From NCBI RefSeq assembly GCF_001648555.1, contig NZ_LQXM01000025.1:186001-250000 (forward strand): 64,000 nucleotides of DNA, in the 5' to 3' direction. Below are positions 1 through 64,000 of the stretch, piece by piece. Made by a program: the position numbers and the translations under genes. Position 1 is the first letter of the stretch, and each line of letters begins with the position of its first letter. This DNA comes from Rossellomorea aquimaris TF-12. GTDB lineage: Bacteria > Bacillota > Bacilli > Bacillales > Bacillaceae_B. The notes under the pieces were generated by a model, which worked only from the letters and a program-made list of their open reading frames with translations, made no database searches and had not been told where the DNA came from.

Positions 1-347
1 ACAATAATCCCTATCCCAAATACAATGGATTGGGCCAAAAGAGATTGTGGATTCGGTATGACATAATTAAAGAAATCTATAAAAATACCAATGAGTAGCA
101 TATTTAAAAAGGCACCGATTTTCGGAAATGATTTTGTTCCAATGCCTGTTATAAGTAAAATTAAAAACCCTGCGATAATCGACCATGTTCCTATGGTGAG
201 GCCAAGCTGTTTAAACAATCCGTAATGAAACACATCCCAAGGTCCAATACCTAGGTCTTTCCCTTTAATCGTTAACGTAATTCCAAAGGCAAGCACCATA
301 AGACCAACAAAGAAAAACGTCCAGCGTAAAGCGGTCTCTTTATTCAT
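1..347 (-). CDS. YczE/YitT-type integral membrane protein, 5' part only
   Basis: The reading frame starts with ATG at 347, behind a GGAAGGG ribosome-binding site, and runs off the left edge of the window, so only about 115 N-terminal residues are visible. They are strongly hydrophobic, with about three membrane segments, and carry the phrase LGIGPWDVFHYG near residue 35, which is typical of the YczE/YitT family of Bacillus membrane proteins. No substrate or biochemical role is established for most of this family. It is not part of the Tad operon on its right, because a strong terminator at 467-494 lies between them. The family call is from remembered motif likeness. Confidence 0.6.
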   Translation of the reverse strand, partial: MNKETALRWTFFFVGLMVLAFGITLTIKGKDLGIGPWDVFHYGLFKQLGLTIGTWSIIAGFLILLITGIGTKSFPKIGAFLNMLLIGIFIDFFNYVIPNPQSLLAQSIVFGIGII

Positions 348-466
348 GAAAATCCCTTCCTACACCATAATGTATTTCTTAACCCGGATAACTGTAACAC
401 AGAACAGGGAACAAAAAAATTCCATAAAACCTATGGGGTTGGTAGGGATAAAGAAAGGTTGAAGAC

Positions 467-494
467 ATAAAAAAAGGGGCCATAGCCCCTTTTC
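467..494 (-). terminator. Rho-independent terminator ending the Tad operon
   Basis: On the minus strand AAAAGGGGC and GCCCCTTTT form a GC-rich hairpin followed by a run of T, directly after the tadC stop codon. Confidence 0.85.
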
Positions 495-495
495 A

Positions 496-1428
496 TTACT
501 GCTGAGAAAACGTCTGAATAAACTGAATGACAGCCGGCCCCAATAAAACAATAAACAAGCTGGGAAATATGAAGAGAACGAGTGGGAAAAGCATTTTAAT
601 TGGTGCCTTCATCGCCGTTTCCTCTGCTCTCTGCTTTCGTTGATCACGAACTTCTATTGATTGGACACGCAATACCTGGACAAGTCCGACACCCAGCTTT
701 TCTGCTTGAACAATACTACTAATAAATGCTTTCACTTCATCGGTTATTAGGCGATCCCGAATTCCGCTTAATGATTCTCGCCTTGTTTTCCCCAGTCTCA
801 TTTCCTCCAGACAGCGTCTGAATTCCTGGGCAAGGACTCCGTGCTTCTTTGAAACCACCTTACTAATGGCCCCATCAAACCCTAATCCTGCTTCTAAACT
901 AACCGTTAAGAGATCTAAGAAATCTGGTAGTTCTTTCAGAGCGACCTTGCTTCGAATCTGGGCCTTCTTTTTCAAATAATAGTGAGGTAAATAACGAGCA
1001 AATGCCATGCCGACCAAAGCTAGGAGGACGATAATCGCTGTGCTTAATTGTAACAAAACCCCATACATTACCGTTCCAATTGGAATTAAGAGAAAGAGTC
1101 CTAATTGAATAATCCTGAAGTCTACAGGAGACATTCCAAAAGGACTTCCTGCTCTTAGTAGCTTCATGTCTAACTTTTCAACTTTCTCGTTCGGGAGCTT
1201 GCGATCAAAGTTACGTTTTAGCTGTTTGAAAATGGCCGATAGAAAACCTTTTAGATGAGAAGGAGATTTCGATGCTTCCGCCGTCATTTCAAGACTAGGG
1301 GCTGCTTCACGTTCTCCATCAAACACAGAAGAAAGACGCTTATGGATTTTCTGCTTCTTTTCCCTTTGAAAAACTACTAAACCGTATACAAATAAACTGA
1401 TAAAAAAGAAGAATGATAAATATAGCAT
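496..1428 (-). CDS. tadC: TadC, inner-membrane platform protein of the Tad/Flp pilus
   Basis: This 310-residue type II secretion F-domain protein forms, with TadB, the membrane platform on which the TadA ATPase acts to assemble Flp pilins. One membrane segment lies at the N terminus, a pair around residues 110-145 and another near the C terminus. The cytoplasmic F domain between them (around 160-270) has the typical stretch LPDFLDLLTVSLEAGLGFD. The ATG start follows GAGGTG and lies 3 bp after the tadB stop. It is the last gene of the operon. TadB and TadC are paralogues; this is called TadC from its position after TadB. Confidence 0.9.
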   Translation of the reverse strand: MLYLSFFFFISLFVYGLVVFQREKKQKIHKRLSSVFDGEREAAPSLEMTAEASKSPSHLKGFLSAIFKQLKRNFDRKLPNEKVEKLDMKLLRAGSPFGMSPVDFRIIQLGLFLLIPIGTVMYGVLLQLSTAIIVLLALVGMAFARYLPHYYLKKKAQIRSKVALKELPDFLDLLTVSLEAGLGFDGAISKVVSKKHGVLAQEFRRCLEEMRLGKTRRESLSGIRDRLITDEVKAFISSIVQAEKLGVGLVQVLRVQSIEVRDQRKQRAEETAMKAPIKMLFPLVLFIFPSLFIVLLGPAVIQFIQTFSQQ

Positions 1429-1431
1429 ACG

Positions 1432-2394
1432 TTACACCTCGATTGTCGTTAGCTTACGAATGAGAAAGAATCCGATTCCACCTGAAATCCCACCTGCAAT
1501 CAACAAGGCAATTCCGATAGGGTGAATAAACAAGGTTCCAATATATTCTGGTTCTATGGCATAAAGGACAAGAGCGAGAATGATCGGAAGCAGTCCAATC
1601 ACAATTCCGGATAGACGTCCTTGTGCGGTGAGAGTCTTGATTTGACGTTGTATCTTAGTACGTTCACGAATAGTATCCACAATCTTCTCCAGGACCGTAG
1701 CCAGGTTTCCTCCAACCTGTCGTTGAATCAGGATGGCCTGAATCATTAAATCCAAATCTTCACTTGGCATTCGCTCATGCAGACCAAGCAGAGCTTCTTC
1801 CATACTGCTTCCATATTGCATTTCACGTAGTACGGTTTCCATTTCTTCCTTAATCGGAGATTGTGATTCATCGACAACCGTTTTTAAGGATTGAGGAAAA
1901 CTAAAGCCTGCCCTTAGTGCACCAACTACGGTTGAAAGCATATCTGGTAAACCGTCATTGAACTTTTGTACCCGATCCTTTTGTTTCTTTTTGATATACC
2001 ACCGTGGGAGGAAGAAACCAAGGAAAGCCCCAACAAAAATAAAAAGAAGTTTACCTGTTATGATGAAGAGCAATCCTGCCCCCATGACAATGGCCATCCA
2101 TTGTAATAAAACAAATTCCTCGGGCTTCAATGGAATTCCCGCTCGACTTAAGGATATCTCAAGCTTAGAATTCTTCTCTTTCGTTAATACATTGTCTTTT
2201 ATATTTTTTGTCGTCAGCTGGATTTGAAGAGCAAGATTAAACTTCTTTCGATCAAAGCCTTTTTTATCCTGTTGATCTAAATATCGTTTCATTCGTTTTT
2301 GAATTCTCTTATCTGAAAGAAAAATCATTTGAAAAATGGCTGAAAATAAGAGAAAGGTAGAAAATAGAATCATAGATAGTAGATACCATTTCAT
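1432..2394 (-). CDS. tadB: TadB, inner-membrane platform protein of the Tad/Flp pilus
   Basis: This type II secretion F-domain protein of 320 residues pairs with TadC under the TadA ATPase. It has an N-terminal membrane segment, two more around residues 95-135, a cytoplasmic F domain with the phrase LPDMLSTVVGALRAGFSF, and two C-terminal membrane segments. A GTG at 2409 would extend it by five residues, but its Shine-Dalgarno spacing is poor. The ATG at 2394 sits nine bases after GGTGAGG and one base after the tadA stop, so it is preferred. The tight junction implies translational coupling to tadA. Confidence 0.9.
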   Translation of the reverse strand: MKWYLLSMILFSTFLLFSAIFQMIFLSDKRIQKRMKRYLDQQDKKGFDRKKFNLALQIQLTTKNIKDNVLTKEKNSKLEISLSRAGIPLKPEEFVLLQWMAIVMGAGLLFIITGKLLFIFVGAFLGFFLPRWYIKKKQKDRVQKFNDGLPDMLSTVVGALRAGFSFPQSLKTVVDESQSPIKEEMETVLREMQYGSSMEEALLGLHERMPSEDLDLMIQAILIQRQVGGNLATVLEKIVDTIRERTKIQRQIKTLTAQGRLSGIVIGLLPIILALVLYAIEPEYIGTLFIHPIGIALLIAGGISGGIGFFLIRKLTTIEV

Positions 2395-2395
2395 A

Positions 2396-3832
2396 TTACC
2401 AATCCTCACCTTCTACAAACACACTGGCGGGAATATGAATACCCGATGTTTCTAGCTGTTCATAAAATTTTGGTCGAACTCCAGTCGGAACAAGCTTACC
2501 TAAGATTTTTCCGTTTTCGCCCATTCCTGTTTGAATGTACGTAAAGATATCCTGTAAGACGATAACATCTCCTTCTAGCCCTTGTACCTCTGTAATACTG
2601 ACAATTCTTCTGGTTCCATCCTTTAGCCTTGATTGCTGAATAATAATATCAATGGCACCGGCAATTTGCTCACGAATCGCTTTGACAGGAAGATCAATTC
2701 CTGCAAGTAACACCATGGTTTCTAAACGGGATAGCATATCCCGAGGGCTATTGGAATGCCCTGTGGCCAGCGATCCGTCATGTCCGGTATTCATGGCTTG
2801 AAGCATGTCTAACGCTTCTGCTCCACGAACCTCCCCGATGACAATTCGATCTGGACGCATACGCAAGGAGTTCCGTACTAAATCTCGAATGCTGATGGAA
2901 CCTTTCCCCTCAATATTTGGTGGACGGGATTCCAAGGATATAACGTGGTCCTGTCCTAATTGAAGCTCGGCTGCATCCTCAATCGTTACTATTCTCTCAT
3001 CTAACGGGATAAAGTTAGAAAGTACATTCAGGGTAGTCGTTTTACCCGACCCGGTTCCACCGCTTACAAAAATATTCAGACGAGCTTTTACACAAGCTTC
3101 TATAAAGATGGCCATTTCATGACTCAACGTTCCAAACTCAACAAGGTTTTCAATGGTAAAAGGATCCTTTGAGAATTTTCGAATCGTAATGGTTGGTCCG
3201 TTAAGGGCAAGCGGGGGGATAATCGCATTTACACGCGAACCATCAGGCAAACGAGCATCTACCATTGGGCTGCTTTCGTCAATTCTTCGTCCAATGGGGG
3301 AAACAATTTTTTCAATTACACTCATGACATGCTCATCATCACGGAAGGTGATACTCGTTAATTCCAGCTTCCCTTTGCGCTCGCAATAGACCCTATCCGG
3401 GCCGTTCACCATGACCTCTGAAACATCTTCATCTAGTAATAACGGGTTAATGGGACCAAAGCCCGTTAAATCATTGATCAGCTCTTCAACGACTTTTTTC
3501 CGGTCAATTCTTCCTCGAAAGGTTTCATCCTCTTTAATAATCTCAATCGCCATGCTATCAATCTTCGGAATAATCTCATCAACATCTTGATTTTCTTTCA
3601 TTTCACTCAAGATTTTCTTATGGAGGATGGATTTTAACTCTTGATGCTTATCAATTTTGGGCTGATTATTTTTGGGTGAATCAGAGGTCCGTCCCTCACG
3701 AAAAGCTGACATTAGGTCTTTTTTGGGTGCTTTGGTTTCTGGTGAACTGTGTTGATCGATTTGGATTTCTTTGGTTTCGTTTGTTGCTTCTTGTTCAGGA
3801 GTTGCTTCTTGGATTCGCTTTAGTAAGCTCAT
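2396..3832 (-). CDS. tadA: TadA/CpaF hexameric secretion ATPase of the Tad pilus
   Basis: This cytoplasmic VirB11/GspE-type ATPase powers Flp pilus polymerisation. In the 478-residue protein, the Walker A motif GGTGSGKTT is at residues 258-266, an acidic Walker B-like stretch VIGEVRG is near 331, and the His box [13 protein letters not shown] is near 350. The first 90 residues are a charged, low-complexity linker typical of CpaF proteins. The ATG start overlaps the cpaE stop (ATGA), so the two genes are probably translationally coupled. A 15-base string shared with a site at 13.7 kb lies in the linker codons (see findings). The family is unambiguous. Confidence 0.95.
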
Positions 3833-4680
3833 TCTCCTGTCCCCTCCTTTGTGCGTTTAAAGCTAAGCAATTTGGACAGCACCGATGGATTTTTTGACTT
3901 AATATAAGAAATATCTCTTCTTGATGTAAGCTGTTCAGCCATCTTAAAAATCGATTTTGCAATCTCTGTTTTTCCTTGGTTGATGACAAATGGAATTCCT
4001 ACATTTAGTGATTGAGATGCAACTCCAAAATCATTTGGAATAAAGATGGGGTCCTCAATCCCTAAGATATCCGGCACATCACTGGCTCCAATCACACTTT
4101 CCATGGTTGAACGGTTAATGACTATTTGAACTTTGTCTCTTATTCCAAGAAGCTCAAGAGTTTCAAGCATAAGCTTCGTGTTTTTCAGAGTCGCCATCTC
4201 TAAATTTGTGACAACGAGAATTTGGTCAGCCTTTTCAAGTAGTTCAATCGTTTGTTCACCGAGTCCTACACCTGTATCGACCACGAGATAAGAAAATTCT
4301 TGTAGAAGGAGGTCAATGACTTTTTGGATTGCTTCCTTCGTTACAAGCTCAGCAAACTCAGGGCGATCCGGGGCTGGCAGCACCCTAACTCCTGAGTCAT
4401 GCTTACAGAGATAGCTGATGAGTGTGTGCTCATCTAGCTGAGCAATTTCTTCCATAACGTCTTTTATCGTAAAGGTAGATTGAAGATCCATTGCTAAACC
4501 TATATCTCCAAACTGCAAATCACCGTCTAAAATACTGACGCCAATATTCTTTTTAAAAAGAGAGATGGCTAGATTAACCGTTAAAACGGTTCTTCCAACT
4601 CCACCCTTTGCACTGCAGACGGCAATCATTTCACCTCTTTTCTTTTTTGGAGATGGTTGTTTAACATTTTCGCTTGTCAT
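3829..4680 (-). CDS. cpaE: CpaE/TadZ-like MinD/ParA-type ATPase, pilus localisation factor
   Basis: This 283-residue P-loop ATPase of the MinD/ParA superfamily is the TadZ/CpaE component that is thought to position the pilus machine. The deviant Walker A motif reads KGGVGRT near residue 26, with Arg where most members have Lys; the signature lysine of KGG is kept. The switch stretch VVDTGVG is near residue 137. It lacks the N-terminal receiver-like domain found in proteobacterial CpaE. The start follows AAGGGGGATAAAG. It lies between cpaB (11 bp upstream) and tadA (4-bp overlap). Confidence 0.85.
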   Translation of the reverse strand: MTSENVKQPSPKKKRGEMIAVCSAKGGVGRTVLTVNLAISLFKKNIGVSILDGDLQFGDIGLAMDLQSTFTIKDVMEEIAQLDEHTLISYLCKHDSGVRVLPAPDRPEFAELVTKEAIQKVIDLLLQEFSYLVVDTGVGLGEQTIELLEKADQILVVTNLEMATLKNTKLMLETLELLGIRDKVQIVINRSTMESVIGASDVPDILGIEDPIFIPNDFGVASQSLNVGIPFVINQGKTEIAKSIFKMAEQLTSRRDISYIKSKNPSVLSKLLSFKRTKEGTGE

Positions 4681-4691
4681 CTTTATCCCCC

Positions 4692-5390
4692 TTACTCCTT
4701 GCTATCTTGGTTCTCATTCTTTTGATTAATTTTTGAGTGAACAGTAAAATGAATATTCCCTTTTTCAGCAGCGTTGACTAGCTTAACGGCATCTTCAGGT
4801 TTAACCTCTAAGGTAACAGTCGTATATTCCACGTACTCCTCTTCTTCACTTGTTGCAGCAATCATTTTTCGACCAACGGCCAAGACTGCCACCTCTGACA
4901 GTATTTGCTCCGTCTTGATCGTGTTTTTGTTTTCGACTTTAATTTCTTCTGACGCAATAACGTCTACTACATCTTCTGGTTCAATTAAGTTAGATACAGA
5001 CTGTACGATATTTACTCCAATGGAAATTGCACGAAATCCTTCTTTCACTTTTCTTGAAACAAATAGTGTTTCTTCTTTGGAGCTTTTGATTCGATGTGTA
5101 AGAAGTGTTTCATCTGCTTCAATGGCAGCTGTCGCGTACTTTCCTACTACATCATTCTTTTTCTTTACTGCTTGTGGATGAAGTCCTTTTGACGGTAAGT
5201 TTGTGACTTTTAGTTTATCTTCCGTAATTCGTTCGTTTTCATTAATTTTCTCACTTGCTACAACAACCTCAACCGTATTTTGATTGACTACCTTGGCTGT
5301 ATCAAATTGCTTCATATAGTTAAAAAACAAAAATGTTGTGATTCCGCCCATCACTAAGGCAAGGAACAATATTAATTTTGAACGCATCAT
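4692..5390 (-). CDS. cpaB: CpaB/RcpC-like Flp pilus assembly protein (SAF domain)
   Basis: This 232-residue protein has one N-terminal membrane anchor (residues 5-25) and an extracytoplasmic SAF-type domain starting near VVASEKINENERIT, followed by a CpaB/RcpC domain. In diderms CpaB supports the outer-membrane secretin. Monoderm Tad loci keep it although they have no secretin, where it probably acts in the wall-facing part of the machine (inference). Two adjacent ATG codons follow AGGTGAA; the first is given. No secretin gene is seen anywhere in the operon, as expected for a Gram-positive. Confidence 0.85.
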   Translation of the reverse strand: MMRSKLILFLALVMGGITTFLFFNYMKQFDTAKVVNQNTVEVVVASEKINENERITEDKLKVTNLPSKGLHPQAVKKKNDVVGKYATAAIEADETLLTHRIKSSKEETLFVSRKVKEGFRAISIGVNIVQSVSNLIEPEDVVDVIASEEIKVENKNTIKTEQILSEVAVLAVGRKMIAATSEEEEYVEYTTVTLEVKPEDAVKLVNAAEKGNIHFTVHSKINQKNENQDSKE

Positions 5391-5395
5391 TTCAC

Positions 5396-6313
5396 CTACT
5401 CTGTTAGTCTTATGCTGAACGCACCTTTATTTAATGCCTGGTCATCTTCAAAGCCCGTTCCTGTCCGCTTAATAAACATACCGGTTATCGATGTATCCTT
5501 TGGATCCATCGGGTCTGTTATGTAGAAATAGGCAAAGCCTTTGATTTCCACTTCCTTTAATTGGTTAACGTCATGACTATGTTCACTATAAACGGGTATT
5601 AGAATGACTCGGGAGCAATCTCGTTCATTAACATCTCGAGGATTTTCCGTACATCCATTTACAAGCTCACTGACGACACTTCTCGTTTTACCAGCAATGT
5701 TTCCTGTTTGAGTTTCTAGGATATCCCCGACTTTAATTTCATCCTGATATCCATTTCGCAAATTATCTTCATATGTTTCTGCACCTGTACCACCTAAAGC
5801 TAATACTCCAAAGTTTCCATATTCCACATCATTTGAATCAACTTTAAGCTTGTAGGTTTTGTAGTATTCAAGGACTACCTTCTCATCAATTCCTAGAGGA
5901 GCTGCTCCAACCGCTTTTCCCATTACCCCCAGCTTAGCTGCTGCGTGAGCTTCAACATTCACAGATTCTTTTCCCAATAGGGAAGAAAAAGCGAGCTTTA
6001 CTGACTTCTCTATATCCACACCTACGCCCTTTTCTGGAGTAATTTCAATGTTTTGCAGTGCAATCTGAGAATCATGTGAGGATAAGATGTCGTTTACAAT
6101 GAGCTTCACCTCTTCTGTATCATGAGGTAGCTCCTGTGCACCTGATAAAACTGCTGCATTTGCCGCTTTTTGTAGATGACTCTTTGTCATGAACAGCATT
6201 CCACCGTCAATGGCCAATCCTGCCATGGTGAGCAAACTCATAAGAGCAAGGGTGACAAGAACAAGAGCATTTCCTTTCTCTTCTTTCATTAATAATCTAA
6301 AAACCTTCACCAT
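5396..6313 (-). CDS. TadG-like pseudopilin/envelope protein of the Tad operon
   Basis: The protein has about 305 residues. Its N-terminal Tad motif, EEKGNALVLVTLALMSLL, forms a hydrophobic helix, and the phrase QKAANAAVLSGAQEL is characteristic of TadE/TadG-like proteins. The rest is predicted extracellular, with few Cys residues. It probably anchors or caps the pilus machine in the envelope. A GTG at 6319 overlaps the ribosome-binding site, so the ATG at 6313 is given; a GTG at 6307 is also possible. It sits between tadE and cpaB in a contiguous operon. Confidence 0.8.
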   Translation of the reverse strand: MVKVFRLLMKEEKGNALVLVTLALMSLLTMAGLAIDGGMLFMTKSHLQKAANAAVLSGAQELPHDTEEVKLIVNDILSSHDSQIALQNIEITPEKGVGVDIEKSVKLAFSSLLGKESVNVEAHAAAKLGVMGKAVGAAPLGIDEKVVLEYYKTYKLKVDSNDVEYGNFGVLALGGTGAETYEDNLRNGYQDEIKVGDILETQTGNIAGKTRSVVSELVNGCTENPRDVNERDCSRVILIPVYSEHSHDVNQLKEVEIKGFAYFYITDPMDPKDTSITGMFIKRTGTGFEDDQALNKGAFSIRLTE

Positions 6314-6320
6314 TTTCACC

Positions 6321-6704
6321 TCACTCTACTCGAATCGTAGAATCCGTTTGAATTTGTACTGGCCCTGTAAATAGCTGATCCACAAATGGTGTAAAGGGTT
6401 CAAAAGGATACGAAAGCTGAACCGTCATGTAGTCTCCGGACTCACGACCTCCTTCAGCGGGAGAAATATTTACATCTAATAAAGTAGAATCCGGAAAAGA
6501 AATATAATTTCGGGCAAACTGGATCATCTCTCCGTCTCCTTGACCAAGTCCACCTAATCGAACCGTCTCTTGGGTTGCGAGATGTAAATGAGAATAAGAG
6601 TATAGTAGTCTTCCTAAATCTATGATTCCTACTAATAGAAGGAGAAGAACAGGTAGAACTAACGCCATCTCTACAATGGATTGCCCTGACTCATTCTTTA
6701 CCAA
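6321..6704 (-). CDS. tadE: TadE-like minor pseudopilin
   Basis: This 127-residue protein has the TadE N-terminal signature NESGQSIVEMALVLPVLL followed by one hydrophobic helix and a short extracellular domain. TadE-like pseudopilins are processed by the TadV peptidase and help initiate or stabilise Flp pili. Translation starts at TTG (6704), nine bases after GGGGG, overlapping the 3' end of the peptidase gene by 7 bp, so it is probably coupled to it. No alternative ATG lies upstream of the signature. Confidence 0.85.
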   Translation of the reverse strand: MVKNESGQSIVEMALVLPVLLLLLVGIIDLGRLLYSYSHLHLATQETVRLGGLGQGDGEMIQFARNYISFPDSTLLDVNISPAEGGRESGDYMTVQLSYPFEPFTPFVDQLFTGPVQIQTDSTIRVE

Positions 6705-7222
6705 GGGAAGATTCCCCCTTTCATGAATAACGTCACAAACGCTCCTCCTGCAATGGCTACTCCGTATGGATAAGTGGCTTGAAAGTCATTTTTATCAATT
6801 CCTAATGGAACCTTCATTCCCTGCTTTAAACTGGAAAGGTAGTACACGATAGATTTCAATCGATGCCACACACCTTTTCTAAACAATAAAATGAATAAAG
6901 CCATCACTCCTCCTAATAGGGCCATATAAACTGCCGTCATTAAGACGAAGGAAACACCTTTTACAGCACCAACCAAAGCGAGAAGCTTTACATCTCCTGC
7001 CCCTAATCCACCCATTAAATAAGGAATAAGGAGGAGGGCTAAACCTACTAAAAAACCTAATAATCCTTGTGTGAAACCGGAAAAACCATGGAGGTATATG
7101 TGTAGTCCAAAGGTTAGGAGGAGAGAAGGAAATATAACCTTGTTATAAATCTTTCTACTTTTGAGGTCCGTCCCAACACACACGAGTAAAACAATAATCA
7201 ATAAAGCATCTAGTATATTCAT
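6698..7222 (-). CDS. tadV: TadV/CpaA prepilin peptidase (A24 family)
   Basis: This aspartyl protease of the inner membrane cleaves the short leader of Flp and TadE-type prepilins. The 174 residues are almost entirely hydrophobic with about six membrane segments. The two catalytic aspartates of A24 peptidases are visible: Asp19 in GTDLKSR and Asp77 in GLGAGDVK (the GxGD motif). It has no N-terminal cysteine-rich methylase domain, as is usual for the CpaA branch. It lies downstream of the pilin genes behind a hairpin terminator and begins the assembly part of the operon. Confidence 0.92.
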   Translation of the reverse strand: MNILDALLIIVLLVCVGTDLKSRKIYNKVIFPSLLLTFGLHIYLHGFSGFTQGLLGFLVGLALLLIPYLMGGLGAGDVKLLALVGAVKGVSFVLMTAVYMALLGGVMALFILLFRKGVWHRLKSIVYYLSSLKQGMKVPLGIDKNDFQATYPYGVAIAGGAFVTLFMKGGIFPW

Positions 7223-7254
7223 TTATAATCCCTCACATGCTGGTGGATTTCTTT

Positions 7255-7290
7255 TGAAAAAAGCCTTACGCACTAGTACGCAAGGCTTCT
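7255..7290 (-). terminator. Intra-operon terminator/attenuator between pilin and assembly genes
   Basis: The minus strand reads GCCTTGCG, a short loop, then a matching arm and TTTTTT. It lies after the second pilin gene and before tadV. A partial terminator here would give abundant pilin transcripts and fewer assembly transcripts (inference). Confidence 0.75.
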
Positions 7291-7318
7291 GGCATTGTTC
7301 TTTATAATAAGGGGGGAA

Positions 7319-7528
7319 TTACGAATTTATAAGTTCATTTCCTTTTGTTAAATCTGCAACAACTTTTGTAAACATAGAGAGGATTTCTTCTCGAAGTGTA
7401 ACAACAGATAAGATGATGGATACAGAGATGACGCTTAGAACAAGACCATATTCTGTCATACCTTGTCCACTTTCATTAAGAATGAAACTCTCAATAATTT
7501 CCGACAAATTGTTGTACGTAATGTTCAT
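7319..7528 (-). CDS. Flp-family pilin-like protein, second copy
   Basis: This short protein of about 69 residues has the Flp processing signature SGQGMTEYGLV, followed by one hydrophobic helix and LREEILSMFTKVVADL. It closely resembles the first pilin but has a longer N terminus (about 20 residues before the signature) and a charged tail. The ATG at 7528 is one base after the stop of flp1, with no clear ribosome-binding site, so re-initiation after flp1 is likely. An in-frame ATG at 7549 would overlap flp1. It may be a minor pilin. Confidence 0.75.
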   Translation of the reverse strand: MNITYNNLSEIIESFILNESGQGMTEYGLVLSVISVSIILSVVTLREEILSMFTKVVADLTKGNELINS

Positions 7529-7529
7529 T

Positions 7530-7703
7530 TTAGCGGTTAACAACTGCATTAGTTACAGTACTGAACATAGCAAGAATCTCTTCGCGTAGTAAACCTAGTG
7601 TAGTAACTACCGCCACAGCAATAATTCCTAATACTAAACCATATTCCGTCATACCTTGTCCTTGCTCTTCTACTACTAAACCTTTTAATTTGTTCATCAT
7701 CAT
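7530..7703 (-). CDS. flp: Flp pilin (major type IVb prepilin)
   Basis: The 57-residue reading frame starts at an ATG triplet run behind AGGAGG. It has a short basic leader, then EEQGQGMTEYGLVLG, where the Tad peptidase is expected to cut after a Gly so that Glu5 and Tyr6 of the mature pilin form the EY motif. One hydrophobic helix and a short amphipathic tail follow. Size and motif fit the major subunit of Flp pili. It is the first pilus gene after the DUF192 gene, and its very strong ribosome-binding site fits high expression. Confidence 0.9.
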   Translation of the reverse strand: MMMNKLKGLVVEEQGQGMTEYGLVLGIIAVAVVTTLGLLREEILAMFSTVTNAVVNR

Positions 7704-7809
7704 TATTTCCTCCTAGAATTGTTTTTGGTTGTTTTGTTTAAGAGACGTCACTGATCAGAGGGAAGTTCCTTTTCAATTCCGCTCTATTTCATTTAACTTA
7801 CGACACTGG

Positions 7810-8151
7810 TTACTGAAAATTCAGGGTATGTCCAATATGTGTACCTGTTTCTTTTACCGTTCCTGCAGGTAATTCAACGACGGAAGATGCATCAGCATAT
7901 AGCTTCCCTGTTTTACCAGGTTCTAAGGCTTCTTCAATCGCTACAATAATGTTTTGCTCATTTACATAAAGGACATCAATTGGGTAGTTCATAAAAAACG
8001 TATGAATGGATCGGCAGGGCTTTATGTGTAAACCAGTGCCTGAGTCGAGCTTATCCGTAAACATCAACCCACGAAGTCTGTTAAAAAAATGATAAGCTTC
8101 CTTTAGTGAATCTGCGATGACTCTCTCATTACTCAGGTTAACAAGCTTCAA
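7810..8151 (-). CDS. DUF192 family protein heading the Tad operon
   Basis: This 113-residue protein carries the DUF192 pattern: RGLMFTDKL, a central CRSIHTFFMNYPIDVLYV and the closing VVELPAGTVKETG. The family is a small beta-fold with no firmly known activity. It has no obvious signal peptide, although many relatives are exported. It starts at TTG behind GGAGGTG, directly downstream of the riboswitch terminator, so it is the first gene controlled by that element. About 105 bp separate it from flp, without a visible terminator, so co-transcription with the pilus genes is likely. Confidence 0.85.
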   Translation of the reverse strand: MKLVNLSNERVIADSLKEAYHFFNRLRGLMFTDKLDSGTGLHIKPCRSIHTFFMNYPIDVLYVNEQNIIVAIEEALEPGKTGKLYADASSVVELPAGTVKETGTHIGHTLNFQ

Positions 8152-8170
8152 CGTTTCACCTCCATCCCTA

Positions 8171-8206
8171 TAAAAAATAACCCCGCCTTTACCGAAAGGT
8201 GGGGTT
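8171..8206 (-). terminator. Intrinsic terminator in the riboswitch expression platform
   Basis: Minus strand AACCCC-CCTTT, loop CGGT, AAAGG-GGGGTT, then ATTTTTTAT. It stands between the c-di-GMP-I aptamer and the first gene, the usual place for a transcription-control hairpin. Confidence 0.85.
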
Positions 8207-8279
8207 ACAACAGAACATACTTGCTAGGGCATGAAAGGGGATTATTCCTCCTCTTCCATTAACACAAGTGATTCGTCCT

Positions 8280-8382
8280 ATCTCCCTGGATCCTTCGGTA
8301 ACTGGCTGGCATAGTGAATTTATCACCTTAGCCCCTTTAGCTTTGCGTCACTAGTTTTCACCAGCTTTGCCTTTATCGAGAT
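8280..8382 (-). ncRNA. c-di-GMP-I (GEMM-I) riboswitch aptamer
   Basis: Read on the minus strand, the conserved GEMM-I blocks occur in order: AAAGGCAAAGC; a stem closed by a GAAA loop (CTGGTGAAAACTAG); GACGCAAAGCTA; GGGGCTAAGG; and ATGCCAGCCAGTTACCGA. The P1 ends ATCTC and GAGAT pair. These are the nucleotides that bind cyclic di-GMP and form the tetraloop-receptor contact. A terminator lies about 75 bp downstream, then the DUF192-flp-tad operon. The expected role is control of read-through into the pilus operon by c-di-GMP. Whether the ligand turns it on or off cannot be read with certainty. Confidence 0.9.
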
Positions 8383-8389
8383 TCAGTAG

Positions 8390-8720
8390 TTTCATATTGT
8401 TTGTCCGTCTGATCTCTTGACACCATCATATTGTGAATCTATGAAAAAAGGAATCGTTCAATATACTCAAAAATTAACCTAATAACGTAATAGTCGGAAT
8501 ATTCATATATAATACAAATTACCCACATATAACACAATAGGTTCTTTGTATTATTTTTAAATAGTCTTTTATACCTGTTTTATTTTATCGTAATCCCTCT
8601 GAAATAATGTGTTTTTATAGGTAATAAAGTCTATTTTTGTAAATTTTAATTCGTGAAATTTGACAAATTATTTAGGGGGAAATAATCACATAGTGTAGTT
8701 TAAACACGTTATAATGCTTT
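8390..8720. other. AT-rich intergenic region without a recognisable gene
   Basis: This gap separates the riboswitch from the convergent VOC gene. It is very AT-rich and should hold the promoter of the riboswitch/Tad transcript on its left side. No convincing -35/-10 pair was found on the minus strand, and no small ORF with a ribosome-binding site was seen. Confidence 0.5.
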
Positions 8721-9074
8721 TTATGTCTCTACCAATTCGATTAATTCTCCATCTGGCCCTAAAAAAAACACAACCTTCCATCTATTATCAATATCAATCG
8801 GTCCCTCAATTGGCATTATTTTTTGTTTCTTTAAAAAATCTATCCATTCTCCCAGATCCTCTACCTCCATTGCGAAATGGGCTTTTAGACTGCGCGATTC
8901 TCCAATTACGGAATCATGAATTAATTCTAGTCTTAAAGTATCTTTCACTAAAAACAAAATCGTTTCATCTTTCATTTCTAGGTATAATTCCTCGCGAAAG
9001 CCAAAATAGGTTTGATAGAATTGCTTAGATTCCTCTAAGTTACGAACGTTTATGCCGATATGATGTAAGTTCAT
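8721..9074 (-). CDS. VOC-family (glyoxalase/bleomycin-resistance fold) protein
   Basis: The 117 residues form the two beta-alpha-beta-beta-beta modules of the vicinal oxygen chelate fold. The start MNLHHIGINVRN provides the first metal-ligand His, HFAMEVEDL starts the second module, and the C-terminal GPDGELIELVE gives the last Glu ligand. Members include glyoxalase I and small-molecule resistance proteins; the substrate cannot be read. The start follows AGGAG. It is 11 bp downstream of the QueA-like gene on the same strand and may be the third gene of that transcript. Confidence 0.8.
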   Translation of the reverse strand: MNLHHIGINVRNLEESKQFYQTYFGFREELYLEMKDETILFLVKDTLRLELIHDSVIGESRSLKAHFAMEVEDLGEWIDFLKKQKIMPIEGPIDIDNRWKVVFFLGPDGELIELVET

Positions 9075-9085
9075 CTTTTCTACTC

Positions 9086-10105
9086 CTAAACAATCAAATT
9101 CATATCACCAAACTCATGCCACTTATAGTTTTTCAGTAGCGCTCCCTGATAGGCATGAAACAATTTCTCCTCCGCGATGAAGGCGGATAACAGATCCAAA
9201 TGACTGGCTTCTGGCTCATGCAATCCTGTCACCAGTCCATCGACTATTTTCAACGGGGTCTCTTTTGAGATATACAAATTTGTTACCCCCCTGGTTGGTC
9301 GTAATTCCCCATACTGGGCTGATACCGTTTCAAGAGCACGGACAACCGTCGTTCCAATCGCAATGACACGTTTTCCATTTTTCTTAGCCTGTATAATTTC
9401 CTGAACGGCTTCTTTTGGGACATGGTATTCCTCCGGATGATTTTTAGGTGTCGGCCATCGATCATCTCCATAATAACTAAGTCCAGTATGAAGCTGAAGG
9501 AAAACCATTTTTATCCCTTTCTCTTTAAGAGTGTGCATCAGCTTCCAAGTGAATGCTCTCCCTGCTGAAGCCATCTCAACAGAGCCTGGAACAGAGCCAT
9601 ACACTGTTTGATAACAATTTAATGGCCAAGGAGTTTTAATATATTCATAACGAATGGGCTCACCTTCACGATATAGAAAGTCATAAAACCCTGTACCATT
9701 CACGTTAAATTCCAATCGTACTAAAGGCTGTTCACTACCCTTGCCGATTATCTTAGCTTTTACACCACCCGAGAATTCAATTGGCTCTAAAGCCTTATAA
9801 ATGTCACCTATCAGTAATGCATCCCAACTGTTTTCCGTTACTTTCCGTGAGAGTCTGATGGTCACCTTTCTATTTCCCTGTGTTCCAGTAAGAGAAGCCG
9901 GAATGGTTCGACTATTATTCAGTACCAAAACATCACCTTTATTTAGAAAATCAGACAGCTGTTTAAATTCTGTATGCTCAGACTCTCCTGTGCTCCTTTT
10001 CAATACCATAAGCTTCACGTCATCCCTTGATTTCCCTTGTGTTTCAACAGGAGCAGAGGCATTTAAGGAGGAGGGAACATCGAATTTCATGACAAGTTCA
10101 TTCAT
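9086..10105 (-). CDS. QueA-like S-adenosylmethionine:tRNA ribosyltransferase-isomerase homologue, divergent
   Basis: QueA transfers the ribosyl part of SAM to 7-deazaguanine-modified tRNA in queuosine synthesis. This 339-residue protein matches the family along its length: LNNSRTIPASL, WDALLIGD, YQTVYGSVPGSVE, FTWKLMHTLKEKG, LQLHTGL, IAIGTTVVRALE, VDGLVTGLHEPEASHL. The usual APTAGLHF block reads MASAGRAF, and the usual EEHxMH block is replaced by NHPEEYHV, so the substrate pocket may differ. It is not next to ruvB or tgt, the usual company of queA. The open frame extends upstream, but the ATG at 10105 follows AGAGGTGAACAG and overlaps the SDR gene by 8 bp, implying coupling. Confidence 0.75.
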   Translation of the reverse strand: MNELVMKFDVPSSLNASAPVETQGKSRDDVKLMVLKRSTGESEHTEFKQLSDFLNKGDVLVLNNSRTIPASLTGTQGNRKVTIRLSRKVTENSWDALLIGDIYKALEPIEFSGGVKAKIIGKGSEQPLVRLEFNVNGTGFYDFLYREGEPIRYEYIKTPWPLNCYQTVYGSVPGSVEMASAGRAFTWKLMHTLKEKGIKMVFLQLHTGLSYYGDDRWPTPKNHPEEYHVPKEAVQEIIQAKKNGKRVIAIGTTVVRALETVSAQYGELRPTRGVTNLYISKETPLKIVDGLVTGLHEPEASHLDLLSAFIAEEKLFHAYQGALLKNYKWHEFGDMNLIV

Positions 10106-10838
10106 TCTGTTCACCTCTTTCCCACTGAAATGTTTGAGCTTCAAAACGATTCCCATTCTCTTTAACAGATTCCTTGGAAGCCAAATACAGAAAAACATCC
10201 AAATGATCCTCTGGATTTGCCAGTGGATAGTCACAGAGAGGTACGGCTTTGTCGTGCATATCTGTATCCATTTCACCAGGGTCCACCATGTTTACCCTTA
10301 CTCCCGTTTCTGCAAGTTCATCTGCCCATATTTGTGTTAATCCTTCCACAGCGAATTTTGAAACACCGTACGCTCCCCACTCTGCGAACCCTGTTTTTCC
10401 AGCTTCTGAGGTAAGGTTAATGATCGACCCACTTTGACGATTTAACATACCAGGCAATATCCTCTTCGTCATAAAAAAGGGATTGAGCGTATTAATGCGT
10501 AGTACATTTATGAATTCTTCATCTGGATAATCCCCTAGGAGTGTCGGTCCCGGACCAAAAACAGAAGCATTATTAAATAAAACATCAATTCTTCCGAATA
10601 CTTCTTCCGCAACAGATACAAATCGATCAACATCTCTGGGATTCGACACATCGGCTGATAGAATCATCACTTCTGCTCCTAAAGCCTTCACCTCTTTTTC
10701 CACTTCTTTCAATGGTTCTACATTCCGTGCACAAAGGGCAAGCTTTGCTCCTTCCTTTGCAAACTGTAACGCCAAAGCCTTCCCTAATCCCTTTGAAGCT
10801 CCTGTAATCATAATCACCTTATTTTTCAACATGTTCAT
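10098..10838 (-). CDS. Short-chain dehydrogenase/reductase (SDR)
   Basis: This NAD(P)-dependent oxidoreductase of classical SDR type has about 246 residues. The nucleotide-binding motif TGASKGLG lies near residue 12, followed by NNAS, the catalytic Ser region INLTSEAG, and YGVSK (the Tyr-x-x-x-Lys pair). The substrate is unknown. The start is placed at ATG 10838 behind AGAGGAG; a second ATG two codons later is equally possible, and the longer open frame upstream lacks a ribosome-binding site. Its 3' end overlaps the QueA-like gene, so the two are one transcript and may act on the same metabolite (inference). Confidence 0.85.
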   Translation of the reverse strand: MNMLKNKVIMITGASKGLGKALALQFAKEGAKLALCARNVEPLKEVEKEVKALGAEVMILSADVSNPRDVDRFVSVAEEVFGRIDVLFNNASVFGPGPTLLGDYPDEEFINVLRINTLNPFFMTKRILPGMLNRQSGSIINLTSEAGKTGFAEWGAYGVSKFAVEGLTQIWADELAETGVRVNMVDPGEMDTDMHDKAVPLCDYPLANPEDHLDVFLYLASKESVKENGNRFEAQTFQWERGEQNE

Positions 10839-11009
10839 TTCTCCTCTCGTTTCTGTTGTTACTCTTATCTTATGAAAATGCAAAAGGAATCAAATCGTCT
10901 AAAGGGGAAGGAACAGGGTAGAAAATTCGAATGAGAGCTCTATCATACTTTTGACTGATTTCAACAAAAACACGAACATTAAAACTAGAATTTAATTTTA
11001 CATTCGTGT

Positions 11010-11015
11010 TATAAT
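11010..11015 (+). promoter_or_regulatory. Candidate -10 box of the folD riboswitch transcript
   Basis: TATAAT lies about 20 bp before the ZTP aptamer; the -35 region is AT-rich and weak. Confidence 0.45.
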
Positions 11016-11033
11016 GAATTTGAAAATAAATTA

Positions 11034-11118
11034 GCAGTGACTGGCGAAAATGTGGAATGAACCACAAGGGAGCTGCGAACCTTACAAACTTTAGCCATTA
11101 GCCGATCGCCTGGGCAGA
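11034..11118 (+). ncRNA. ZTP (pfl) riboswitch aptamer
   Basis: The pfl-motif landmarks appear in order: GTGACTGGCG, a stem GTGG-AATGA-ACCAC, the conserved AAGGGAGCTGCG, and the pseudoknot-forming 3' block CCGATCGCCTGGGCA. The motif senses ZTP/ZMP, signals of low 10-formyl-tetrahydrofolate, and commonly precedes folD or purine genes. Here it precedes folD with a terminator between them, so ligand binding should allow read-through when one-carbon folate is short. Confidence 0.93.
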
Positions 11119-11120
11119 AG

Positions 11121-11147
11121 GCAAGGGGATACCCTTGTCTTTTTTTA
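11121..11147 (+). terminator. Terminator in the ZTP riboswitch expression platform
   Basis: CAAGGG-GATA-CCCTTG followed by TCTTTTTTT, two bases after the aptamer. Confidence 0.88.
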
Positions 11148-11168
11148 CTATAATCAGGAGGGATTGCA

Positions 11169-12023
11169 GTGGAACCACTATTATTAGATGGAAATCGTGT
11201 TGCAACTGAAGTGAAGGACAGCTTAAGGGAAAAGGTTATTTCTTTAAAAGAAACAGGCATAACACCTTGTCTTGCCACGGTACTGGTTGGGGACGACTCT
11301 TCTTCAGCTACCTACGTGAAAATGAAGGGAAACGCATGTGCCAAAATTGGCATGGAATCAAGAAAGATTCACCTTCCAAAGGAAACAACTACAAGCGAGC
11401 TTTTAGAAATAATCAACGAGTTAAACGAAGACTCGACGGTTCACGGTATTCTTCTCCAGCACCCCGTTCCTCACCAAATTGATGAACGTGCGGCCTTTGA
11501 AGCCATCTCCATTGAAAAAGATGTGGATGGAGTCACAAGCTTAGGGTTTGGACAAAATTCATTAGGGTTTGGAGAGTATCCTTCCTGTACACCCGCTGCC
11601 ATTATGAGCATCATCGATTATTACAATGTATCCCTTGAAGGAAAGCACGCAGTTGTTGTTGGGAGAAGTCCGATTTTAGGTAAGCCTGTTTCCATGATGT
11701 TATTAAATCGTAACGCAACGGTAACGACCTGCCACTCATATACAGAAAACTTAAAGGACATCCTTTCTCAAGCTGACATCGTCGTTGCAGCCGTTGGAAA
11801 GCCTCGTTTTATCCAAGGAGATTGGCTGAAAGAGGGCGCAGTTGTACTGGATGCAGGCTATAACAAAGGAAATGTTGGAGATATTGATTACGAAGCTTGC
11901 TATGAAAAAGCCAGCGCTATCACACCCGTACCTGGTGGAGTTGGCCCCGTTACCATCTCCATGCTTTTAAAACAGACCGTTGATTCGGCTGAAAAATACG
12001 GTGTATCCATTCAAAATTCATAA
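11169..12023 (+). CDS. folD: FolD, methylenetetrahydrofolate dehydrogenase / methenyltetrahydrofolate cyclohydrolase
   Basis: This bifunctional cytoplasmic enzyme interconverts 5,10-methylene-THF and 10-formyl-THF. The 284-residue protein has the FolD signatures YVKMKGNACAKIGM (catalytic Lys), ILLQHPVP, DVDGVTSLGFG, VVVGRSPILGKPV (NADP binding) and the C-terminal ITPVPGGVGPVT. It starts at GTG after AGGAGG. The gene stands alone, without the nusB and xseA neighbours of the usual Bacillus folD, so it may be a second, riboswitch-controlled copy (inference; the other locus is not in the window). Confidence 0.95.
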   Translation: MEPLLLDGNRVATEVKDSLREKVISLKETGITPCLATVLVGDDSSSATYVKMKGNACAKIGMESRKIHLPKETTTSELLEIINELNEDSTVHGILLQHPVPHQIDERAAFEAISIEKDVDGVTSLGFGQNSLGFGEYPSCTPAAIMSIIDYYNVSLEGKHAVVVGRSPILGKPVSMMLLNRNATVTTCHSYTENLKDILSQADIVVAAVGKPRFIQGDWLKEGAVVLDAGYNKGNVGDIDYEACYEKASAITPVPGGVGPVTISMLLKQTVDSAEKYGVSIQNS

Positions 12024-12042
12024 CCTTTTGGTCTTTTAGAGA

Positions 12043-12076
12043 TTGACTTACTTTTGTGAGTCAGTTTCTTTTTTTG
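12043..12076 (+). terminator. Terminator after folD
   Basis: TGACTTAC-loop-GTGAGTCA with a T-rich tail ending in TTTTTTT. Confidence 0.7.
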
Positions 12077-12177
12077 GCTATTTTCAAATTGTTCATTCCT
12101 TTTTCCAATAAGCACTTATGATATTCGCCATTTAGGAGAAAATGGTAAGGAAACGAAAAGGAAAAAGGAGCGTTTTC

Positions 12178-13707
12178 ATGGATTATCAAAATAAGGATGC
12201 GTTTGCTCTACCACCAGAACCATATTGGAGAGAAAACGTCCAATTGCCGTTATTTAAGAAGCTAGAAAAAAATCTCAAAGTCGATGTCACCGTCGTAGGT
12301 GGTGGAATTGCCGGCATTACGACTGCCTACTTATTGGCAAAAGGCGGAAAGAAAGTCGCGTTAATCGAAGCAAACCGCCTCTTAAATGGGACAACCGGGC
12401 ATACAACAGCAAAAATCACTGCACAGCATAGCTTGATTTACGACGAATTGATCCAGCACTTTGGAGAAGAATATGCTAAAAAGTATTATCAATCGAATCA
12501 AAAAGCACTTCAATTTATTCAAGACACCATACATTCTGAACAAATAGAGTGTCAATACTCAGAAGAAGATTCGTTTGTTTATGCCACTACGGATCATTAT
12601 GCTTCAAAGGTTAAAATGGAGTATGAGGCATATAAGACCCTCGGTATTACTGGAGAACTTGTCGAGGACCTTCCTATCGATATCACCATTAAGAATGCCA
12701 TTACAATGAAAAGCCAGGCTCAATTTCATCCCTTGAAGTATTTTAAAAAGCTTGTTGATTCCTACTTGAATCTCGGTGGCCAAATCTATGAAGGGACGGC
12801 TGCCAAGACCATTAATGAAGGGGAAAATACTCAAGTGGTAACAATGGATGGCTACCATCTTGATAGCCAACATGTAGCGATTTGTTCCCACTTTCCTTTT
12901 TTTGATGGAATGGGTCTATTTTTCACAAAGATGTATGCCGAACGCTCTTATATAATTGGGGTTAAATCAAAAAAAGAATTTCCAGGAGGGATGTATCTAA
13001 GTGCCGAAAACCCAACACGGTCACTACGCTTCCAGGAAGACGAAAACGGAGAAAAGATCGTATTCATCGGTGGGGATAATCATAAAACGGGACAAGGTAA
13101 AGATACTATGGAGCATTACGAAGCATTGAAGCAGTATGGAGAAGAGGTACTAGGTGTGGAAGAGGTTTGTTATCGTTGGTCCGCCCAAGACCTAATTACC
13201 CTGGATAAGGTTCCTTATATCGGTAAACTGACTAAAAAACATCCAACAATCTTTGTAGCTACTGGCTTTAAAAAATGGGGTATGACCCTAGGGACTCTTG
13301 CTGGTCAAATTATTTCGGATCAAATTATGGGAAATCATAATATATATGCAGATTTATATACTCCATCCCGTTTTGTTGCTGACCCAAGTATTAAGCATTT
13401 CTTTAAGCAAAACGTGAATGTAGCTGGTCAATTAGTAAAAGGGAAATTACAAATTCCAATAAAAAAACCTGAAGACTTGTACAACGGAGAAGGTGACGTT
13501 GTTAATCTGAACGGACGAAGATGCGGGGCATTCCGAGATGACAAAGGGCAATTGCACCTTGTCGATACCACTTGCACCCACCTCGGCTGTGAATGCGAAT
13601 GGAACCACGGAGATCACACCTGGGACTGCCCTTGTCACGGCTCCCGCTTCTCCATCGACGGCAACGTCCTCGAAGGACCAGCCGACAAACCATTAACCCA
13701 ACTTTGA
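12178..13707 (+). CDS. FAD-dependent oxidoreductase with C-terminal Rieske [2Fe-2S] domain
   Basis: In this 509-residue protein, an N-terminal DAO-type flavoprotein domain (dinucleotide motif VVGGGIAGITTAYLLA near residue 38, then the TTGHTTAKIT stretch) is followed by a Rieske domain in the last 60 residues. Its ligand pairs are CTHLGC and CPCHGSRF. Fusions of this kind are common in Bacillaceae (YhfW type). The electron donor and substrate are not established. The ATG at 12178 follows AAAAAGGAGCG and is preferred over the upstream frame extension. It appears to be a single-gene unit. Confidence 0.9.
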   Translation: MDYQNKDAFALPPEPYWRENVQLPLFKKLEKNLKVDVTVVGGGIAGITTAYLLAKGGKKVALIEANRLLNGTTGHTTAKITAQHSLIYDELIQHFGEEYAKKYYQSNQKALQFIQDTIHSEQIECQYSEEDSFVYATTDHYASKVKMEYEAYKTLGITGELVEDLPIDITIKNAITMKSQAQFHPLKYFKKLVDSYLNLGGQIYEGTAAKTINEGENTQVVTMDGYHLDSQHVAICSHFPFFDGMGLFFTKMYAERSYIIGVKSKKEFPGGMYLSAENPTRSLRFQEDENGEKIVFIGGDNHKTGQGKDTMEHYEALKQYGEEVLGVEEVCYRWSAQDLITLDKVPYIGKLTKKHPTIFVATGFKKWGMTLGTLAGQIISDQIMGNHNIYADLYTPSRFVADPSIKHFFKQNVNVAGQLVKGKLQIPIKKPEDLYNGEGDVVNLNGRRCGAFRDDKGQLHLVDTTCTHLGCECEWNHGDHTWDCPCHGSRFSIDGNVLEGPADKPLTQL

Positions 13708-13872
13708 GGGACGGACCTCCAAAACCTTTGTCGAAATATAGCCCGGGAAATGTCGTATGGATTTAGAAACACTTCATCATTTGACATATTTTGTCGTTCT
13801 ATACGTCAGAATATTTCCTGAAAAATATCAAATAATAGAAGTGCTAGAGTTACTTAATGAGGAGGGATTCGA

Positions 13873-14004
13873 ATGGGTCGTACGAAAAAAGGGAACCGTA
13901 ATGCTCAAAGTAATACGAATGCCAAAAGTAATCGAACGAGTTCTGAATTAGTAGAATTCACAACTGGCCAAGTGAAATCGAAGAAGAACCGCCCTCAGGA
14001 TTAA
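13873..14004 (+). CDS. Small basic hydrophilic protein, 43 residues
   Basis: ATG follows AGGAGGGATTCGA, an excellent ribosome-binding site. The product begins MGRTKKGNRN, is rich in Asn, Ser, Lys and Arg, and ends KKNRPQD. A hairpin with a T-rich tail follows at 14030. The composition recalls the many tiny spore or stress proteins of Bacillus, but I do not recognise a family. It has no membrane segment. Confidence 0.6.
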   Translation: MGRTKKGNRNAQSNTNAKSNRTSSELVEFTTGQVKSKKNRPQD

Positions 14005-14029
14005 GAACGAATAGCAGCCTCTACCAAAC

Positions 14030-14067
14030 AAGGATGGTCTAACATTGTTAGATCATCCTTCTCTATT
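14030..14067 (+). terminator. Terminator after the 43-residue gene
   Basis: GGATGGTCTAACA, loop, TTAGATCATCC, then TTCTCTATTT. Confidence 0.7.
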
Positions 14068-14130
14068 TAGAGGATTCTCCTCCATTACCACGAATAGATA
14101 GATAGAGAATATTATGAGGGAGAATCAGAT

Positions 14131-14646
14131 ATGAAGGAAGATATGTTATTTCAACAAATGGATTTTATTCGTTTTCGAACTATTGCTGCCCTTGATGCTA
14201 CCACTGAACAGCAGGCAGATGATATGCCACCTGGGTTTAAAAATTCAATTCGGTGGAACCTGGGTCATATTGTTTTATCTCAGGAAAACCTTCTCTACTC
14301 GTTTGTAGGTGAGAATGAACATAAACAACTCCCTCCACATTACGGGGATTTATTTGGGTTTAACACTAGCCCTCATACGTGGAATGAATTGACTCCACCT
14401 ACACTTCAAGAGCTTCGTGAGCATCTGGAATCACAGTCGGAAAGAATTAAAGTGGCTTTCTCAGATCGGTTAGAGGAACAAGGAGTAAAACCTTTTGTTC
14501 TAGGAAAAAAATTCTCATTCACTACTTTAGGTGAAGTTCTTTCCTTCGCCAACTGGCATGAAGGCTTACACCAAGGCGTCATTACTGCAATTAAGAGAGT
14601 ACAAGGTGTTGAAAACCTTTGGGAGAAGGTTGAAGAAAAAGTATAA
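14131..14646 (+). CDS. DinB-family (four-helix, metal-binding) protein
   Basis: This 171-residue all-helical protein has the DinB/DUF664-like pattern: IRWNLGHIVLSQENLL gives the first metal-ligand His, and FANWHEGLHQGVI gives the paired His residues. Several relatives are bacillithiol- or mycothiol-dependent transferases; others are unassigned. The start follows GAGGGAG. It is a single gene converging on msrAB with a shared terminator. The exact activity cannot be read. Confidence 0.8.
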   Translation: MKEDMLFQQMDFIRFRTIAALDATTEQQADDMPPGFKNSIRWNLGHIVLSQENLLYSFVGENEHKQLPPHYGDLFGFNTSPHTWNELTPPTLQELREHLESQSERIKVAFSDRLEEQGVKPFVLGKKFSFTTLGEVLSFANWHEGLHQGVITAIKRVQGVENLWEKVEEKV

Positions 14647-14654
14647 GCCCCATA

Positions 14655-14696
14655 AAACAAACGAGTATCCTGGATCAGTCGTACTCGTTTTATTTC
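14655..14696. terminator. Bidirectional terminator between the DinB gene and msrAB
   Basis: AAACGAGTA and TACTCGTTT arms flank a 14-base loop, with A/T runs on both sides. Confidence 0.75.
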
Positions 14697-15628
14697 CCTC
14701 TAAATAAAATCAAACAATCTCCATATCCTTCAGCTTCTAACTGCTTTTTTGGGATAAAACGAAGAGAAGCAGAGTTAATACAATATCGAAGACCTTTAGG
14801 ACCTGGCCCATCCGAAAAAACATGACCAAGATGTGAATCAGCTTCTCTACTCCTTACTTCTAATCGTGTAGAGCGATGCGTCAAATCATAAGATTCTTTT
14901 ACACTTGCATCCATTACAGGCTTTGTGAAACTTGGCCATCCACACCCACTATCAAACTGGTCTCTAGAGCTAAATAACGGCTCTCCAGAAACAATATCCA
15001 CGTATAAGCCTTCTTCTGTGTTATTCCAATACTCATTCTCATAAGGGGGCTCCGTTCCATTCTCCTGAGTAACCAAGTACTGGATTTCAGATAACCGCTC
15101 CTTTAAATACGTTCGGTCTTCTGGCCAATGCTTCTTCAAAAACTCTTCTCGACCGGATCCACGTTTATATAAGGCATATCGAAAGGCATTCTTCTTATAA
15201 AAATCCTGATGGTAATCTTCTGCAGGGTAAAAAGCCTTTGCAGGTAGAATCTCCGTTACAATCGGATTTATGAACTTCCCCTTCATCTCTTCTTTTGTTT
15301 TTTCAGCGACTCTTTTCTGATCTTGGTTGTGATAGAAAATGGCTGTACGATAAGACTTTCCTCGGTCTTTGAACTGACCTCCAGTATCAGTTGGATCAAT
15401 TTGCTTCCAAAAAAGATCTATCAGTTTTTCATATGGATACAAGTCTGGATCAAACGTAATTTGAACAGCTTCGTAATGACCCGTGCTTCCTGAAATCACT
15501 TCTTTATAGGTTGGGTTTACCGATTCTCCACCCGTATAGCCTGAAACAACGGTTTCAATTCCTTCTTGTTCATGAAATGGCTCTACCATGCACCAAAAAC
15601 AACCCCCGGCAAACGTTGCTATTTCCAT
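14690..15628 (-). CDS. msrAB: MsrAB, fused methionine sulfoxide reductases A and B
   Basis: One 312-residue chain repairs both epimers of oxidised methionine. The MsrA domain fills residues 1-160 with catalytic Cys in GGCFWC at residue 10. The MsrB domain starts near residue 175, with SGCGWPSF and the catalytic [11 protein letters not shown] near 281. The zinc-binding CxxC pairs of many MsrB domains are absent. It starts at ATG, immediately after the stop of the hydrolase gene, behind GGAGCTG, as the last gene of a four-gene minus-strand operon. Confidence 0.95.
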
Positions 15629-16522
15629 TTATTCAGCTCCTTTTGTTTCACATGTAACATGAAAGAAGTTGTTCCTATCTTCTATTTTCTGCACAAATTT
15701 CATTATGCATTCTCCAATCCCCTGTGGATCGTCCCAATGGAGATTATGACCGCCCTGCCACTCTATCACTTTGACCTCTTTTACGTCATGCTGTAAGGCT
15801 CTAATCCCCTTCTTTCTTGCTTCATGTAGCTCAGCTGGCTCTGATGCATGAATTAATAATAACGGACACTTAACATCCGTATACGCTTCATAAAATGGCT
15901 CTTGAAAAAAAGCTCTTATAATGGAAATACAAGTTTCTTTGGTGGAGATTAGTTGATAAGGGCTCGTTTTTTGAAAGGTGGCTAACGTCACTTTCTCCAA
16001 TTTGGAGTTCCAACGTCTCGTGTACAATTTATACTGATTAAACATTTCCTCATATGAGTTGAATGTAAAGTGTTCAATAAAATCTTCCCACGCTTCAGAT
16101 GTCTTTTTAAAGGACATGTCTTCTTGGTAATGCGGGAATGTGAAGCCGCCGTCTAACATGATTAACCCCTTCACACTTTTAGGAAAACATGAAGCATAAT
16201 GAAGTCCAGTATCTCCTCCCCAAGAGTGACCTACTAAATAAAAAGGCTTATTTAATAAGATTTCCTTGAAGAGTTCTTTATAATAGTGAGCCATTGAGGA
16301 AAATAAGTAATCATTCTCTTCATGAAAAGGATCGGTTTGACCATGACCAGGTTGATCGAAGAGATATATGTGAAAGTCATTTTTTAGATACTCAGCCAAT
16401 TCCAAGAAACTCTCACTACTGCCTGTTAAGCCATGAAAACAGATAAGGGTTGGTTTCCCTGGCTCTCCCCCTACGTAATAATGAACGTTCCGATCTCCAA
16501 TCTGTTTAAAATGAGATTCCAC
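15629..16522 (-). CDS. Alpha/beta hydrolase
   Basis: In this 297-residue alpha/beta-hydrolase fold protein, the oxyanion segment CFHGLTGSS is near residue 28, the nucleophile elbow GHSWGG is near 97, and the catalytic His is in QGGHNLHWDDP near 265. The substrate is unknown; related enzymes include esterases and C-C hydrolases. It starts at GTG after GGAGGAAAAG. It is 16 bp after the upstream gene and abuts msrAB. Confidence 0.88.
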   Translation of the reverse strand: MESHFKQIGDRNVHYYVGGEPGKPTLICFHGLTGSSESFLELAEYLKNDFHIYLFDQPGHGQTDPFHEENDYLFSSMAHYYKELFKEILLNKPFYLVGHSWGGDTGLHYASCFPKSVKGLIMLDGGFTFPHYQEDMSFKKTSEAWEDFIEHFTFNSYEEMFNQYKLYTRRWNSKLEKVTLATFQKTSPYQLISTKETCISIIRAFFQEPFYEAYTDVKCPLLLIHASEPAELHEARKKGIRALQHDVKEVKVIEWQGGHNLHWDDPQGIGECIMKFVQKIEDRNNFFHVTCETKGAE

Positions 16523-16538
16523 TCACTTTTCCTCCTTT

Positions 16539-17138
16539 TTAAATCCACCCTACTCGTCTACGCCATTCATCCACTTCTCTAGCTCGTTCGTCCATATCCT
16601 TTGGAGGTGATACATGGTTTTCAACGATTTCTTTTTGGACTCTTTCTACCTCCTCTTGTAATGGCGAAAGGCACATTTCTTCCCGTCTCTTATCTACATT
16701 CTTTTCATCTTCTATTTGACATGTACTCATATTCCCATTCTGATCCCAATCCAATTGAGTTCCATATCTCTGAGGCTTCCTCTCAAAAAAACAAACGCGA
16801 TCCACGAGATAGGCATACTGATAAGGTTCAATCTCTCCGTTCTTCATTTCGTTCTCAAGCATAGGTAAGGTTTCTCTTTGGAGGTCTGGAATGCTAATGG
16901 CATTTTGTATAACCAACCACGCTGCTTCCGCTCCTTTTGTACCAACCTTTGTTTTGTTCGGCCAGCCTATTTTTTTAATTATATCTTTCAATTTTTGACC
17001 GTTCTCTATGTGTATTTTTTCCATTTCAGGATGATACCCTTCAAACAAGATTCCATCTTTTATTAATTGTTCTCTTTTTTGCTGATCCAACATTTTTAAT
17101 GCAATTAATTGTTCAGTAATGCTTTGATACTGGCTCAT
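16539..17138 (-). CDS. DUF6624-like protein of unknown function
   Basis: This soluble protein of 199 residues has the phrases IGWPNKTKVGTKGAEAAWLV, LVDRV and QRYGTQLDWD. This pattern is one I associate with DUF6624. No catalytic role is known to me. Strong charge in the C-terminal third suggests a helical region. It lies 9 bp after the CHY zinc-finger gene and 16 bp before the hydrolase gene, inside the msrAB operon. Confidence 0.65.
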   Translation of the reverse strand: MSQYQSITEQLIALKMLDQQKREQLIKDGILFEGYHPEMEKIHIENGQKLKDIIKKIGWPNKTKVGTKGAEAAWLVIQNAISIPDLQRETLPMLENEMKNGEIEPYQYAYLVDRVCFFERKPQRYGTQLDWDQNGNMSTCQIEDEKNVDKRREEMCLSPLQEEVERVQKEIVENHVSPPKDMDERAREVDEWRRRVGWI

Positions 17139-17147
17139 AGAGTACTC

Positions 17148-17474
17148 TCACCTTTCAAAATAGAGATGATAATGGTTTTGACATCCTGGATTAAAGGAGG
17201 ATTCGCAGTGTGGGCATACTGATTGGCAATTCATATATTCTGAAATGGTTAACTCATTCTTGCATTCTCCACACAGAATGGCTGTGGTATTCCACTCATC
17301 CTTTGACCATAGGGTTGGCTTATGCCCCCCTGTCTCCTCATGACATAAATGGCAAGGATAATATGTTTGACAGCATTTAAATTTAATGGCAATAATATCT
17401 TTCTCTGTATGATAATGAAGGCATCTAGTCTTTGAATCCACTTCTACACCTTTTACAGGAATTGTTTTTTCCAT
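17148..17474 (-). CDS. CHY zinc-finger protein
   Basis: This 108-residue protein is rich in Cys and His: CLHYHTEKD, KCCQTYYPCHLCHEE, CGECKNEL, CPHCESSFNPGCQNHYHLYF. This is the CHY zinc-finger arrangement, which binds several zinc ions and may act in redox or metal handling. A GTG at 17486 is too close to AGGAG, so the ATG at 17474 (nine bases away) is taken as the start. As the first gene of the operon that ends with msrAB, it suggests a stress or metal theme (inference). Confidence 0.85.
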   Translation of the reverse strand: MEKTIPVKGVEVDSKTRCLHYHTEKDIIAIKFKCCQTYYPCHLCHEETGGHKPTLWSKDEWNTTAILCGECKNELTISEYMNCQSVCPHCESSFNPGCQNHYHLYFER

Positions 17475-17637
17475 GTTGCCATTCACTCCTATTTTTATCT
17501 CATACTATTATTTTTCTATACTACTACATAGAAATCCTATAAAGATTTTAAACTAGTAAAAAATGAACATCGGAAACTAGTCATTGATCTAATTTGTACT
17601 ATACAATTAATAAAAAGATGAAAAGGAGAGGTTCTAC

Positions 17638-18252
17638 GTGAAAATCATTGTTTTCGGGGCTACTGGAGGAACGGGACAAGAAGTAGTAAAACAAGCTTTA
17701 GCAGAAGGACATGAAGTGACAGCATTTGTTCGAACGCCTTCAAAATTAACCATTTCAAATCCTTTATTAGTAACTATACAAGGGAATGCCACTAATATGA
17801 GTGATGTTGAGGCTGCCTTAAAAGGACAAGAGGCCGTTATTTCATGCCTAGGGTCAGATGGTTTAGGTAAAACATCCAAACTAACCGAAATGACGAAAAA
17901 CATTCTAATAGGTATAAAAACTCATGAAATAAATAGAATAGCCTATGTTGCTTCAGCTGGTATACATAAAGAAATTCCTGGACTACAAGGTAAACTGGCT
18001 CAGTTCATTTTGCGGAATGTATTAAACGATCACCGACATGCAGTTGATGCTATTATGAGAAGCGGAGTTCACTATACCATTGCCAGACCAATGCAATTAA
18101 CGAAAGACCCCCTCACCTCTCATTATAGAACAGATATCACTTCTATTCCTGAGAAAGGAAGAAAAATTGGACGTGCTGATGTGGCTCACTTTCTACTCGA
18201 ATCCATCAAAAAGAACACACATGTTAATCAATCAGTCGGATTAGCTTACTAG
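17638..18252 (+). CDS. Atypical SDR / NmrA-like NAD(P)-binding protein
   Basis: The 204-residue Rossmann protein opens with KIIVFGATGGTGQEVV, the glycine-rich TGATG type of extended or atypical SDRs, and continues with VISCLGSDG and RIAYVASAGIH. Relatives act as NAD(P)H-flavin reductases or redox sensors. The catalytic Tyr-x-x-x-Lys pair is not evident. It starts at GTG after AAAAGGAGAGG. It stands alone between divergent and convergent genes. Confidence 0.85.
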   Translation: MKIIVFGATGGTGQEVVKQALAEGHEVTAFVRTPSKLTISNPLLVTIQGNATNMSDVEAALKGQEAVISCLGSDGLGKTSKLTEMTKNILIGIKTHEINRIAYVASAGIHKEIPGLQGKLAQFILRNVLNDHRHAVDAIMRSGVHYTIARPMQLTKDPLTSHYRTDITSIPEKGRKIGRADVAHFLLESIKKNTHVNQSVGLAY

Positions 18253-18258
18253 CATAAT

Positions 18259-18313
18259 AAAAGGACTTACTTGAGGCCTCCTGAAATAAACAGGAGACTT
18301 CAACCAAGTCCCA
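18259..18313. terminator. Bidirectional terminator between convergent genes
   Basis: Nested arms GGACTT/AAGTCC and CTCCTG/CAGGAG lie between the two convergent genes. Confidence 0.7.
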
Positions 18314-18318
18314 TATAA

Positions 18319-18990
18319 TTATTCGATATGCTCTAAAATTCCATTTAAATCACGGTATTCATAATGGGGTTTAACCCCTAACTCATCCATCACCTTGTCC
18401 TGACGGTTAATCCAAGCTGTATAAAATCCAAAGCTTGTGGCTCCAGCGATGTCCCACGGATTTGAAGACATAAACAATACTTCTTCTCTTCTTACCCCAA
18501 GCTTTTCAAGAACAAGCTGATAAGACATCGGTGTCGGCTTAAATTGTTTTACCTCATCTACTGTTAACACTTCATCTAATAAATGGCCGAAAGAGGATTG
18601 ATCCACCAGTGGAGTAAGCATATCCAGTGATCCATTTGAGAAAATGGCTTTTTGGAAAGAGCTTAGTTCTTTTAACACACTTTCTACTTCTTCATAATGC
18701 TCAAGCTTTAAATACGATTTAATTAATTCTTTTTTATTACCCTCTGAAAGTTCTACCCCTGCTTCCTTACAAGCATAGTAAAGAGCATCCTTAGTAATTT
18801 CAAGAAACGTCGTGTATTTCCCCATTAATTGACGCAAGAAGCTGTATTCCAACTGCTTTTGGCGCCATACCTTACTAATTTCCTCCCCTTTATCCGGAAA
18901 AAGTTCATTACATTTTTCAATAACAGAATGAACATCAAAAAGGGTTCCATATGCATCAAAAACAAAGGCTTTAATTTGCGGTTTACTCAT
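18319..18990 (-). CDS. L-2-haloacid dehalogenase-type HAD hydrolase
   Basis: This 223-residue type II haloacid dehalogenase-like protein has all four HAD motifs: FDAYGTLFD (nucleophile Asp in motif I), FSNGS (II), Lys in VKQFKPTPMSY (III) and SSNPWDIAGA (IV). Members of this subgroup hydrolyse 2-haloacids or act on phosphate esters; the SSNPWD block is typical for the dehalogenases. The start follows GGGAGG. It is a single-gene unit. Confidence 0.88.
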   Translation of the reverse strand: MSKPQIKAFVFDAYGTLFDVHSVIEKCNELFPDKGEEISKVWRQKQLEYSFLRQLMGKYTTFLEITKDALYYACKEAGVELSEGNKKELIKSYLKLEHYEEVESVLKELSSFQKAIFSNGSLDMLTPLVDQSSFGHLLDEVLTVDEVKQFKPTPMSYQLVLEKLGVRREEVLFMSSNPWDIAGATSFGFYTAWINRQDKVMDELGVKPHYEYRDLNGILEHIE

Positions 18991-19169
18991 TATCCAATCC
19001 TCCCTTTGACTCGTCTCCTTTTATAATAGACCATTGATGAACTTTTAAACTCTTTTTCGATTCAGTATTCAAAAGGACAATCGGTACTCAAAATCAAATT
19101 GATTTTATATCACCAAGATTTATGATATATTTCTTCGAGTATCTAAATAAAAAATGGAGGTGGTATGTG

Positions 19170-20507
19170 ATGAATATGGAACAGAGGGAGCAATCTACTT
19201 CTTATACGAAAACGATTTTGTTCTTAAGCTTAACGGTTTGGCTCGTTGTTATGAATACAACGATGTTTAACGTTGCCCTCCCAAACGTGTTAAAGGAGTT
19301 TTCCCTAGCTCCATCTGAAGGAGCCTGGATCGTATCCGGTTATTCCATCGTACTTGCCATCTGTACCATTACCTATACAAGACTGGCCGATTACTTGCCA
19401 ATCAGACGTTTACTGATCCTTGGCATATCCATTTTTGGAGTTGCCTCATTTGCTGGTTTTTTTGCTCAATCCTTCCTATGGCTATTAGTCTCTCGATTGT
19501 TTCAAGCCGTAGGGGCAGCCGCTATTCCAGGACTCTCCATGGTCTTTGCCGGTCGATTTGTCCCTCTAGAAAGACGTGGTCGCGCCTTAGCGATGGTCGC
19601 ATCTGCTTCTTCACTTGGATTTGGATTAGGTCCTGTTGTAGGGGGAGTCATAACAGATTATTTAAGCTGGAATTACTTATTTCTCATTACCTTATGTGTA
19701 CTTATCATGATTCCGATTCTTTATCGTCATCTGCCTACCGAAGGAACAAGAAAAGGGTATTTTGATATAGCTGGTGGGCTATTAACTGGTGTTGGTATTA
19801 CTTTCTTCCTCCTCTTTATCTCTACCTTTCACTGGTATTATTTTGTTGGAGGTATTGTCTTTTTAGGAGCACTTTGGATACGGATGAATAAAATCACGTT
19901 ACCTTTTATCCAGCCTGCTTTAATTCGAGACAAAGGGTATCGTCAACTCCTGTATATGAGCTTTCTAGGCTTCGCCACTCATTTTGCCATTTTAATTGTG
20001 ATGCCGTTAATGCTTCAGCACGTATTCGAAAAAAATCCTACTACGGTTGGTTTTATTATCTTTCCCGGCGCTATGCTATCCGCAGTAGCTGCCATTTATG
20101 TAGGGAAACTCATTGATCGATACGGAAATATGAAGGTGATGCTTTTCGCCCATATCCTTCTAATACTTTCTACGATCATCTTTTATTTTCTTTCGCCTAT
20201 AAATGAGTACATGATTATGTTAGGGTACATGTTTACCAGCTTTGGATTTTCAAGCCTGTCTTCCAGCTCAACCAATGAAGTATCACGTGTCATGAGTAAG
20301 GATTTAATTGCTTCTGGTATTGGGGTAAAACAGCTTACCCATTTTGTTGGCAGTGCATCAGGTTCTGTACTCGGAGGAATCATTGTTGAAATGGGAGGAG
20401 CTACTTTTGAAGTAAACGCTTTTCAAAACACCTTCCTTGTTTTAATTGGACTTATGACGGTGTCTCTTCTGTTATTAGGTCTCTATCGTAAACATATTAC
20501 TCTGTGA
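19170..20507 (+). CDS. MFS drug-efflux type transporter
   Basis: This 445-residue major facilitator has about 12 or more membrane segments, the loop 2-3 stretch TRLADYLPIRRLLI, and a motif-C-like GFGLGPVVGGVI in segment 5, typical of drug:H+ antiporters (DHA2-like). The upstream in-frame ATG lacks a ribosome-binding site. The ATG at 19170 follows GGAGGTGG and is chosen. The substrate cannot be inferred. Confidence 0.88.
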   Translation: MNMEQREQSTSYTKTILFLSLTVWLVVMNTTMFNVALPNVLKEFSLAPSEGAWIVSGYSIVLAICTITYTRLADYLPIRRLLILGISIFGVASFAGFFAQSFLWLLVSRLFQAVGAAAIPGLSMVFAGRFVPLERRGRALAMVASASSLGFGLGPVVGGVITDYLSWNYLFLITLCVLIMIPILYRHLPTEGTRKGYFDIAGGLLTGVGITFFLLFISTFHWYYFVGGIVFLGALWIRMNKITLPFIQPALIRDKGYRQLLYMSFLGFATHFAILIVMPLMLQHVFEKNPTTVGFIIFPGAMLSAVAAIYVGKLIDRYGNMKVMLFAHILLILSTIIFYFLSPINEYMIMLGYMFTSFGFSSLSSSSTNEVSRVMSKDLIASGIGVKQLTHFVGSASGSVLGGIIVEMGGATFEVNAFQNTFLVLIGLMTVSLLLLGLYRKHITL

Positions 20508-20510
20508 GTA

Positions 20511-20543
20511 AAAGTCGGAGCAGCATTGCTCCGACTTTTTTTG
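20511..20543 (+). terminator. Terminator after the MFS gene
   Basis: AAGTCGGAGC, loop, GCTCCGACTT, then TTTTTTT. Confidence 0.9.
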
Positions 20544-20714
20544 TTGATCATTTTTTAAAAAGTTTTTTTAGTATTACTCTTTTCGCAAATTTTGTTGTTA
20601 ATTTAAAACAGATCTGCCAAGGCTTTGTCAACCAGAGTATTTAATCGATCTTCATGTGAACTTTTTCAGGTCCAAACCTGTCTACCCGTCATATGCAGTC
20701 AGAATATAGAACCC

Positions 20715-20812
20715 CAGAGTGGATTGGAGCGGAAGGCACTTGACTCTTGCGGGTGATAGACGCTCCACTTCCTCCCCGCGGAAAGCAAGTGCCTGGAGCG
20801 AAAAGGAACGGT
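20715..20812. repeat. Degenerate Bacillaceae intergenic repeat
   Basis: Within the 500-bp gap before the phospholipase gene lies a GC-rich block. It contains GGAGCGGAAGGCACTTG near its left end and the reverse-complementary CAAGTGCCTGGAGCG near its right end, with CTCTTGCGGG and CCCGCGGAAAGC between. I recognise the wording of a dispersed element found in many Bacillus intergenic regions. It appears shortened here. The rest of the gap (20543-21039) shows no gene. Confidence 0.55.
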
Positions 20813-21039
20813 CAAGTTTTGTTTCAATTCCCCTTCTAAAACTCATATTACTTTTATTGAAAGTTAGGAAAATCTAGTAGGAGTCGAGAATCCTGAAGCG
20901 GAAATCAACTACTATTTACTTCTCTAAAACAGCCAAAACTTTCAAGATAAGAAACCATTTGAAAACACCCCTTAAAAAAGGATTTCTCTACCAATATTAA
21001 GGGTATAGTAAGAAAAAACAGTAGAACAGGGGAATTCAA

Positions 21040-22512
21040 TTGGCAGAAAAGAAGAAGTGGTACAAAAGAAAGAGCTGGAAAATAGGAAGTATTATTATCT
21101 TAATCCTTACAGGTATTATGCTATACCATCGGGTCAAGCCCCTTCCACCAGGCATTTCTATTAAAAGTGATGCCTATACGATTCCTGAGAAGGATATCGA
21201 TTTTCTTTACGACCTCACTTATCAAAAAGACGGGAAAGAGGTTTACGATCAATCTATTTTCAATGAAGTATATCAAACCATTGAAGAAGCAGATGACTTT
21301 CTTGTCCTTGACCTATTTTTAGTGAATGGATACACAGACGGGAAACGAGACTACCCTAAAATAAGCGAGAAGCTGTCACAAACGATTCAAAAGCAAATGA
21401 AAAAGAAACCTCATTTAAAAGTCGTCTTCATTAGTGACGAAATCAATACAACCTATAATTCTCATACAGCAAAACAACTGAAGCCTTTAGAAGAACTTGG
21501 AGCTGAAGTCGTTTATACTGATTTAAATCGTCTTCGAGATCCAAATATTTTATACTCAGGAATTTGGAGAACAACTTTGGGATGGTTTGGTCAAGAGGGA
21601 GCTGGATGGCTTCCAAACCCTATGGCAAAATCTGCTCCAAAGGTGACTATGAGGTCCTACTTAAAGTTACTTAACGTAAAAGCGAACCACAGAAAAATTG
21701 TGGTTACAGAGGATGCTGGAATGATTTTATCGGCTAACCCTCATGATGCCAGTGGGTACCATTCTAATATCGCCTTTAAAGTGAAGGGTGAAATCTTAAA
21801 AGACATGGTAAAAGCTGAAAAAGCAGTTGCTACGTTCTCAAACGGTGAGGTGAATGCCTTCCCTACTGATGAAGAATTAGATCAGCTGATTAAGCCTACT
21901 AGTGGAGCTGATGACTCCTCTGTAAAAGCTCAAATAGTGACTGAACGAGAGATTCAAAGAAGTGTTGAACGTGCATTAGAAGAAGCAAAAAAAGGAGATG
22001 AAGTTTGGATCGGCATGTTCTACCTGGCTGACCGGGATATTATAGATGCCATTGAGGATGCTGCTAAACGGGAAGTAGAAGTACGAATCGTTTTAGATCC
22101 AAATCAAAATGCCTTCGGTCAAGAAAAGATCGGCTTACCGAACTTACCTATTGCAGCTGAACTTCACCAATTAGACAATGAACACATTACAATCCGTTGG
22201 TACAACACAAACAAGGAGCAATATCATACAAAATTTATTTTTGTAAAAGGGAAAGAAGAAAGCACAGTCATAGGAGGGTCAGGAAACTACACCTCCCGTA
22301 ACATGGATGATTATAACTTAGAGGAAGATATTAAGATTGTTGGACCTACAAACGGTGAAACCATGAAGGAAATTGATAATTATTTTAATCGTATCTGGAA
22401 CAACGAAGATGGCACCTATACTCTTGATTATAAGAAATATCAGGATAAGCTGCCGGTCTTTAAATATATCATGTATATTTTACAGAAAATTTTCCAGGTC
22501 ACGACATATTAG
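21040..22512 (+). CDS. Membrane-anchored phospholipase D-family protein
   Basis: The 490-residue protein has one N-terminal membrane helix (about residues 12-28) and two HKD-like PLD motifs. The first, near residue 226, reads NHRKIVVTEDAG; the second, near 410, reads YHTKFIFVKGKEES followed by GSGNYTSRN. PLD-superfamily enzymes act on phosphodiesters such as phospholipids, cardiolipin or nucleic acid; the substrate here is open. It starts at TTG after AGGGGAATTCAA. It is next to a stress membrane protein gene but has its own spacing. Confidence 0.85.
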   Translation: MAEKKKWYKRKSWKIGSIIILILTGIMLYHRVKPLPPGISIKSDAYTIPEKDIDFLYDLTYQKDGKEVYDQSIFNEVYQTIEEADDFLVLDLFLVNGYTDGKRDYPKISEKLSQTIQKQMKKKPHLKVVFISDEINTTYNSHTAKQLKPLEELGAEVVYTDLNRLRDPNILYSGIWRTTLGWFGQEGAGWLPNPMAKSAPKVTMRSYLKLLNVKANHRKIVVTEDAGMILSANPHDASGYHSNIAFKVKGEILKDMVKAEKAVATFSNGEVNAFPTDEELDQLIKPTSGADDSSVKAQIVTEREIQRSVERALEEAKKGDEVWIGMFYLADRDIIDAIEDAAKREVEVRIVLDPNQNAFGQEKIGLPNLPIAAELHQLDNEHITIRWYNTNKEQYHTKFIFVKGKEESTVIGGSGNYTSRNMDDYNLEEDIKIVGPTNGETMKEIDNYFNRIWNNEDGTYTLDYKKYQDKLPVFKYIMYILQKIFQVTTY

Positions 22513-22538
22513 GTTTCAACTTTTGAAATACAGGGAAC
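22513..22538 (+). promoter_or_regulatory. Candidate sigma-B promoter of the GlsB/YeaQ gene
   Basis: GTTTCA, 14 bases, GGGAAC resembles the sigma-B consensus GTTTAA-N(13-14)-GGGTAT, about 50 bp before the start of a general-stress type gene. Confidence 0.4.
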
Positions 22539-22587
22539 TTATATTGTATCAACAACACATCTTATAAATTAATTGGAGGTAATAAAA

Positions 22588-22845
22588 ATGGGTATAATTC
22601 TTTACTTAATTGTTGGTGGAATCATCGGTTGGTTAGCAGGACTTATTTTAGGTAAAAACGTTCCTGGTGGTATTATCGGAAACATTATCGCTGGTATCAT
22701 CGGTGCTTGGATTGGCGGAGAACTTCTAGGAAGCTTCGGACCATCATTAGCAGGAATCGCTATTATCCCGGCTTTATTAGGCGCTATTATCTTTGTTTTC
22801 ATTTTAAGCTTAATTTTAAGAGGAATGAGAAGAACAACTCACTAA
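22588..22845 (+). CDS. GlsB/YeaQ/YmgE-family stress membrane protein
   Basis: This 85-residue protein is made of three Gly-rich membrane helices, with GGIIGWLAGLILG, NIIAGIIGAWIGG and a C-terminal helix, ending in a short basic tail. This is the transglycosylase-associated/GlsB family, small membrane proteins induced by stress, without a proven enzyme activity. The ATG at 22588 follows TTGGAGG. A candidate sigma-B promoter precedes it and a strong terminator follows. Confidence 0.9.
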   Translation: MGIILYLIVGGIIGWLAGLILGKNVPGGIIGNIIAGIIGAWIGGELLGSFGPSLAGIAIIPALLGAIIFVFILSLILRGMRRTTH

Positions 22846-22860
22846 TTTCAGTATTTAAAA

Positions 22861-22895
22861 AACTCCTTACGATACATCGTAAGGAGTTTTTTATT
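22861..22895 (+). terminator. Terminator after the GlsB/YeaQ gene
   Basis: ACTCCTTACGAT, loop, ATCGTAAGGAGT, TTTTTT. Confidence 0.9.
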
Positions 22896-22995
22896 GTTTT
22901 AAAAGGACTTATTTTTTATAATCGTTCATTTCATGTAGCTTTTGAAATTTACATTTGTTTTATCGAATTTGACAATTAATTCTAATTACTACTCA

Positions 22996-23021
22996 TAAAA
23001 AAACAGCCCTATTAGGCTGCT
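22996..23021 (-). terminator. Terminator after the 34-residue gene
   Basis: Minus strand AGCAGCC, loop TAATA, GGGCTGT, TTTTTT. Confidence 0.8.
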
Positions 23022-23022
23022 C

Positions 23023-23127
23023 TTAATACGTCATCGTCTTTTTATGTCTTCTTTTATTTCGATACTTTTTATAAAATGGGTAAATAATCGGTCCCCATTT
23101 GATCAGCTTACCAATTAAACGTTTCAT
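23023..23127 (-). CDS. Small basic amphipathic protein, 34 residues
   Basis: ATG follows AAAGGAGGTTGCCTGC. The product starts MKRLIGKLIKWGPIIYPF and ends in a very basic tail rich in Lys, Arg and Tyr. A clean terminator starts right after the stop codon, so this short unit has all the parts of a real gene. The composition suggests a membrane-surface or nucleic-acid-binding peptide. No family recognised. Confidence 0.65.
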   Translation of the reverse strand: MKRLIGKLIKWGPIIYPFYKKYRNKRRHKKTMTY

Positions 23128-23223
23128 GCAGGCAACCTCCTTTGTTTAATAGTCTTTACCCTGAATATTCAAGAAAAAAACATATGCTAAAATATAATCA
23201 AGACGAATGACGAGGTGTATCAC

Positions 23224-24381
23224 ATGCATATTACAGAAGAGCTAGCTTATCCAATTATTTCGAAATTGAAAACCATCGTTAGTTACAATATAAATATTAT
23301 GAACGAATCAGGCGTTATTGTAGCAAGTACAGACTCTTCCCGAGTGGATCAAGTTCACGAAGGAGCTTTGCACGTCCTTAGAAAAAAAGAGCCCTTGATC
23401 ATTTTTCAGGATGACTTGAGAAAGTATCATGGTTCAAAAGAAGGCATCAACCTCCCTATTGAATTTTTAGGAGAGATGATTGGAGTCGTTGGGGTAACAG
23501 GGGCTCCAGATGAACTGGACCAGTTTGTGAAAATAGTGAAAGTAACAGTGGAAGTCATGCTGCAGCAGGTTCATTTTCATAATCAATTACAGTATCAAAA
23601 AACTTTGATGGATAACTGGTTATTAGATTTGGTTCACCCTCATTATTTTGATGAAAAAAAAACCGAATCCTTTGCTCGTCATTACTTGCATCTTCAAACA
23701 GATCAAAAAGTCCAAATTCTACTGTTGCGTTTTGAAGACTTATACTCTCATTCTACTAATACGCTCCAACTCTCTGTTGTGAAAGAAGAACTTGTAAGGA
23801 GAATCAAGCTTCAATTACCTGAAGTGCCATTTCAATCCTTTATTCATGACTCCCACTGTATTATTGGAATTCCTTCAAGCATTAGCACGACAAAAGCGGA
23901 AGTGGTCCTGCTTGCAAAACGTATCCAACGAAACTTACAAGAAAAGCAATATAGAGTAAAAGTAGCGGTCGGCAGTAATTATTCCGGTGTCACAGGGTAT
24001 AGGAAATCCTATTTAGAAGCACTGAGTTCATTAGAGTTACAAGAAAGCTTCCCTCAGTTTACCGATTATATTCATATACAGGATTGGGGGATTATGGACT
24101 TTATCAAGCAAATCCCCGTAGAGACCCGTAAGGAATTTATGAGTCGTTACTATGATCAAGATGTTCAACTAAGTTCAACCCTACGACATACACTTCAGGT
24201 GTTGTTTGAATGCCAACTGAATATGAAAGAAACAGCTAAAACCCTACATATTCACCGAAACACCCTTTTGTATCGACTCGAAAGCGTGGAAACAGAGACA
24301 GGATTAAACCCTCGACGATTTGATGATGCGATTTTACTACGATTTATCTTAATAATTTTAGAAATCAATAAAGATTTATAA
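23224..24381 (+). CDS. CdaR-type sugar-diacid regulator
   Basis: This transcriptional activator of the CdaR/PucR class has 385 residues. An N-terminal diacid recognition domain (about 1-135, with MNESGVIVASTDSSRV) senses glycerate or sugar diacids. A middle GGDEF-like domain follows, and the C-terminal PucR helix-turn-helix reads KETAKTLHIHRNTLLYRLE near 340. ATG 23224 follows GAGGTG; a GTG three codons upstream overlaps it. It is directly upstream of a glycerate kinase and a GntP permease, which are its likely targets. Confidence 0.9.
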   Translation: MHITEELAYPIISKLKTIVSYNINIMNESGVIVASTDSSRVDQVHEGALHVLRKKEPLIIFQDDLRKYHGSKEGINLPIEFLGEMIGVVGVTGAPDELDQFVKIVKVTVEVMLQQVHFHNQLQYQKTLMDNWLLDLVHPHYFDEKKTESFARHYLHLQTDQKVQILLLRFEDLYSHSTNTLQLSVVKEELVRRIKLQLPEVPFQSFIHDSHCIIGIPSSISTTKAEVVLLAKRIQRNLQEKQYRVKVAVGSNYSGVTGYRKSYLEALSSLELQESFPQFTDYIHIQDWGIMDFIKQIPVETRKEFMSRYYDQDVQLSSTLRHTLQVLFECQLNMKETAKTLHIHRNTLLYRLESVETETGLNPRRFDDAILLRFILIILEINKDL

Positions 24382-24384
24382 AAC

Positions 24385-24413
24385 ATGATTGTGCAAATGC
24401 ACAATCTTTTTTA
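24385..24413 (+). terminator. Terminator after the CdaR gene
   Basis: GATTGTGC-AAAT-GCACAATC followed by TTTTTT. Confidence 0.9.
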
Positions 24414-24446
24414 ATTTCACAAGGGAAAGTTTAGGAGAATCCACAT

Positions 24447-24460
24447 TGTAACCGCTTACT
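24447..24460. promoter_or_regulatory. Candidate CcpA cre site before glycerate kinase
   Basis: TGTAACCGCTTACT matches the cre consensus TGWAANCGNTNWCA at all but the last base. It lies 51 bp upstream of the glycerate kinase start, in the promoter region, where CcpA could repress during growth on preferred sugars. Confidence 0.55.
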
Positions 24461-24511
24461 TAAATTGATTAAATAGAGAAATAGATTATATTTTCTGAAA
24501 AAGGAGCTACT

Positions 24512-25645
24512 ATGAATATTCTTATTGCCCCAGATTCATTCAAAGGAAGTTTAAGTTCACTCGAAGTTGGAGCCATTATGGAAAAAGCATTTTCAGATGA
24601 ATCTAAAGGCTTTCATACGAACGTAGTACCTATGGCTGATGGAGGTGAAGGAACTCTCGAAACCTTAATTTACGCTACTAAAGGAAAGAAAGTCAGAATA
24701 ACTGCAACCGGTCCTTTAGGTGAAAAGGTCTCTACTGAATATGGTGTTTTAGGCGACCAAAAGACTGCTGTCATTGAAATCGCTTCAATCGCAGGGTTAA
24801 CGATGGTCCCACTTGAACAACGGAACCCCTTCAACACTACTTCGTATGGTATTGGAGAAGTTATTTTAGCGGCCCTTAAAGATGGCTATCGGAGCTTTAT
24901 TATTGCCCTTGGAGGTAGCTCTACGAATGATGGAGGGTTCGGAATGCTACAATCACTGGGTGTTACCTTTTTAGACAAAGAAGGCAAACCGGTTGAAGCA
25001 TTCGGAAAAGATCTCAGACTCATTTCAAAAGTGGACTGGAGTACCCTTCATCCCCTTATAAAAGACTGTACCTTTCACATAGCCTCCGACGTGGAAAATC
25101 CGTTATGCGGGGAAACAGGAGCCTCTTCAGTGTTTGGTCCTCAAAAAGGAGCCACAAAGGAACATGTGATGGAGCTTGATCAACAACTACTGAATTATAG
25201 TCAATTACTTCATAAGGAAAATGGTATCGATTTTCAAGATGCAAAGGGGGCCGGGGCTGCTGGAGGACTTGGTTTTGCCTTTCTACATTTAAACGGGAAA
25301 ATTGAATCCGGGGCTAAGCTGGTTGCAGAAGCGACCAACCTTCCAGCTGCTATTCGGAAAGCCGATTGGATTCTAACGGGGGAAGGACAGAGTGATTTTC
25401 AAACGCTGTATGGTAAGCTTCCTTCTTTTATCGCAGCATTGGCAAATCAACATGGCACTCCTGTCTCTCTAATAGCAGGCAGTTTAGGCAAAGGCTATCA
25501 AGACTTATACAAAGACTTCACTAGCTGTCACTCGATTTCGACTGGTCCAATGACTTTAGAGGAGAGCTTCAATCGGGCTGAAGAGCTTCTGTATCAAGAA
25601 ACAAGAAATATCGCACGAATTCTGCACATAACAAAGGGATCATAA
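24512..25645 (+). CDS. glxK: Glycerate kinase (GlxK/GarK family)
   Basis: This cytoplasmic kinase phosphorylates glycerate, usually to 2-phosphoglycerate in this family, feeding glycolysis. The 377 residues carry APDSFKGSLSS at the N terminus, VVPMADGGEGTLE, the Gly-rich ALGGSSTNDGGFGMLQ, GAGAAGGLGFAF and WILTGEGQSDFQT, all characteristic of the family. The ATG follows AAAGGAG. It is followed after 20 bp by a GntP permease and preceded by the CdaR regulator, forming an uptake-and-phosphorylation module. Confidence 0.95.
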   Translation: MNILIAPDSFKGSLSSLEVGAIMEKAFSDESKGFHTNVVPMADGGEGTLETLIYATKGKKVRITATGPLGEKVSTEYGVLGDQKTAVIEIASIAGLTMVPLEQRNPFNTTSYGIGEVILAALKDGYRSFIIALGGSSTNDGGFGMLQSLGVTFLDKEGKPVEAFGKDLRLISKVDWSTLHPLIKDCTFHIASDVENPLCGETGASSVFGPQKGATKEHVMELDQQLLNYSQLLHKENGIDFQDAKGAGAAGGLGFAFLHLNGKIESGAKLVAEATNLPAAIRKADWILTGEGQSDFQTLYGKLPSFIAALANQHGTPVSLIAGSLGKGYQDLYKDFTSCHSISTGPMTLEESFNRAEELLYQETRNIARILHITKGS

Positions 25646-25665
25646 CAAAAAAGGGGGAAAACCAA

Positions 25666-27021
25666 ATGTCAGGTCTTTGGTTATTTACGGTTATTGTATT
25701 AGGGGTAGGATTTATTGTCTTTACAACGGCAAAATTAAAGCTGCAGCCGTTTTTATCTTTACTGTTTGCAGCATTCTTAGTTGGTTTATTTGCAGGACTT
25801 CCACTGAATACTGTAGTTGAAGCAGTTAATGGTGGATTTGGGGGATTAATGGGGTATATCGGTATCGTCATTGTAGCCGGTACCATTATCGGAACCATTT
25901 TAGAAAAATCAGGTGCAGCCCTGAGGATGGCTGAAGTCGTTCTTCGCTTAGTAGGCGAAAAGAGACCCCAATTAGCCATGTCACTTATTGGGTCCATCGT
26001 TAGTATCCCTGTTTTCTGTGACTCCGGGTATATCATTCTATCAAGCTTGAAAAAAGCATTGGCAAAACGAGCAAAAGTCTCGTTAGCTTCCATGTCTGTT
26101 GCATTAGCAACAGGGTTATATGCCACTCATACGCTAGTGCCACCTACTCCAGGTCCTATTGCCGCAGCTGGAAATATTGGTGCTAGTGACTACTTAGGTA
26201 CCATCATTTTAATTGGAATGATAGTGGCCATTCCTACGATCCTAGCCGGCTATCTTTGGGCAGTTAAGGTAGCAAATAAAATTGAAATCGAAGGAGAAGA
26301 AGAGCTAGATTTAGATTATGATGAGATTGTGAAATCATTTGGAGAGCTCCCTTCAACGTTCAAGTCCTTTGCTCCAATCGTTCTTCCTATTCTATTAATC
26401 GGAGCTGGATCAGTTGTCAGCTTCTTTAAATGGACGGGCGGATTGGCAAATGTAATTTTATTCATTGGTTCACCCGTAGTTGCCTTGTTGATTGGTGTCT
26501 TAGCTGCCTTTGCATTAATGCCTAAATGGAATGAAGAAACACTGAATGGCTGGGTAAGTCAAGGTATGAAGGATGCAACAAATATCTTATTAATTACAGG
26601 AGCTGGAGGAGCTTTCGGATCCGTTATTAAGGCCACTCCTGTTGCAGAATTGATTCAAGGTATTGCTGATGGAGGATTACTATCGGGAGCACTTGTTCTC
26701 CTTATTCCATTTATAGTCGCAGCCCTGTTGAAATCGGCTCAAGGTTCTTCTACGGCTGCATTGGTTATTACTTCTTCTCTTATCGCGCCGCTACTACCTC
26801 AAATGGGAATTGAAGGCGCCATACCACTTGCTTTAGTCGTGATGGCCATTGGGGCAGGTGCCATGACGGTTAGTCATGTGAATGATAGCTATTTCTGGGT
26901 GGTTACCCAATTTAGTGGAATGAAAGTAACAGATGCTTACAAAGCACAAACGGCCGCAACCCTCGTTCAAGGATTAACAGCACTTGTCTTCACTTTATTA
27001 TTGTGGGTCATCCTTGTTTAA
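25666..27021 (+). CDS. GntP-family permease, probable glycerate or gluconate transporter
   Basis: This 451-residue inner-membrane symporter of the GntP family has about 12 membrane segments with typical blocks CDSGYIILSSLKKALAKR, THTLVPPTPGPIAAAGNIG and LLKSAQGSSTAALVITSS. GntP members import gluconate, glycerate or related acids with protons. Linkage to glycerate kinase favours glycerate (inference). The start follows AAAGGGGGAAAA. A terminator lies just after the stop. Confidence 0.92.
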   Translation: MSGLWLFTVIVLGVGFIVFTTAKLKLQPFLSLLFAAFLVGLFAGLPLNTVVEAVNGGFGGLMGYIGIVIVAGTIIGTILEKSGAALRMAEVVLRLVGEKRPQLAMSLIGSIVSIPVFCDSGYIILSSLKKALAKRAKVSLASMSVALATGLYATHTLVPPTPGPIAAAGNIGASDYLGTIILIGMIVAIPTILAGYLWAVKVANKIEIEGEEELDLDYDEIVKSFGELPSTFKSFAPIVLPILLIGAGSVVSFFKWTGGLANVILFIGSPVVALLIGVLAAFALMPKWNEETLNGWVSQGMKDATNILLITGAGGAFGSVIKATPVAELIQGIADGGLLSGALVLLIPFIVAALLKSAQGSSTAALVITSSLIAPLLPQMGIEGAIPLALVVMAIGAGAMTVSHVNDSYFWVVTQFSGMKVTDAYKAQTAATLVQGLTALVFTLLLWVILV

Positions 27022-27025
27022 TATT

Positions 27026-27060
27026 AAGCTGATCAGTATTTCATACTGATCAGCTTTTTT
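27026..27060 (+). terminator. Terminator after gntP
   Basis: AAGCTGATCAGTAT, loop, ATACTGATCAGCTT, then T run. Confidence 0.92.
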
Positions 27061-27159
27061 AATTCCGGTAATTTTTAGCAAATTTAATTTGTAAAAAAAA
27101 ATCAACAATTCCTTTACATAAGCTTGTTACTCTAAAGTCAGAAAAAGGAGGTAGTCATC

Positions 27160-28935
27160 TTGAAAAAATGGTTTAAAAGAAGTTTTATCTTACTTTTAGT
27201 TCTATCGCTGATTCCTATTTCAGCCCAAGCTATTGATAATCCCATCAGTTCTGCTGGTGATAGAGATGGTGGAATTGGCAACAGTACTCACTATTTAGAT
27301 GCCGTTCCAAATATCTCAGTTGATTCTAAGGTAAACCAGATAATATATCCTTTATTTGCAACCCCGGCCATTAAGAAGAAAGGCGAAACTCTCACTCTAA
27401 AGATCGATACACAAGGTAAGCAGGCTGGAGAATGGAGCATCAAACTAAAGCAGACAAATCACTCTTCTTTTACGAAGGAATATGATCTACCTGTTCAATC
27501 TGTCGAAAGTGGACAATCCCATTGGAAGGACAGCTCGAGCATTTCTGATGTGACGGTTACCATCCCAGAAGGAACACCTGAAAAACTATACGATTTAGAA
27601 GTGTCATACACAGGAAATGGACAAAGAATAACGGATAAACAGCCTCATTCTGTCAATGTGGTTGATCAATACAAAAAGGATTTTACGTTCTTACATTTAA
27701 CGGATACACATATTGGGTCCCCTCGAAATTTAATGGATCCAGATGACCCTACTAAAACAGACCCTGACCGAGTTGAGGAAACAGGCATGTGGAATCCAGA
27801 CCCTGAAAAACGTTGGCTTTATCTTCAAAAAGCAATAAAAGAAGTGAACTTAAAAAAACCAGACTTTGTTGTAGTAACAGGAGATTTAATGTATGGGCAA
27901 ATGAACCCACAAGAATATATTTATGAATATGAAGAAACGTATAAAATGCTTCAAAAGCTGAATGTTCCAGTCTATATCGTTCCAGGGAACCATGATTATT
28001 ATGCACAGGATGCCACTCTCGCAGATGGTGCAAAGTATTGGGAAAAATATTTTGGTCCACAATATTTTTCATTTGATTATGGTCCATATGCACACTTCAT
28101 TGGTTACAATTCGTTTGACTGGCATAAATTTGATCGCAGTGGAAACGGAACGGTCTCTGTACCGACTTGGGGCGGTCAAATTCGAGAGGAACAATTAAAT
28201 TGGGTGAAAAAAGATTTACAGAAGAATGCTGAAACTGCCGGGAACGGACAAATCAGAGGACTTTTCTCTCACCATAATCCACTTTGGCGTGACCGAGATA
28301 TATGGCCACAGGATGATCCAGAGGTGCAAAAATACTGGAAGCAGTATGATGAACAACACAACCCTCAGCGTTTAGAAACATTAGTGCTTGGTGAAAAGCT
28401 AGGAACTAAATACGACCAGCAATGGCACGGGGAAAACGCTGAAGAATTAATCAATGTGATGAAAGAAAATAATGTAACAGTTAGCCTTCATGGTCACACT
28501 CATATTGATAATGTCACTAAAAAAGATGGAATTCTCTATACTACGACGACTGCTATTGAATTAACTGGCAAGCCTTGGGTAGGATTTAGAGATTTCAAGG
28601 TGAATAATGGACAAATCACCTCTCACAATTATGATGATTCAGGACACTCGATACCCGTCTACCAAAACGGAGACACAAAAAGTGGCACGATGTCTTATGA
28701 AGCAAACTATCAAAACGCCAATAATGGTGGAGCTTCTTCACAAGAAGTAACAGTAACTAATCGTTTGAATAAACCATTAACTGTTACGGTTCCATTTTAT
28801 TTGGTAGAGGGCAATTACCAGGCTTCATCAGGGGAAGTCATTCAGAACTATGCTTCTGACGGCAAGCAGTATCTTGAAGTTAAACTAACAGTACCTGCGA
28901 ATGGTACAGAAAAATTGAGCATTCAAAAGAAGTAA
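27160..28935 (+). CDS. Secreted calcineurin-like metallophosphoesterase
   Basis: This 591-residue exported protein has a Sec signal peptide ending at SAQA (residue 24), an N-terminal beta-rich domain to about 165, the phosphoesterase domain and a C-terminal beta-rich tail. Metal-ligand motifs appear in order: DTHIG, GDLMYGQ, GNHDYY, SHHNPLW and HGHTHIDN. Likely substrates are phosphate esters outside the cell, which cannot be specified. It starts at TTG after AGGAGG. Single gene with a terminator shared with the gas vesicle cluster. Confidence 0.9.
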   Translation: MKKWFKRSFILLLVLSLIPISAQAIDNPISSAGDRDGGIGNSTHYLDAVPNISVDSKVNQIIYPLFATPAIKKKGETLTLKIDTQGKQAGEWSIKLKQTNHSSFTKEYDLPVQSVESGQSHWKDSSSISDVTVTIPEGTPEKLYDLEVSYTGNGQRITDKQPHSVNVVDQYKKDFTFLHLTDTHIGSPRNLMDPDDPTKTDPDRVEETGMWNPDPEKRWLYLQKAIKEVNLKKPDFVVVTGDLMYGQMNPQEYIYEYEETYKMLQKLNVPVYIVPGNHDYYAQDATLADGAKYWEKYFGPQYFSFDYGPYAHFIGYNSFDWHKFDRSGNGTVSVPTWGGQIREEQLNWVKKDLQKNAETAGNGQIRGLFSHHNPLWRDRDIWPQDDPEVQKYWKQYDEQHNPQRLETLVLGEKLGTKYDQQWHGENAEELINVMKENNVTVSLHGHTHIDNVTKKDGILYTTTTAIELTGKPWVGFRDFKVNNGQITSHNYDDSGHSIPVYQNGDTKSGTMSYEANYQNANNGGASSQEVTVTNRLNKPLTVTVPFYLVEGNYQASSGEVIQNYASDGKQYLEVKLTVPANGTEKLSIQKK

Positions 28936-28959
28936 GATTCTATATGTAACCCTCAATGC

Positions 28960-28996
28960 AAAAAAGCAAGTGACGAGTCTGTCACTTGCTTTTTAT
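28960..28996. terminator. Bidirectional terminator between the phosphoesterase and gvpU
   Basis: AAGCAAGTGAC, loop, GTCACTTGCTT, with A and T runs on both sides. Confidence 0.9.
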
Positions 28997-29006
28997 ATTA
29001 AATTCT

Positions 29007-29408
29007 TTATTTCGTACTCTTTGATTCTGATATTTTACCAAGGAAAAATCCATCGATTTCACTGAGTTTCCCTCTCCATAAAATCTTTCCCCTAGAAGGC
29101 GTTGCTTTACTATCTCCGCAGTATACCTTTGTGTTTTTTAAGTGAATGTAATGGGCATCTGCCATACTACTCTCGTCAACTGCTTCTCCAGCCTTTGCAA
29201 GTTCGTCACTTAGCTTCTGAGCTACATCACTACCATCCTCAAAGGTTTCACTTAATTCCTCAAAATATTCCTTGGCAGACACCATGGTACCTGTGATGAC
29301 AGCTCCCTTCACATTTAAAGTGATGTCTAATGAAAAAGCGTGTTTATTGGAAGCTTGTACAAAAAACTCTAAGATGCTATCCTTCCCTGCACTCGTTTCT
29401 ACGCTCAT
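29007..29408 (-). CDS. gvpU: GvpU, gas vesicle accessory protein
   Basis: This soluble protein of 133 residues has no membrane segment. It is the last gene of the cluster, as in the B. megaterium gvp order, where GvpU is reported to influence clustering of gas vesicles. A GTG at 29414 overlaps the ribosome-binding site; the ATG at 29408 lies eight bases after GGAG. The call rests on position and overall likeness (central KGAVITGTMVSAKEYFEEL). It ends just before the shared terminator. Confidence 0.85.
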   Translation of the reverse strand: MSVETSAGKDSILEFFVQASNKHAFSLDITLNVKGAVITGTMVSAKEYFEELSETFEDGSDVAQKLSDELAKAGEAVDESSMADAHYIHLKNTKVYCGDSKATPSRGKILWRGKLSEIDGFFLGKISESKSTK

Positions 29409-29433
29409 TTTCACTTCTCCTTTCGTTGTTTAC

Positions 29434-30243
29434 TTAAGCTGATGTGTCATCGTCACTAGAAAGCGTTGTAGCTTCCTCTTTCTTTTCATCTTCTTTTTTG
29501 TTCGATTTTTTAGTATTAGAAGACTTACGAGTTGAACGTTTTCTCTTATTCGTTGAACCAGACTTTGCAGATGTTTTCTTCTTGCTGGATGCCGTTTCTT
29601 CCGAATCATCATTTTCGTCTTCTTCATCTTCGTTGTCTTCGTCTTCGTCTTCATCTACTTCCTCTTCATCGTCTTCTTCCTCATCCTTTGATGCTGATTT
29701 AGACTTATTTGTTTTACTTTTCTTATTAGACTCTTCTTCTTCATCTTCGTCTTCCTCGTCACTATTATCCTGTTGAGTGAGTTGGTTCATTTTCTCTTCT
29801 AATTGCTCTAATCGGTTTTGTAGCGTTTCATTTTCTTGTTTAAGAGCTTCATAGTCTTGGTTTGTTTCTTTTTCTGAGTTTTCATCCTCTTTTTCACTTA
29901 ATACTGTTTCGTTTTCGTCTTCTACTTCTTCAGGTTGTTCTTGATCTCGTTTAAATAGATTCGCTGTGGATGATTTCAGAGAAACCGCTGCTTTTCTAGA
30001 TTTTTCTTTCGCCGCTTTTCCAAAGTCTAGACTCTTGCTCTTCAGTTTCTCTTGATCAATGCGACCTAGAAGCTTTTTGCCGTTCTCGGGTGTTGCTAAG
30101 TAGCCGACTGTTGCTCCAAGTAGACTTCCTGCAACGGTTCTCGTAATCGGGCCGCTTTTTCTTGTCTTGTTTTCGGCTGAATTCTTTTCTTGTGTTTGAT
30201 TTTCAACTGCTGTTTCTTCTACTTTAGTGTTTTTTTCCGTCAT
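29434..30243 (-). CDS. gvpT: GvpT, acidic gas vesicle accessory protein with YtxH-like N terminus
   Basis: The 269-residue protein has a glycine-zipper segment TVAGSLLGATVGYLATPENG near residue 30 (YtxH-like). A coiled coil around residues 120-160 follows. The C-terminal half is extreme: a dense Asp/Glu tract followed by a Lys/Ser/Arg-rich tail. The ATG at 30243 follows GGAGGTTTTACCC; the upstream ATG lacks a proper site. Its exact role is unknown; the polyampholyte tail may help vesicle clustering (inference). Confidence 0.85.
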   Translation of the reverse strand: MTEKNTKVEETAVENQTQEKNSAENKTRKSGPITRTVAGSLLGATVGYLATPENGKKLLGRIDQEKLKSKSLDFGKAAKEKSRKAAVSLKSSTANLFKRDQEQPEEVEDENETVLSEKEDENSEKETNQDYEALKQENETLQNRLEQLEEKMNQLTQQDNSDEEDEDEEEESNKKSKTNKSKSASKDEEEDDEEEVDEDEDEDNEDEEDENDDSEETASSKKKTSAKSGSTNKRKRSTRKSSNTKKSNKKEDEKKEEATTLSSDDDTSA

Positions 30244-30258
30244 GGGTAAAACCTCCAT

Positions 30259-30594
30259 TTAATTTGTTTGTGTAGTATTTAATTGGTTCGTCGTTTTCTC
30301 TAATTTCTTTTCAAGAGATTCAAGTCTTTCCTGAAGCTTCTTATTCTCTTCTTCTAGAGCTTTTGTGTTATTATCTGCTGCCTTAGAGCTAAGATAGGGA
30401 TCGTTTTCCCACCAGTCCATGCCAATTTCCTTTGCTTTATCAACGGAAGCAACAATTAAGCGAATTTTAATCGTCAGCAGCTCGACATCGGCTATTCCTA
30501 CCGTAATATCACCTGCAACGACTACTCCTTTATCTAAAACCTTCTCTAATACATCAACGATTGTGTTAGATGCTACTGGATGTTCCATTCCCAT
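30259..30594 (-). CDS. gvpJ: GvpJ, GvpA-like minor shell protein
   Basis: The 111 residues start with a GvpA-like core (VDVLEKVLDKGVVVAGDITV, then VELLTIKIRLIVASVDKAKEIG). A C-terminal coiled coil, rich in Leu, Glu and Lys, follows after residue 75. GvpJ and its relatives are thought to form the nucleating tips of vesicles. The start follows GGGAGGTTACACA. It lies 28 bp after gvpK and 15 bp before the gvpT start. Confidence 0.92.
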   Translation of the reverse strand: MGMEHPVASNTIVDVLEKVLDKGVVVAGDITVGIADVELLTIKIRLIVASVDKAKEIGMDWWENDPYLSSKAADNNTKALEEENKKLQERLESLEKKLEKTTNQLNTTQTN

Positions 30595-30622
30595 TGTGTA
30601 ACCTCCCTTGGCTCACCTGGCA

Positions 30623-30907
30623 TTATAGTAAACTTCCTAACGGGCCAAGATCTATATTCAAGTCTTCTGCATCAAGACCAAATACCTCTTTTAACTCTTC
30701 CATTTTCTCTTCTAAATTCATTAAAGCAATTCCGAGATTTTCAACTTGCTCATCTGTTAACGTGCCGCCTTCAACACGCCTCATAGCGTGCCGTTCCACA
30801 ATTTGTCTAAGTAGCTCTACGACCGTTAAAACGAGCTGTGCTAACCCTTGCTCTGCCTTGTCTGGGTCGAAATTAATTCTCCCACTTGTTTGGTTGGCCT
30901 GTTGCAT
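30623..30907 (-). CDS. gvpK: GvpK, gas vesicle assembly protein
   Basis: This 94-residue helical protein carries the GvpK family core GLAQLVLTVVELLRQIVERHA, then MRRVEGGTLTDEQVENLG and LEEKMEELK. GvpK is needed for gas vesicle formation but not as a main shell subunit. The ATG at 30907 follows AGGGAGGGATTGATTC and overlaps the end of gvpS by 35 bp, implying coupled translation. Confidence 0.93.
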   Translation of the reverse strand: MQQANQTSGRINFDPDKAEQGLAQLVLTVVELLRQIVERHAMRRVEGGTLTDEQVENLGIALMNLEEKMEELKEVFGLDAEDLNIDLGPLGSLL

Positions 30908-31148
30908 GAATCAATCCCTCCCTTTCTTTATCAAATTGGTCTGAGGTAACCGTTTTTCGAGTGCCTTGCTTATGTTGAACCAGCGTTTCCACTGATGAAA
31001 TTAATACACGTAAATCTAAATAAACGAGATCAACACCTGCAATCGATATAATTAAATCGCCTTTTATGGCCACACCTTTATCGAGAATGACATCTAATAT
31101 ATCTATAAGTGCAATATCCTTGTTTTCTATCGATTCTCTTACAGTCAT
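30873..31148 (-). CDS. gvpS: GvpS, GvpA-like minor shell protein
   Basis: This 91-residue GvpA-fold paralogue has the core IALIDILDVILDKGVAIKGD, then DLRVLISSVETLV. An ATG three codons upstream abuts AAGGA, so the ATG at 31148, nine bases away, is preferred. It is typical of Bacillus-type clusters, where GvpS sits between gvpL and gvpK. It overlaps gvpK at its 3' end. Confidence 0.9.
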   Translation of the reverse strand: MTVRESIENKDIALIDILDVILDKGVAIKGDLIISIAGVDLVYLDLRVLISSVETLVQHKQGTRKTVTSDQFDKEREGLIHATGQPNKWEN

Positions 31149-31171
31149 ATCTCTCATTCCTTATATATCAT

Positions 31172-31978
31172 TTATGAAAAACTAGAAAAATGGTAAGGTG
31201 GCCAAGGTCCTGTTGCTTCAAATTTCCATCCTGTCTCTTCTAGTTCTTCTTCATACTTCTTAACCTCTTCTAAAAACTCATCTACTTTATCGGCCTGGAG
31301 TAAAAACACACTGTTCCAGGTCATGTTTTCTTGTCGACCTGTTACGTCTTTACTCCAATTCTTTTTGATGCTGCCTTGCAGAGATTTTCCTTTCAGTTTT
31401 TCATGAACCTCTTCACAAAGTTGATTTTTTTCATTTTCAAGCTCTTGATCGATTAGCTGGTCTATTTTCTTTTTTTCAAAGAACTGCCTTCCCTTTGGAA
31501 GTTCACTAATTTCTATTCGCTTTTCCTCAATGGCAGGGTTACTTTCACTTACTTTTTTCCTTAACTGTTTATCATCACAATAAATTTTTACGTTCCATTC
31601 TTCGTTACCTTCTAATTGAGAAAAGGCGTTTTCGAGTTTGTTTATGTTGCTTTTAATCGTATTTTGTAAGCTATCCTCATTTTTGTACAAGGTACAAAAC
31701 TTCAATGGGATAATGGTATACATTTTCGATACCATCAATACGGTTTCATGGTGATGAAATGCCTTTTCTTGCAGCCATTCCATATCATTATCTATTTTGT
31801 CTTTAATGGTACCCTCGGAATATTCGGAGGATACTAGTTTACAAACAATGGCTGTCACGTCACCAATTTCAATGGTGTAGATGTCGCTTTCTCCATCAAA
31901 GCCTTTCATAGAGGGAAGCGATTGATTAGTTGCTTCTTCAGTTGGTATCAAGCCATATAAATAAAGTAGATCGCCCAT
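31172..31978 (-). CDS. gvpL: GvpL, GvpL/GvpF-family assembly protein
   Basis: The 268 residues show the GvpF/L pattern: the N-terminal DLLYLYGLIPTEE, a middle VLMVSKMYTIIPLKFCTLY and the C-terminal VFLLQADKVDEFLEEVKKYE ending TGPWPPYHFSSF. GvpF/L proteins contact the shell subunit GvpA during early assembly. The start follows GAGGGTGAACAG. It is 10 bp after gvpG. Confidence 0.92.
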   Translation of the reverse strand: MGDLLYLYGLIPTEEATNQSLPSMKGFDGESDIYTIEIGDVTAIVCKLVSSEYSEGTIKDKIDNDMEWLQEKAFHHHETVLMVSKMYTIIPLKFCTLYKNEDSLQNTIKSNINKLENAFSQLEGNEEWNVKIYCDDKQLRKKVSESNPAIEEKRIEISELPKGRQFFEKKKIDQLIDQELENEKNQLCEEVHEKLKGKSLQGSIKKNWSKDVTGRQENMTWNSVFLLQADKVDEFLEEVKKYEEELEETGWKFEATGPWPPYHFSSFS

Positions 31979-31988
31979 CTGTTCACCC

Positions 31989-32243
31989 TCATTTCTTTTT
32001 CGTTAGCTCTTCCCATTGTTCCATTTCAAGGCGCTTCGCTATTTCATATCGCGTAAGCAGTTCTTCTTCTTTTTCTTGAAATGCTTCTTCCGGAATTTCA
32101 CCTAACTCATACATCATTTGGAGCTGAATTAGCTTTTGTTGAATGGTCGGAAGGTCATAAAGTTCTTTATCTGCTTCTTCTTTTATTTTTTCGCCGACTT
32201 TAATGACTAAATTAATTGGTGCACTCACCAATTTATGAATCAT
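31989..32243 (-). CDS. gvpG: GvpG, gas vesicle assembly protein
   Basis: This 84-residue helical protein begins MIHKLVSAPINLVIKVGEKI and continues with a Leu/Glu-rich coiled coil, as in the GvpG family. Its ATG overlaps the gvpF stop by one base (TAATG), so translation is coupled to gvpF. It probably works with GvpF and GvpL in shell nucleation. Confidence 0.92.
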   Translation of the reverse strand: MIHKLVSAPINLVIKVGEKIKEEADKELYDLPTIQQKLIQLQMMYELGEIPEEAFQEKEEELLTRYEIAKRLEMEQWEELTKKK

Positions 32244-33007
32244 TAGCTTTCTTCTACCTTTAAGCGGATATTAACGAAATTGTATGCCGGCCATGGACCA
32301 CTATAATTAAAATCGACTTTATCCTTCCATTTCTCATGAGCTTCATTGACTTTTTCATCGAACAGCTCTTCTTTATCCCGGTCAATGAGGAAAGAAGCGT
32401 TTAACAGCATTTTTTCACCTAATGGATCATTTGCTTTTGCCGCTTCTGCTGTTTCTTCAAGTGGTGTAAATACCTCTTGTTTAATCTCATTTTGAAGGGA
32501 AGCAAAAAGCTTTTGAGCCATGCCACCAAGTTTAATCCGGTCATAATACCCGGCAGATTCTGATTTGCCCTTTACGGCAGTCGACATTTTTTCTACCTCG
32601 GGGTTATCCTTGACCATTTCTTCTAACCATTCTTTTTTCCCGATTACCTTTAGACCTAATTCAACTTTCCCTTTTATGGCTGGAAACAGTTTTTCAAATT
32701 GAGGATATAGGTTTTCAAGTAGAGCTTTTACATCTTCTTTGGATTGAAAAACATTCCCAAAGCTTATAGGGATAACCGTGTCTTTCTTATCCATGACAAG
32801 GGATACAGCTCCCTGGTGCATGAGTAGATTATCTTTTTTCGGATGATAAATTTTCATCGGTACTTCCGCTGCTACCATGGCTGAATCCTTGTATCGGATG
32901 GTAAAGGTTTCTCGTTTTTCCCCTTCCATTTCAATCGATCCAAACTGGTCGTCCTCGTTTGTTTGAATGGCACAAAAAATATATATTCCTGTTTCTTCCT
33001 GACTCAT
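32243..33007 (-). CDS. gvpF: GvpF, GvpL/GvpF-family assembly protein
   Basis: This 254-residue protein is homologous to GvpL in this cluster: the N-terminal GIYIFCAIQTNED, the middle VIPISFGNVFQSKEDV and the C-terminal ASFLIDRDKEELFDEKV ending FNYSGPWPAYNFVNI. In other systems GvpF binds GvpA monomers. The start follows GGAGAG. It overlaps gvpG by one base. Confidence 0.93.
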   Translation of the reverse strand: MSQEETGIYIFCAIQTNEDDQFGSIEMEGEKRETFTIRYKDSAMVAAEVPMKIYHPKKDNLLMHQGAVSLVMDKKDTVIPISFGNVFQSKEDVKALLENLYPQFEKLFPAIKGKVELGLKVIGKKEWLEEMVKDNPEVEKMSTAVKGKSESAGYYDRIKLGGMAQKLFASLQNEIKQEVFTPLEETAEAAKANDPLGEKMLLNASFLIDRDKEELFDEKVNEAHEKWKDKVDFNYSGPWPAYNFVNIRLKVEES

Positions 33008-33022
33008 ATGGGATACTCTCCT

Positions 33023-33946
33023 TTATTCTTCAGTTACCTTCATTTTTTTACATGCATCTATAATCAATTTGTTTGCTTTTTCTTTCGGATTGTCAGCTTC
33101 AATACCTCGACTAACACTATGAGCTAATATATCAATACATAGACGTTGAAAAGCTGAATCCTTTCCATCTATGGGAGTGTCTGATTCAATGGCGAGCCTT
33201 GCTATCATTAAGGAAGCACGCAAGCTCGGACCATTCATTTCTTTTGTGCATTGATCCCGTAACTGTGAAACAAGATTCGTGATTGCCTTCGCTTCACCTA
33301 TAACTAGATTCGCTTTTTCAGAGACAATCATCGCCTCTTGCTCTGCATTCTTAAAATCTATGTTTATTGTGATTAATCGATCTAATAATGCGTCCTGTGT
33401 TTCATATACTCCTGCATACTCTGCTGGATTACTAGTAAATATAATGGCAAAATCAGGGTGTACTTTTATAAATGGTTCCGTTAATTTCGAACCATAAAGA
33501 GGAATAACCCCTTCTTCTAAAATAGATAAAAAGATATTGTTAGTCGTCGGCTTTGAACGGGTGAATTCGTCGTATACAAGGGTATATCCGTTTTTCACGG
33601 CCTCTAGTAGACGTCCGTCCCGCCAAGTTTCTGTTACACTCTCGTCTTTTTTATAGACTGAACGAATATACTGGTCCACGACCTTTTTACTTGTATATCC
33701 TGTAAAGTCACCTATTAAATCTTTATTATTTAGTTCATGATTTCCATGCATCAGCATGACGGGTCTTTTTCTTTTTTTCGCTAGAGCGAGAGCAAGGGAT
33801 GTTTTCCCGGCTCCAGAAGGGCCTGTAAAATGCACAGGATAACCAGCCTTAAGATATTGCAACGACCTCGAAAGCAATTCTTTCGTTTCATCGTCTTGTA
33901 TTAATGCTCTACTATCCTTGTTAATCCTTTTCGTTAAGACCGTCAC
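33023..33946 (-). CDS. gvpN: GvpN, AAA+ ATPase of gas vesicle assembly
   Basis: This 307-residue MoxR-like AAA+ ATPase has Walker A GPSGAGKTSLA near residue 40, Walker B TLVYDEFTR near 119, and sensor-1 FTSNPAEYAG near 171. GvpN promotes vesicle growth beyond the small bicone stage in other organisms. It starts at GTG after AGGAGGGAATGGGAA. It is located between gvpR and gvpF. Confidence 0.95.
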   Translation of the reverse strand: MTVLTKRINKDSRALIQDDETKELLSRSLQYLKAGYPVHFTGPSGAGKTSLALALAKKRKRPVMLMHGNHELNNKDLIGDFTGYTSKKVVDQYIRSVYKKDESVTETWRDGRLLEAVKNGYTLVYDEFTRSKPTTNNIFLSILEEGVIPLYGSKLTEPFIKVHPDFAIIFTSNPAEYAGVYETQDALLDRLITINIDFKNAEQEAMIVSEKANLVIGEAKAITNLVSQLRDQCTKEMNGPSLRASLMIARLAIESDTPIDGKDSAFQRLCIDILAHSVSRGIEADNPKEKANKLIIDACKKMKVTEE

Positions 33947-33970
33947 TTCCCATTCCCTCCTACTTGCTCA

Positions 33971-34237
33971 CTACATCTCCTGGCCAATTGCACTTCTATA
34001 ACGAACATCTTGACGTTTAAACGACGTTACTTCCTTATCTTTATCAAGAAGTACTTCGTACGTTCCAAGCATTTCGTCTTTGGCATATTTCTTCATATAT
34101 TCTTTTTCTTCAATAACCTCTACGGTTAACTTCCAGCCTTCGTCTTCAGTCGTTTCTACTGAAGTGATTTTATGAACAGGAGCTACATGTTCGTTGAAGA
34201 ATTCTGCAACATTATTCATGATTTCCTTAATCTTCAT
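33971..34237 (-). CDS. gvpR: GvpR, GvpO-family gas vesicle protein
   Basis: This small 88-residue protein of the GvpO family has FFNEHVAPVHKITSVETTEDEGWKL near its N terminus and DEMLGTYEVLLDKDKEV near the C terminus. GvpO-type proteins accompany gas vesicle clusters; in halophilic archaea GvpO influences gvpA expression, but in Bacillus the role is not settled. The start follows GTAGGAGG. Confidence 0.88.
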   Translation of the reverse strand: MKIKEIMNNVAEFFNEHVAPVHKITSVETTEDEGWKLTVEVIEEKEYMKKYAKDEMLGTYEVLLDKDKEVTSFKRQDVRYRSAIGQEM

Positions 34238-34320
34238 AGTCGCCTCCTACTGATTAAATGGAGGGTGAGAGGGTGACCCTTTTCGGGACACCTTCACAAT
34301 CCATCTAACAAGTTTTTTAG

Positions 34321-34581
34321 TTAAATACTAAACTGCGAACTTCTTTCATTTTGCTGAGATGCAAGTCCATTTTCTTCTACATCATCTCGTAGTAATCCGA
34401 CTGCCTCAGCATAACGTAACCACGTATCCACACTGGCAATAACTACTCTCGCTTCAATAGTTAATATTTCAATACCAACCACGGACACTCTTGCAAAGGC
34501 GTCAATGACAATTCCTTTATCGAGAATCCGATCAATTACCTCTGCTAAACTGGAGCTATCGTTCGTTTTTTGAATGGCCAT
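34321..34581 (-). CDS. gvpB: GvpB, GvpA-type major shell protein, second copy
   Basis: This 86-residue shell protein is nearly identical to gvpA of this cluster, with [40 protein letters not shown] and a short divergent tail. The amphipathic beta-hairpin core forms the ribbed gas-permeable wall. About ten residues differ from gvpA, mostly at the two ends. The start follows GGAAGGAGAA. About 80 bp of non-coding sequence separates it from gvpR. Confidence 0.95.
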
Positions 34582-34599
34582 TTGTTATTCTCCTTCCGG

Positions 34600-35076
34600 T
34601 CATCTTGAACTCATTGTTTTAATGTCTTTGGATGACTTGATCTTTTCCGAGCTTTTGATTTCTGTTGAGCTTTTTATATTCATAGAGCTCTTAATCTCAC
34701 TGACGCTTTTAATGTTTCCAGCGCCTTTTAGTTTTGTTTTTCCATCATCAGATGAAGACATTTTTTTCTGGAATTCTTCACCAGCTTCTTTTGCATTCCC
34801 TAGCTTTTCACGTAGAGAAAGTAAGACATCCTGGACTTTTTCCTTCGCTTCTTCTGCTTTTGTATGAACCTTGTCAGCGTTCTCTTCTTTTTTATCATCT
34901 AAGTTCTCAGAAGCCTCTTCTGCTTTTGACTGAACTCCTTCTTGTACATTGTCTTGTACGTTTTCAACGAACATATCTTTCGCATTGTCTTTCATTGCAT
35001 CTTTTACTGGCTCTGGAGTATGCTCGACTACTTTTTTGGCCGCTTTACCGACAGCTTTTTTTACTGGCTTACTCAT
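34600..35076 (-). CDS. gvpQ: GvpQ, gas vesicle accessory protein with a C-terminal hexapeptide repeat
   Basis: The 158-residue protein has a basic start (MSKPVKKAVGKAAKKV), a central acidic, Ala/Glu/Lys-rich helical part reminiscent of LEA repeats (residues 35-105), and an unusual tail (121-158) built of about six consecutive six-residue units centred on IKSS. It sits between gvpP and gvpB as in B. megaterium. The function is unknown. The start follows GAAGGTGGGATTAG. Confidence 0.85.
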   Translation of the reverse strand: MSKPVKKAVGKAAKKVVEHTPEPVKDAMKDNAKDMFVENVQDNVQEGVQSKAEEASENLDDKKEENADKVHTKAEEAKEKVQDVLLSLREKLGNAKEAGEEFQKKMSSSDDGKTKLKGAGNIKSVSEIKSSMNIKSSTEIKSSEKIKSSKDIKTMSSR

Positions 35077-35107
35077 CTAATCCCACCTTCAGAGAAGCGA
35101 AGAACCG

Positions 35108-35575
35108 TTATTTTTTGGATTCCACAAGACTATTTAACATTTCCTCTATTCGTTCAAGTCGCTCATTTAAGTTCTTGTTTTCTTCTTTTATTTCTTCCAA
35201 TTCTTCTGATTGATTTTGTGTGCTTTCCTCTGATGATACGTTTGCTTCTTCACTTTTCTTCCTTGGTGATAGCAATCCGCCTTCATATTTACTCATATAA
35301 CCGGTTGCTGTTTGTCTTAATGTAATTAGAGCTTGTTCTGTTATAAATTCCTGTGCCGATCTTCGCAATTCTTTTCCTGCAGCTCTTACCACCTCTGACT
35401 TCCCTAACCCATCTACGACTTTCTTACTTGTACCAGGGTTCGATAATAATCCAATCCCGGCACCGACAACTCCACCAAGGATGGCGTAGTTCATGGATAC
35501 TCTGTTTTCCCCAGTATCTTCAGTTGTTTGTGTATCCTTCTCTTCCACTTGTTGATTGTTCTCCTTGTCTGCCAT
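35108..35575 (-). CDS. gvpP: GvpP, YtxH-like gas vesicle accessory protein
   Basis: In this 155-residue protein a Gly-rich helix, NYAILGGVVGAGIGLLSNPG (around residue 28), is typical of YtxH/gas-vesicle protein GvpP, and the C-terminal 40 residues form a Glu/Lys/Asn-rich coiled coil. The ATG at 35575 lies six bases after GAGG and is preferred to the ATG two codons upstream, which abuts it. It is the second gene of the cluster. The role in Bacillus is not known. Confidence 0.85.
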   Translation of the reverse strand: MADKENNQQVEEKDTQTTEDTGENRVSMNYAILGGVVGAGIGLLSNPGTSKKVVDGLGKSEVVRAAGKELRRSAQEFITEQALITLRQTATGYMSKYEGGLLSPRKKSEEANVSSEESTQNQSEELEEIKEENKNLNERLERIEEMLNSLVESKK

Positions 35576-35618
35576 ATTCATCCTCTTTTCTTTTAAAATG
35601 TTCTATTTTTTAAAATGG

Positions 35619-35879
35619 TTAAATACTAAACTGAGAGTTTCTTTCATTCTTTTGATTCGCAAGTCCTTCTTCTTGAACCTCATCTCTTAGAAGTCCGACT
35701 GCTTCTGCATACCGTAACCATGTATCAACGCTGGCAATAACAACTCTGGCTTCCACTGTAAGAATTTCAATCCCTACCAAGGAAACTCTAGCAAATGCAT
35801 CAATAACGATTCCTTTATCCAGGATTCTGTCGATTACCTCAGCGAGACTTGAGCTATCATTACTTTTTTGAATACTCAT
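35619..35879 (-). CDS. gvpA: GvpA, major gas vesicle shell protein
   Basis: This 86-residue structural protein makes the hollow vesicle wall. The core [20 protein letters not shown] and [20 protein letters not shown] matches GvpA from all known gas vesicle formers. It is the first gene of the cluster. The open frame extends ten codons upstream, but the ATG at 35879 follows GAGGAGAGATAAA. The 630-bp gap before it holds the candidate promoters at 35960-35996 and the 21-bp array. Confidence 0.97.
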
Positions 35880-35959
35880 TTTATCTCTCCTCTTTATTGG
35901 TGTAGCCAATGAACAAATGAACAGTTGATACTTTTCAAAATGGATTGTTCTTCATCCGT

Positions 35960-35996
35960 ATATCGGTGTATACCTCGTTTTCTTACCCTCTTAAAC
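35960..35996 (-). promoter_or_regulatory. Candidate sigma-D and sigma-B promoters of the gvp operon, overlapping
   Basis: On the minus strand, TAAG (35985-35982), 14 bases, ACCGATAT (35967-35960) differs from the sigma-D consensus TAAA-N(14-16)-GCCGATAT by one base in each box. In the same stretch GTTTAA (35996-35991), 15 bases, AGGTAT (35975-35970) resembles sigma-B GTTTAA-N(13-14)-GGGTAT. Both would start transcription about 75 bp upstream of gvpA. Confidence 0.45.
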
Positions 35997-36350
35997 CAGG
36001 CTTTGGTAATGTTTTGAAGTGAACAACCATTTTTTATACATCTTTAAATCTTTAACACTATATTTGTAATAATTTTTTCAATAGATAACTGGATTTTTGC
36101 CAATTTCGTTCAAAATACAATACAAAAATTTCAATTAGGTTACAGGTTTATTTATATTATTTCGCTTGATTTTAGAGTAGATGTGTGAGTGGTTTGAAAG
36201 TGGCTTTAACCGCTAATCAACTAGGTAATCTGGTCTGTATAAGCATTCAAACGGTCTGGTTTTTGTGACATTTGATCTAATTCGCTGAGTATCTTCTCTT
36301 TTTAGGGGTTAAGGGAGAATGATTAATGTTCGATTTCTAATTCATTGTAT

Positions 36351-36455
36351 AATCTTGCTGAAGCAAGCCGAAATCTTGCCAATTTTGGTGAGAATCTAGC
36401 CAATTCCTTTCATAATCTTGCCGGAAATATTAAGAATCTTGCCGCTTCCCAATAA
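36351..36455. repeat. Five tandem repeats at exactly 21-bp spacing (AATCTTGCC core)
   Basis: The core AATCTTGCC (or one-base variants AATCTTGCT and AATCTAGCC) starts at 36351, 36372, 36393, 36414 and 36435, always 21 bp apart, with unrelated filler between. A related GATTTTTGCC lies at 36092. The array lies between the parR terminator and gvpA. In one frame it reads as NLA-headed heptads and stays open for about 35 codons, but there is no good start. The remaining sequence of the 630-bp gap (35880-36511) holds no recognisable gene. Confidence 0.8.
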
Positions 36456-36463
36456 AATCCAAA

Positions 36464-36505
36464 CAAAAAACCAGCATAACCATCCAATTGGTCATACTGG
36501 TTCTT
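36464..36505 (-). terminator. Terminator of the parM-parR operon
   Basis: Minus strand AACCAGTATGACCA, loop, TGGTTATGCTGGTT, then TTTTT. Confidence 0.85.
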
Positions 36506-36511
36506 TATCAC

Positions 36512-37108
36512 TTACTTATTCATTTGGGAAAGAAAGTCACCTAATAAATCTTCCATACTTTCTTCTTTAGGTTCTTCTTCTATTACTTCCTGTGTTTTCA
36601 TTGCGCTTTCCCAATCAAAATTATCTAATTCAGCATCAGTAGAGTAAGAACGCTCATCTTCTATTTCCTCTTCAGGAGAATCATTGATTACTTGATCAAT
36701 AGACCACTCACGAGAAGAATCATTACTTGCTGCTGTTTCTTCTTGAAGATAAAGTGCTTCATCAATATCTAACGCACTACTGCTTAAGGAAGCGAGAAGA
36801 GAGGCTGTCCGAACAGGATTCGATAAAAGTTGATAAACAATGCTTCCTAATAGAGCTTCAGAGTGTTCGTGCTTCAACCAATCTCGTTGGGACTTGTCCA
36901 ATCCTTTAGGAAGCGGGATGGTAATGGCTTCTCGCTGTTTTGAAATGTTATCATTAACACCACTCACCACAAGCTCTGCAATTTTACTAGAGAAATTTCT
37001 CTTTTCCGTTTCCTTCAGCCTTTGTAAATGCTTTAGAACATGATCAGGTGTATCAGAAGGAATCCGAAATGTAATCGGCTGCCCCCTCGACATTCCCTTT
37101 TCTTTCAT
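36512..37108 (-). CDS. ParR-like centromere-binding adaptor protein
   Basis: In this 198-residue protein the N terminus (QPITFRIPSDTPDHVLKHL, then EKRNFSSKIAELVV) reads as a ribbon-helix-helix DNA-binding domain: one beta strand, two helices. The C-terminal half is acidic and probably disordered, ending in a short amphipathic EDLLGDFLSQMNK that resembles the filament-binding tail of ParR proteins. It starts at ATG after AGGGTGATGAT, 9 bp after the ParM-like stop. Position, fold type and tail fit the adaptor of a type II partition system, bridging DNA repeats and filament ends. The family call is an inference. Confidence 0.7.
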   Translation of the reverse strand: MKEKGMSRGQPITFRIPSDTPDHVLKHLQRLKETEKRNFSSKIAELVVSGVNDNISKQREAITIPLPKGLDKSQRDWLKHEHSEALLGSIVYQLLSNPVRTASLLASLSSSALDIDEALYLQEETAASNDSSREWSIDQVINDSPEEEIEDERSYSTDAELDNFDWESAMKTQEVIEEEPKEESMEDLLGDFLSQMNK

Positions 37109-37117
37109 ATCATCACC

Positions 37118-38293
37118 CTATTTGGTTTTCGCTAATTTTTGTTCTTCTTTTTGTGTTTCTTTTTGATTTTTGCGAGCATAGTCAGCGATTAGCTTATAGT
37201 AAGCATTCGCCATCATCCAGATACTCTCTTTTTCATCTTCAAAGAAGTCAATGTTGTAGCCATCAAGATTGTTATTAAGCGTTTTGATATATTCCTTCAG
37301 AACACTGGAACCTCCACCTATGAAATAGCAGATTTCCGTTTGAGAGTTCTTTTGCCACATATTACGAAGGTGGCGATACTGCTTTTTCGCAAGTTCAAGC
37401 ATAATACGATCCACGATGTCGTGTACGCTTGTGCGACTTCCTTTAACCATTATATGATTACGGTCATTTTTCTTCGTAATGATTTCAACTACATCACGAC
37501 GACTATCTAACTCGATGCCGTGTCTTGAACGAATTTCTTCCCGAATCATTTCAAGGGATTCAGAAACTCCCAGGTTAAAACCTTGTGCTTTATCATCATC
37601 TACTTTTCTATCTTTAATAACAGCGATATCCGTTGATAACCCACCGACATCTTGAATTAAAATTCGTTTATCGATGAGATCTTTATTAATGATGTTTAAA
37701 TTGTTGTCCATTACCAGATTGATAAATGCGGCGAATCCTTCTGGATATACTTTTACTTCATCAAACTTAATGTTCACCTTGATTCCCTGATAGCGAGGAG
37801 TGACTAAAAACTCCACTTGGTGAACAGATCCTAATAGTTTAGAACGGTATCCAACGTCTTTTCCTTCCTTCACTTCACGAAGTGGAAGACCAGTACCTAA
37901 TGTATAATTTGCTTCTATTACATTATTATTCTTTTTAAAATGGGAATCCTGACGCGCTGCATCTAGAGCAATGGAAGCAAACAGCATGATGAGTGTTTGG
38001 TCTTCTTCTGATTTACTGCTACCTGGATCCAATTCAGTAGAGTTATTGCTCTTAGTAGCTAAATTTCCAACACGATAAATAGCATTATTGTCTGATAGAG
38101 TAGGGGAGTGGACACGGATATGTATGCCGTCTAGTGGATCTTGTGTGTCCAGCTCTTCTATACCAATGATAGGGCGATCTTCAATGTCTCTTGCAATAAC
38201 GTTCGGGATATTCACCTCAGAGTCCATTTTTCCAAAAATACCTTTAAGAGAATCATTACCAACGTCAATTGCTGCAATACGAGGGTTTGTCAC
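37118..38293 (-). CDS. ParM-family actin-like ATPase (plasmid-segregation type)
   Basis: This 391-residue actin-fold protein has all the nucleotide-site motifs: phosphate-1 AAIDVGNDSLKG near residue 8, phosphate-2 ILIQDVGGLSTDIAVI near 210 and adenosine motif FIGGGSSVLKEY near 325. Such proteins polymerise with ATP and push or pull DNA apart. It differs from MreB and FtsA and resembles the ParM/StbA proteins of Gram-positive plasmids. GTG 38293, eight bases after AAAGGA, is chosen over a longer frame with an ATG that abuts the same site. It is transcribed from a promoter next to the TGTAC repeat array. Confidence 0.85.
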   Translation of the reverse strand: MTNPRIAAIDVGNDSLKGIFGKMDSEVNIPNVIARDIEDRPIIGIEELDTQDPLDGIHIRVHSPTLSDNNAIYRVGNLATKSNNSTELDPGSSKSEEDQTLIMLFASIALDAARQDSHFKKNNNVIEANYTLGTGLPLREVKEGKDVGYRSKLLGSVHQVEFLVTPRYQGIKVNIKFDEVKVYPEGFAAFINLVMDNNLNIINKDLIDKRILIQDVGGLSTDIAVIKDRKVDDDKAQGFNLGVSESLEMIREEIRSRHGIELDSRRDVVEIITKKNDRNHIMVKGSRTSVHDIVDRIMLELAKKQYRHLRNMWQKNSQTEICYFIGGGSSVLKEYIKTLNNNLDGYNIDFFEDEKESIWMMANAYYKLIADYARKNQKETQKEEQKLAKTK

Positions 38294-38340
38294 AAAAATC
38301 ATCCTTTCTTTCATGAGTAAGAATTTGTCAAAAAATTTCA

Positions 38341-38381
38341 ACTCTTAATTAAAGAGTAAACATTTTTTTGTTATTGGTCAA
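38341..38381 (-). promoter_or_regulatory. Promoter of the parMR operon with overlapping palindrome
   Basis: Minus strand TTGACC (38381-38376), 17 bases, TACTCT (38358-38353). The inverted repeat ACTCTT-AATTA-AAGAGT (38341-38357) overlaps the -10 box and transcription start, a possible operator. Confidence 0.55.
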
Positions 38382-38423
38382 TCCTACTTTCCTATCTATT
38401 ACACAAATGTAATGTAAGGGGGA

Positions 38424-38565
38424 GGTTGTATACAATTTGTTTATTTGTATACGAAACTCGTACACATGCTTATAAATCAACATGTGTACACTTATGTATA
38501 CTTGTACACTTTGTTGTACACAATTGTATACATTTTTGTTTACTTGTACACTTATTTGTAAACTT
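38424..38565. repeat. Centromere-like (parC) repeat array upstream of the ParM-like gene
   Basis: About ten copies of a TGTAC/TATAC-type core (GTGTACAAG, GTATACAA, TTTACAAA variants) lie in 140 bp. On the minus strand the cores end at 38558, 38546, 38538, 38526, 38516, 38504, 38496 and 38486, steps of 8-12 bp that add up to about 10 bp per repeat, placing them on one face of the helix. An inverted pair TGTACACATG/CATGTGTAC follows, then two more cores. Phased short repeats next to parMR are the hallmark of ParR-bound centromeres. Confidence 0.75.
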
Positions 38566-38754
38566 ACATATTTTTCAACTTTTCTCGTACTTTTTCTCTC
38601 CCCTACTTTCACCTAACGAATCATTTTTTAAGAAATAGAAATAGTATTTCATTAGGAAGTAGTATGAAATTTTCAACTAAACGTGTCTCCCCTCCCCTGA
38701 AAAAGTAGAAGAATTAAATTCCTCAGGAAATAATAGAGGGCATTTTTGCTTGAA

Positions 38755-38792
38755 ATAAAAAAACCTACACTAGCCTAAGCAGTGTAGTTAAT
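38755..38792 (-). terminator. Terminator after the quinone-oxidoreductase-like gene
   Basis: Minus strand ACTACACTG, loop, CTAGTGTAG, then GTTTTTTT. Confidence 0.8.
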
Positions 38793-38797
38793 ACCCA

Positions 38798-39805
38798 TTA
38801 ACTATTCTTCATCTTAATAATGACTTTTCCTTTTGCTCTACCTGTTTCAACATAATCAATCGCCTTTTGAGCATCCTCTAAAGGATACACCTTATCGATT
38901 ATTGGACGAATACTTCCCTTTTCAACAAGCTCCTTGATTTGTTCCAACTGAGCACCACTAGGCTTCATAAATAAGAAGTGATAGCTTACGTTAAACTTTT
39001 TCTCTAACGCCGTTATCTTTCTGCTAATGAGGGAGAAGAGGATGCTTTTAATAAGACCTAATCGATTCTCTACGGCAAATTTTCTGTTAGGGAGACCTGA
39101 AACAGAAACAATTTGCCCCTTGGGTTTAAGAATACGAAACGATTTATGTAAGTTTTCACCACCTAAAGTATCAAATACAGCATCATATTCTTCCAACACT
39201 TCCTCAAATGATTCTTCCTTGTAATTAATAACTCTATCTGCACCAAGTGACGTCACTAATTCAAAGCCTTTATCACTTGCAGTGGTCGCTACATAGACAC
39301 CCATTTCTTTTGCCAGTTGTATAGCAAAGGTCCCTACTCCACCTGAGCCTGCATGAATGAGGAGTTTTTGATTCTTCTTAAGCTGAAGTACTTCATGAAA
39401 TGCCTGCCAAGTAGTTAAACCTACAAGAGGAAGGGAAGCTGCTTCTTCAAAACTCACATTTTTTGGTTTTAGGGCAATATCGTCCTCGTGAACAGAAATG
39501 AATTCGGCAAAGGTACCGATACGGTTCTTTCTAGGTCTTCCATATACCTCGTCTCCAATGGTGAAATTCGTAACCTTTGAACCGATTTGAATCACTTTTC
39601 CTGAAAAATCATTTCCTAATATCAATGGCATCTCGTAGGTTAAAAGGACTTTCACTTTTCCATCTCTTATTTTAAAATCGATAGGGTTTATACTTGCTGC
39701 ATGTATTTCTACTAATAAGTCCTTTTCTCCAATCGTTGGATTTGGAAGACTAGCAAGCTGCAGAGGTACATTATTACCATATTTAGATATAACCATAGCT
39801 TTCAT
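38798..39805 (-). CDS. Quinone-oxidoreductase-like medium-chain dehydrogenase
   Basis: This NADP-dependent MDR-family enzyme of 335 residues lacks the zinc ligands. It has the QOR features: AASINPIDFKIRDG near residue 38, GNDFSGKV near 66, the dinucleotide site HAGSGGVGTFAIQLAK near 150 and the closing TGRAKGKVIIKM. It probably reduces quinones or enones. The ATG at 39805 follows GTGAGGATGATAAAA. Single gene with its own terminator. Confidence 0.88.
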   Translation of the reverse strand: MKAMVISKYGNNVPLQLASLPNPTIGEKDLLVEIHAASINPIDFKIRDGKVKVLLTYEMPLILGNDFSGKVIQIGSKVTNFTIGDEVYGRPRKNRIGTFAEFISVHEDDIALKPKNVSFEEAASLPLVGLTTWQAFHEVLQLKKNQKLLIHAGSGGVGTFAIQLAKEMGVYVATTASDKGFELVTSLGADRVINYKEESFEEVLEEYDAVFDTLGGENLHKSFRILKPKGQIVSVSGLPNRKFAVENRLGLIKSILFSLISRKITALEKKFNVSYHFLFMKPSGAQLEQIKELVEKGSIRPIIDKVYPLEDAQKAIDYVETGRAKGKVIIKMKNS

Positions 39806-39981
39806 TTTTATCATCCTCACAAAGCAAATGTTAAGTCCTATGAGCGTATTTTGCTTTCTTTCATTCTAAAAGTCAAATATATGAAGCAACGTTTGCACTT
39901 TTGGCAACAGTATAGAAGGGAAAATCACTAAAATATCTAATTAATAAAAAAGAGTTTATTTTAAAAGACTGGAGAATAAGA

Positions 39982-40923
39982 ATGAATGCAGAACTGGACT
40001 ATAAATCTTTCACACTTAAAGAAGTAAGAAAAGGAGTTTATGCGGCTTTAATAAAGAAAGGACAAGGAGCATGGGGAAATGCCGGTATTATTGACCTTGG
40101 AGACGAATTGCTAGTTTTTGATACCTTTGCTTCACCTCAAGCTGCTCAAGAACTAAGAATAGCTGCTGAGACCCTTACTGGTAAGCAAGTCCGTTATGCC
40201 ATCAATAGCCATGTGCATTTTGATCATACTTTTGGCAACCAAATATTTAGAGATGCTCACATTATATCTTCCACAACAACACGTAACGAACTTTCTAAAA
40301 TAAATCTAATGGAGTTAATAAATCAATTTGGACCATACATTGCTCAGTTAGAAGAACAGGCTGAGAAAATGTCAGATCCCATAAAAAAGCAGGAATTCTT
40401 CGAAGAAGATATTTCTGAAAAAATACGTTTAAAAGACAATCTACACCATATAGACCTGACTCTTCCATCTATAACTTTTAACCGGAAGCTCTCATTACAT
40501 GGAACAAAACGAACAGCTGAACTCATCAGTTTCGGACCAGGCCACTCACCTGACGACACCATACTCTATTTACCTGAAGATTACGTTCTCTTTGCAGGGG
40601 ATTTAATTTCTGTGAACTTTCACCCATTGCTTGCCCCTAATGGAGATTATCATAACTGGCAAAAGGCTTTAATGACCATAGCTGACCTTGATATAGAGAC
40701 CATTGTGCCTGGTCATGGCAATGTTAGCGACCGAGAGGCTATACACTCCATGATTTCATACATTTCTGAAATAGTCGATTTAGTTATTACTTCAGGTGAA
40801 GGTGGAAGTTCCCTCGAAGAATTACTTAAAAAGCCCATTCTTGAAGCCTTTAACGATTGGCATGGATCTTATGTATATGAATGGAATCTAAAGACACTTT
40901 TTAATCTAAATAAAAAAAACTAA
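39982..40923 (+). CDS. MBL-fold metallo-hydrolase
   Basis: The 313-residue metallo-beta-lactamase fold protein has zinc ligands in HVHFDHTFGN near residue 76, GPGHSPDDT near 187, Asp in LFAGDLIS near 205 and PGHGNVSD near 241. It has no signal peptide, so it is cytoplasmic; the substrate is unknown. The start follows CTGGAGAATAAG. Single gene. Confidence 0.88.
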   Translation: MNAELDYKSFTLKEVRKGVYAALIKKGQGAWGNAGIIDLGDELLVFDTFASPQAAQELRIAAETLTGKQVRYAINSHVHFDHTFGNQIFRDAHIISSTTTRNELSKINLMELINQFGPYIAQLEEQAEKMSDPIKKQEFFEEDISEKIRLKDNLHHIDLTLPSITFNRKLSLHGTKRTAELISFGPGHSPDDTILYLPEDYVLFAGDLISVNFHPLLAPNGDYHNWQKALMTIADLDIETIVPGHGNVSDREAIHSMISYISEIVDLVITSGEGGSSLEELLKKPILEAFNDWHGSYVYEWNLKTLFNLNKKN

Positions 40924-41158
40924 GAGAAATTGCGAGAGGAAGTCTTCACCTTCCTCCCTACTTCATTTGTGTTATTTTGACACTATTCATTGAAGCTTCT
41001 TTTATTGTAAGGAATTGGGGGCGGGTATCTTCGTGAGTTTTGGGATAGCGCCTCACAATCTAGCATCCATTCAGATTGAAAAGTTTAAAAGCACTCACAT
41101 TGAATCAATTGACGAAAACATCCAAAAAAGAGACTGACAGCCTATTTAGCCCTACACT

Positions 41159-41287
41159 CTATTTTTTCTTTTGTTGACTCTTCAATTTATTCATTTCCAG
41201 CTCAGCTGCATACTCCTCTTGAGTCTTGCCTTGCTTCTGACTCTCAGATTGAATTTTCTTGAATTTGTTATCATTTTGATTTGGCAT
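41159..41287 (-). CDS. Small hydrophilic protein, 42 residues
   Basis: ATG follows GGAGGTGAGAAA. The product begins MPNQNDNKFKKIQSESQ, is rich in Lys, Gln, Glu and Asn, and has no hydrophobic segment. Its composition recalls minor small acid-soluble or spore proteins, but no family is recognised. The gap on its right (40924-41158) shows no other gene. Confidence 0.6.
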   Translation of the reverse strand: MPNQNDNKFKKIQSESQKQGKTQEEYAAELEMNKLKSQQKKK

Positions 41288-41441
41288 TTTCTCACCTCCT
41301 TGCAACATCGTTATTATAAACAGTTACTAGTATTTTATACCCGCTATACCTGACTATGTATAAATTATTTGATAATAAAAATCCCTCATTATATACTTTC
41401 TCTAACGAGACGAACGTTTTAAAAAAGATAGGAGGAGACAT

Positions 41442-42350
41442 ATGAGAATAGGTATTATTGGACTTGGAGATATTGCGCAAAAAGCTTACTTACCGGTTCT
41501 TTCTGAAAAAGAAGGGATTGAATTGGTGCTTTGTACTAGAAACGAAGAGACACTAACTAAACTATCCAAAAAATATAGAATTGAGGAAACCGTTCATAAC
41601 GTTGAGGGACTACTCTCAAAGAATATCGATGCGGCATTTGTAAGTACAGCAACAGAAGCGCACTTTGATATAGCGGAGACATTGCTTAAAAATGGGATCC
41701 ATACCTATATCGACAAGCCTCTATCGTTAGACTTCAATGAAACTGAAAGAATAGTAAAGCTCTCAAAAGAAACTGGTAAAATCGCTATGATTGGTTTTAA
41801 CAGAAGATTTATTCCAAGAGTAAAAGAGCTCAAGGATTACGGAAAAGCTAGTTTGATTATTATGCAAAAGAATCGTTTTGCCTCTCCAGATTACGTAAGA
41901 AGATTTGTTGTAGAGGATTTTATTCACGTTGTCGATACGCTGAGATTTTTGATGGATACGGACGTACAAGATGTAAAGGTGGAATACCTTAAAAACGGTG
42001 AAATGCTTGATCATTTAGTCATACAGCTTATAGGAGATGGCTGTACAGCCATGGGAATCATGAATAGAAATGGTGGCGTAACAGAGGAAATCATTGAATA
42101 TATGACGGGACACCACAAATATGTAGTAAATAGTCTTGTTGAAACCACACACTATCATGGTAAAGAAACGAGTATTACAAAGTTCGGTGACTGGGAGCCA
42201 ACACTTTATAAACGAGGCTTTTATCAAATCGTTGATACTTTTTTAGATTGTGTTAAACAGAACAAAATGCCTGATCCATCGATTGATGATTCCCTTACGA
42301 CCCATGAAATTTGTGAAAGAATAGTAAATTATATCGAACGTGAACTGTAA
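41442..42350 (+). CDS. Gfo/Idh/MocA-family oxidoreductase
   Basis: This 302-residue NAD(P)-dependent dehydrogenase has the N-terminal Rossmann start RIGIIGLGDIAQKAYLPVL, then the signature IDKPLSLD near residue 95 (the Lys-Pro pair), and a C-terminal beta-sheet domain. Substrates in this family are sugars, inositols or related compounds. The start follows AGGAGGAGACAT. It is a single gene with a terminator. Substrate cannot be read. Confidence 0.9.
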   Translation: MRIGIIGLGDIAQKAYLPVLSEKEGIELVLCTRNEETLTKLSKKYRIEETVHNVEGLLSKNIDAAFVSTATEAHFDIAETLLKNGIHTYIDKPLSLDFNETERIVKLSKETGKIAMIGFNRRFIPRVKELKDYGKASLIIMQKNRFASPDYVRRFVVEDFIHVVDTLRFLMDTDVQDVKVEYLKNGEMLDHLVIQLIGDGCTAMGIMNRNGGVTEEIIEYMTGHHKYVVNSLVETTHYHGKETSITKFGDWEPTLYKRGFYQIVDTFLDCVKQNKMPDPSIDDSLTTHEICERIVNYIEREL

Positions 42351-42356
42351 GTAGAG

Positions 42357-42388
42357 AGGAGTGCCGGCATATCGGCACTCTTTTTATT
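42357..42388 (+). terminator. Terminator after the Gfo/Idh/MocA gene
   Basis: GAGTGCCGGC-AT-ATCGGCACTC followed by TTTTT. Confidence 0.9.
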
Positions 42389-42414
42389 AAAACCCCTTAA
42401 ACTATACCTACTTC

Positions 42415-42564
42415 TTACTCATCATCGATTTCTCCATCACCAAGCTCATCTTCTTCTTCAACGTCTTCTACCTGCTCTCCTTCTTCAGGTTTTTCATCAT
42501 TTCCGCATCCCCCAAATAAGAACAAAGAAAAGGTAAATAAAAACAGCATAAAGAACTTTTTCAT
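42415..42564 (-). CDS. Small acidic lipoprotein, 49 residues
   Basis: ATG follows TAAGGAGGTTTTTTCAAA. The product starts MKKFFMLFLFTFSLFLFGGC, a signal peptide ending in a lipobox-like GGC, and continues with a very acidic tail of Glu and Asp. It is probably lipid-anchored on the outer face of the membrane. No family recognised. It is divergent from the MFS gene on the right. Confidence 0.7.
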   Translation of the reverse strand: MKKFFMLFLFTFSLFLFGGCGNDEKPEEGEQVEDVEEEDELGDGEIDDE

Positions 42565-42771
42565 TTTGAAAAAACCTCCTTAGTTTTATTTTTTTCTAAT
42601 TTTGTTGGAAATATGTAAAGTTCATTCCTATTTAAGCCTAGATTAGAGATAGCAAAATTTTTAGTAGGAATGGATTATACATACATAAGGGTTTTCCACA
42701 TAAAGATGGTTTGTGGTATGATTACTTAATTGTTTATCTATCATAAATAGAATCTAAGAAAAGAGGTACTT

Positions 42772-43965
42772 ATGAACAGCACAGAATTAACCAAGAAACA
42801 TTGGTTACTCATCTTAACCCTTAGCTTATTAACATTTGTTCTTGGAACAAGCGAATTTGTGATTGTGGGGATTTTAACGGAGATTTCCTCGAATCTACAT
42901 ATATCAAACGCGAAAGCAGGCACACTCGTTTCTGCCTTTGCGCTGACGTTTGCCATTGCCACACCAATCGTGATGTCTGTAACGAGCCATTTTCCTAAAC
43001 GAAAGTGGATGTTGTATTTAATAGGATCCTTTATCATCCTGAATGCTTTATGTGTTATTTCGACGAACTACACTTTGCTTCTTGTCCTTAGGATGATAAC
43101 TGCCATAATAACAGGCGTACTCATCTCACTTGCCATGATTGTTGCAAGCGAAACGATGCCCGTCACAAAACGTGGCATTGCTATATCATTTGTATTCGGT
43201 GGATTTACCCTTGCTAACGTAGTTGGGGTACCCATTGGTACTGTGGTCGCACAATGGTACGGATGGAATGCCACCTTTATGCTGACGACTTTCTTGGGGG
43301 TATTGGCTTTCTTGTCCTGCTACTTTATCCTTCCTAGTAAGCTTAGCCAAGTACGTAGTTCAATACGAGATCAGTTTTCATTATTAACCCATCCTAGAAT
43401 TCTAATTGCTTTCTTCATTCCTGCACTTGGATTTGGTGCAACGTATGCGGTATTCACCTTTCTGGTTCCAATGTTGGAAGGGATGGGAGCACCTAATAAT
43501 TCCATTAGCTTAATCCTGTTTGGGTATGGATTTATTTCCATCTTCAGCAACATCCTTGCAGGTAAAATCGCTAACGAAAACGCCATGGGTCGACTACGAT
43601 TTGTTTTTCTTGTACAAGCCCTTGTACTGGTCAGTTTATTTTGGACGACAAATGACTTTATATTAGGACTGGTAAATATAAGTTTAATGTCATTAATGGC
43701 TATACTCCTGACTACATCTACCCAGTTGTATTTAATCGACCTTGCTGGAATTTATCAGCCTAAAGCAACAGGACTCGCCGCTTCACTAATGCCGGTGGCC
43801 AGCAATGTAGGGATCGCATTTGGTTCTGCAATAGGGGGATTTGTATACGGTCAAGCAGGTTTAATGAATGTTACATGGGCCGGAGGGGTTTTGGCAGTCT
43901 GCGCCAGTCTGCTCACTTTCATTAGTCATTTTCTTGATCAAAAGCAAAAGAGATCGGCCATTTAA
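42772..43965 (+). CDS. MFS transporter, DHA1 type
   Basis: This 397-residue protein has 12 membrane segments, starts with a short hydrophilic stretch and shows GTSEFVIVGILTEIS in the first helix and VVGVPIGTVV (motif C-like) in segment 5. The first helix resembles the AraJ/YdhP-like DHA1 branch. The exported compound is unknown. The start follows AAAAGAGGTACTT. Single gene. Confidence 0.88.
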   Translation: MNSTELTKKHWLLILTLSLLTFVLGTSEFVIVGILTEISSNLHISNAKAGTLVSAFALTFAIATPIVMSVTSHFPKRKWMLYLIGSFIILNALCVISTNYTLLLVLRMITAIITGVLISLAMIVASETMPVTKRGIAISFVFGGFTLANVVGVPIGTVVAQWYGWNATFMLTTFLGVLAFLSCYFILPSKLSQVRSSIRDQFSLLTHPRILIAFFIPALGFGATYAVFTFLVPMLEGMGAPNNSISLILFGYGFISIFSNILAGKIANENAMGRLRFVFLVQALVLVSLFWTTNDFILGLVNISLMSLMAILLTTSTQLYLIDLAGIYQPKATGLAASLMPVASNVGIAFGSAIGGFVYGQAGLMNVTWAGGVLAVCASLLTFISHFLDQKQKRSAI

Positions 43966-43973
43966 GTTAATAT

Positions 43974-44019
43974 GAAAAAAGAACCTTTAATCCATATGCG
44001 GATTAAAGGTTCTTTTTTA
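43974..44019. terminator. Bidirectional terminator between MFS and mqo
   Basis: AAAGAACCTTTAATCC, loop, GGATTAAAGGTTCTTT, with A/T runs on both sides. Confidence 0.92.
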
Positions 44020-44033
44020 TTGGAAAGAATGCA

Positions 44034-45539
44034 TTAACTATATGCCAACTCTTGCTCTTTATCACTTAAGCCAAGTGTCTTAGCAGTTGATGATTGAATT
44101 TCATGAATAAGCTCTGGATTTTCCATTAAAGACAAACCATAAGAAGGAATCATTTCCTTCAGTTTTGGTTCCCACTCCTTCATATGCTGAGGGAAGCATT
44201 TATCTAATACCTCTAGCATAACGTGAACGGCCGTGGAAGCACCTGGAGAAGCGCCTAGCAGTGCAGCGACTGAGCCATCTGCAGCGCTCACCACTTCTGT
44301 ACCAAATTGAAGAGTTCCTTTCCCTGCATCTGTATCTTTAATCACTTGCACACGTTGACCCGCTACAACAATATCCCAATCATCGCTATTGGCGTTCGGG
44401 ATAAACTCTCTTAATTCTTCCATACGCTTTTCATTCGATAGCAGTACTTGTTGAATCAGATATTTTGTCAATCCCATCTCCTTCAGGCCTGCAGCGAGCA
44501 TCGTGAAAAGATTATTTGGTTTGACAGAACCGATTAAATCTAAATTCGAACCCGTTTTTAAGAACTTCGGTGAGAAGCCGGCAAATGGGCCAAACAGTAA
44601 CGATTTTTTGTTATCGATAAACCGTGTATCAAGGTGCGGTACCGACATTGGAGGCGCACCAACCTTGGCTTTCCCATACACTTTGGCGTGATGCTGGGCT
44701 ACCACTTCTGGATTGTTACATACCATGAATAGTCCGCTTACAGGGAATCCTCCAATTTGTTTGGATTCAGGAATTCCGGTTTTTTGCAGTAATGGCAGAC
44801 TTCCGCCGCCACCACCGATAAAGACGAATTTCGCCGTATGATATTCGATTCTGCCGTTTTCTATATTATGCACTTTTACTTCCCATGAGCCATCAGAAGT
44901 ACGTTTAATATCCTCTACACTATGCTTGTAGTTAATCTCAACGTTTTCACTCTTTAAATGGTCAAACAACTTCCGAGTTAACGCACCGAAGTTGACATCG
45001 GTTCCAGAGTCAATTTTGGTCGCTGCTATCGGTTCATTCGAAGTACGACCTTCCATAATCAGTGGAATCCATTCCTTCAGCTTTTCAGGATTATCTGAGA
45101 ATTCCATGCCTTGAAACAAGGGATTGTCTGACAGCGCTTCCAAACGATTTTTTAAAAAAGCTACATTTTCTGTCCCTTGTACTAAGCTCATATGAGGGAT
45201 AGGCATGATAAAGTCCTTCGGATTGCCAATCAGATTTCGGTTTACAAGATAAGACCAAAACTGTCTTGAAAGCTGAAACTGTTCATTAATTTTTATCGCT
45301 TTGCTAATGTCGATGGATCCGTCCGATTTTTCGGATGTATAGTTAAGCTCGCACAGTGCAGAATGACCCGTCCCAGCATTATTCCATTCGTTCGAGCTTT
45401 CTTCTCCTGCATTTGCGAGTTTCTCAAACACTTTGATTTCCCATTCGGGTGCTAACTCTTTCAGCAAAGATCCCAAAGTCGCGCTCATGACTCCGGCACC
45501 AATTAAGATAACGTCTGTTTTTGTCTGTGAATTACTCAT
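44034..45539 (-). CDS. mqo: Malate:quinone oxidoreductase
   Basis: This FAD enzyme of the cytoplasmic membrane face oxidises malate to oxaloacetate and passes electrons to quinone. The 501-residue protein has the FAD site [14 protein letters not shown] near residue 10, [15 protein letters not shown] near 55, [13 protein letters not shown] near 240 and [14 protein letters not shown] near 430, all typical of Mqo. The start follows AAGGAAGGTTATA. It is a single gene with its own leader. Confidence 0.96.
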
Positions 45540-45868
45540 TATAACCTTCCTTATCCCTTATATTTGCAGGTGCTCCTGCTCAGGTGTCACAAAAAGCCAG
45601 GCGCGACCTAGGAATACACCTTTTCTGTCTTAATTATAACTATATCATAGTCTATTATAATTATTTATAGATTAAGAAAACTACTATTATCTGATAATTA
45701 TAAACTATTTTGAGCTAGGAAAAAAGGAAAAGTCCTTTCACTGGCAATAGAAATACGCCCTAATTTTTGATTTACTATATATTTCGTGTCTTCTATCAAA
45801 TTTTCAAAAATCAGGTTTCTAGTCCACACCCTTTATAAAATTCATGAGTACTTTATAAGGACAAGGAG
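45540..45868. other. Intergenic region between mqo and the divergent PP-loop gene
   Basis: The part next to mqo (45560-45640) is GC-rich and can fold: on the minus strand AGGTGT pairs with ACACCT around GCGCCTGGC, and a second CAGGAGCACCTGC hairpin follows. This may be a structured mqo leader or just a promoter-region hairpin. The remainder is AT-rich and shows no gene. Confidence 0.35.
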
Positions 45869-47152
45869 ATGACGAATACTATGAACAAAGAGTACTTGTC
45901 CGAAATGATTACTAAAAGGATTAACAAGTATTTTGAAATAAAGAGAGAACACATTCGAAAGAATAGATGGATTAAAATCAAAAAGGTTAAACTATTAAAT
46001 GATACTACCGTTGTATGTGAGTTTGAATCTTCTGATACTATTGAGGATGTCATTCTGGAAGATTTTTTTGCTGAGTATGATCGAGATATCACACATGTCC
46101 CCAAAAGCATTCTTGTAATCCCCGCCTTATCAAACCTTTGCACCATTGCATGGGTGTTAAGGGCTAACATATTGTTGGATGAACTCGATCTGGATTTTTA
46201 TCAATCCTTAAATACGATAAAAAAATCCTTTCAATCACTTTATCCTACTATTAAATTTGAAGGGGATATCTTCCCAAATAAACTAGTAAGGAATCGAGAA
46301 TATACAAAGAATAAGAGTTTAGTATTATTTAGTGGAGGAATTGATTCAACAGCCACATTTGTAAGAAACCGTTCTGAACAACCTTTATTGCTAACTGGAT
46401 GGGGGCCGGATATTAACTTAAAAAAAGAAACAACCTGGGATCATGTAAAAGAAAGAATGATATTCTTTAGTGAGAAGCATCAATTGGAATACAGCTTTGT
46501 AAAATCCAATATGAGTGTGTTTTTTCGCCGCTTACCCCTTACCAAAAAGATTAACCGAACGAGTAAAACCATGCTTTACTGGTATCCCCATATTCAACAT
46601 GGGATTGCACTATTAGGTCTAACTGCTCCACTAACGTATGCAAACGGAATAGAAAAAGTCTATATAGCCTCTAGTAATTCTGCAGAATTTCCCCTTCCAT
46701 ACGGGTCACACCCAACGATTGAAAATAATACCCAATGGGGTGAAACGACTTGCATTTATGATGGATACGAATACAACAGGCAAGAAAAAATCATGATTAT
46801 AAAAGATTTCATTGATATGGTGGACCCAGACTTACAAATAAGAGTCTGCTTTATTTCACCAACCGGCGAAAACTGCAGCAAATGCTCTAAATGTAAGGAC
46901 ACTATTACAGGAATCGTGTTGGAAGGACTAAACCCTAATAAGCACGGGTTTAGTATGGACGAGCAAATATTTGACTCTATAAGAAACAACTTTGAAAGTG
47001 GTCGTCGAAAACTTACATCGGGAATGTACTATCGGTGGATCGATATACAAAGAAGAGCAAAAACTCATTTAGAACAGGTACCAGAAGAATACAAAGGTTT
47101 TTTTGAATGGCTTGTAGAAGTTGATTTGGAGGATTTTAGAAGTGGAAATTGA
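45869..47152 (+). CDS. PP-loop ATPase (QueC/ExsB-like) of unassigned function
   Basis: In this 427-residue protein the PP-loop signature LFSGGIDSTAT sits near residue 156, after a charged N-terminal domain. A later cysteine cluster ENCSKCSKCKDT near 334 resembles the zinc site of QueC-type enzymes. PP-loop enzymes adenylate a carbonyl or amide for nucleophilic attack. The protein is much longer than QueC (about 220 residues), and no queuosine-synthesis gene (queC, queD, queE or queF) is nearby. Its start is set by AAGGA seven bases before ATG 45869; the ATG four codons later is possible. Substrate unknown. Confidence 0.75.
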   Translation: MTNTMNKEYLSEMITKRINKYFEIKREHIRKNRWIKIKKVKLLNDTTVVCEFESSDTIEDVILEDFFAEYDRDITHVPKSILVIPALSNLCTIAWVLRANILLDELDLDFYQSLNTIKKSFQSLYPTIKFEGDIFPNKLVRNREYTKNKSLVLFSGGIDSTATFVRNRSEQPLLLTGWGPDINLKKETTWDHVKERMIFFSEKHQLEYSFVKSNMSVFFRRLPLTKKINRTSKTMLYWYPHIQHGIALLGLTAPLTYANGIEKVYIASSNSAEFPLPYGSHPTIENNTQWGETTCIYDGYEYNRQEKIMIIKDFIDMVDPDLQIRVCFISPTGENCSKCSKCKDTITGIVLEGLNPNKHGFSMDEQIFDSIRNNFESGRRKLTSGMYYRWIDIQRRAKTHLEQVPEEYKGFFEWLVEVDLEDFRSGN

Positions 47153-47168
47153 GAAGATTATAGGACGA

Positions 47169-47214
47169 TGGAAGAATACCAGGAAGGATGATCTTTGACC
47201 TGGTATTCTTTTTA
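47169..47214. terminator. Bidirectional terminator between convergent genes
   Basis: AGAATACCAGG, loop, CCTGGTATTCT followed by TTTT. Confidence 0.85.
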
Positions 47215-47219
47215 ATGGT

Positions 47220-48455
47220 TTAATTGTTTACTTTTAGAGTTTCATTCATACGTGTACTAGATAATACGCCTGCAAGAAAAGGTAATAAGGCAACTAGTCC
47301 AATTGCCCATGTTACCCCCATTGCATCTGCTATAATACCTGCAATTAGAGCACCAAATGCGTAGCCACTATCTCTCCAAAATCTATATACTCCCATAGAG
47401 GATGCGCGCCAATTAGGTGCAGCAACATCACCGATAGCAGCTTGTAATGTTGGATAGACCATGGCAGTTCCTAAACCTAATAGAATTGCTCCAGTAACCC
47501 ATAAGTAAAAATGATTAACTATTAGAATGAACCAAAGTGCAAGTGCTTGTGTCCACATTCCGTAGGTGATTAATTTCTTTCTACCAATCTTATCACTTAG
47601 GACCCCTGTAAATAATTGAAACAATCCCCATGCAGCAGGATACAGCGCCACTATTGCACCTATTTCGCTAACACTTAACCCTACAGTAGTAAAATAGATG
47701 GGAAAAAGCCCCCATGCCATTCCATCTTTTAAATTGGTAGATAGTCCTGAGAAACTGATGATGGAGAGATTTTTATTTTTCCATGTTGTGAAATGAAAGA
47801 CCTCCATCGAGGATAAGCCTTTTTCACTTTTTATACTTGTTGAATCTCTTTGAATTTGAATTTTAAGATGATGCCCTGTATCTTTTACGATCAACGTTAA
47901 TACGATTCCAACAATGACAATACCAATACCTATATAAAATGGTTCCGGTCTTAATGAATAAGACGAAGCTACATACCCTGATACTGCTGCTAATATTGCC
48001 ACACCAGAATACCCTGCAAATTCATTTAATCCTACCGCTGTTCCTCTTTGATTTGCCTTAGAGATATCTATTTTCATATTGACAGTCATAGACCACGTTA
48101 ATCCCTGATTAATCCCTAAAAGAATATTGGCAAAAACGATAATCCACCATGCCTGTGCAAATATAATCAATATAGGAACAAATAAACCTATGATCCAACC
48201 TATTAACAGCACTTTTTTTCGACCAAATCTATCGGCTATCTGTCCTGCAAAATAATTTACAATCGCTTTAGAAAAACCAAAACTAATAATAAATGATAGT
48301 GCAGCACTAGTTGAAGCTAATCCAAACTGCTCTTCACCTAATATCGGCAGAACGGTTCGTTCGATTCCTACCATCGAACCGACAAATAGGTTCGTTACTA
48401 CGAGCAAAAGAAACTGAAATAGATTCTCTCTTATTCCAATCTTAGGTTGCTCCAT
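47220..48455 (-). CDS. MFS transporter
   Basis: This 411-residue protein has 12 membrane segments, with the loop 2-3 motif GQIADRFGRKKVLLIG near residue 75 and its echo GVLSDKIGRKKLI near 270. The substrate is not readable. An in-frame extension of 20 residues lacks a good start; the ATG at 48455 lies six bases after GGAGGTG. Single gene. Confidence 0.88.
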   Translation of the reverse strand: MEQPKIGIRENLFQFLLLVVTNLFVGSMVGIERTVLPILGEEQFGLASTSAALSFIISFGFSKAIVNYFAGQIADRFGRKKVLLIGWIIGLFVPILIIFAQAWWIIVFANILLGINQGLTWSMTVNMKIDISKANQRGTAVGLNEFAGYSGVAILAAVSGYVASSYSLRPEPFYIGIGIVIVGIVLTLIVKDTGHHLKIQIQRDSTSIKSEKGLSSMEVFHFTTWKNKNLSIISFSGLSTNLKDGMAWGLFPIYFTTVGLSVSEIGAIVALYPAAWGLFQLFTGVLSDKIGRKKLITYGMWTQALALWFILIVNHFYLWVTGAILLGLGTAMVYPTLQAAIGDVAAPNWRASSMGVYRFWRDSGYAFGALIAGIIADAMGVTWAIGLVALLPFLAGVLSSTRMNETLKVNN

Positions 48456-48690
48456 TCTATTCACCTCCACAATCCACTCAACCATTATGACTATTTCTAC
48501 TCTTTGTTTTACCACTATTCGTAGTAAGGTTCAACAAAGTACACCTTAAAAAGAAATTTTTTCCATTAGTGTGTATAATTAAAATATATACTACATTTTT
48601 GTGCGGACGGTATCATGAATGAGAATGCTTCCGCTAACTTACTAAACTAGTGAATACTAAAGAAATTGGTTTATTGAAGGGAGAAATAAA

Positions 48691-49068
48691 ATGGACACTA
48701 CATTGCTTCAGAAAATCGGACAAATCGGCGTACCTGTTAAAGACTTGAATAGAGCACTAGATTTTTATCAAGAGAAACTAAGTCTCTCTCTTTTATTTAA
48801 CACGGACAGCATGGCATTCTTTGAAAGTAACGGGGTGAGACTTATGTTAACACTCCCGGAAAAAGAGGAGTTTTCTCACTCTAGCTCAGTGATTTATTTT
48901 CAAGTAGACAATATTAAAGATGCCTATCATACCTTATTAGAAAAAGAAGTAACCTTTATGGATGAACCGCATGTTGTTGCCAAGATGGAACAATCAGAAA
49001 CCTGGATGACCTTTTTTAAAGACACAGAGGGTAATACTCATGCGCTAATGAGCGAAGTACACGTTTAA
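48691..49068 (+). CDS. VOC-family protein (glyoxalase-like)
   Basis: The 125 residues of the vicinal oxygen chelate fold include IGQIGVPVKDLNRALDFYQ at the N terminus, VIYFQVDNIKDAYHTLLE in the second module and DTEGNTHALMSEV at the end. The metal ligands of true glyoxalase I are only partly present (the first His is replaced by Gln), so another role is likely. The start follows GAAGGGAGAAATAAA. Single gene. Confidence 0.82.
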   Translation: MDTTLLQKIGQIGVPVKDLNRALDFYQEKLSLSLLFNTDSMAFFESNGVRLMLTLPEKEEFSHSSSVIYFQVDNIKDAYHTLLEKEVTFMDEPHVVAKMEQSETWMTFFKDTEGNTHALMSEVHV

Positions 49069-49077
49069 TAAAATCAA

Positions 49078-49113
49078 CAGGAGGTCGTCCATATACGGAC
49101 GACCTCTTTCTCT
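49078..49113 (+). terminator. Terminator after the VOC gene
   Basis: GAGGTCGTCC-ATATAC-GGACGACCTC followed by a T-rich tail. Confidence 0.9.
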
Positions 49114-49247
49114 TAAATTCTTCTCAAAGGTCCCTATTATTTGTAATCATATGTTAAATAAAGGACGAAATGACCACTCTATCAGCCTACCCCTTTCTAT
49201 TTTTTTCACATAAAATAATACAACCCATAAAGAAAGGAGTATGTCAT

Positions 49248-50774
49248 TTGATATTCAAGATAATAAGAGGGTATTTGTCAGCGTTAAAACGACGACTAAA
49301 GGCCTTTATCATTCGAGTCAAAGCAGCGTTATTCTACAAAACACTTCCGGTCCAGAGCCACCCCAATAACGGAGACGAGAAAAGATATTCGGATAAAATA
49401 GCTAATTTTTCAAAAGGCTTACCTCATAATAAACTAGGTGAGGTAGATGTTGATGCTTATCACAAGTATATTCAGATATTGAAGTCTGGCGATCCCGATG
49501 ATTTTGAAAACCTTCCACTTGCCGGTGAAAGGAAGCTGGTTAATCCTCAAGCTGCTTATGCATTTGAAATGGCTGGACCAGACAGTCACCAATTGGTTCT
49601 ACCACCAGCTCCGTCCTTCAATAGTTCAGAAATTGCTGCTGAAATGGTCGAACTATACTGGCAAGCACTTACACGAGATGTTCCGTTCAACAACTATGAC
49701 TCAAACCCCTTAACGATTGCAGCCGCCAAAGAGCTTTCTAGGTTATCAGATTTTCAAGGTCCTAAAGTTGAAGGTAAAGTCACCACGAAAACACTATTCC
49801 GAGACAACCTTCCAGGAGCGTTGACTGGCCCCTATATTTCACAATTTCTTTGGAAAGACATCCCTTATGTATCCTCAAAGATTACCCAACGCTATCGCAC
49901 AACGAAAGCAAAGGAAGACTATTTAACCGACTACGATGATTGGCTTGCCGTTCAGAATGGCTTCATACCACCTGGACCTAATTATGATCCTACCCTCCGG
50001 TATATTCGAAATGGACGAGATATGGCTGAATTCGTTCACAACGATTTATCCATTGAAAGTGGATTAAACGCTTGTTTGATCCTCCATAGTTATGGGAGTG
50101 TTGCACTGGATAAGAATAACCCTTATCTCCACTCTGACACACAAGTAGGATTTTCTACATTCGGAATTCCCCATATATTGAATTTTGTAACCAAAGTAGC
50201 CCGCCCTGGTTTAGAAATGGCCTGGTTTCAAAAATGGCTTGTCCACCGACGCCTTCGCCCTGAAGAATTCGGCGGACGTATCCACAACAAACTGACAAGA
50301 AAAGCTGATTATCCTATTCATCGTGATGTACTATGTTCAAAAGCATTAAAAAAAACCTATAAAAAATACGGCTCCTATCTATTGCCTCAAGCCTACCCTG
50401 AAGGCTGTCCTACCCATCCATCCTACCCCGCCGGCCACTCAACATTTGTCGGAGCCACAGTGACCATTTTGAAGGCATTCTACGACGAAACTTTCGTGAT
50501 TCCTGATCCGGTGGTAGCAACAAGTAACGGCTGTTCCTTAGTACCCTATGAGGGTCCACCTCTCACTGTTGGTGGCGAATTGAATAAGCTGGCGTATAAT
50601 ATTGCGATTGGACGGGATGCAGCCGGTGTTCACTATCGTGCTAGTGGTATCCGTGGCTTGGAACTTGGGGAAAAAGTAGCCATTGGCATCCTACGCGATT
50701 ATAAGGACACGTATAATGAAAATTTCAAGGGATTTACTTTAACAAAATTCGATGGTACTACGATCACAATTTAA
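49248..50774 (+). CDS. Vanadium-dependent haloperoxidase/PAP2-like enzyme
   Basis: This 508-residue protein has the three vanadate-binding blocks of the haloperoxidase/PAP2 superfamily: KWLVHRRLRPEEFGG (Lys, Arg-Pro) near residue 350, HPSYPAGHSTFVGA near 410, and the closing GRDAAGVHYRASG near 475. Haloperoxidases oxidise halides with peroxide; PAP2 relatives are phosphatases. Length and the AGVHYR block favour haloperoxidase. A TTG start eight bases after AAAGGAG is chosen; the frame continues upstream without a site. The N-terminal 40 residues are basic and amphipathic. Confidence 0.85.
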   Translation: MIFKIIRGYLSALKRRLKAFIIRVKAALFYKTLPVQSHPNNGDEKRYSDKIANFSKGLPHNKLGEVDVDAYHKYIQILKSGDPDDFENLPLAGERKLVNPQAAYAFEMAGPDSHQLVLPPAPSFNSSEIAAEMVELYWQALTRDVPFNNYDSNPLTIAAAKELSRLSDFQGPKVEGKVTTKTLFRDNLPGALTGPYISQFLWKDIPYVSSKITQRYRTTKAKEDYLTDYDDWLAVQNGFIPPGPNYDPTLRYIRNGRDMAEFVHNDLSIESGLNACLILHSYGSVALDKNNPYLHSDTQVGFSTFGIPHILNFVTKVARPGLEMAWFQKWLVHRRLRPEEFGGRIHNKLTRKADYPIHRDVLCSKALKKTYKKYGSYLLPQAYPEGCPTHPSYPAGHSTFVGATVTILKAFYDETFVIPDPVVATSNGCSLVPYEGPPLTVGGELNKLAYNIAIGRDAAGVHYRASGIRGLELGEKVAIGILRDYKDTYNENFKGFTLTKFDGTTITI

Positions 50775-50790
50775 TAGGTTGCAATAAATA

Positions 50791-50832
50791 GACTCAAGCA
50801 GACATCTTGGCAGGATGTCTGCTTGAGTTTGT
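50791..50832 (+). terminator. Terminator after the haloperoxidase gene
   Basis: ACTCAAGCAGACATC, loop, GATGTCTGCTTGAGT followed by a T-rich tail. Confidence 0.92.
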
Positions 50833-50913
50833 TTGATTTTACCTTGTTATGATGTTTTTGGTTTCGATGATCAGATCTTGAGTATTTGATCCGCTTTAAT
50901 CAAAGTTCGAACT

Positions 50914-50943
50914 TTGTTCAATATTTCACATAGTATTTATTAT
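50914..50943 (+). promoter_or_regulatory. Candidate adhP promoter with Rex-like operator
   Basis: TTGTTCAATATTTCACAT (50914-50931) differs at three positions from the ideal Rex site TTGTGAAATATTTCACAA. It overlaps a possible -35 TTGTTC and, after 18 bases, -10 TATTAT. Rex control by NADH/NAD ratio is common for fermentative alcohol dehydrogenases. Confidence 0.45.
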
Positions 50944-51060
50944 GAAAGATGATAAGATGAAATTGTAATGATGATGACTTAAATTTGGTTCAAGTACTCC
51001 CCATAAAAATAGGGAAAGAAACTCATTAAAACTCTAAAACACAAAAGGAGAAATCACATT

Positions 51061-52092
51061 ATGAAAGCAGTAATCGTTAATCCAAAAGCTAAATCAAATA
51101 TTGAAGTTATTGAAAAAGAATTGCGACCTTTGAAATCTGGAGAAGCCTTAGTTGATGTAGAATACTGTGGTGTATGTCATACGGATTTACACGTTGCATC
51201 CGGTGACTTTGGAAATGTCGAGGGTCGAATCCTTGGTCATGAAGGAATCGGTATTGTTTCTAAAGTAGCTAATGATGTGACTAGCTTAAGTATAGGAGAT
51301 AGAGTCAGCATCGCATGGATGTTCCATGCTTGTGGCAGATGTGAGTATTGTACAACAGGCAGGGAAACATTTTGCCGAAACGTCCAAAATGCGGGTTACA
51401 GCGTGGACGGAGGAATGGCTGAACAATGCATCGTAAAAGCTGATTATGCAGTAAAAGTACCTGATGGACTAGATCCCGCTCAAGCTAGCAGTATCACATG
51501 CGCCGGTGTCACTACTTACAAAGCCATCAAGGTCTCTGACATTAAAGCAGGTCAATGGATTGTCATATATGGCTGTGGTGGACTAGGAAACCTTGCTATC
51601 CAATATGCTAAACACGTCTTTAATGCAAAGGTTATCGCTGTGGACATCAATGATGATAAATTAGCCCTGGCTAAAGAAATTGGGGCAGATATGATCATCA
51701 ACCCTATCACACAAGGGGATGCTGACAAAATTATTCAAGAACAACTTGGTGGAGCTCATGCCGCAGTGGTAACAGCCGTTTCTAAAGCAGCGTTCAATTC
51801 AGCAGTCGATGCAGTACGAGCGTGTGGGAAGGTGGTAGCTGTAGGATTACCATCAGAAACCATGGACCTGAATATTCCACGACTTGTCCTGGATGGCATT
51901 GAAGTAATCGGATCTTTGGTGGGAACCCGTAAAGACCTAGAAGAAGCTTTCCAATTCGGGGCAGAAGGTAAAGTCGTACCCATTGTCCAAACTCGTTGCT
52001 TACACGAAGTAAAAGATGTATTTGAAGAGATGGAGCAAGGGAAGATTCAGGGTCGTATGGTGATTGATTTTAAACAACACGAGTGTAAATAA
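51061..52092 (+). CDS. adhP: AdhP, zinc-dependent alcohol dehydrogenase
   Basis: This 343-residue medium-chain alcohol dehydrogenase interconverts ethanol and acetaldehyde with NAD. Catalytic zinc ligands lie in CGVCHTDLH near residue 37 and GHEGIG near 59; the structural zinc four-Cys loop [15 protein letters not shown] lies near 90; the nucleotide site [11 protein letters not shown] is near 170. The start follows AAAAGGAGAAATCACATT. A Rex-like site lies upstream. Confidence 0.95.
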
Positions 52093-52098
52093 TTAGGT

Positions 52099-52504
52099 TG
52101 AAAGAGGCTGGATTACTTGAGAAAGGTGGAGTGATTCAGCTTTTTTTGGTTTGAATATTTTTTGATTTAGAGGCGTAATTTGGGAGGGTTTAATGAGGAC
52201 TTTCCCCATTTTTTTTGGTCCATAATTATACCTAAAATTACCCATACAAAAAACCTTCCTATACAATGAAAGGCTTACGGTCACGTTTTGAAACCCGTAT
52301 TGATGGAACAACTTCCATGCTCCGTTTATCGATATATAAACTTCCATCTTTTGTAATACACTTCAGTCCCCTTGCACTTTTCCCTAAATACCATTAAAGT
52401 ATATACTGGTTGAATTCCACCCACATAGGGAATGGATAATACTAGTCATCTCACTTTTAAATTTTGGGAACATGCTTCCCTTAAGGAAAGGGTTTAAATA
52501 TACT
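52099..52504. other. Intergenic region between adhP and dus
   Basis: A weak hairpin with a T run (52099-52146, GCTGGATTACT pairing with AGTGATTCAGC) may end adhP. The rest (about 350 bp) is AT-rich with no supported ORF; minus-strand frames here lack ribosome-binding sites. Confidence 0.45.
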
Positions 52505-53500
52505 ATGAAAAATAATTTTTGGCATGAGTTGCCTCGGCCGTTTTTTGTTTTGGCACCGATGGAAGCCGTGACCGATGTCGTTTTTCGTCATGTCGTAAGT
52601 GAAGCGGCGAGACCTGACGTATTTTTTACAGAGTTTACAAATACGGAAAGCTACTGTCATCCAAAAGGAAAAGACAGCGTAAGGGGGCGACTGACGTTCA
52701 CTGAAGATGAACAACCGATCGTCGCCCATATTTGGGGAGACAAGCCTGAATACTTCCGTGAAACGAGTATCGGTGTAGCAAAAATGGGCTTTCGCGGAAT
52801 CGATATCAATATGGGTTGTCCTGTGCACAATGTCGCAGCGAACGGGAAAGGCTCAGGTCTGATCCGCCGCCCAGATGTCGCAGCGGAAATCATCCAGGCA
52901 GCCAAAGCAGGAGGACTTCCTGTCAGCGTGAAGACCCGCCTCGGTTATACCAAAGTGGAGGAATGGCACGACTGGCTGAAGCACCTCCTGGAACAGGATA
53001 TCGTCAATCTATCCATCCACCTTCGTACCAAGAAGGAAATGAGCGACGTCGATGCTCACTGGGAGCTGATTCCAGAGATCGTGAAACTCCGTGACGAAGT
53101 CGCTCCTCATACATTACTGACGATCAACGGAGACATCCCTGACCGTCAGAAGGGACTCGAACTCGCAGAGAAATACGGAGTGGACGGCATCATGATCGGA
53201 CGGGGGATCTTCCATAACCCGTTCGCTTTCGAAACAGAGAAAAAAGAACATACCAGCCAAGAGCTGCTTGATCTCCTAAGATTACAGCTGGATCTTCATG
53301 ATAAGTATTCAGATGAACTGGAGCCGCGTCCTTTCAAACCACTACGCCGCTTCTTTAAGATTTACGTACGTGGATTCCGGGGAGCAAGTGAACTACGAAA
53401 TCGTCTGATGGAATCAGTATCCACCGACGAAGTTCGTGCTTTGCTTGATGAGTATGCAGATAGAGTAAGAGAAGAGGAAGGGTTTTCTGTGTCAAATTAA
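52505..53500 (+). CDS. dus: tRNA-dihydrouridine synthase
   Basis: This FMN enzyme reduces uridines in the D-loop of tRNA. The 331 residues have the Dus hallmarks [13 protein letters not shown] near residue 17, [10 protein letters not shown] with catalytic Cys near 104, VSVKTRLGY near 143 and [16 protein letters not shown] near 230. It resembles the YohI/DusC type more than Bacillus DusB, judged by motif wording only. Start: ATG 52505 follows AAGGAAAGGG; an earlier ATG has no site. The coding region is markedly richer in GC (about 50-60% in sampled lines) than its neighbours (about 40%). Confidence 0.9.
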
Positions 53501-53514
53501 AGACTCTCTCTTTT

Positions 53515-53572
53515 TAAAAAGGGGTCATCCCCCCAGTAAGTTAACACTTACTGGGGGGATGACCTTTTTCTC
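53515..53572. terminator. Strong bidirectional terminator between dus and rlmH
   Basis: Long perfect arms GGTCATCCCCCCAGTAAGT and its complement, with A and T runs on either side. Confidence 0.95.
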
Positions 53573-53591
53573 TTATTACAACTTTTGGGCT

Positions 53592-54071
53592 TTATTTATG
53601 GTACGGTTCCCCCCGATTAATCCGAAAAGCCCGATAAATCTGCTCAACCAAAATCAATCGCATCAACTGATGAGGAAACGTCATCTTAGAAAACGAGAGG
53701 GTCTCGTTTGAACGCTTAATGACATCATCACTTAAACCTAACGATCCACCAATCACAAATGCCACTTTGCTTTTACCATACGTAGCGAGCTTGTCCAGGT
53801 TATCCGCCAGTTCTTCTGATGAACGCATTTTTCCTTGTATCGCCAGGGCAATGACGTGGTGATCAGGAGAGATTTTTGCTAAGATTCGTTCTCCTTCTTT
53901 ATTTTTCACTTGTTCCATTTCGAGATCGCTTAATACTTCAGGTGCTTTCTCGTCAGCAAGCTCGATTATTTCTATTTTAGAATAGGATCCAAGACGTTTT
54001 ACGTACTCGCTGATCCCTTGTTTTAAGTATTTTTCTTTTAATTTACCTACCGTTATAATTGTGATATTCAC
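53592..54071 (-). CDS. rlmH: RlmH, 23S rRNA pseudouridine-1915 N3-methyltransferase
   Basis: This SPOUT-family methyltransferase (YydA in B. subtilis) modifies pseudouridine 1915 of 23S rRNA. The 159-residue length and phrases [27 protein letters not shown] and [21 protein letters not shown] match RlmH almost to the residue. It starts at GTG after AAAGAGAG; the eight extra codons upstream are not needed. It ends the conserved wal-htrC-rlmH block. Confidence 0.97.
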
Positions 54072-54165
54072 TATCCACACTCTCTTTACAAACAATTTAC
54101 AAACACGTTATCCACAGAAATTATCCACATATCCACATTCTCAATCCATATATCGTATGAGAATA

Positions 54166-54324
54166 TTAGTTCGCCACAATATATATTGCGTTATTCCCAC
54201 AATATTCACAGGTTGTGGATAACTGTTTTTCCTTGGAAAGCTCCGTTAATTGAGGCGCTACCTCATGCTCATCGACAATAATATCCATGGCAAGCTCTAC
54301 ATGCTCTAAACAACAGTAAATCAT
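54166..54324 (-). CDS. CxxH/CxxC small protein (BA_5709 family)
   Basis: This 52-residue protein starts MIYCCLEHVELAMDIIVDEHE and ends with CEYCGNNAIYIVAN, pairing CCLEH and CEYC as a putative zinc site. The family is known only as a conserved Bacillus neighbour of rlmH. The ATG at 54324 follows GAGGAGGACATCAC; the longer frame has no site. It lies inside the DnaA-box cluster. Confidence 0.85.
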   Translation of the reverse strand: MIYCCLEHVELAMDIIVDEHEVAPQLTELSKEKQLSTTCEYCGNNAIYIVAN

Positions 54325-54394
54325 GTGATGTCCTCCTCTATTATGATGAGTTTTATCGATTATTCTTTTATCCACAGGTAATCATATCACGTAA

Positions 54395-54430
54395 AGAAAA
54401 AGCAGGAAAGAGTGCTCTCCTTTCCTGCTT
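54395..54430 (-). terminator. Terminator after htrC
   Basis: Minus strand AGCAGGAAAG, loop, CTTTCCTGCT, then TTTTCTTT. Confidence 0.88.
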
Positions 54431-54446
54431 TCCACTTATCCACATC

Positions 54447-55682
54447 TTATAAACGAGATTCATCTGTCAATTTCATATTTACTTCTTTCACTTCACCATT
54501 TCGATAGATCTTTACTTTCATCTGATCATTTACTTCTTTTTTGTTGTAAAGATGCTTTCGTAAATCAATGACATTCTCTATTTTTTCACCATCTAGTTCG
54601 ACAATTACGTCCAGTTCCTGTAATCCGGCTTGAGCAGCAGGTGAATTAGGAACGGTTTGACGAATCATAACCCCGTAATTAATGTCTTTTGGTAGCTTTA
54701 ATGTTTCTTGTTGATGGTATGCAGAGATTTGATTTACATCTTCCAGCGAGACACCCATTGCAGGTCGTTTTACTTCACCATATCTTTCAAGGTCTTCAAT
54801 AATAGGCTGAGCGTAATTAATTGGAATCGCAAGTCCAATTCCCTCTACGGCTTGTTGAGCAATTTTCATGGAATTGATCCCAATTAGCTGCCCTGAAATA
54901 TTCACTAATGCTCCACCACTGTTACCCGGATTAATCGCCGCATCTGTTTGTAATACTTCTGCCTGCCAATCTTGCATTCCGTCCTGGTTAATATCAACCG
55001 GGATCGTTCTCTCTAGCCCTGATACCACTCCTTGAGTGACTGAACCGGAAAATTGAAGACCTAGAGGATTTCCAATGGCAATGACAGGTTCACCAGCCTT
55101 CAATTTGCTTGAATTACCGAACTCAACAATGTCATCTTTTTTTATTTTGCTTCCATCGATTTCAATTACGGCTAAATCAGTCCAAACATCTGCTCCACGC
55201 AGCTTCGCTGGTAATTTTGTCCCATCTGCCAGGGTCACTTCTAATTGGGAGGAGCCTTCCACAACGTGATTATTTGTCACAATGTATACCTTATCTCCTT
55301 CTTTTTTATACATGACTCCAGAGCCTGTTGAGCCACCTTGCTCTTGGCCTTCACCTTGGCCCCAAAAACTCGTCGATTGAATATTGGTGATTCCTACAAC
55401 AGAATCTCCTGCTTTCTCAACAGCTTTCGTGACGTCAGTCGTAACATCAACTGATACACTTTTTGTCGTACCATTGTGATAGGCTTCATCCGTTTCCTTT
55501 AAGTCTTGATCTGGTTCTATTGAATACGGTAATATATTTAAGTTTGTTAATTGAGGAATCGCTACAATGACCAAAATAGCTCCAAGTATAACTCCTAACA
55601 AGCCGGCGAGGAACATTCCTCCGCGGTTCCCTTTTTGTCTACGTCTACCTTCATTATGATAATCTTGGTCATAATATCCCAT
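54447..55682 (-). CDS. htrC: HtrC/YyxA, membrane-anchored HtrA-type serine protease
   Basis: This 411-residue S1C protease has an N-terminal membrane helix (about 23-45), a protease domain with the triad His139 (NNHVVEG), Asp169 (TDLAVIEID) and Ser255 (NPGNSGGAL), and one C-terminal PDZ domain (from about 300). It acts on misfolded proteins outside the membrane. It follows walJ in the conserved order, but a terminator between them and a 235-bp gap suggest a separate promoter. Confidence 0.95.
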   Translation of the reverse strand: MGYYDQDYHNEGRRRQKGNRGGMFLAGLLGVILGAILVIVAIPQLTNLNILPYSIEPDQDLKETDEAYHNGTTKSVSVDVTTDVTKAVEKAGDSVVGITNIQSTSFWGQGEGQEQGGSTGSGVMYKKEGDKVYIVTNNHVVEGSSQLEVTLADGTKLPAKLRGADVWTDLAVIEIDGSKIKKDDIVEFGNSSKLKAGEPVIAIGNPLGLQFSGSVTQGVVSGLERTIPVDINQDGMQDWQAEVLQTDAAINPGNSGGALVNISGQLIGINSMKIAQQAVEGIGLAIPINYAQPIIEDLERYGEVKRPAMGVSLEDVNQISAYHQQETLKLPKDINYGVMIRQTVPNSPAAQAGLQELDVIVELDGEKIENVIDLRKHLYNKKEVNDQMKVKIYRNGEVKEVNMKLTDESRL

Positions 55683-55842
55683 GTACTTTCATCCTTTCTC
55701 ACTACTATTCCTTTTATTATTTTCTCTATACAAGCTTTATTATAGTCAGGCTAAATTAAAAAATGATGAAAAAAAGTTAAGAATTTCATAATGTTGATGA
55801 ATATGTAAGATGTGATATCGGGGAAATATACTATTTTCTATA

Positions 55843-55884
55843 CAAAAAGGTGAAGACAAAATTGCCTTCACCTTCTTTTTTCCT
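55843..55884 (-). terminator. Terminator of the walRKHIJ operon
   Basis: AAGGTGAAG and CTTCACCTT arms, A run on the left and T run on the right, between walJ and htrC. It can work in both directions. Confidence 0.85.
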
Positions 55885-55916
55885 TTAAAAGAAAAAGAAT
55901 AAACATTTGAATAGGC

Positions 55917-56711
55917 TCAAATGGCAACTAAAGGAGTTGGCACTTTTGGATCCGTATCAAATAAATCAATTTGTTCTCCCACTTGTATTCCTTTTGACTC
56001 GAGGGTTTGAGTGACACTCATTCTTGCTAAATCCTTCATATTGTTATCTAGACTTAAATGAGCTAAGTAAATACCCTTTGTCTTATCGCCCATCACTTCA
56101 CTCATAGCAATGGCTGCGTCCTCATTCGATACATGCCCCACATCGCTTAGAATACGACGCTTAATACTCCAAGGATAGCGACACATCCGCAGCATTCCCA
56201 CATCATGATTACTTTCAAATACATACGCATCTGCATTTGAGATAATCCCTTTCATTCGATCACTTACGTATCCAGTATCTGTGACAAGGACAAGCTTTTT
56301 CTCTCCTTGATGAAATACATAAAACATCGGCTCTGCAGCATCGTGGGAAACACCAAAGGATTCAATGCTCAATCCACCAAAATGCTTGGCTGTTTCCATA
56401 TCAAAGGAAAATTTCTGAGCACTATCAATTTTCCCTACTAAACCGTCCATGGCATTCCAAGTCCGATCATTTGCATAAACAGGCAGCTTATACTTTCTTG
56501 CCAAAACACCTATCCCTTTAATATGGTCACTATGCTCATGAGTAACCAATATTCCAGACAAATCTTCAATCTTGCGGTCTATTTGACTAAACAAGCCTTC
56601 CATTTGTTTTCCGCTCAAGCCTGCGTCAACAAGAAAAGAATGTTCTTCTGATTCTACAAATATCGCATTTCCTGTACTGCCGCTAGCTAGTACACTAAAA
56701 TGCATTGCCAT
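55917..56711 (-). CDS. walJ: WalJ/YycJ, MBL-fold protein of the wal operon
   Basis: The 264-residue metallo-beta-lactamase fold protein has zinc-ligand motifs [10 protein letters not shown] near the start, [10 protein letters not shown] near 60, DTGY and EANHD-like VFESNHD. WalJ is linked to coordination of wall metabolism with replication or repair, with no settled substrate. The ATG at 56711 follows TTGGAGTGAGAAGT; the upstream frame is discarded. It is 17 bp after walI. Confidence 0.95.
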
Positions 56712-56728
56712 ACTTCTCACTCCAATGA

Positions 56729-57526
56729 TCATTCTTTATCTGGTCTTGTAAATTCTATTATTTCCCCTTCAAAAGCATTTAAAAATAAATCTTCTTTGTT
56801 GTCCCCATTTTTAACTGTGAAATGCCATGTCGGTGTAAGAAATTGAGACTCTGCTTTTGGTAAGAGAGTGGAATAACCCAGTTCAACATTTTCCACCTTA
56901 CTCCCAGAGGCAATTTTATTATTTTCATAAAAGATCTGGAGAGCCTGAATAGGGGTATAGACACTTTTCTTTTCTCCACTAAATGCTTTGACATCTTCAA
57001 GCATCGTTTGTTTGTAGGAAACAATTTCATTTTCCTTTGTGAGATTTAGAGTGACTTCTCCATTAATGTTATGAAATAAAAATTTATCTTTATAGGTTTG
57101 GTAATAAACAATGGTTTGGTCCTCTTCATTGTATTTCCAAAACCTATACTTCTCTCCATCTATAATAAAGCTTGTCATAAAGTCTTTCAATTCTTCAGGA
57201 GACCGTTTATCACTTAAGGGATAAGGCTTGCTTAAGGTAGAATGAATCGTATTGTCATTGACGATGTTGATCTCTTGTTCCTCAAACTCGTCTATATCAG
57301 CAGTAGTGAATTTCTTCGTTTTTGCACTAATATACGCTTCTTTTTTTAGATCCTTTGAAAATGACGGATATTCAATTTTATCCGCTTTCAGAATATCTTC
57401 AAAATTAGTTCGCCCTAAGGTTTCCGGATTACTATTCGATAATTTATTAATAAATAGTGAAAGTAAAAATATATCCAGAATAAGAAAAACAACAATAAAA
57501 ATACTTTTTGTTTTACTCCAATCCAT
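56729..57526 (-). CDS. walI: WalI/YycI, modulator of WalK
   Basis: This membrane protein of 265 residues has one N-terminal helix (about 6-26), a large extracytoplasmic domain and no enzyme motif. With WalH it binds WalK through membrane helices and tunes its activity. ATG 57526 follows GGAGGGG. It overlaps the 3' end of walH by 14 bp. Confidence 0.93.
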
Positions 57527-58847
57527 TTTCAAGCCCCTCCGTTTCATTTAGAGGTAGGCGTATCCATGTACCACTGTATTTATAGTACCAAGAAGGTTCA
57601 AATACAACGAATTTTTTATTTAATGGATTCGTATCTTTTGTTAGTTTATATCCGATCATTATATCTTCAATTAAGTCCGGCTCAAGTGAATCGTCTTCCA
57701 ATAAAGAATTGAGAATAGAGGCACCTGAGGGAAGAGTAACTTCCTTCTCATCAGAAACAACAGAAGGCTCTAACTTGAAATATGGGCGGGAATATTCATT
57801 AATCGCTTCTTTTCCCCATTTTTGGGATATCTCAGCCATTCCATAATCATTAAAGACAGGATGGTTTTTAACGAAAAGTCGATATACGATCTTATTCTCT
57901 TGAGGACTTATTGAAAAATATTGATATTGATCGGTCCATCCGCCATGTTCATTTACAAACTCAATACTCTTTTGAAAAAGGCCTCCAGGAGATGATGCTC
58001 CATTTGTTTCAGCAGAGGGAGTGACAAAAGAGAAGGTATTGTTTTCTTTGAATACCTCCATTAAGCTATTTGTATTTGTATAAGTTTCACCCGTTTTAGT
58101 GAAGTCTTTCTTTACATTGTTAGGATCATTGAATAATGCTTGTTTAAAATCCTCTGGTGGAATGATATCCGTATAATACGAAAAGCTAATGTATTCTTCG
58201 GAATTTTTCGGAAGTATAATGGTTCGATTATTTAAAGGATGTTTAATGTATTGATCGTATCTGTAAATAGCATTTTTCACAAATGTATCTTCTAAGGTTT
58301 GAATACTCCCTAAATCTACACGACTTTCAAGAAATACCTTCTTTCCTTGTCCATAGGATACAAAATAGATAGTTCCTGTGTCAGAGTTGGAAACACTTAA
58401 GTCAAGAACAATTCGATTAAATGAAACATTAGGGGTTTTTTTATCCTCAAGGTTAATAACTCTGCCATAAATCGAGAGGGGGACATTGTCAGTGAAAACC
58501 AGTTCAACTTTGTTTTCACCATGAATGATTCTTTCTATCTCTGTTTGAGAATATTCACTAGAACGATCTTTTAAATCAAACAGTGTCCAGCTAGATAATT
58601 GCGTCAACACTTTATCCATCTCAATCTCACTTGAGGTACCAAATATTTGATTCCGGTGGTGATAAAAAAGCTTATAAGGCTTTATGAGTTCCTGTTCCTT
58701 TTTTTGAGCACTAATAGAAACATCATAAGCCTCATCGCTGTCAATCGTGTCATATCCAGGCTGATATGTCCAAAGGTTCCAAGTAAGAAAAACACTTATC
58801 CCAACCAGTAGTGTAAGTATAATGGATTTTATTTTTTCGTATTTCAT
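57513..58847 (-). CDS. walH: WalH/YycH, modulator of WalK
   Basis: This 444-residue protein has one N-terminal membrane helix (about 7-24) and a long extracytoplasmic domain, as in the YycH family. It restrains WalK together with WalI. ATG 58847 is preferred over the TTG two codons earlier and follows AGAGGATGATTGGTC. It overlaps walK by 4 bp. Confidence 0.93.
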   Translation of the reverse strand: MKYEKIKSIILTLLVGISVFLTWNLWTYQPGYDTIDSDEAYDVSISAQKKEQELIKPYKLFYHHRNQIFGTSSEIEMDKVLTQLSSWTLFDLKDRSSEYSQTEIERIIHGENKVELVFTDNVPLSIYGRVINLEDKKTPNVSFNRIVLDLSVSNSDTGTIYFVSYGQGKKVFLESRVDLGSIQTLEDTFVKNAIYRYDQYIKHPLNNRTIILPKNSEEYISFSYYTDIIPPEDFKQALFNDPNNVKKDFTKTGETYTNTNSLMEVFKENNTFSFVTPSAETNGASSPGGLFQKSIEFVNEHGGWTDQYQYFSISPQENKIVYRLFVKNHPVFNDYGMAEISQKWGKEAINEYSRPYFKLEPSVVSDEKEVTLPSGASILNSLLEDDSLEPDLIEDIMIGYKLTKDTNPLNKKFVVFEPSWYYKYSGTWIRLPLNETEGLENGLE

Positions 58848-60670
58848 GACCAATCATCCTCTTGTGTGGGATCATAAGGGAGGGTAAAAGTAATCGTCGT
58901 ACCTTTCCCTTCGTTACTTGAAGCCCAAACATCTCCACCGTGTGCTGAAATCATTTCTTTTGCGATGGCAAGTCCTAAACCAGTTCCACCCATTTGTCTA
59001 GTCCGGGCCTTATCCACTCGATAAAAACGCTCAAATACTTTATCTAAGTTTTCCTTCGGTATTCCTAAACCTTGGTCAGAAACACTCACTTCAATAAATC
59101 CATTCTTTTCTATCACTTTAAACGTAATCATTCCGCCCTCTGGTGAATATTTCAAAGCGTTTGAAATGATATTATCTAATACCTGAGTGATTTTATCCTG
59201 GTCCACCTCTACAAACATAGACTGTTCTGGTAAGACACGCTTAAATGTAACATTTAAGTCCTTGGTCATATCAAAGCGGTCAATGATACGATGGAAAAAC
59301 AGTATAAAATCTACCCAATCCTTATTGAAACGATAATCTTTACTGTCCATTTTAGACAATTGCAGGAGATCATTTACTAATCGAATCATTCGCTCCGTTT
59401 CATTTTGCGTTACGTCTAAAAATTGTGGTGCAATGTTTTCATCCTGCCAAGCGCCATCGGCTAATGCTTCTAAATAGCTTCTCATGGTCGTCAATGGCGT
59501 TCTTAATTCATGGGAAACATTCGCTACAAATTCACGTCGTTCAAGGTCAATTTTCTCTTGTTCAGTGATATCATGTAAAACAGTAATTAAACCGTTAACA
59601 AATCCTGTTTCTTTTTGAATAATAGAGAAATTCGCACGTAAAATATATGGTTTTTCCTTCGTACTATAATCTAAAATAATGGAATCTTGCTCATTTGAAA
59701 GATCCTCAAAAGTATACTCCTCATCTAAGCCCAGTAACGACACAATGGGTTGAGATAACACTGTTTCACGTGAAACATTCAACATGTTTGCAGCCGGATC
59801 ATTAATAAGAATGACTCTTCCTTTTCGATCCGTGGCAATAACTCCATCCGTCATATAAGAAAGGACAGAAGATAACTTTCTTCGCTCCCCTTCAGTCGTT
59901 GCTTGAGCTTCCTGAAGACGCTTCGTTAGATTATTAAATGTGATGGCCAGCTGCCCAATCTCATCGTAGCCATACACCTTAACTTTTCTGGAGAAATTTC
60001 CTTTTGCCATCGCCAGTGCTTGTTTTCTCATATCTGAAATCGGTCTGGTGACGGTTTGTGCCAGTAAAACACCCAATATAGCTGTAATAGCTAAGGCGAT
60101 TAATGTCCCATTCGTGAAAATTTTATTAATTTCATTCATTTGGTCATATACAGTTTCTATTTTTGCAACAAGATAAATAGCCCCAATGACCTCATTATTT
60201 GAGTTTATTGGCGCTGTATATACCCAAATTCGATTTCCCGTTTGATTATCAAGGTAAATATCATCATAATCAAATCCCGTAGCTAAAACGGCTTTCACAA
60301 GCTTATCCGCTGTCACTTGACCGATTAAACCTTGATTATTAGGCTCTGATGTTCCAATGATACGATTTCGGCTATTAATGACACGAATCTCGGAAATGTC
60401 AGATGTAACACTATCATCAAGTATTTTCCCAATTTCCTCTTCCTCAGTAGGGTCATCTTCAGCACGGTCTTTTTTAAGCATTTCTTCTCGAATTGAATAT
60501 TCAAGTAAATCGACCCTACTTTTAATAGAGGTTTGGAAATTATCTACGAGCTTTTGTTCTAATTCTCTTACAAAATAAACGCCAATAATCTGCATTGCTA
60601 ATAAAATCAGCAATACGTAGATCATGACAAACTTCAAATGTATCGAGCGTGATAAACCCACTTTCTTCAT
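58844..60670 (-). CDS. walK: WalK/YycG, essential sensor histidine kinase
   Basis: This 608-residue kinase of cell-wall homeostasis has two membrane helices (about 13-34 and 187-205) bounding an extracellular PAS-like domain, then HAMP, a cytoplasmic PAS domain, HisKA with phospho-accepting His387 in VSHELRTPL, and the HATPase domain with NALKYSP and DQGLGIP. It phosphorylates WalR. The perfect parS site lies in codons 298-304. The start follows CAGGAG. Confidence 0.97.
   Translation of the reverse strand: MKKVGLSRSIHLKFVMIYVLLILLAMQIIGVYFVRELEQKLVDNFQTSIKSRVDLLEYSIREEMLKKDRAEDDPTEEEEIGKILDDSVTSDISEIRVINSRNRIIGTSEPNNQGLIGQVTADKLVKAVLATGFDYDDIYLDNQTGNRIWVYTAPINSNNEVIGAIYLVAKIETVYDQMNEINKIFTNGTLIALAITAILGVLLAQTVTRPISDMRKQALAMAKGNFSRKVKVYGYDEIGQLAITFNNLTKRLQEAQATTEGERRKLSSVLSYMTDGVIATDRKGRVILINDPAANMLNVSRETVLSQPIVSLLGLDEEYTFEDLSNEQDSIILDYSTKEKPYILRANFSIIQKETGFVNGLITVLHDITEQEKIDLERREFVANVSHELRTPLTTMRSYLEALADGAWQDENIAPQFLDVTQNETERMIRLVNDLLQLSKMDSKDYRFNKDWVDFILFFHRIIDRFDMTKDLNVTFKRVLPEQSMFVEVDQDKITQVLDNIISNALKYSPEGGMITFKVIEKNGFIEVSVSDQGLGIPKENLDKVFERFYRVDKARTRQMGGTGLGLAIAKEMISAHGGDVWASSNEGKGTTITFTLPYDPTQEDDWS
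59762..59777. promoter_or_regulatory. parS: parS, ParB/Spo0J-binding site inside walK
   Basis: TGTTTCACGTGAAACA is an exact, fully palindromic match to the bacterial parS consensus. It encodes part of NVSRETV in walK. Sites of this kind mark the origin region for ParB loading; B. subtilis also has one in yycG to my recollection. Confidence 0.95.
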
Positions 60671-60676
60671 TACAGA

Positions 60677-61387
60677 TTACTCCTGTTCAGGATTTCGCAA
60701 GTAATAACCGACTCCTCTACGTGTTACGATCCAAGTAGGGTGACTAGGATTATCTTCAATTTTCTCACGAAGACGTCTTACGGTTACATCGACAGTACGA
60801 ACATCCCCATAATAGTCATAGCCCCATACAGTCTGAAGCAAGTGTTCACGAGTCATGACTTGTCCAATATGTTTAGCAAGATAATGAAGAAGTTCAAATT
60901 CACGATGAGTTAACTCAATCGTTTCTCCACGCTTAGAAACAACATAAGCATCTGGATGAATCGTTAAAGAACCAACGGTTATCTCATTGTTTTCATCCTC
61001 AGCATTTTGCTGTGCTGCACCATGCTGATGTCTTCTTAAGTTAGCTTTTACCCTGGCAATCAGTTCACGGGTACTAAAAGGCTTTGTGACATAATCATCA
61101 GCCCCAAGTTCTAACCCTAATACCTTATCAATTTCTGAGTCTTTAGCTGTTAGCATAATAATAGGCATTTCATATTTCTTTCTAATTTCACGACAAACTT
61201 CCATTCCATCCCGATTCGGAAGCATGATGTCCAGGAGAACTAAATCCGGCTTAATTTCTTCTGCCATTTTGACTGCTTCGTCGCCATCATATGCACAATG
61301 AACTTCATAGCCTTCTTTTTTCAAATTGAACTGTAAAATATCTGCAATTGGTTTCTCATCGTCAACGACTAAAATCTTCTTATCCAT
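60677..61387 (-). CDS. walR: WalR/YycF, essential OmpR-type response regulator
   Basis: The 236-residue protein has an N-terminal receiver domain with phospho-acceptor Asp53 (LLDIMLP) and Lys in KPFSTREL, and a C-terminal winged-helix DNA-binding domain ([11 protein letters not shown]). It controls autolysins and wall genes through TGTWAH-N5-TGTWAH sites. The start follows AAAGGAG; it is the first gene of the operon, six bp before walK. Confidence 0.98.
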
Positions 61388-61557
61388 GTCTTTTGATCTC
61401 CTTTAGAAAATGTAATATATCTTATAAAGTTGTGATTAGTATAGGATTCTTTCTTTAAATTTATCACTTTCTTCACATTAATTCATCTTTTACTCTATCA
61501 TAACCTTAAATAATGTAAATTGTTCTATACTTACTCATCCAAATCTATTCTTAATAA

Positions 61558-61611
61558 TAAAGGGACTGACATGTAAGATCCATCATCTTCTCTCTTGTCA
61601 GTCCCGTTTTA
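61558..61611 (-). terminator. Terminator after the M23 hydrolase gene
   Basis: Minus strand GGGACTGACA, long loop, TGTCAGTCCC, then TTTATTATT. The 170 bp from here to walR contain the wal promoter; I cannot fix its boxes. Confidence 0.85.
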
Positions 61612-61626
61612 CATTCCTATATGCGA

Positions 61627-63099
61627 TTAAAGTACATCTAATGGATTAATAAGTGATCCATTCTTATATACCTCTATATGAAGATGAACGCCAGTAGATT
61701 CACCTGTTGTTCCCATAATCCCAATCTTTTGACCCTTTTCAACTGTTTGTCCAGGCGAAACGGAGATTGAATCTAAATGAGCGTAAATTGTTTTATACCC
61801 ATTTTGATGGTCAATGACCACTTTATTTCCATATCCACCGCTGTCCCATCCGGCAGACACTACTACACCATTGTCTACTGTTTTAATCGTTTTATTACTT
61901 GGACGTGCGATGTCTATTCCTTTGTGCATTTTCCCCCATCGTGGTCCTTGCTTAGAAGAAATATATCCTCCATTTGTAGGCCATGCGAAGCTGCCTGATC
62001 CTCTGGACGGAGTTTCCTTTGTTCCTTTAATGACAATATATTTAACTGGGTCTTTTAATTTCTTTTCTTCTTTTACGGTCTTTTCTACTTGAGTACCATT
62101 TACCTCAGTCGTTTCCAAGGTTACTGATTTCTCACCCTCTTGACCTTCCTGTTTCACCTTCGTGTCACCTTTATTCATTGAAGAATCTTCGACGACTTCT
62201 TTTTCATACGCAACTTTTTCTACTTTATTCACTTCTCTTTTCACAAGTGTGTGAACTAAAGGCTCATAAACGGTTACGTTTAACTCAGATCCAATATTTA
62301 GGGCTTGATCTTCCTTCAGGTTATCATTTAATTCTACTAACTTTGCTGTTGTTAGTTCATACTTGTCAGCAATTGTTCCAAGAACATCGCCTTCTTGTAC
62401 TTTATACTTTTTCTCTTCTAACGTCCCTTTTAAAAGAAGATCCGTCGCCTCTTTTGCAGAAATAATTTCACTAGGGTCAACTTCAGCTTTTTCACTTTCT
62501 ACTTTTTCTTTAAAAGAAACTTCTAACAAACGAGTTTCATTTTCTTTTAAAGCGGGTAAGGATGTTAATGAAGTATTCTTTTTTCTATCTTCTAATTCTT
62601 TTAGTTCTTTTTCTGATACGTATTCAAGCTTAAGTGAATTCAACGCTTCTTCAGCAGCTTTCTCGTCTTTAACATAAGCAACCGGCTTATTATTCACAGT
62701 TAAAGCATATGCATTGGCTTCTACTGAAATGGAATTCTTTATTGTATTAAGAACGTTTTGATTGTTCGTTTTAGCCGTAAAAACATTTTCAGGTATGTAT
62801 GTGATGTCATTTTTCAACACTACCTGATAATCAGAGTACTTTTCTTTTGCTTTATTCAACTTCTCATCAAGCATTGACTGAATTTCGTCTTGGCTTGTTA
62901 CAGCACCTACATATTCACTATTCATATAAACATGAAAAATAGTTTGTACATCCTTATCAGATGATGTATTGGCTGCCGCAGGTGAGAACGTTAAAGTTGT
63001 TAGTGCTAATGTAGTGATGGCCACTCTTTTCATCAGCTGTGTTGATTTATGTCGAATATTTAATTTGAAATTTGGTGTTAAGCTATCTTTCCCTCGCAT
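61627..63099 (-). CDS. Exported LysM-G5-M23 peptidoglycan endopeptidase
   Basis: The 490-residue exported protein has a basic N terminus with a hydrophobic signal helix to about residue 43 (SPAAA). LysM YKVQEGDVLGTIADKYELT follows near 235, a G5-like segment around 275-350, and the M23 domain from 385 (HKGIDIARP, then GVHLHIEVY). It cleaves stem-peptide cross-links in the wall. The start follows ATAGGAGG. It sits beside walR and has a perfect WalR box upstream, so membership of the WalR regulon is likely. Confidence 0.92.
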   Translation of the reverse strand: MRGKDSLTPNFKLNIRHKSTQLMKRVAITTLALTTLTFSPAAANTSSDKDVQTIFHVYMNSEYVGAVTSQDEIQSMLDEKLNKAKEKYSDYQVVLKNDITYIPENVFTAKTNNQNVLNTIKNSISVEANAYALTVNNKPVAYVKDEKAAEEALNSLKLEYVSEKELKELEDRKKNTSLTSLPALKENETRLLEVSFKEKVESEKAEVDPSEIISAKEATDLLLKGTLEEKKYKVQEGDVLGTIADKYELTTAKLVELNDNLKEDQALNIGSELNVTVYEPLVHTLVKREVNKVEKVAYEKEVVEDSSMNKGDTKVKQEGQEGEKSVTLETTEVNGTQVEKTVKEEKKLKDPVKYIVIKGTKETPSRGSGSFAWPTNGGYISSKQGPRWGKMHKGIDIARPSNKTIKTVDNGVVVSAGWDSGGYGNKVVIDHQNGYKTIYAHLDSISVSPGQTVEKGQKIGIMGTTGESTGVHLHIEVYKNGSLINPLDVL

Positions 63100-63381
63100 T
63101 TAATTGCCTCCTATAAACTAAAGCAAAAATCCCATTAAATGGTAGTTCTTTATGCCTAATTTAGTAAAAATTCTATTAAATTCGTACTTTATTAATTTAC
63201 CATAATTCGACGAAATACGGGGAAAAGTATTAGTATTGTAATGAAATTGTATAATTAGTCAGAATATCAATGAATCAATTTACCGAGATTTAACGGTTGA
63301 AACGGGATAAATACTAGGAATAAAGGTGCATGCGTGGTGAAAGTAAACGTAGTTTGAAAATGTGGGCAATTTGTACGATTC

Positions 63382-63398
63382 TGTTACAGGAATGTTAC
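63382..63398. promoter_or_regulatory. WalR-binding box upstream of the M23 gene
   Basis: TGTTACAGGAATGTTAC is a perfect TGTWAH-N5-TGTWAH direct repeat. It lies about 280 bp before the M23 start codon, just beyond the tRNA terminator. A one-mismatch copy TGTAAT-GAAAT-TGTATA is at 63237-63253. The 360-bp region to the gene contains no other ORF. Confidence 0.7.
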
Positions 63399-63410
63399 AA
63401 ATCAATACAT

Positions 63411-63456
63411 AATAAAAAAGTACCACGAGAGTCAAAGTCATCGCAGTACTTTTTGT
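63411..63456 (-). terminator. Terminator of the tRNA operon
   Basis: Minus strand AAGTACTGCGA, loop, TCGTGGTACTT, then TTTT. Confidence 0.8.
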
Positions 63457-63460
63457 AGGA

Positions 63461-63533
63461 TGGCTCAGGACGGAATCGAACCGCCGACACATGGATTTTC
63501 AGTCCATTGCTCTACCAACTGAGCTACTGAGCC
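63461..63533 (-). tRNA. tRNA-Phe (GAA)
   Basis: Cloverleaf with anticodon loop ACTGAAAATC, T-loop GGTTCGATTCC and seven-base acceptor stem GGCTCAG/CTGAGCC; CCA is not encoded. Confidence 0.97.
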
Positions 63534-63560
63534 ATATAAGCAATATGTAAAAAGAAGAAA

Positions 63561-63637
63561 TGGCGGTCCGGACGGGACTCGAACCCGCGACCTCCTGCGT
63601 GACAGGCAGGCATTCTAACCAACTGAACTACCGGACC
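63561..63637 (-). tRNA. tRNA-Asp (GTC)
   Basis: Cloverleaf with anticodon loop CTGTCAC, acceptor stem GGTCCGG/CCGGACC, T-loop GGTTCGAGTCC, and encoded CCA. Confidence 0.98.
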
Positions 63638-63711
63638 AAAGTTTTTGCGAAGCAAATAACTTTCATTAGTTTGCACTAGCAAAATACTAATTATCTATAA
63701 AACAATAAAAA

Positions 63712-63783
63712 TGACCCATACGGGATTCGAACCCGTGTTACCGCCGTGAAAGGGCGGTGTCTTAACCGCTTGACCAATGGGCC
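63712..63783 (-). tRNA. tRNA-Glu (TTC)
   Basis: Cloverleaf with anticodon loop CTTTCAC, T-loop GGTTCGAATCC, acceptor GGCCCAT/ATGGGTC; CCA not encoded. Confidence 0.97.
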
Positions 63784-63795
63784 ACGTTGAGAAAA

Positions 63796-63871
63796 TGGTG
63801 AGCCATGAAGGACTCGAACCTTCGACCCTCTGATTAAAAGTCAGATGCTCTACCAACTGAGCTAATGGCTC
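63796..63871 (-). tRNA. tRNA-Lys (TTT)
   Basis: Cloverleaf with anticodon loop CTTTTAA, T-loop GGTTCGAGTCC, acceptor stem GAGCCAT/ATGGCTC, and encoded CCA. First gene of the tRNA operon as transcribed. Confidence 0.97.
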
Positions 63872-63901
63872 TTGAACACTTCTTTCGTGACAACGAAGTT
63901 A

Positions 63902-63931
63902 ATAGTATCACAGTAGTAATCATAACGGCAA
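63902..63931 (-). promoter_or_regulatory. Candidate promoter of the tRNA operon
   Basis: Minus strand TTGCCG, 18 bases, TACTAT, about 30 bp before tRNA-Lys. Confidence 0.5.
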
Positions 63932-64000
63932 TAGTTTTTTGTGTTTTTTGTCGAAAAATATTTCTTGGGGAATAATTTATGGAGAGGGAGCACCTGGGTT

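Follow-up and report, generated by a model that had tools for sequence, protein, structure and literature searches.

A cassette on the chromosome of Rossellomorea aquimaris TF-12 is probably an origin-linked actin-type (type II, ParMRC) partition system, long kept in a large part of the order and in some neighbouring families. In ParMRC systems, ParR on phased repeats forms a curved complex and, through its C-terminal peptide, caps the ParM filament, whose dynamics move the DNA. The following features were located in a 64,000-nucleotide stretch of contig NZ_LQXM01000025.1 (the window).

36462..36509, minus strand: predicted intrinsic terminator directly behind parR, between parMR and gvp
36512..37108, minus strand: parR, putative DNA-binding adaptor (198 aa; ribbon-helix-helix-like N-terminus, variable acidic linker, C-terminal peptide with invariant FLxxMNK)
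37118..38293, minus strand: parM, actin-type ATPase of the Alp7A/ParM group (391 aa; GTG start, RBS GAAAGGATG)
38353..38381, minus strand: candidate parMR promoter (TTGACC - 17 bp - TACTCT), found by eye
38424..38582, minus strand: putative parC-like centromere array (12 GTNNAC boxes, spacings 8/10/12 bp)
38459..38490, no strand assigned: central inverted repeat of the array (GTACACATGTTGAT...AGCATGTGTAC), surrounding a gap in the box series

An actin-fold ATPase of the ParM group and an adaptor gene in the parM unit place the cassette in type II, and a putative phased repeat centromere adjoins the two genes. Array, parM and parR stand in this order, all on the minus strand. The first-pass annotation, made from the letters of the window, had read a parC-parM-parR plan with a ParM-family ATPase and a helically phased repeat array upstream, set in origin-proximal chromosomal flanks and sharing its strand with a downstream gvpA; these readings were borne out. 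dnaA lies 55.8 kb to the right of the cassette on the same contig, a perfect palindromic parS-like site (TGTTTCACGTGAAACA) occupies 59762-59777, and gvpA begins on the same strand, 632 bp beyond the stop codon of the adaptor gene. Also seen in the window were an imperfect second parS-like site at 15644 and two riboswitches matched by Rfam (c-di-GMP-I, 8294-8381, minus strand; ZMP/ZTP, 11027-11122, plus strand).

The GTG at 38293 is the likely parM start, in preference to the longest open reading frame, because of the ribosome-binding site GAAAGGATG. The predicted protein matched Pfam Alp7A_like_C (PF22128) at E 1.3e-36 (126 bits against a cut-off of 22), which assigns it to the Alp7A family; ALP_N (E 1.5e-9) was also above its cut-off, and PHROG 691 (“partition protein”) matched at E 1.5e-42. 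A PDB fold search with the AlphaFold model, itself of modest quality (pLDDT 67.7, pTM 0.59), returned ParM of Bacillus thuringiensis, Dh-cParM1, pCBH ParM, pSK41 ParM and Alp7A at the top, with MreB and MamK ranked below them. Orthologues in a 49-row alignment were 81-96% identical to the window protein. Computed substitution rates place both cassette genes under purifying selection (median dN/dS, ~0.02 for ParM, from the 14 usable of 16 pairs, and ~0.04 for ParR, from 12 of 16; both values are rough, dS being close to saturation). In one genome (G023:C1:1074393-1075585), ParM was found in three pieces, one with two internal stops, which reflects either an assembly fault or a pseudogene.

The adaptor gene begins 9 bp downstream of parM. 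Across the loci, the gap measured 8-21 bp in 121 of 126 calls (the 121 in which ParM was called properly), and both genes were present in all 101 oriented loci (98 distinct). Up to E 1, the adaptor had no match in Pfam, NCBIfam or PHROG; a PDB sequence search gave no meaningful match, and a PDB fold search with its AlphaFold model (pTM 0.29) gave no significant one. Its N-terminus, GQPITFRIPSDTPDH followed by two helices in that weak model, fits a ribbon-helix-helix layout, and in a 53-row ParR alignment the acidic tail ends in a conserved peptide, DLLGDFLxQMNK. By hhalign, the adaptor is homologous to the open reading frame that follows parM on plasmid pBM69 (99.8% probability, 41% identity over 96 columns).

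The 12 GTNNAC boxes upstream of parM span 38428-38563, and two of them overlap (38484 and 38486). From 38484 to 38558, with the overlapping box left out, the spacings are 12-8-12-10-12-8-12 (mean, 10.6 bp), approximately one box per helical turn. When the window was divided into 426 fixed 150-bp bins, the array bin contained 11 boxes and none of the others more than 2. Aligning 17 genus loci showed the box positions to be kept, and a sequence-only model (R1) was built from 17 arrays of the genus. An element like the central inverted repeat was matched in part of 40 loci, some of the matches being spurious. The candidate promoter is weak because a consensus scan did not pick up 38353..38381; its AGGATTGACC stretch recurs in several loci. 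The terminator behind parR has a predicted stability of -27.4 kcal/mol (z, -8.4), equalled in 0 of 200 shuffles.

Model R1 detected an array ahead of ParM in all 59 loci of other genera that were searched, in 20 of 20 further loci (three of which repeat named loci), and in the four genomes read outside the order, one of them weakly (G579, 23.5 bits). Box density upstream of ParM was 10.9 per 400 bp, compared with 0.9 in shuffles and 0.6 downstream, and at least five boxes were present there in 76 of 77 non-redundant loci. Within the genus, array and ParM were present or absent together in all 36 genomes (both in 30, neither in 6). In the genome of the window, the model scored no array other than that at ParM. 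Across the 36 genus genomes, matches away from ParM came only from G012:C2 (E 3.4e-6) and, marginally, from G018 (E 0.0076); as the model scored no more than 77 candidates per genome, weak arrays may have escaped it. Additional chromosomal parC sites in the genome of the window were sought by pattern search and rejected (56 and 70 matches, fewer than the 105 each of the reversed control); among the places listed by that search, clustering occurred only at the ParM locus.

A second array was seen in a minority of species. It lay ~0.8-1.5 kb upstream of ParM in 8 of the 59 searched named loci (L036, L038, L040, L056, L073, L074, L076 and L079), ~1 kb upstream in L123 and L124, and downstream of ParR in L118, with ~0.5-1.1 kb between the first and second arrays. 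The stretch between arrays had no conservation in a seven-locus alignment (four of the seven with a second array) and no Rfam match in five loci.

The retention of this DNA element bears on whether a former partition pair has been domesticated as a cytoskeleton, with a role away from DNA such as cell shape, as for FcmBC of Nostoc. As the accessible text of PMC12645912 has it, FcmBC of filamentous cyanobacteria resembles the window pair in being chromosomal and descended from a plasmid-partition actin with its adaptor, and differs in its cell-morphology role and in being closest to the AlfA family. This precedent speaks for domestication, and FcmB is the top NCBIfam match of the window ParM, far under the cut-off, however (31 vs 300 bits). 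Neither the retention of a phased array nor the position near oriC would be explained by a purely cytoskeletal role; the array stands upstream of ParM in every searched locus of other genera and is missing from the genus genomes that lack ParM. We consider domestication unlikely.

Distribution was surveyed in samples of the order and the class. Of 397 genomes in the order sample, 201 had a ParM match at E 7.2e-202 or better, and 19 more had only matches weaker than 1e-24. Among 398 genomes of the class, 32 had a match at E 1e-60 or better, of which 24 were 76-100% identical (the window's own included; 8 of the 24 outside the order, in families f49 and f73) and 8 were 36-45% identical. Relatives are encoded in 421 genome stretches, the best 80 of which are 79-96% identical, and where listed, orthologues are 76-96% identical. 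One orthologue belongs to Bacillus methanolicus PB1 (locus L034). Alp7A_like_C was matched in 0 of 14 control genomes, a set that includes Bacillus subtilis. The cassette is not essential, since it is absent from about half of the order sample and from 6 of 36 genus genomes.

Chromosomal position was measured in a sample picked for few contigs and a strong ParM (left out were G197 of the order and G646, G661, G510 and G574 outside it). In all 41 measured genomes (16 families), ParM lay to the left of dnaA on the opposite strand, at 30.5-286.7 kb and within 150 kb in 37. This placement held in 37 of 37 genomes within the order (14 families; median, 82.8 kb) and in 4 of 4 outside it (2 families; median, 52.9 kb); three of three distant homologues (37-45% identical) did not share it. 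The neighbouring genes vary: after ParM and ParR, no family occurs in more than 24 of the 101 loci. Selection may hold the cassette in place, or it may be a long-standing resident around which genes have come and gone; its constant place near the origin may be due to ancestral inertia of that region and not to selection on position.

In a set of 21 genomes, ParM and DnaA had nearly equal median pairwise identities (0.814 and 0.815). The two distance matrices were correlated (Mantel r, 0.64; 0 of 2,000 permutations), largely through close pairs (Spearman, 0.27), and the trees disagreed at deep branches, where two f41 genomes separated in ParM and G404 (f44) grouped with G379 (f23). Exchange between lineages is therefore likely and congruence of the trees partial; on these sequences, the data fall short of strict vertical descent of ParM.

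The first-pass annotation had offered an integrated plasmid, one that also carried gvp genes, as a source of the cassette, and had named, as the signs of such a relic, absence of parMR from nearly all related gvp clusters together with a close match to a plasmid cassette and plasmid replication remnants nearby. No close plasmid homologue was found: 35 of 72,556 plasmid records, mostly from Bacillaceae and Paenibacillus, held a ParM match, at 23-43% identity and at best 42-43%; a single match came from phage records (24%). ParMRC systems are classically plasmid-borne, and the pBM69 cassette is a true homologue in both genes. The closest plasmid ParM, at 43%, nevertheless compares with 76-96% for the widespread chromosomal orthologues, the ParM dN/dS is low, and all 41 genomes measured have ParM on one side of dnaA in one orientation, which together make a relic of recent plasmid integration extremely improbable.

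A different link to mobile DNA would be one of function: the chromosomal ParR and ParM could recognise plasmids with a like centromere, as a guard (incompatibility), or plasmids could borrow the machinery. The relatives at 23-43% identity on plasmids are in keeping with this, as are the G012 contig, which carries boxes and no ParM (relaxase-like and ParA-like open reading frames by eye), and two IMG/VR contigs whose ParM is 73% identical to that of the window. Against it, model R1 detected no array in three plasmid cassettes, the G012 boxes have a 12-bp pitch rather than the 10.6-bp one, and linkage to the origin is not predicted. Such a role is improbable in our estimation. The boxes of the G012 contig (L188, G012:C2, 10,968 bp) are five GTNNAC boxes at 7950-8015, spaced 12-12-12-24 bp, possibly a hitch-hiking centromere or iterons. 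On the IMG/VR contigs (86 and 116 kb), ParM lies at 4549-5688 of L170 and 4992-6131 of L171; the stretch read contains no ParR, the array match is only weak (21.7 bits), and the neighbours look conjugation-like by eye.

The cassette had also been proposed to position or segregate something, possibly gas vesicle clusters. Within the genus, gvpN and ParM lie on the same strand and at most 5.4 kb apart in all 26 genomes with both; four genomes had ParM only, one gvpN only and five neither. Across the order sample, 74 genomes carried both, 25 gvpN only, 127 ParM only and 171 neither. This co-occurrence exceeds independence (odds ratio, ~4, or ~3.2 without the genus; not corrected for kinship), which counts against reading gvp as a mere neighbour. 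The physical association, however, fails across lineages. Among 20 genomes outside the genus that carry both genes on one contig, the distance was 63 kb to 2 Mb in 19 and 10.6 kb in the other (G352, the only one of the 20 within 20 kb); adjacency is nearly genus-specific. In the 64 named loci outside the genus, gvpN was found in none of the fetched flanks (at most 10 kb), while the array was present in all 59 that were searched for it. The strong predicted terminator between parMR and gvp, the retention of ParM without gvpN in four genus genomes and the absence of ParM from 25 of 99 gvpN genomes likewise speak against a system for gas vesicle positioning or inheritance, which we regard as very unlikely. 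The gas vesicle operon is a genus-level neighbour of parMR, not its partner. In the open-licence PMC literature, no work was found that by its title has gas vesicles and ParM as its subject, and nothing joined Rossellomorea with gas vesicles; gas vesicles appear alongside partition, segregation, ParA and inheritance in a megaplasmid review. Of the earlier proposal, the idea of segregation stands; position and conservation point to the cell's own origin-proximal chromosome, not the vesicles, as the likely cargo.

Several known systems are comparable with such an origin-linked partition system. Alp7A/Alp7R is an actin ATPase and adaptor of a B. subtilis plasmid. It resembles the window pair in pairing an ATPase with an adaptor, and Alp7A_like_C is the best Pfam match of the window ParM; in contrast to that pair it is plasmid-borne, and Alp7A (structure 5ec0) is absent from the PDB sequence matches of the window ParM up to E 1. 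The pBM69 cassette of Bacillus methanolicus MGA3 has a ParM 42% identical to the window's and an adaptor homologous over 96 residues of the N-terminal part, but that adaptor is shorter (144 aa), and no array is detectable there by model R1. ParABS (Soj/Spo0J-parS), a partition system of the chromosome, is likewise origin-proximal and occurs in the same genomes (by its ParB family); its ATPase is of another class than ParM and not homologous.

Chromosomal ParMR pairs are already known. The accessible text of PMC12270681 describes such cassettes (cParMR) as Dh-cParM1 of Desulfitobacterium, Cb-cParM of Clostridium botulinum and Bt-cParM of Bacillus tropicus, the last with a ParM reported as conserved on several Bacillus chromosomes. 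The window cassette, too, resides on the chromosome and is conserved within a taxon, as is asked of a cParMR; the two share a chromosomal ParM-fold ATPase with an adaptor, conservation within a group and company with ParAB genes (PMC12270681, same text). No cparC conserved across Clostridium strains is identified in that text, nor is origin linkage seen in it, whereas in the window group position and array are conserved over many families and the cassette is origin-linked (Bt-cParM was compared by description only). For chromosomal ParMR, neither origin linkage nor a conserved centromere was found described in the accessible text of the open-licence PMC literature. According to the same portion of PMC12270681, no part in chromosome segregation has so far been attributed to ParCMR.

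The cassette may help to move the chromosome, because it is located near the replication start wherever this was measured. By homology to ParMRC and Alp7, ParM would form filaments, ParR would bind the boxes, and the terminal peptide of ParR would contact the filament. ParR dimers would load via their ribbon-helix-helix domains onto the phased array, which offers roughly one GTNNAC box per turn, and the loaded boxes would form a curved partition complex 30-290 kb to the left of oriC. Exposed C-terminal DLLGDFLxQMNK peptides could then bind the end of a ParM-ATP filament, whose growth would push, or whose controlled loss would pull, the sister copies of the origin-proximal left arm apart; alternatively, the filament might anchor the origin-proximal region at a pole. 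Two ParB-family genes were found near dnaA in 21 of 21 genomes tested, so ParMRC would work alongside Soj/Spo0J (ParABS) rather than take its place. We tentatively propose that, in roughly half of an order of Bacilli, a ParMRC system whose centromere lies next to oriC works in parallel with ParABS to move the origin region or to tether it.

Actin-type partition systems are known for the movement of plasmids. A ParMRC system with a DnaA-like median divergence, a fixed side and orientation near oriC in 16 families and a conserved centromere makes a concrete candidate for chromosome movement by actin in bacteria, one that can be tested; the natural pairs of presence and absence within one genus offer a ready comparison.
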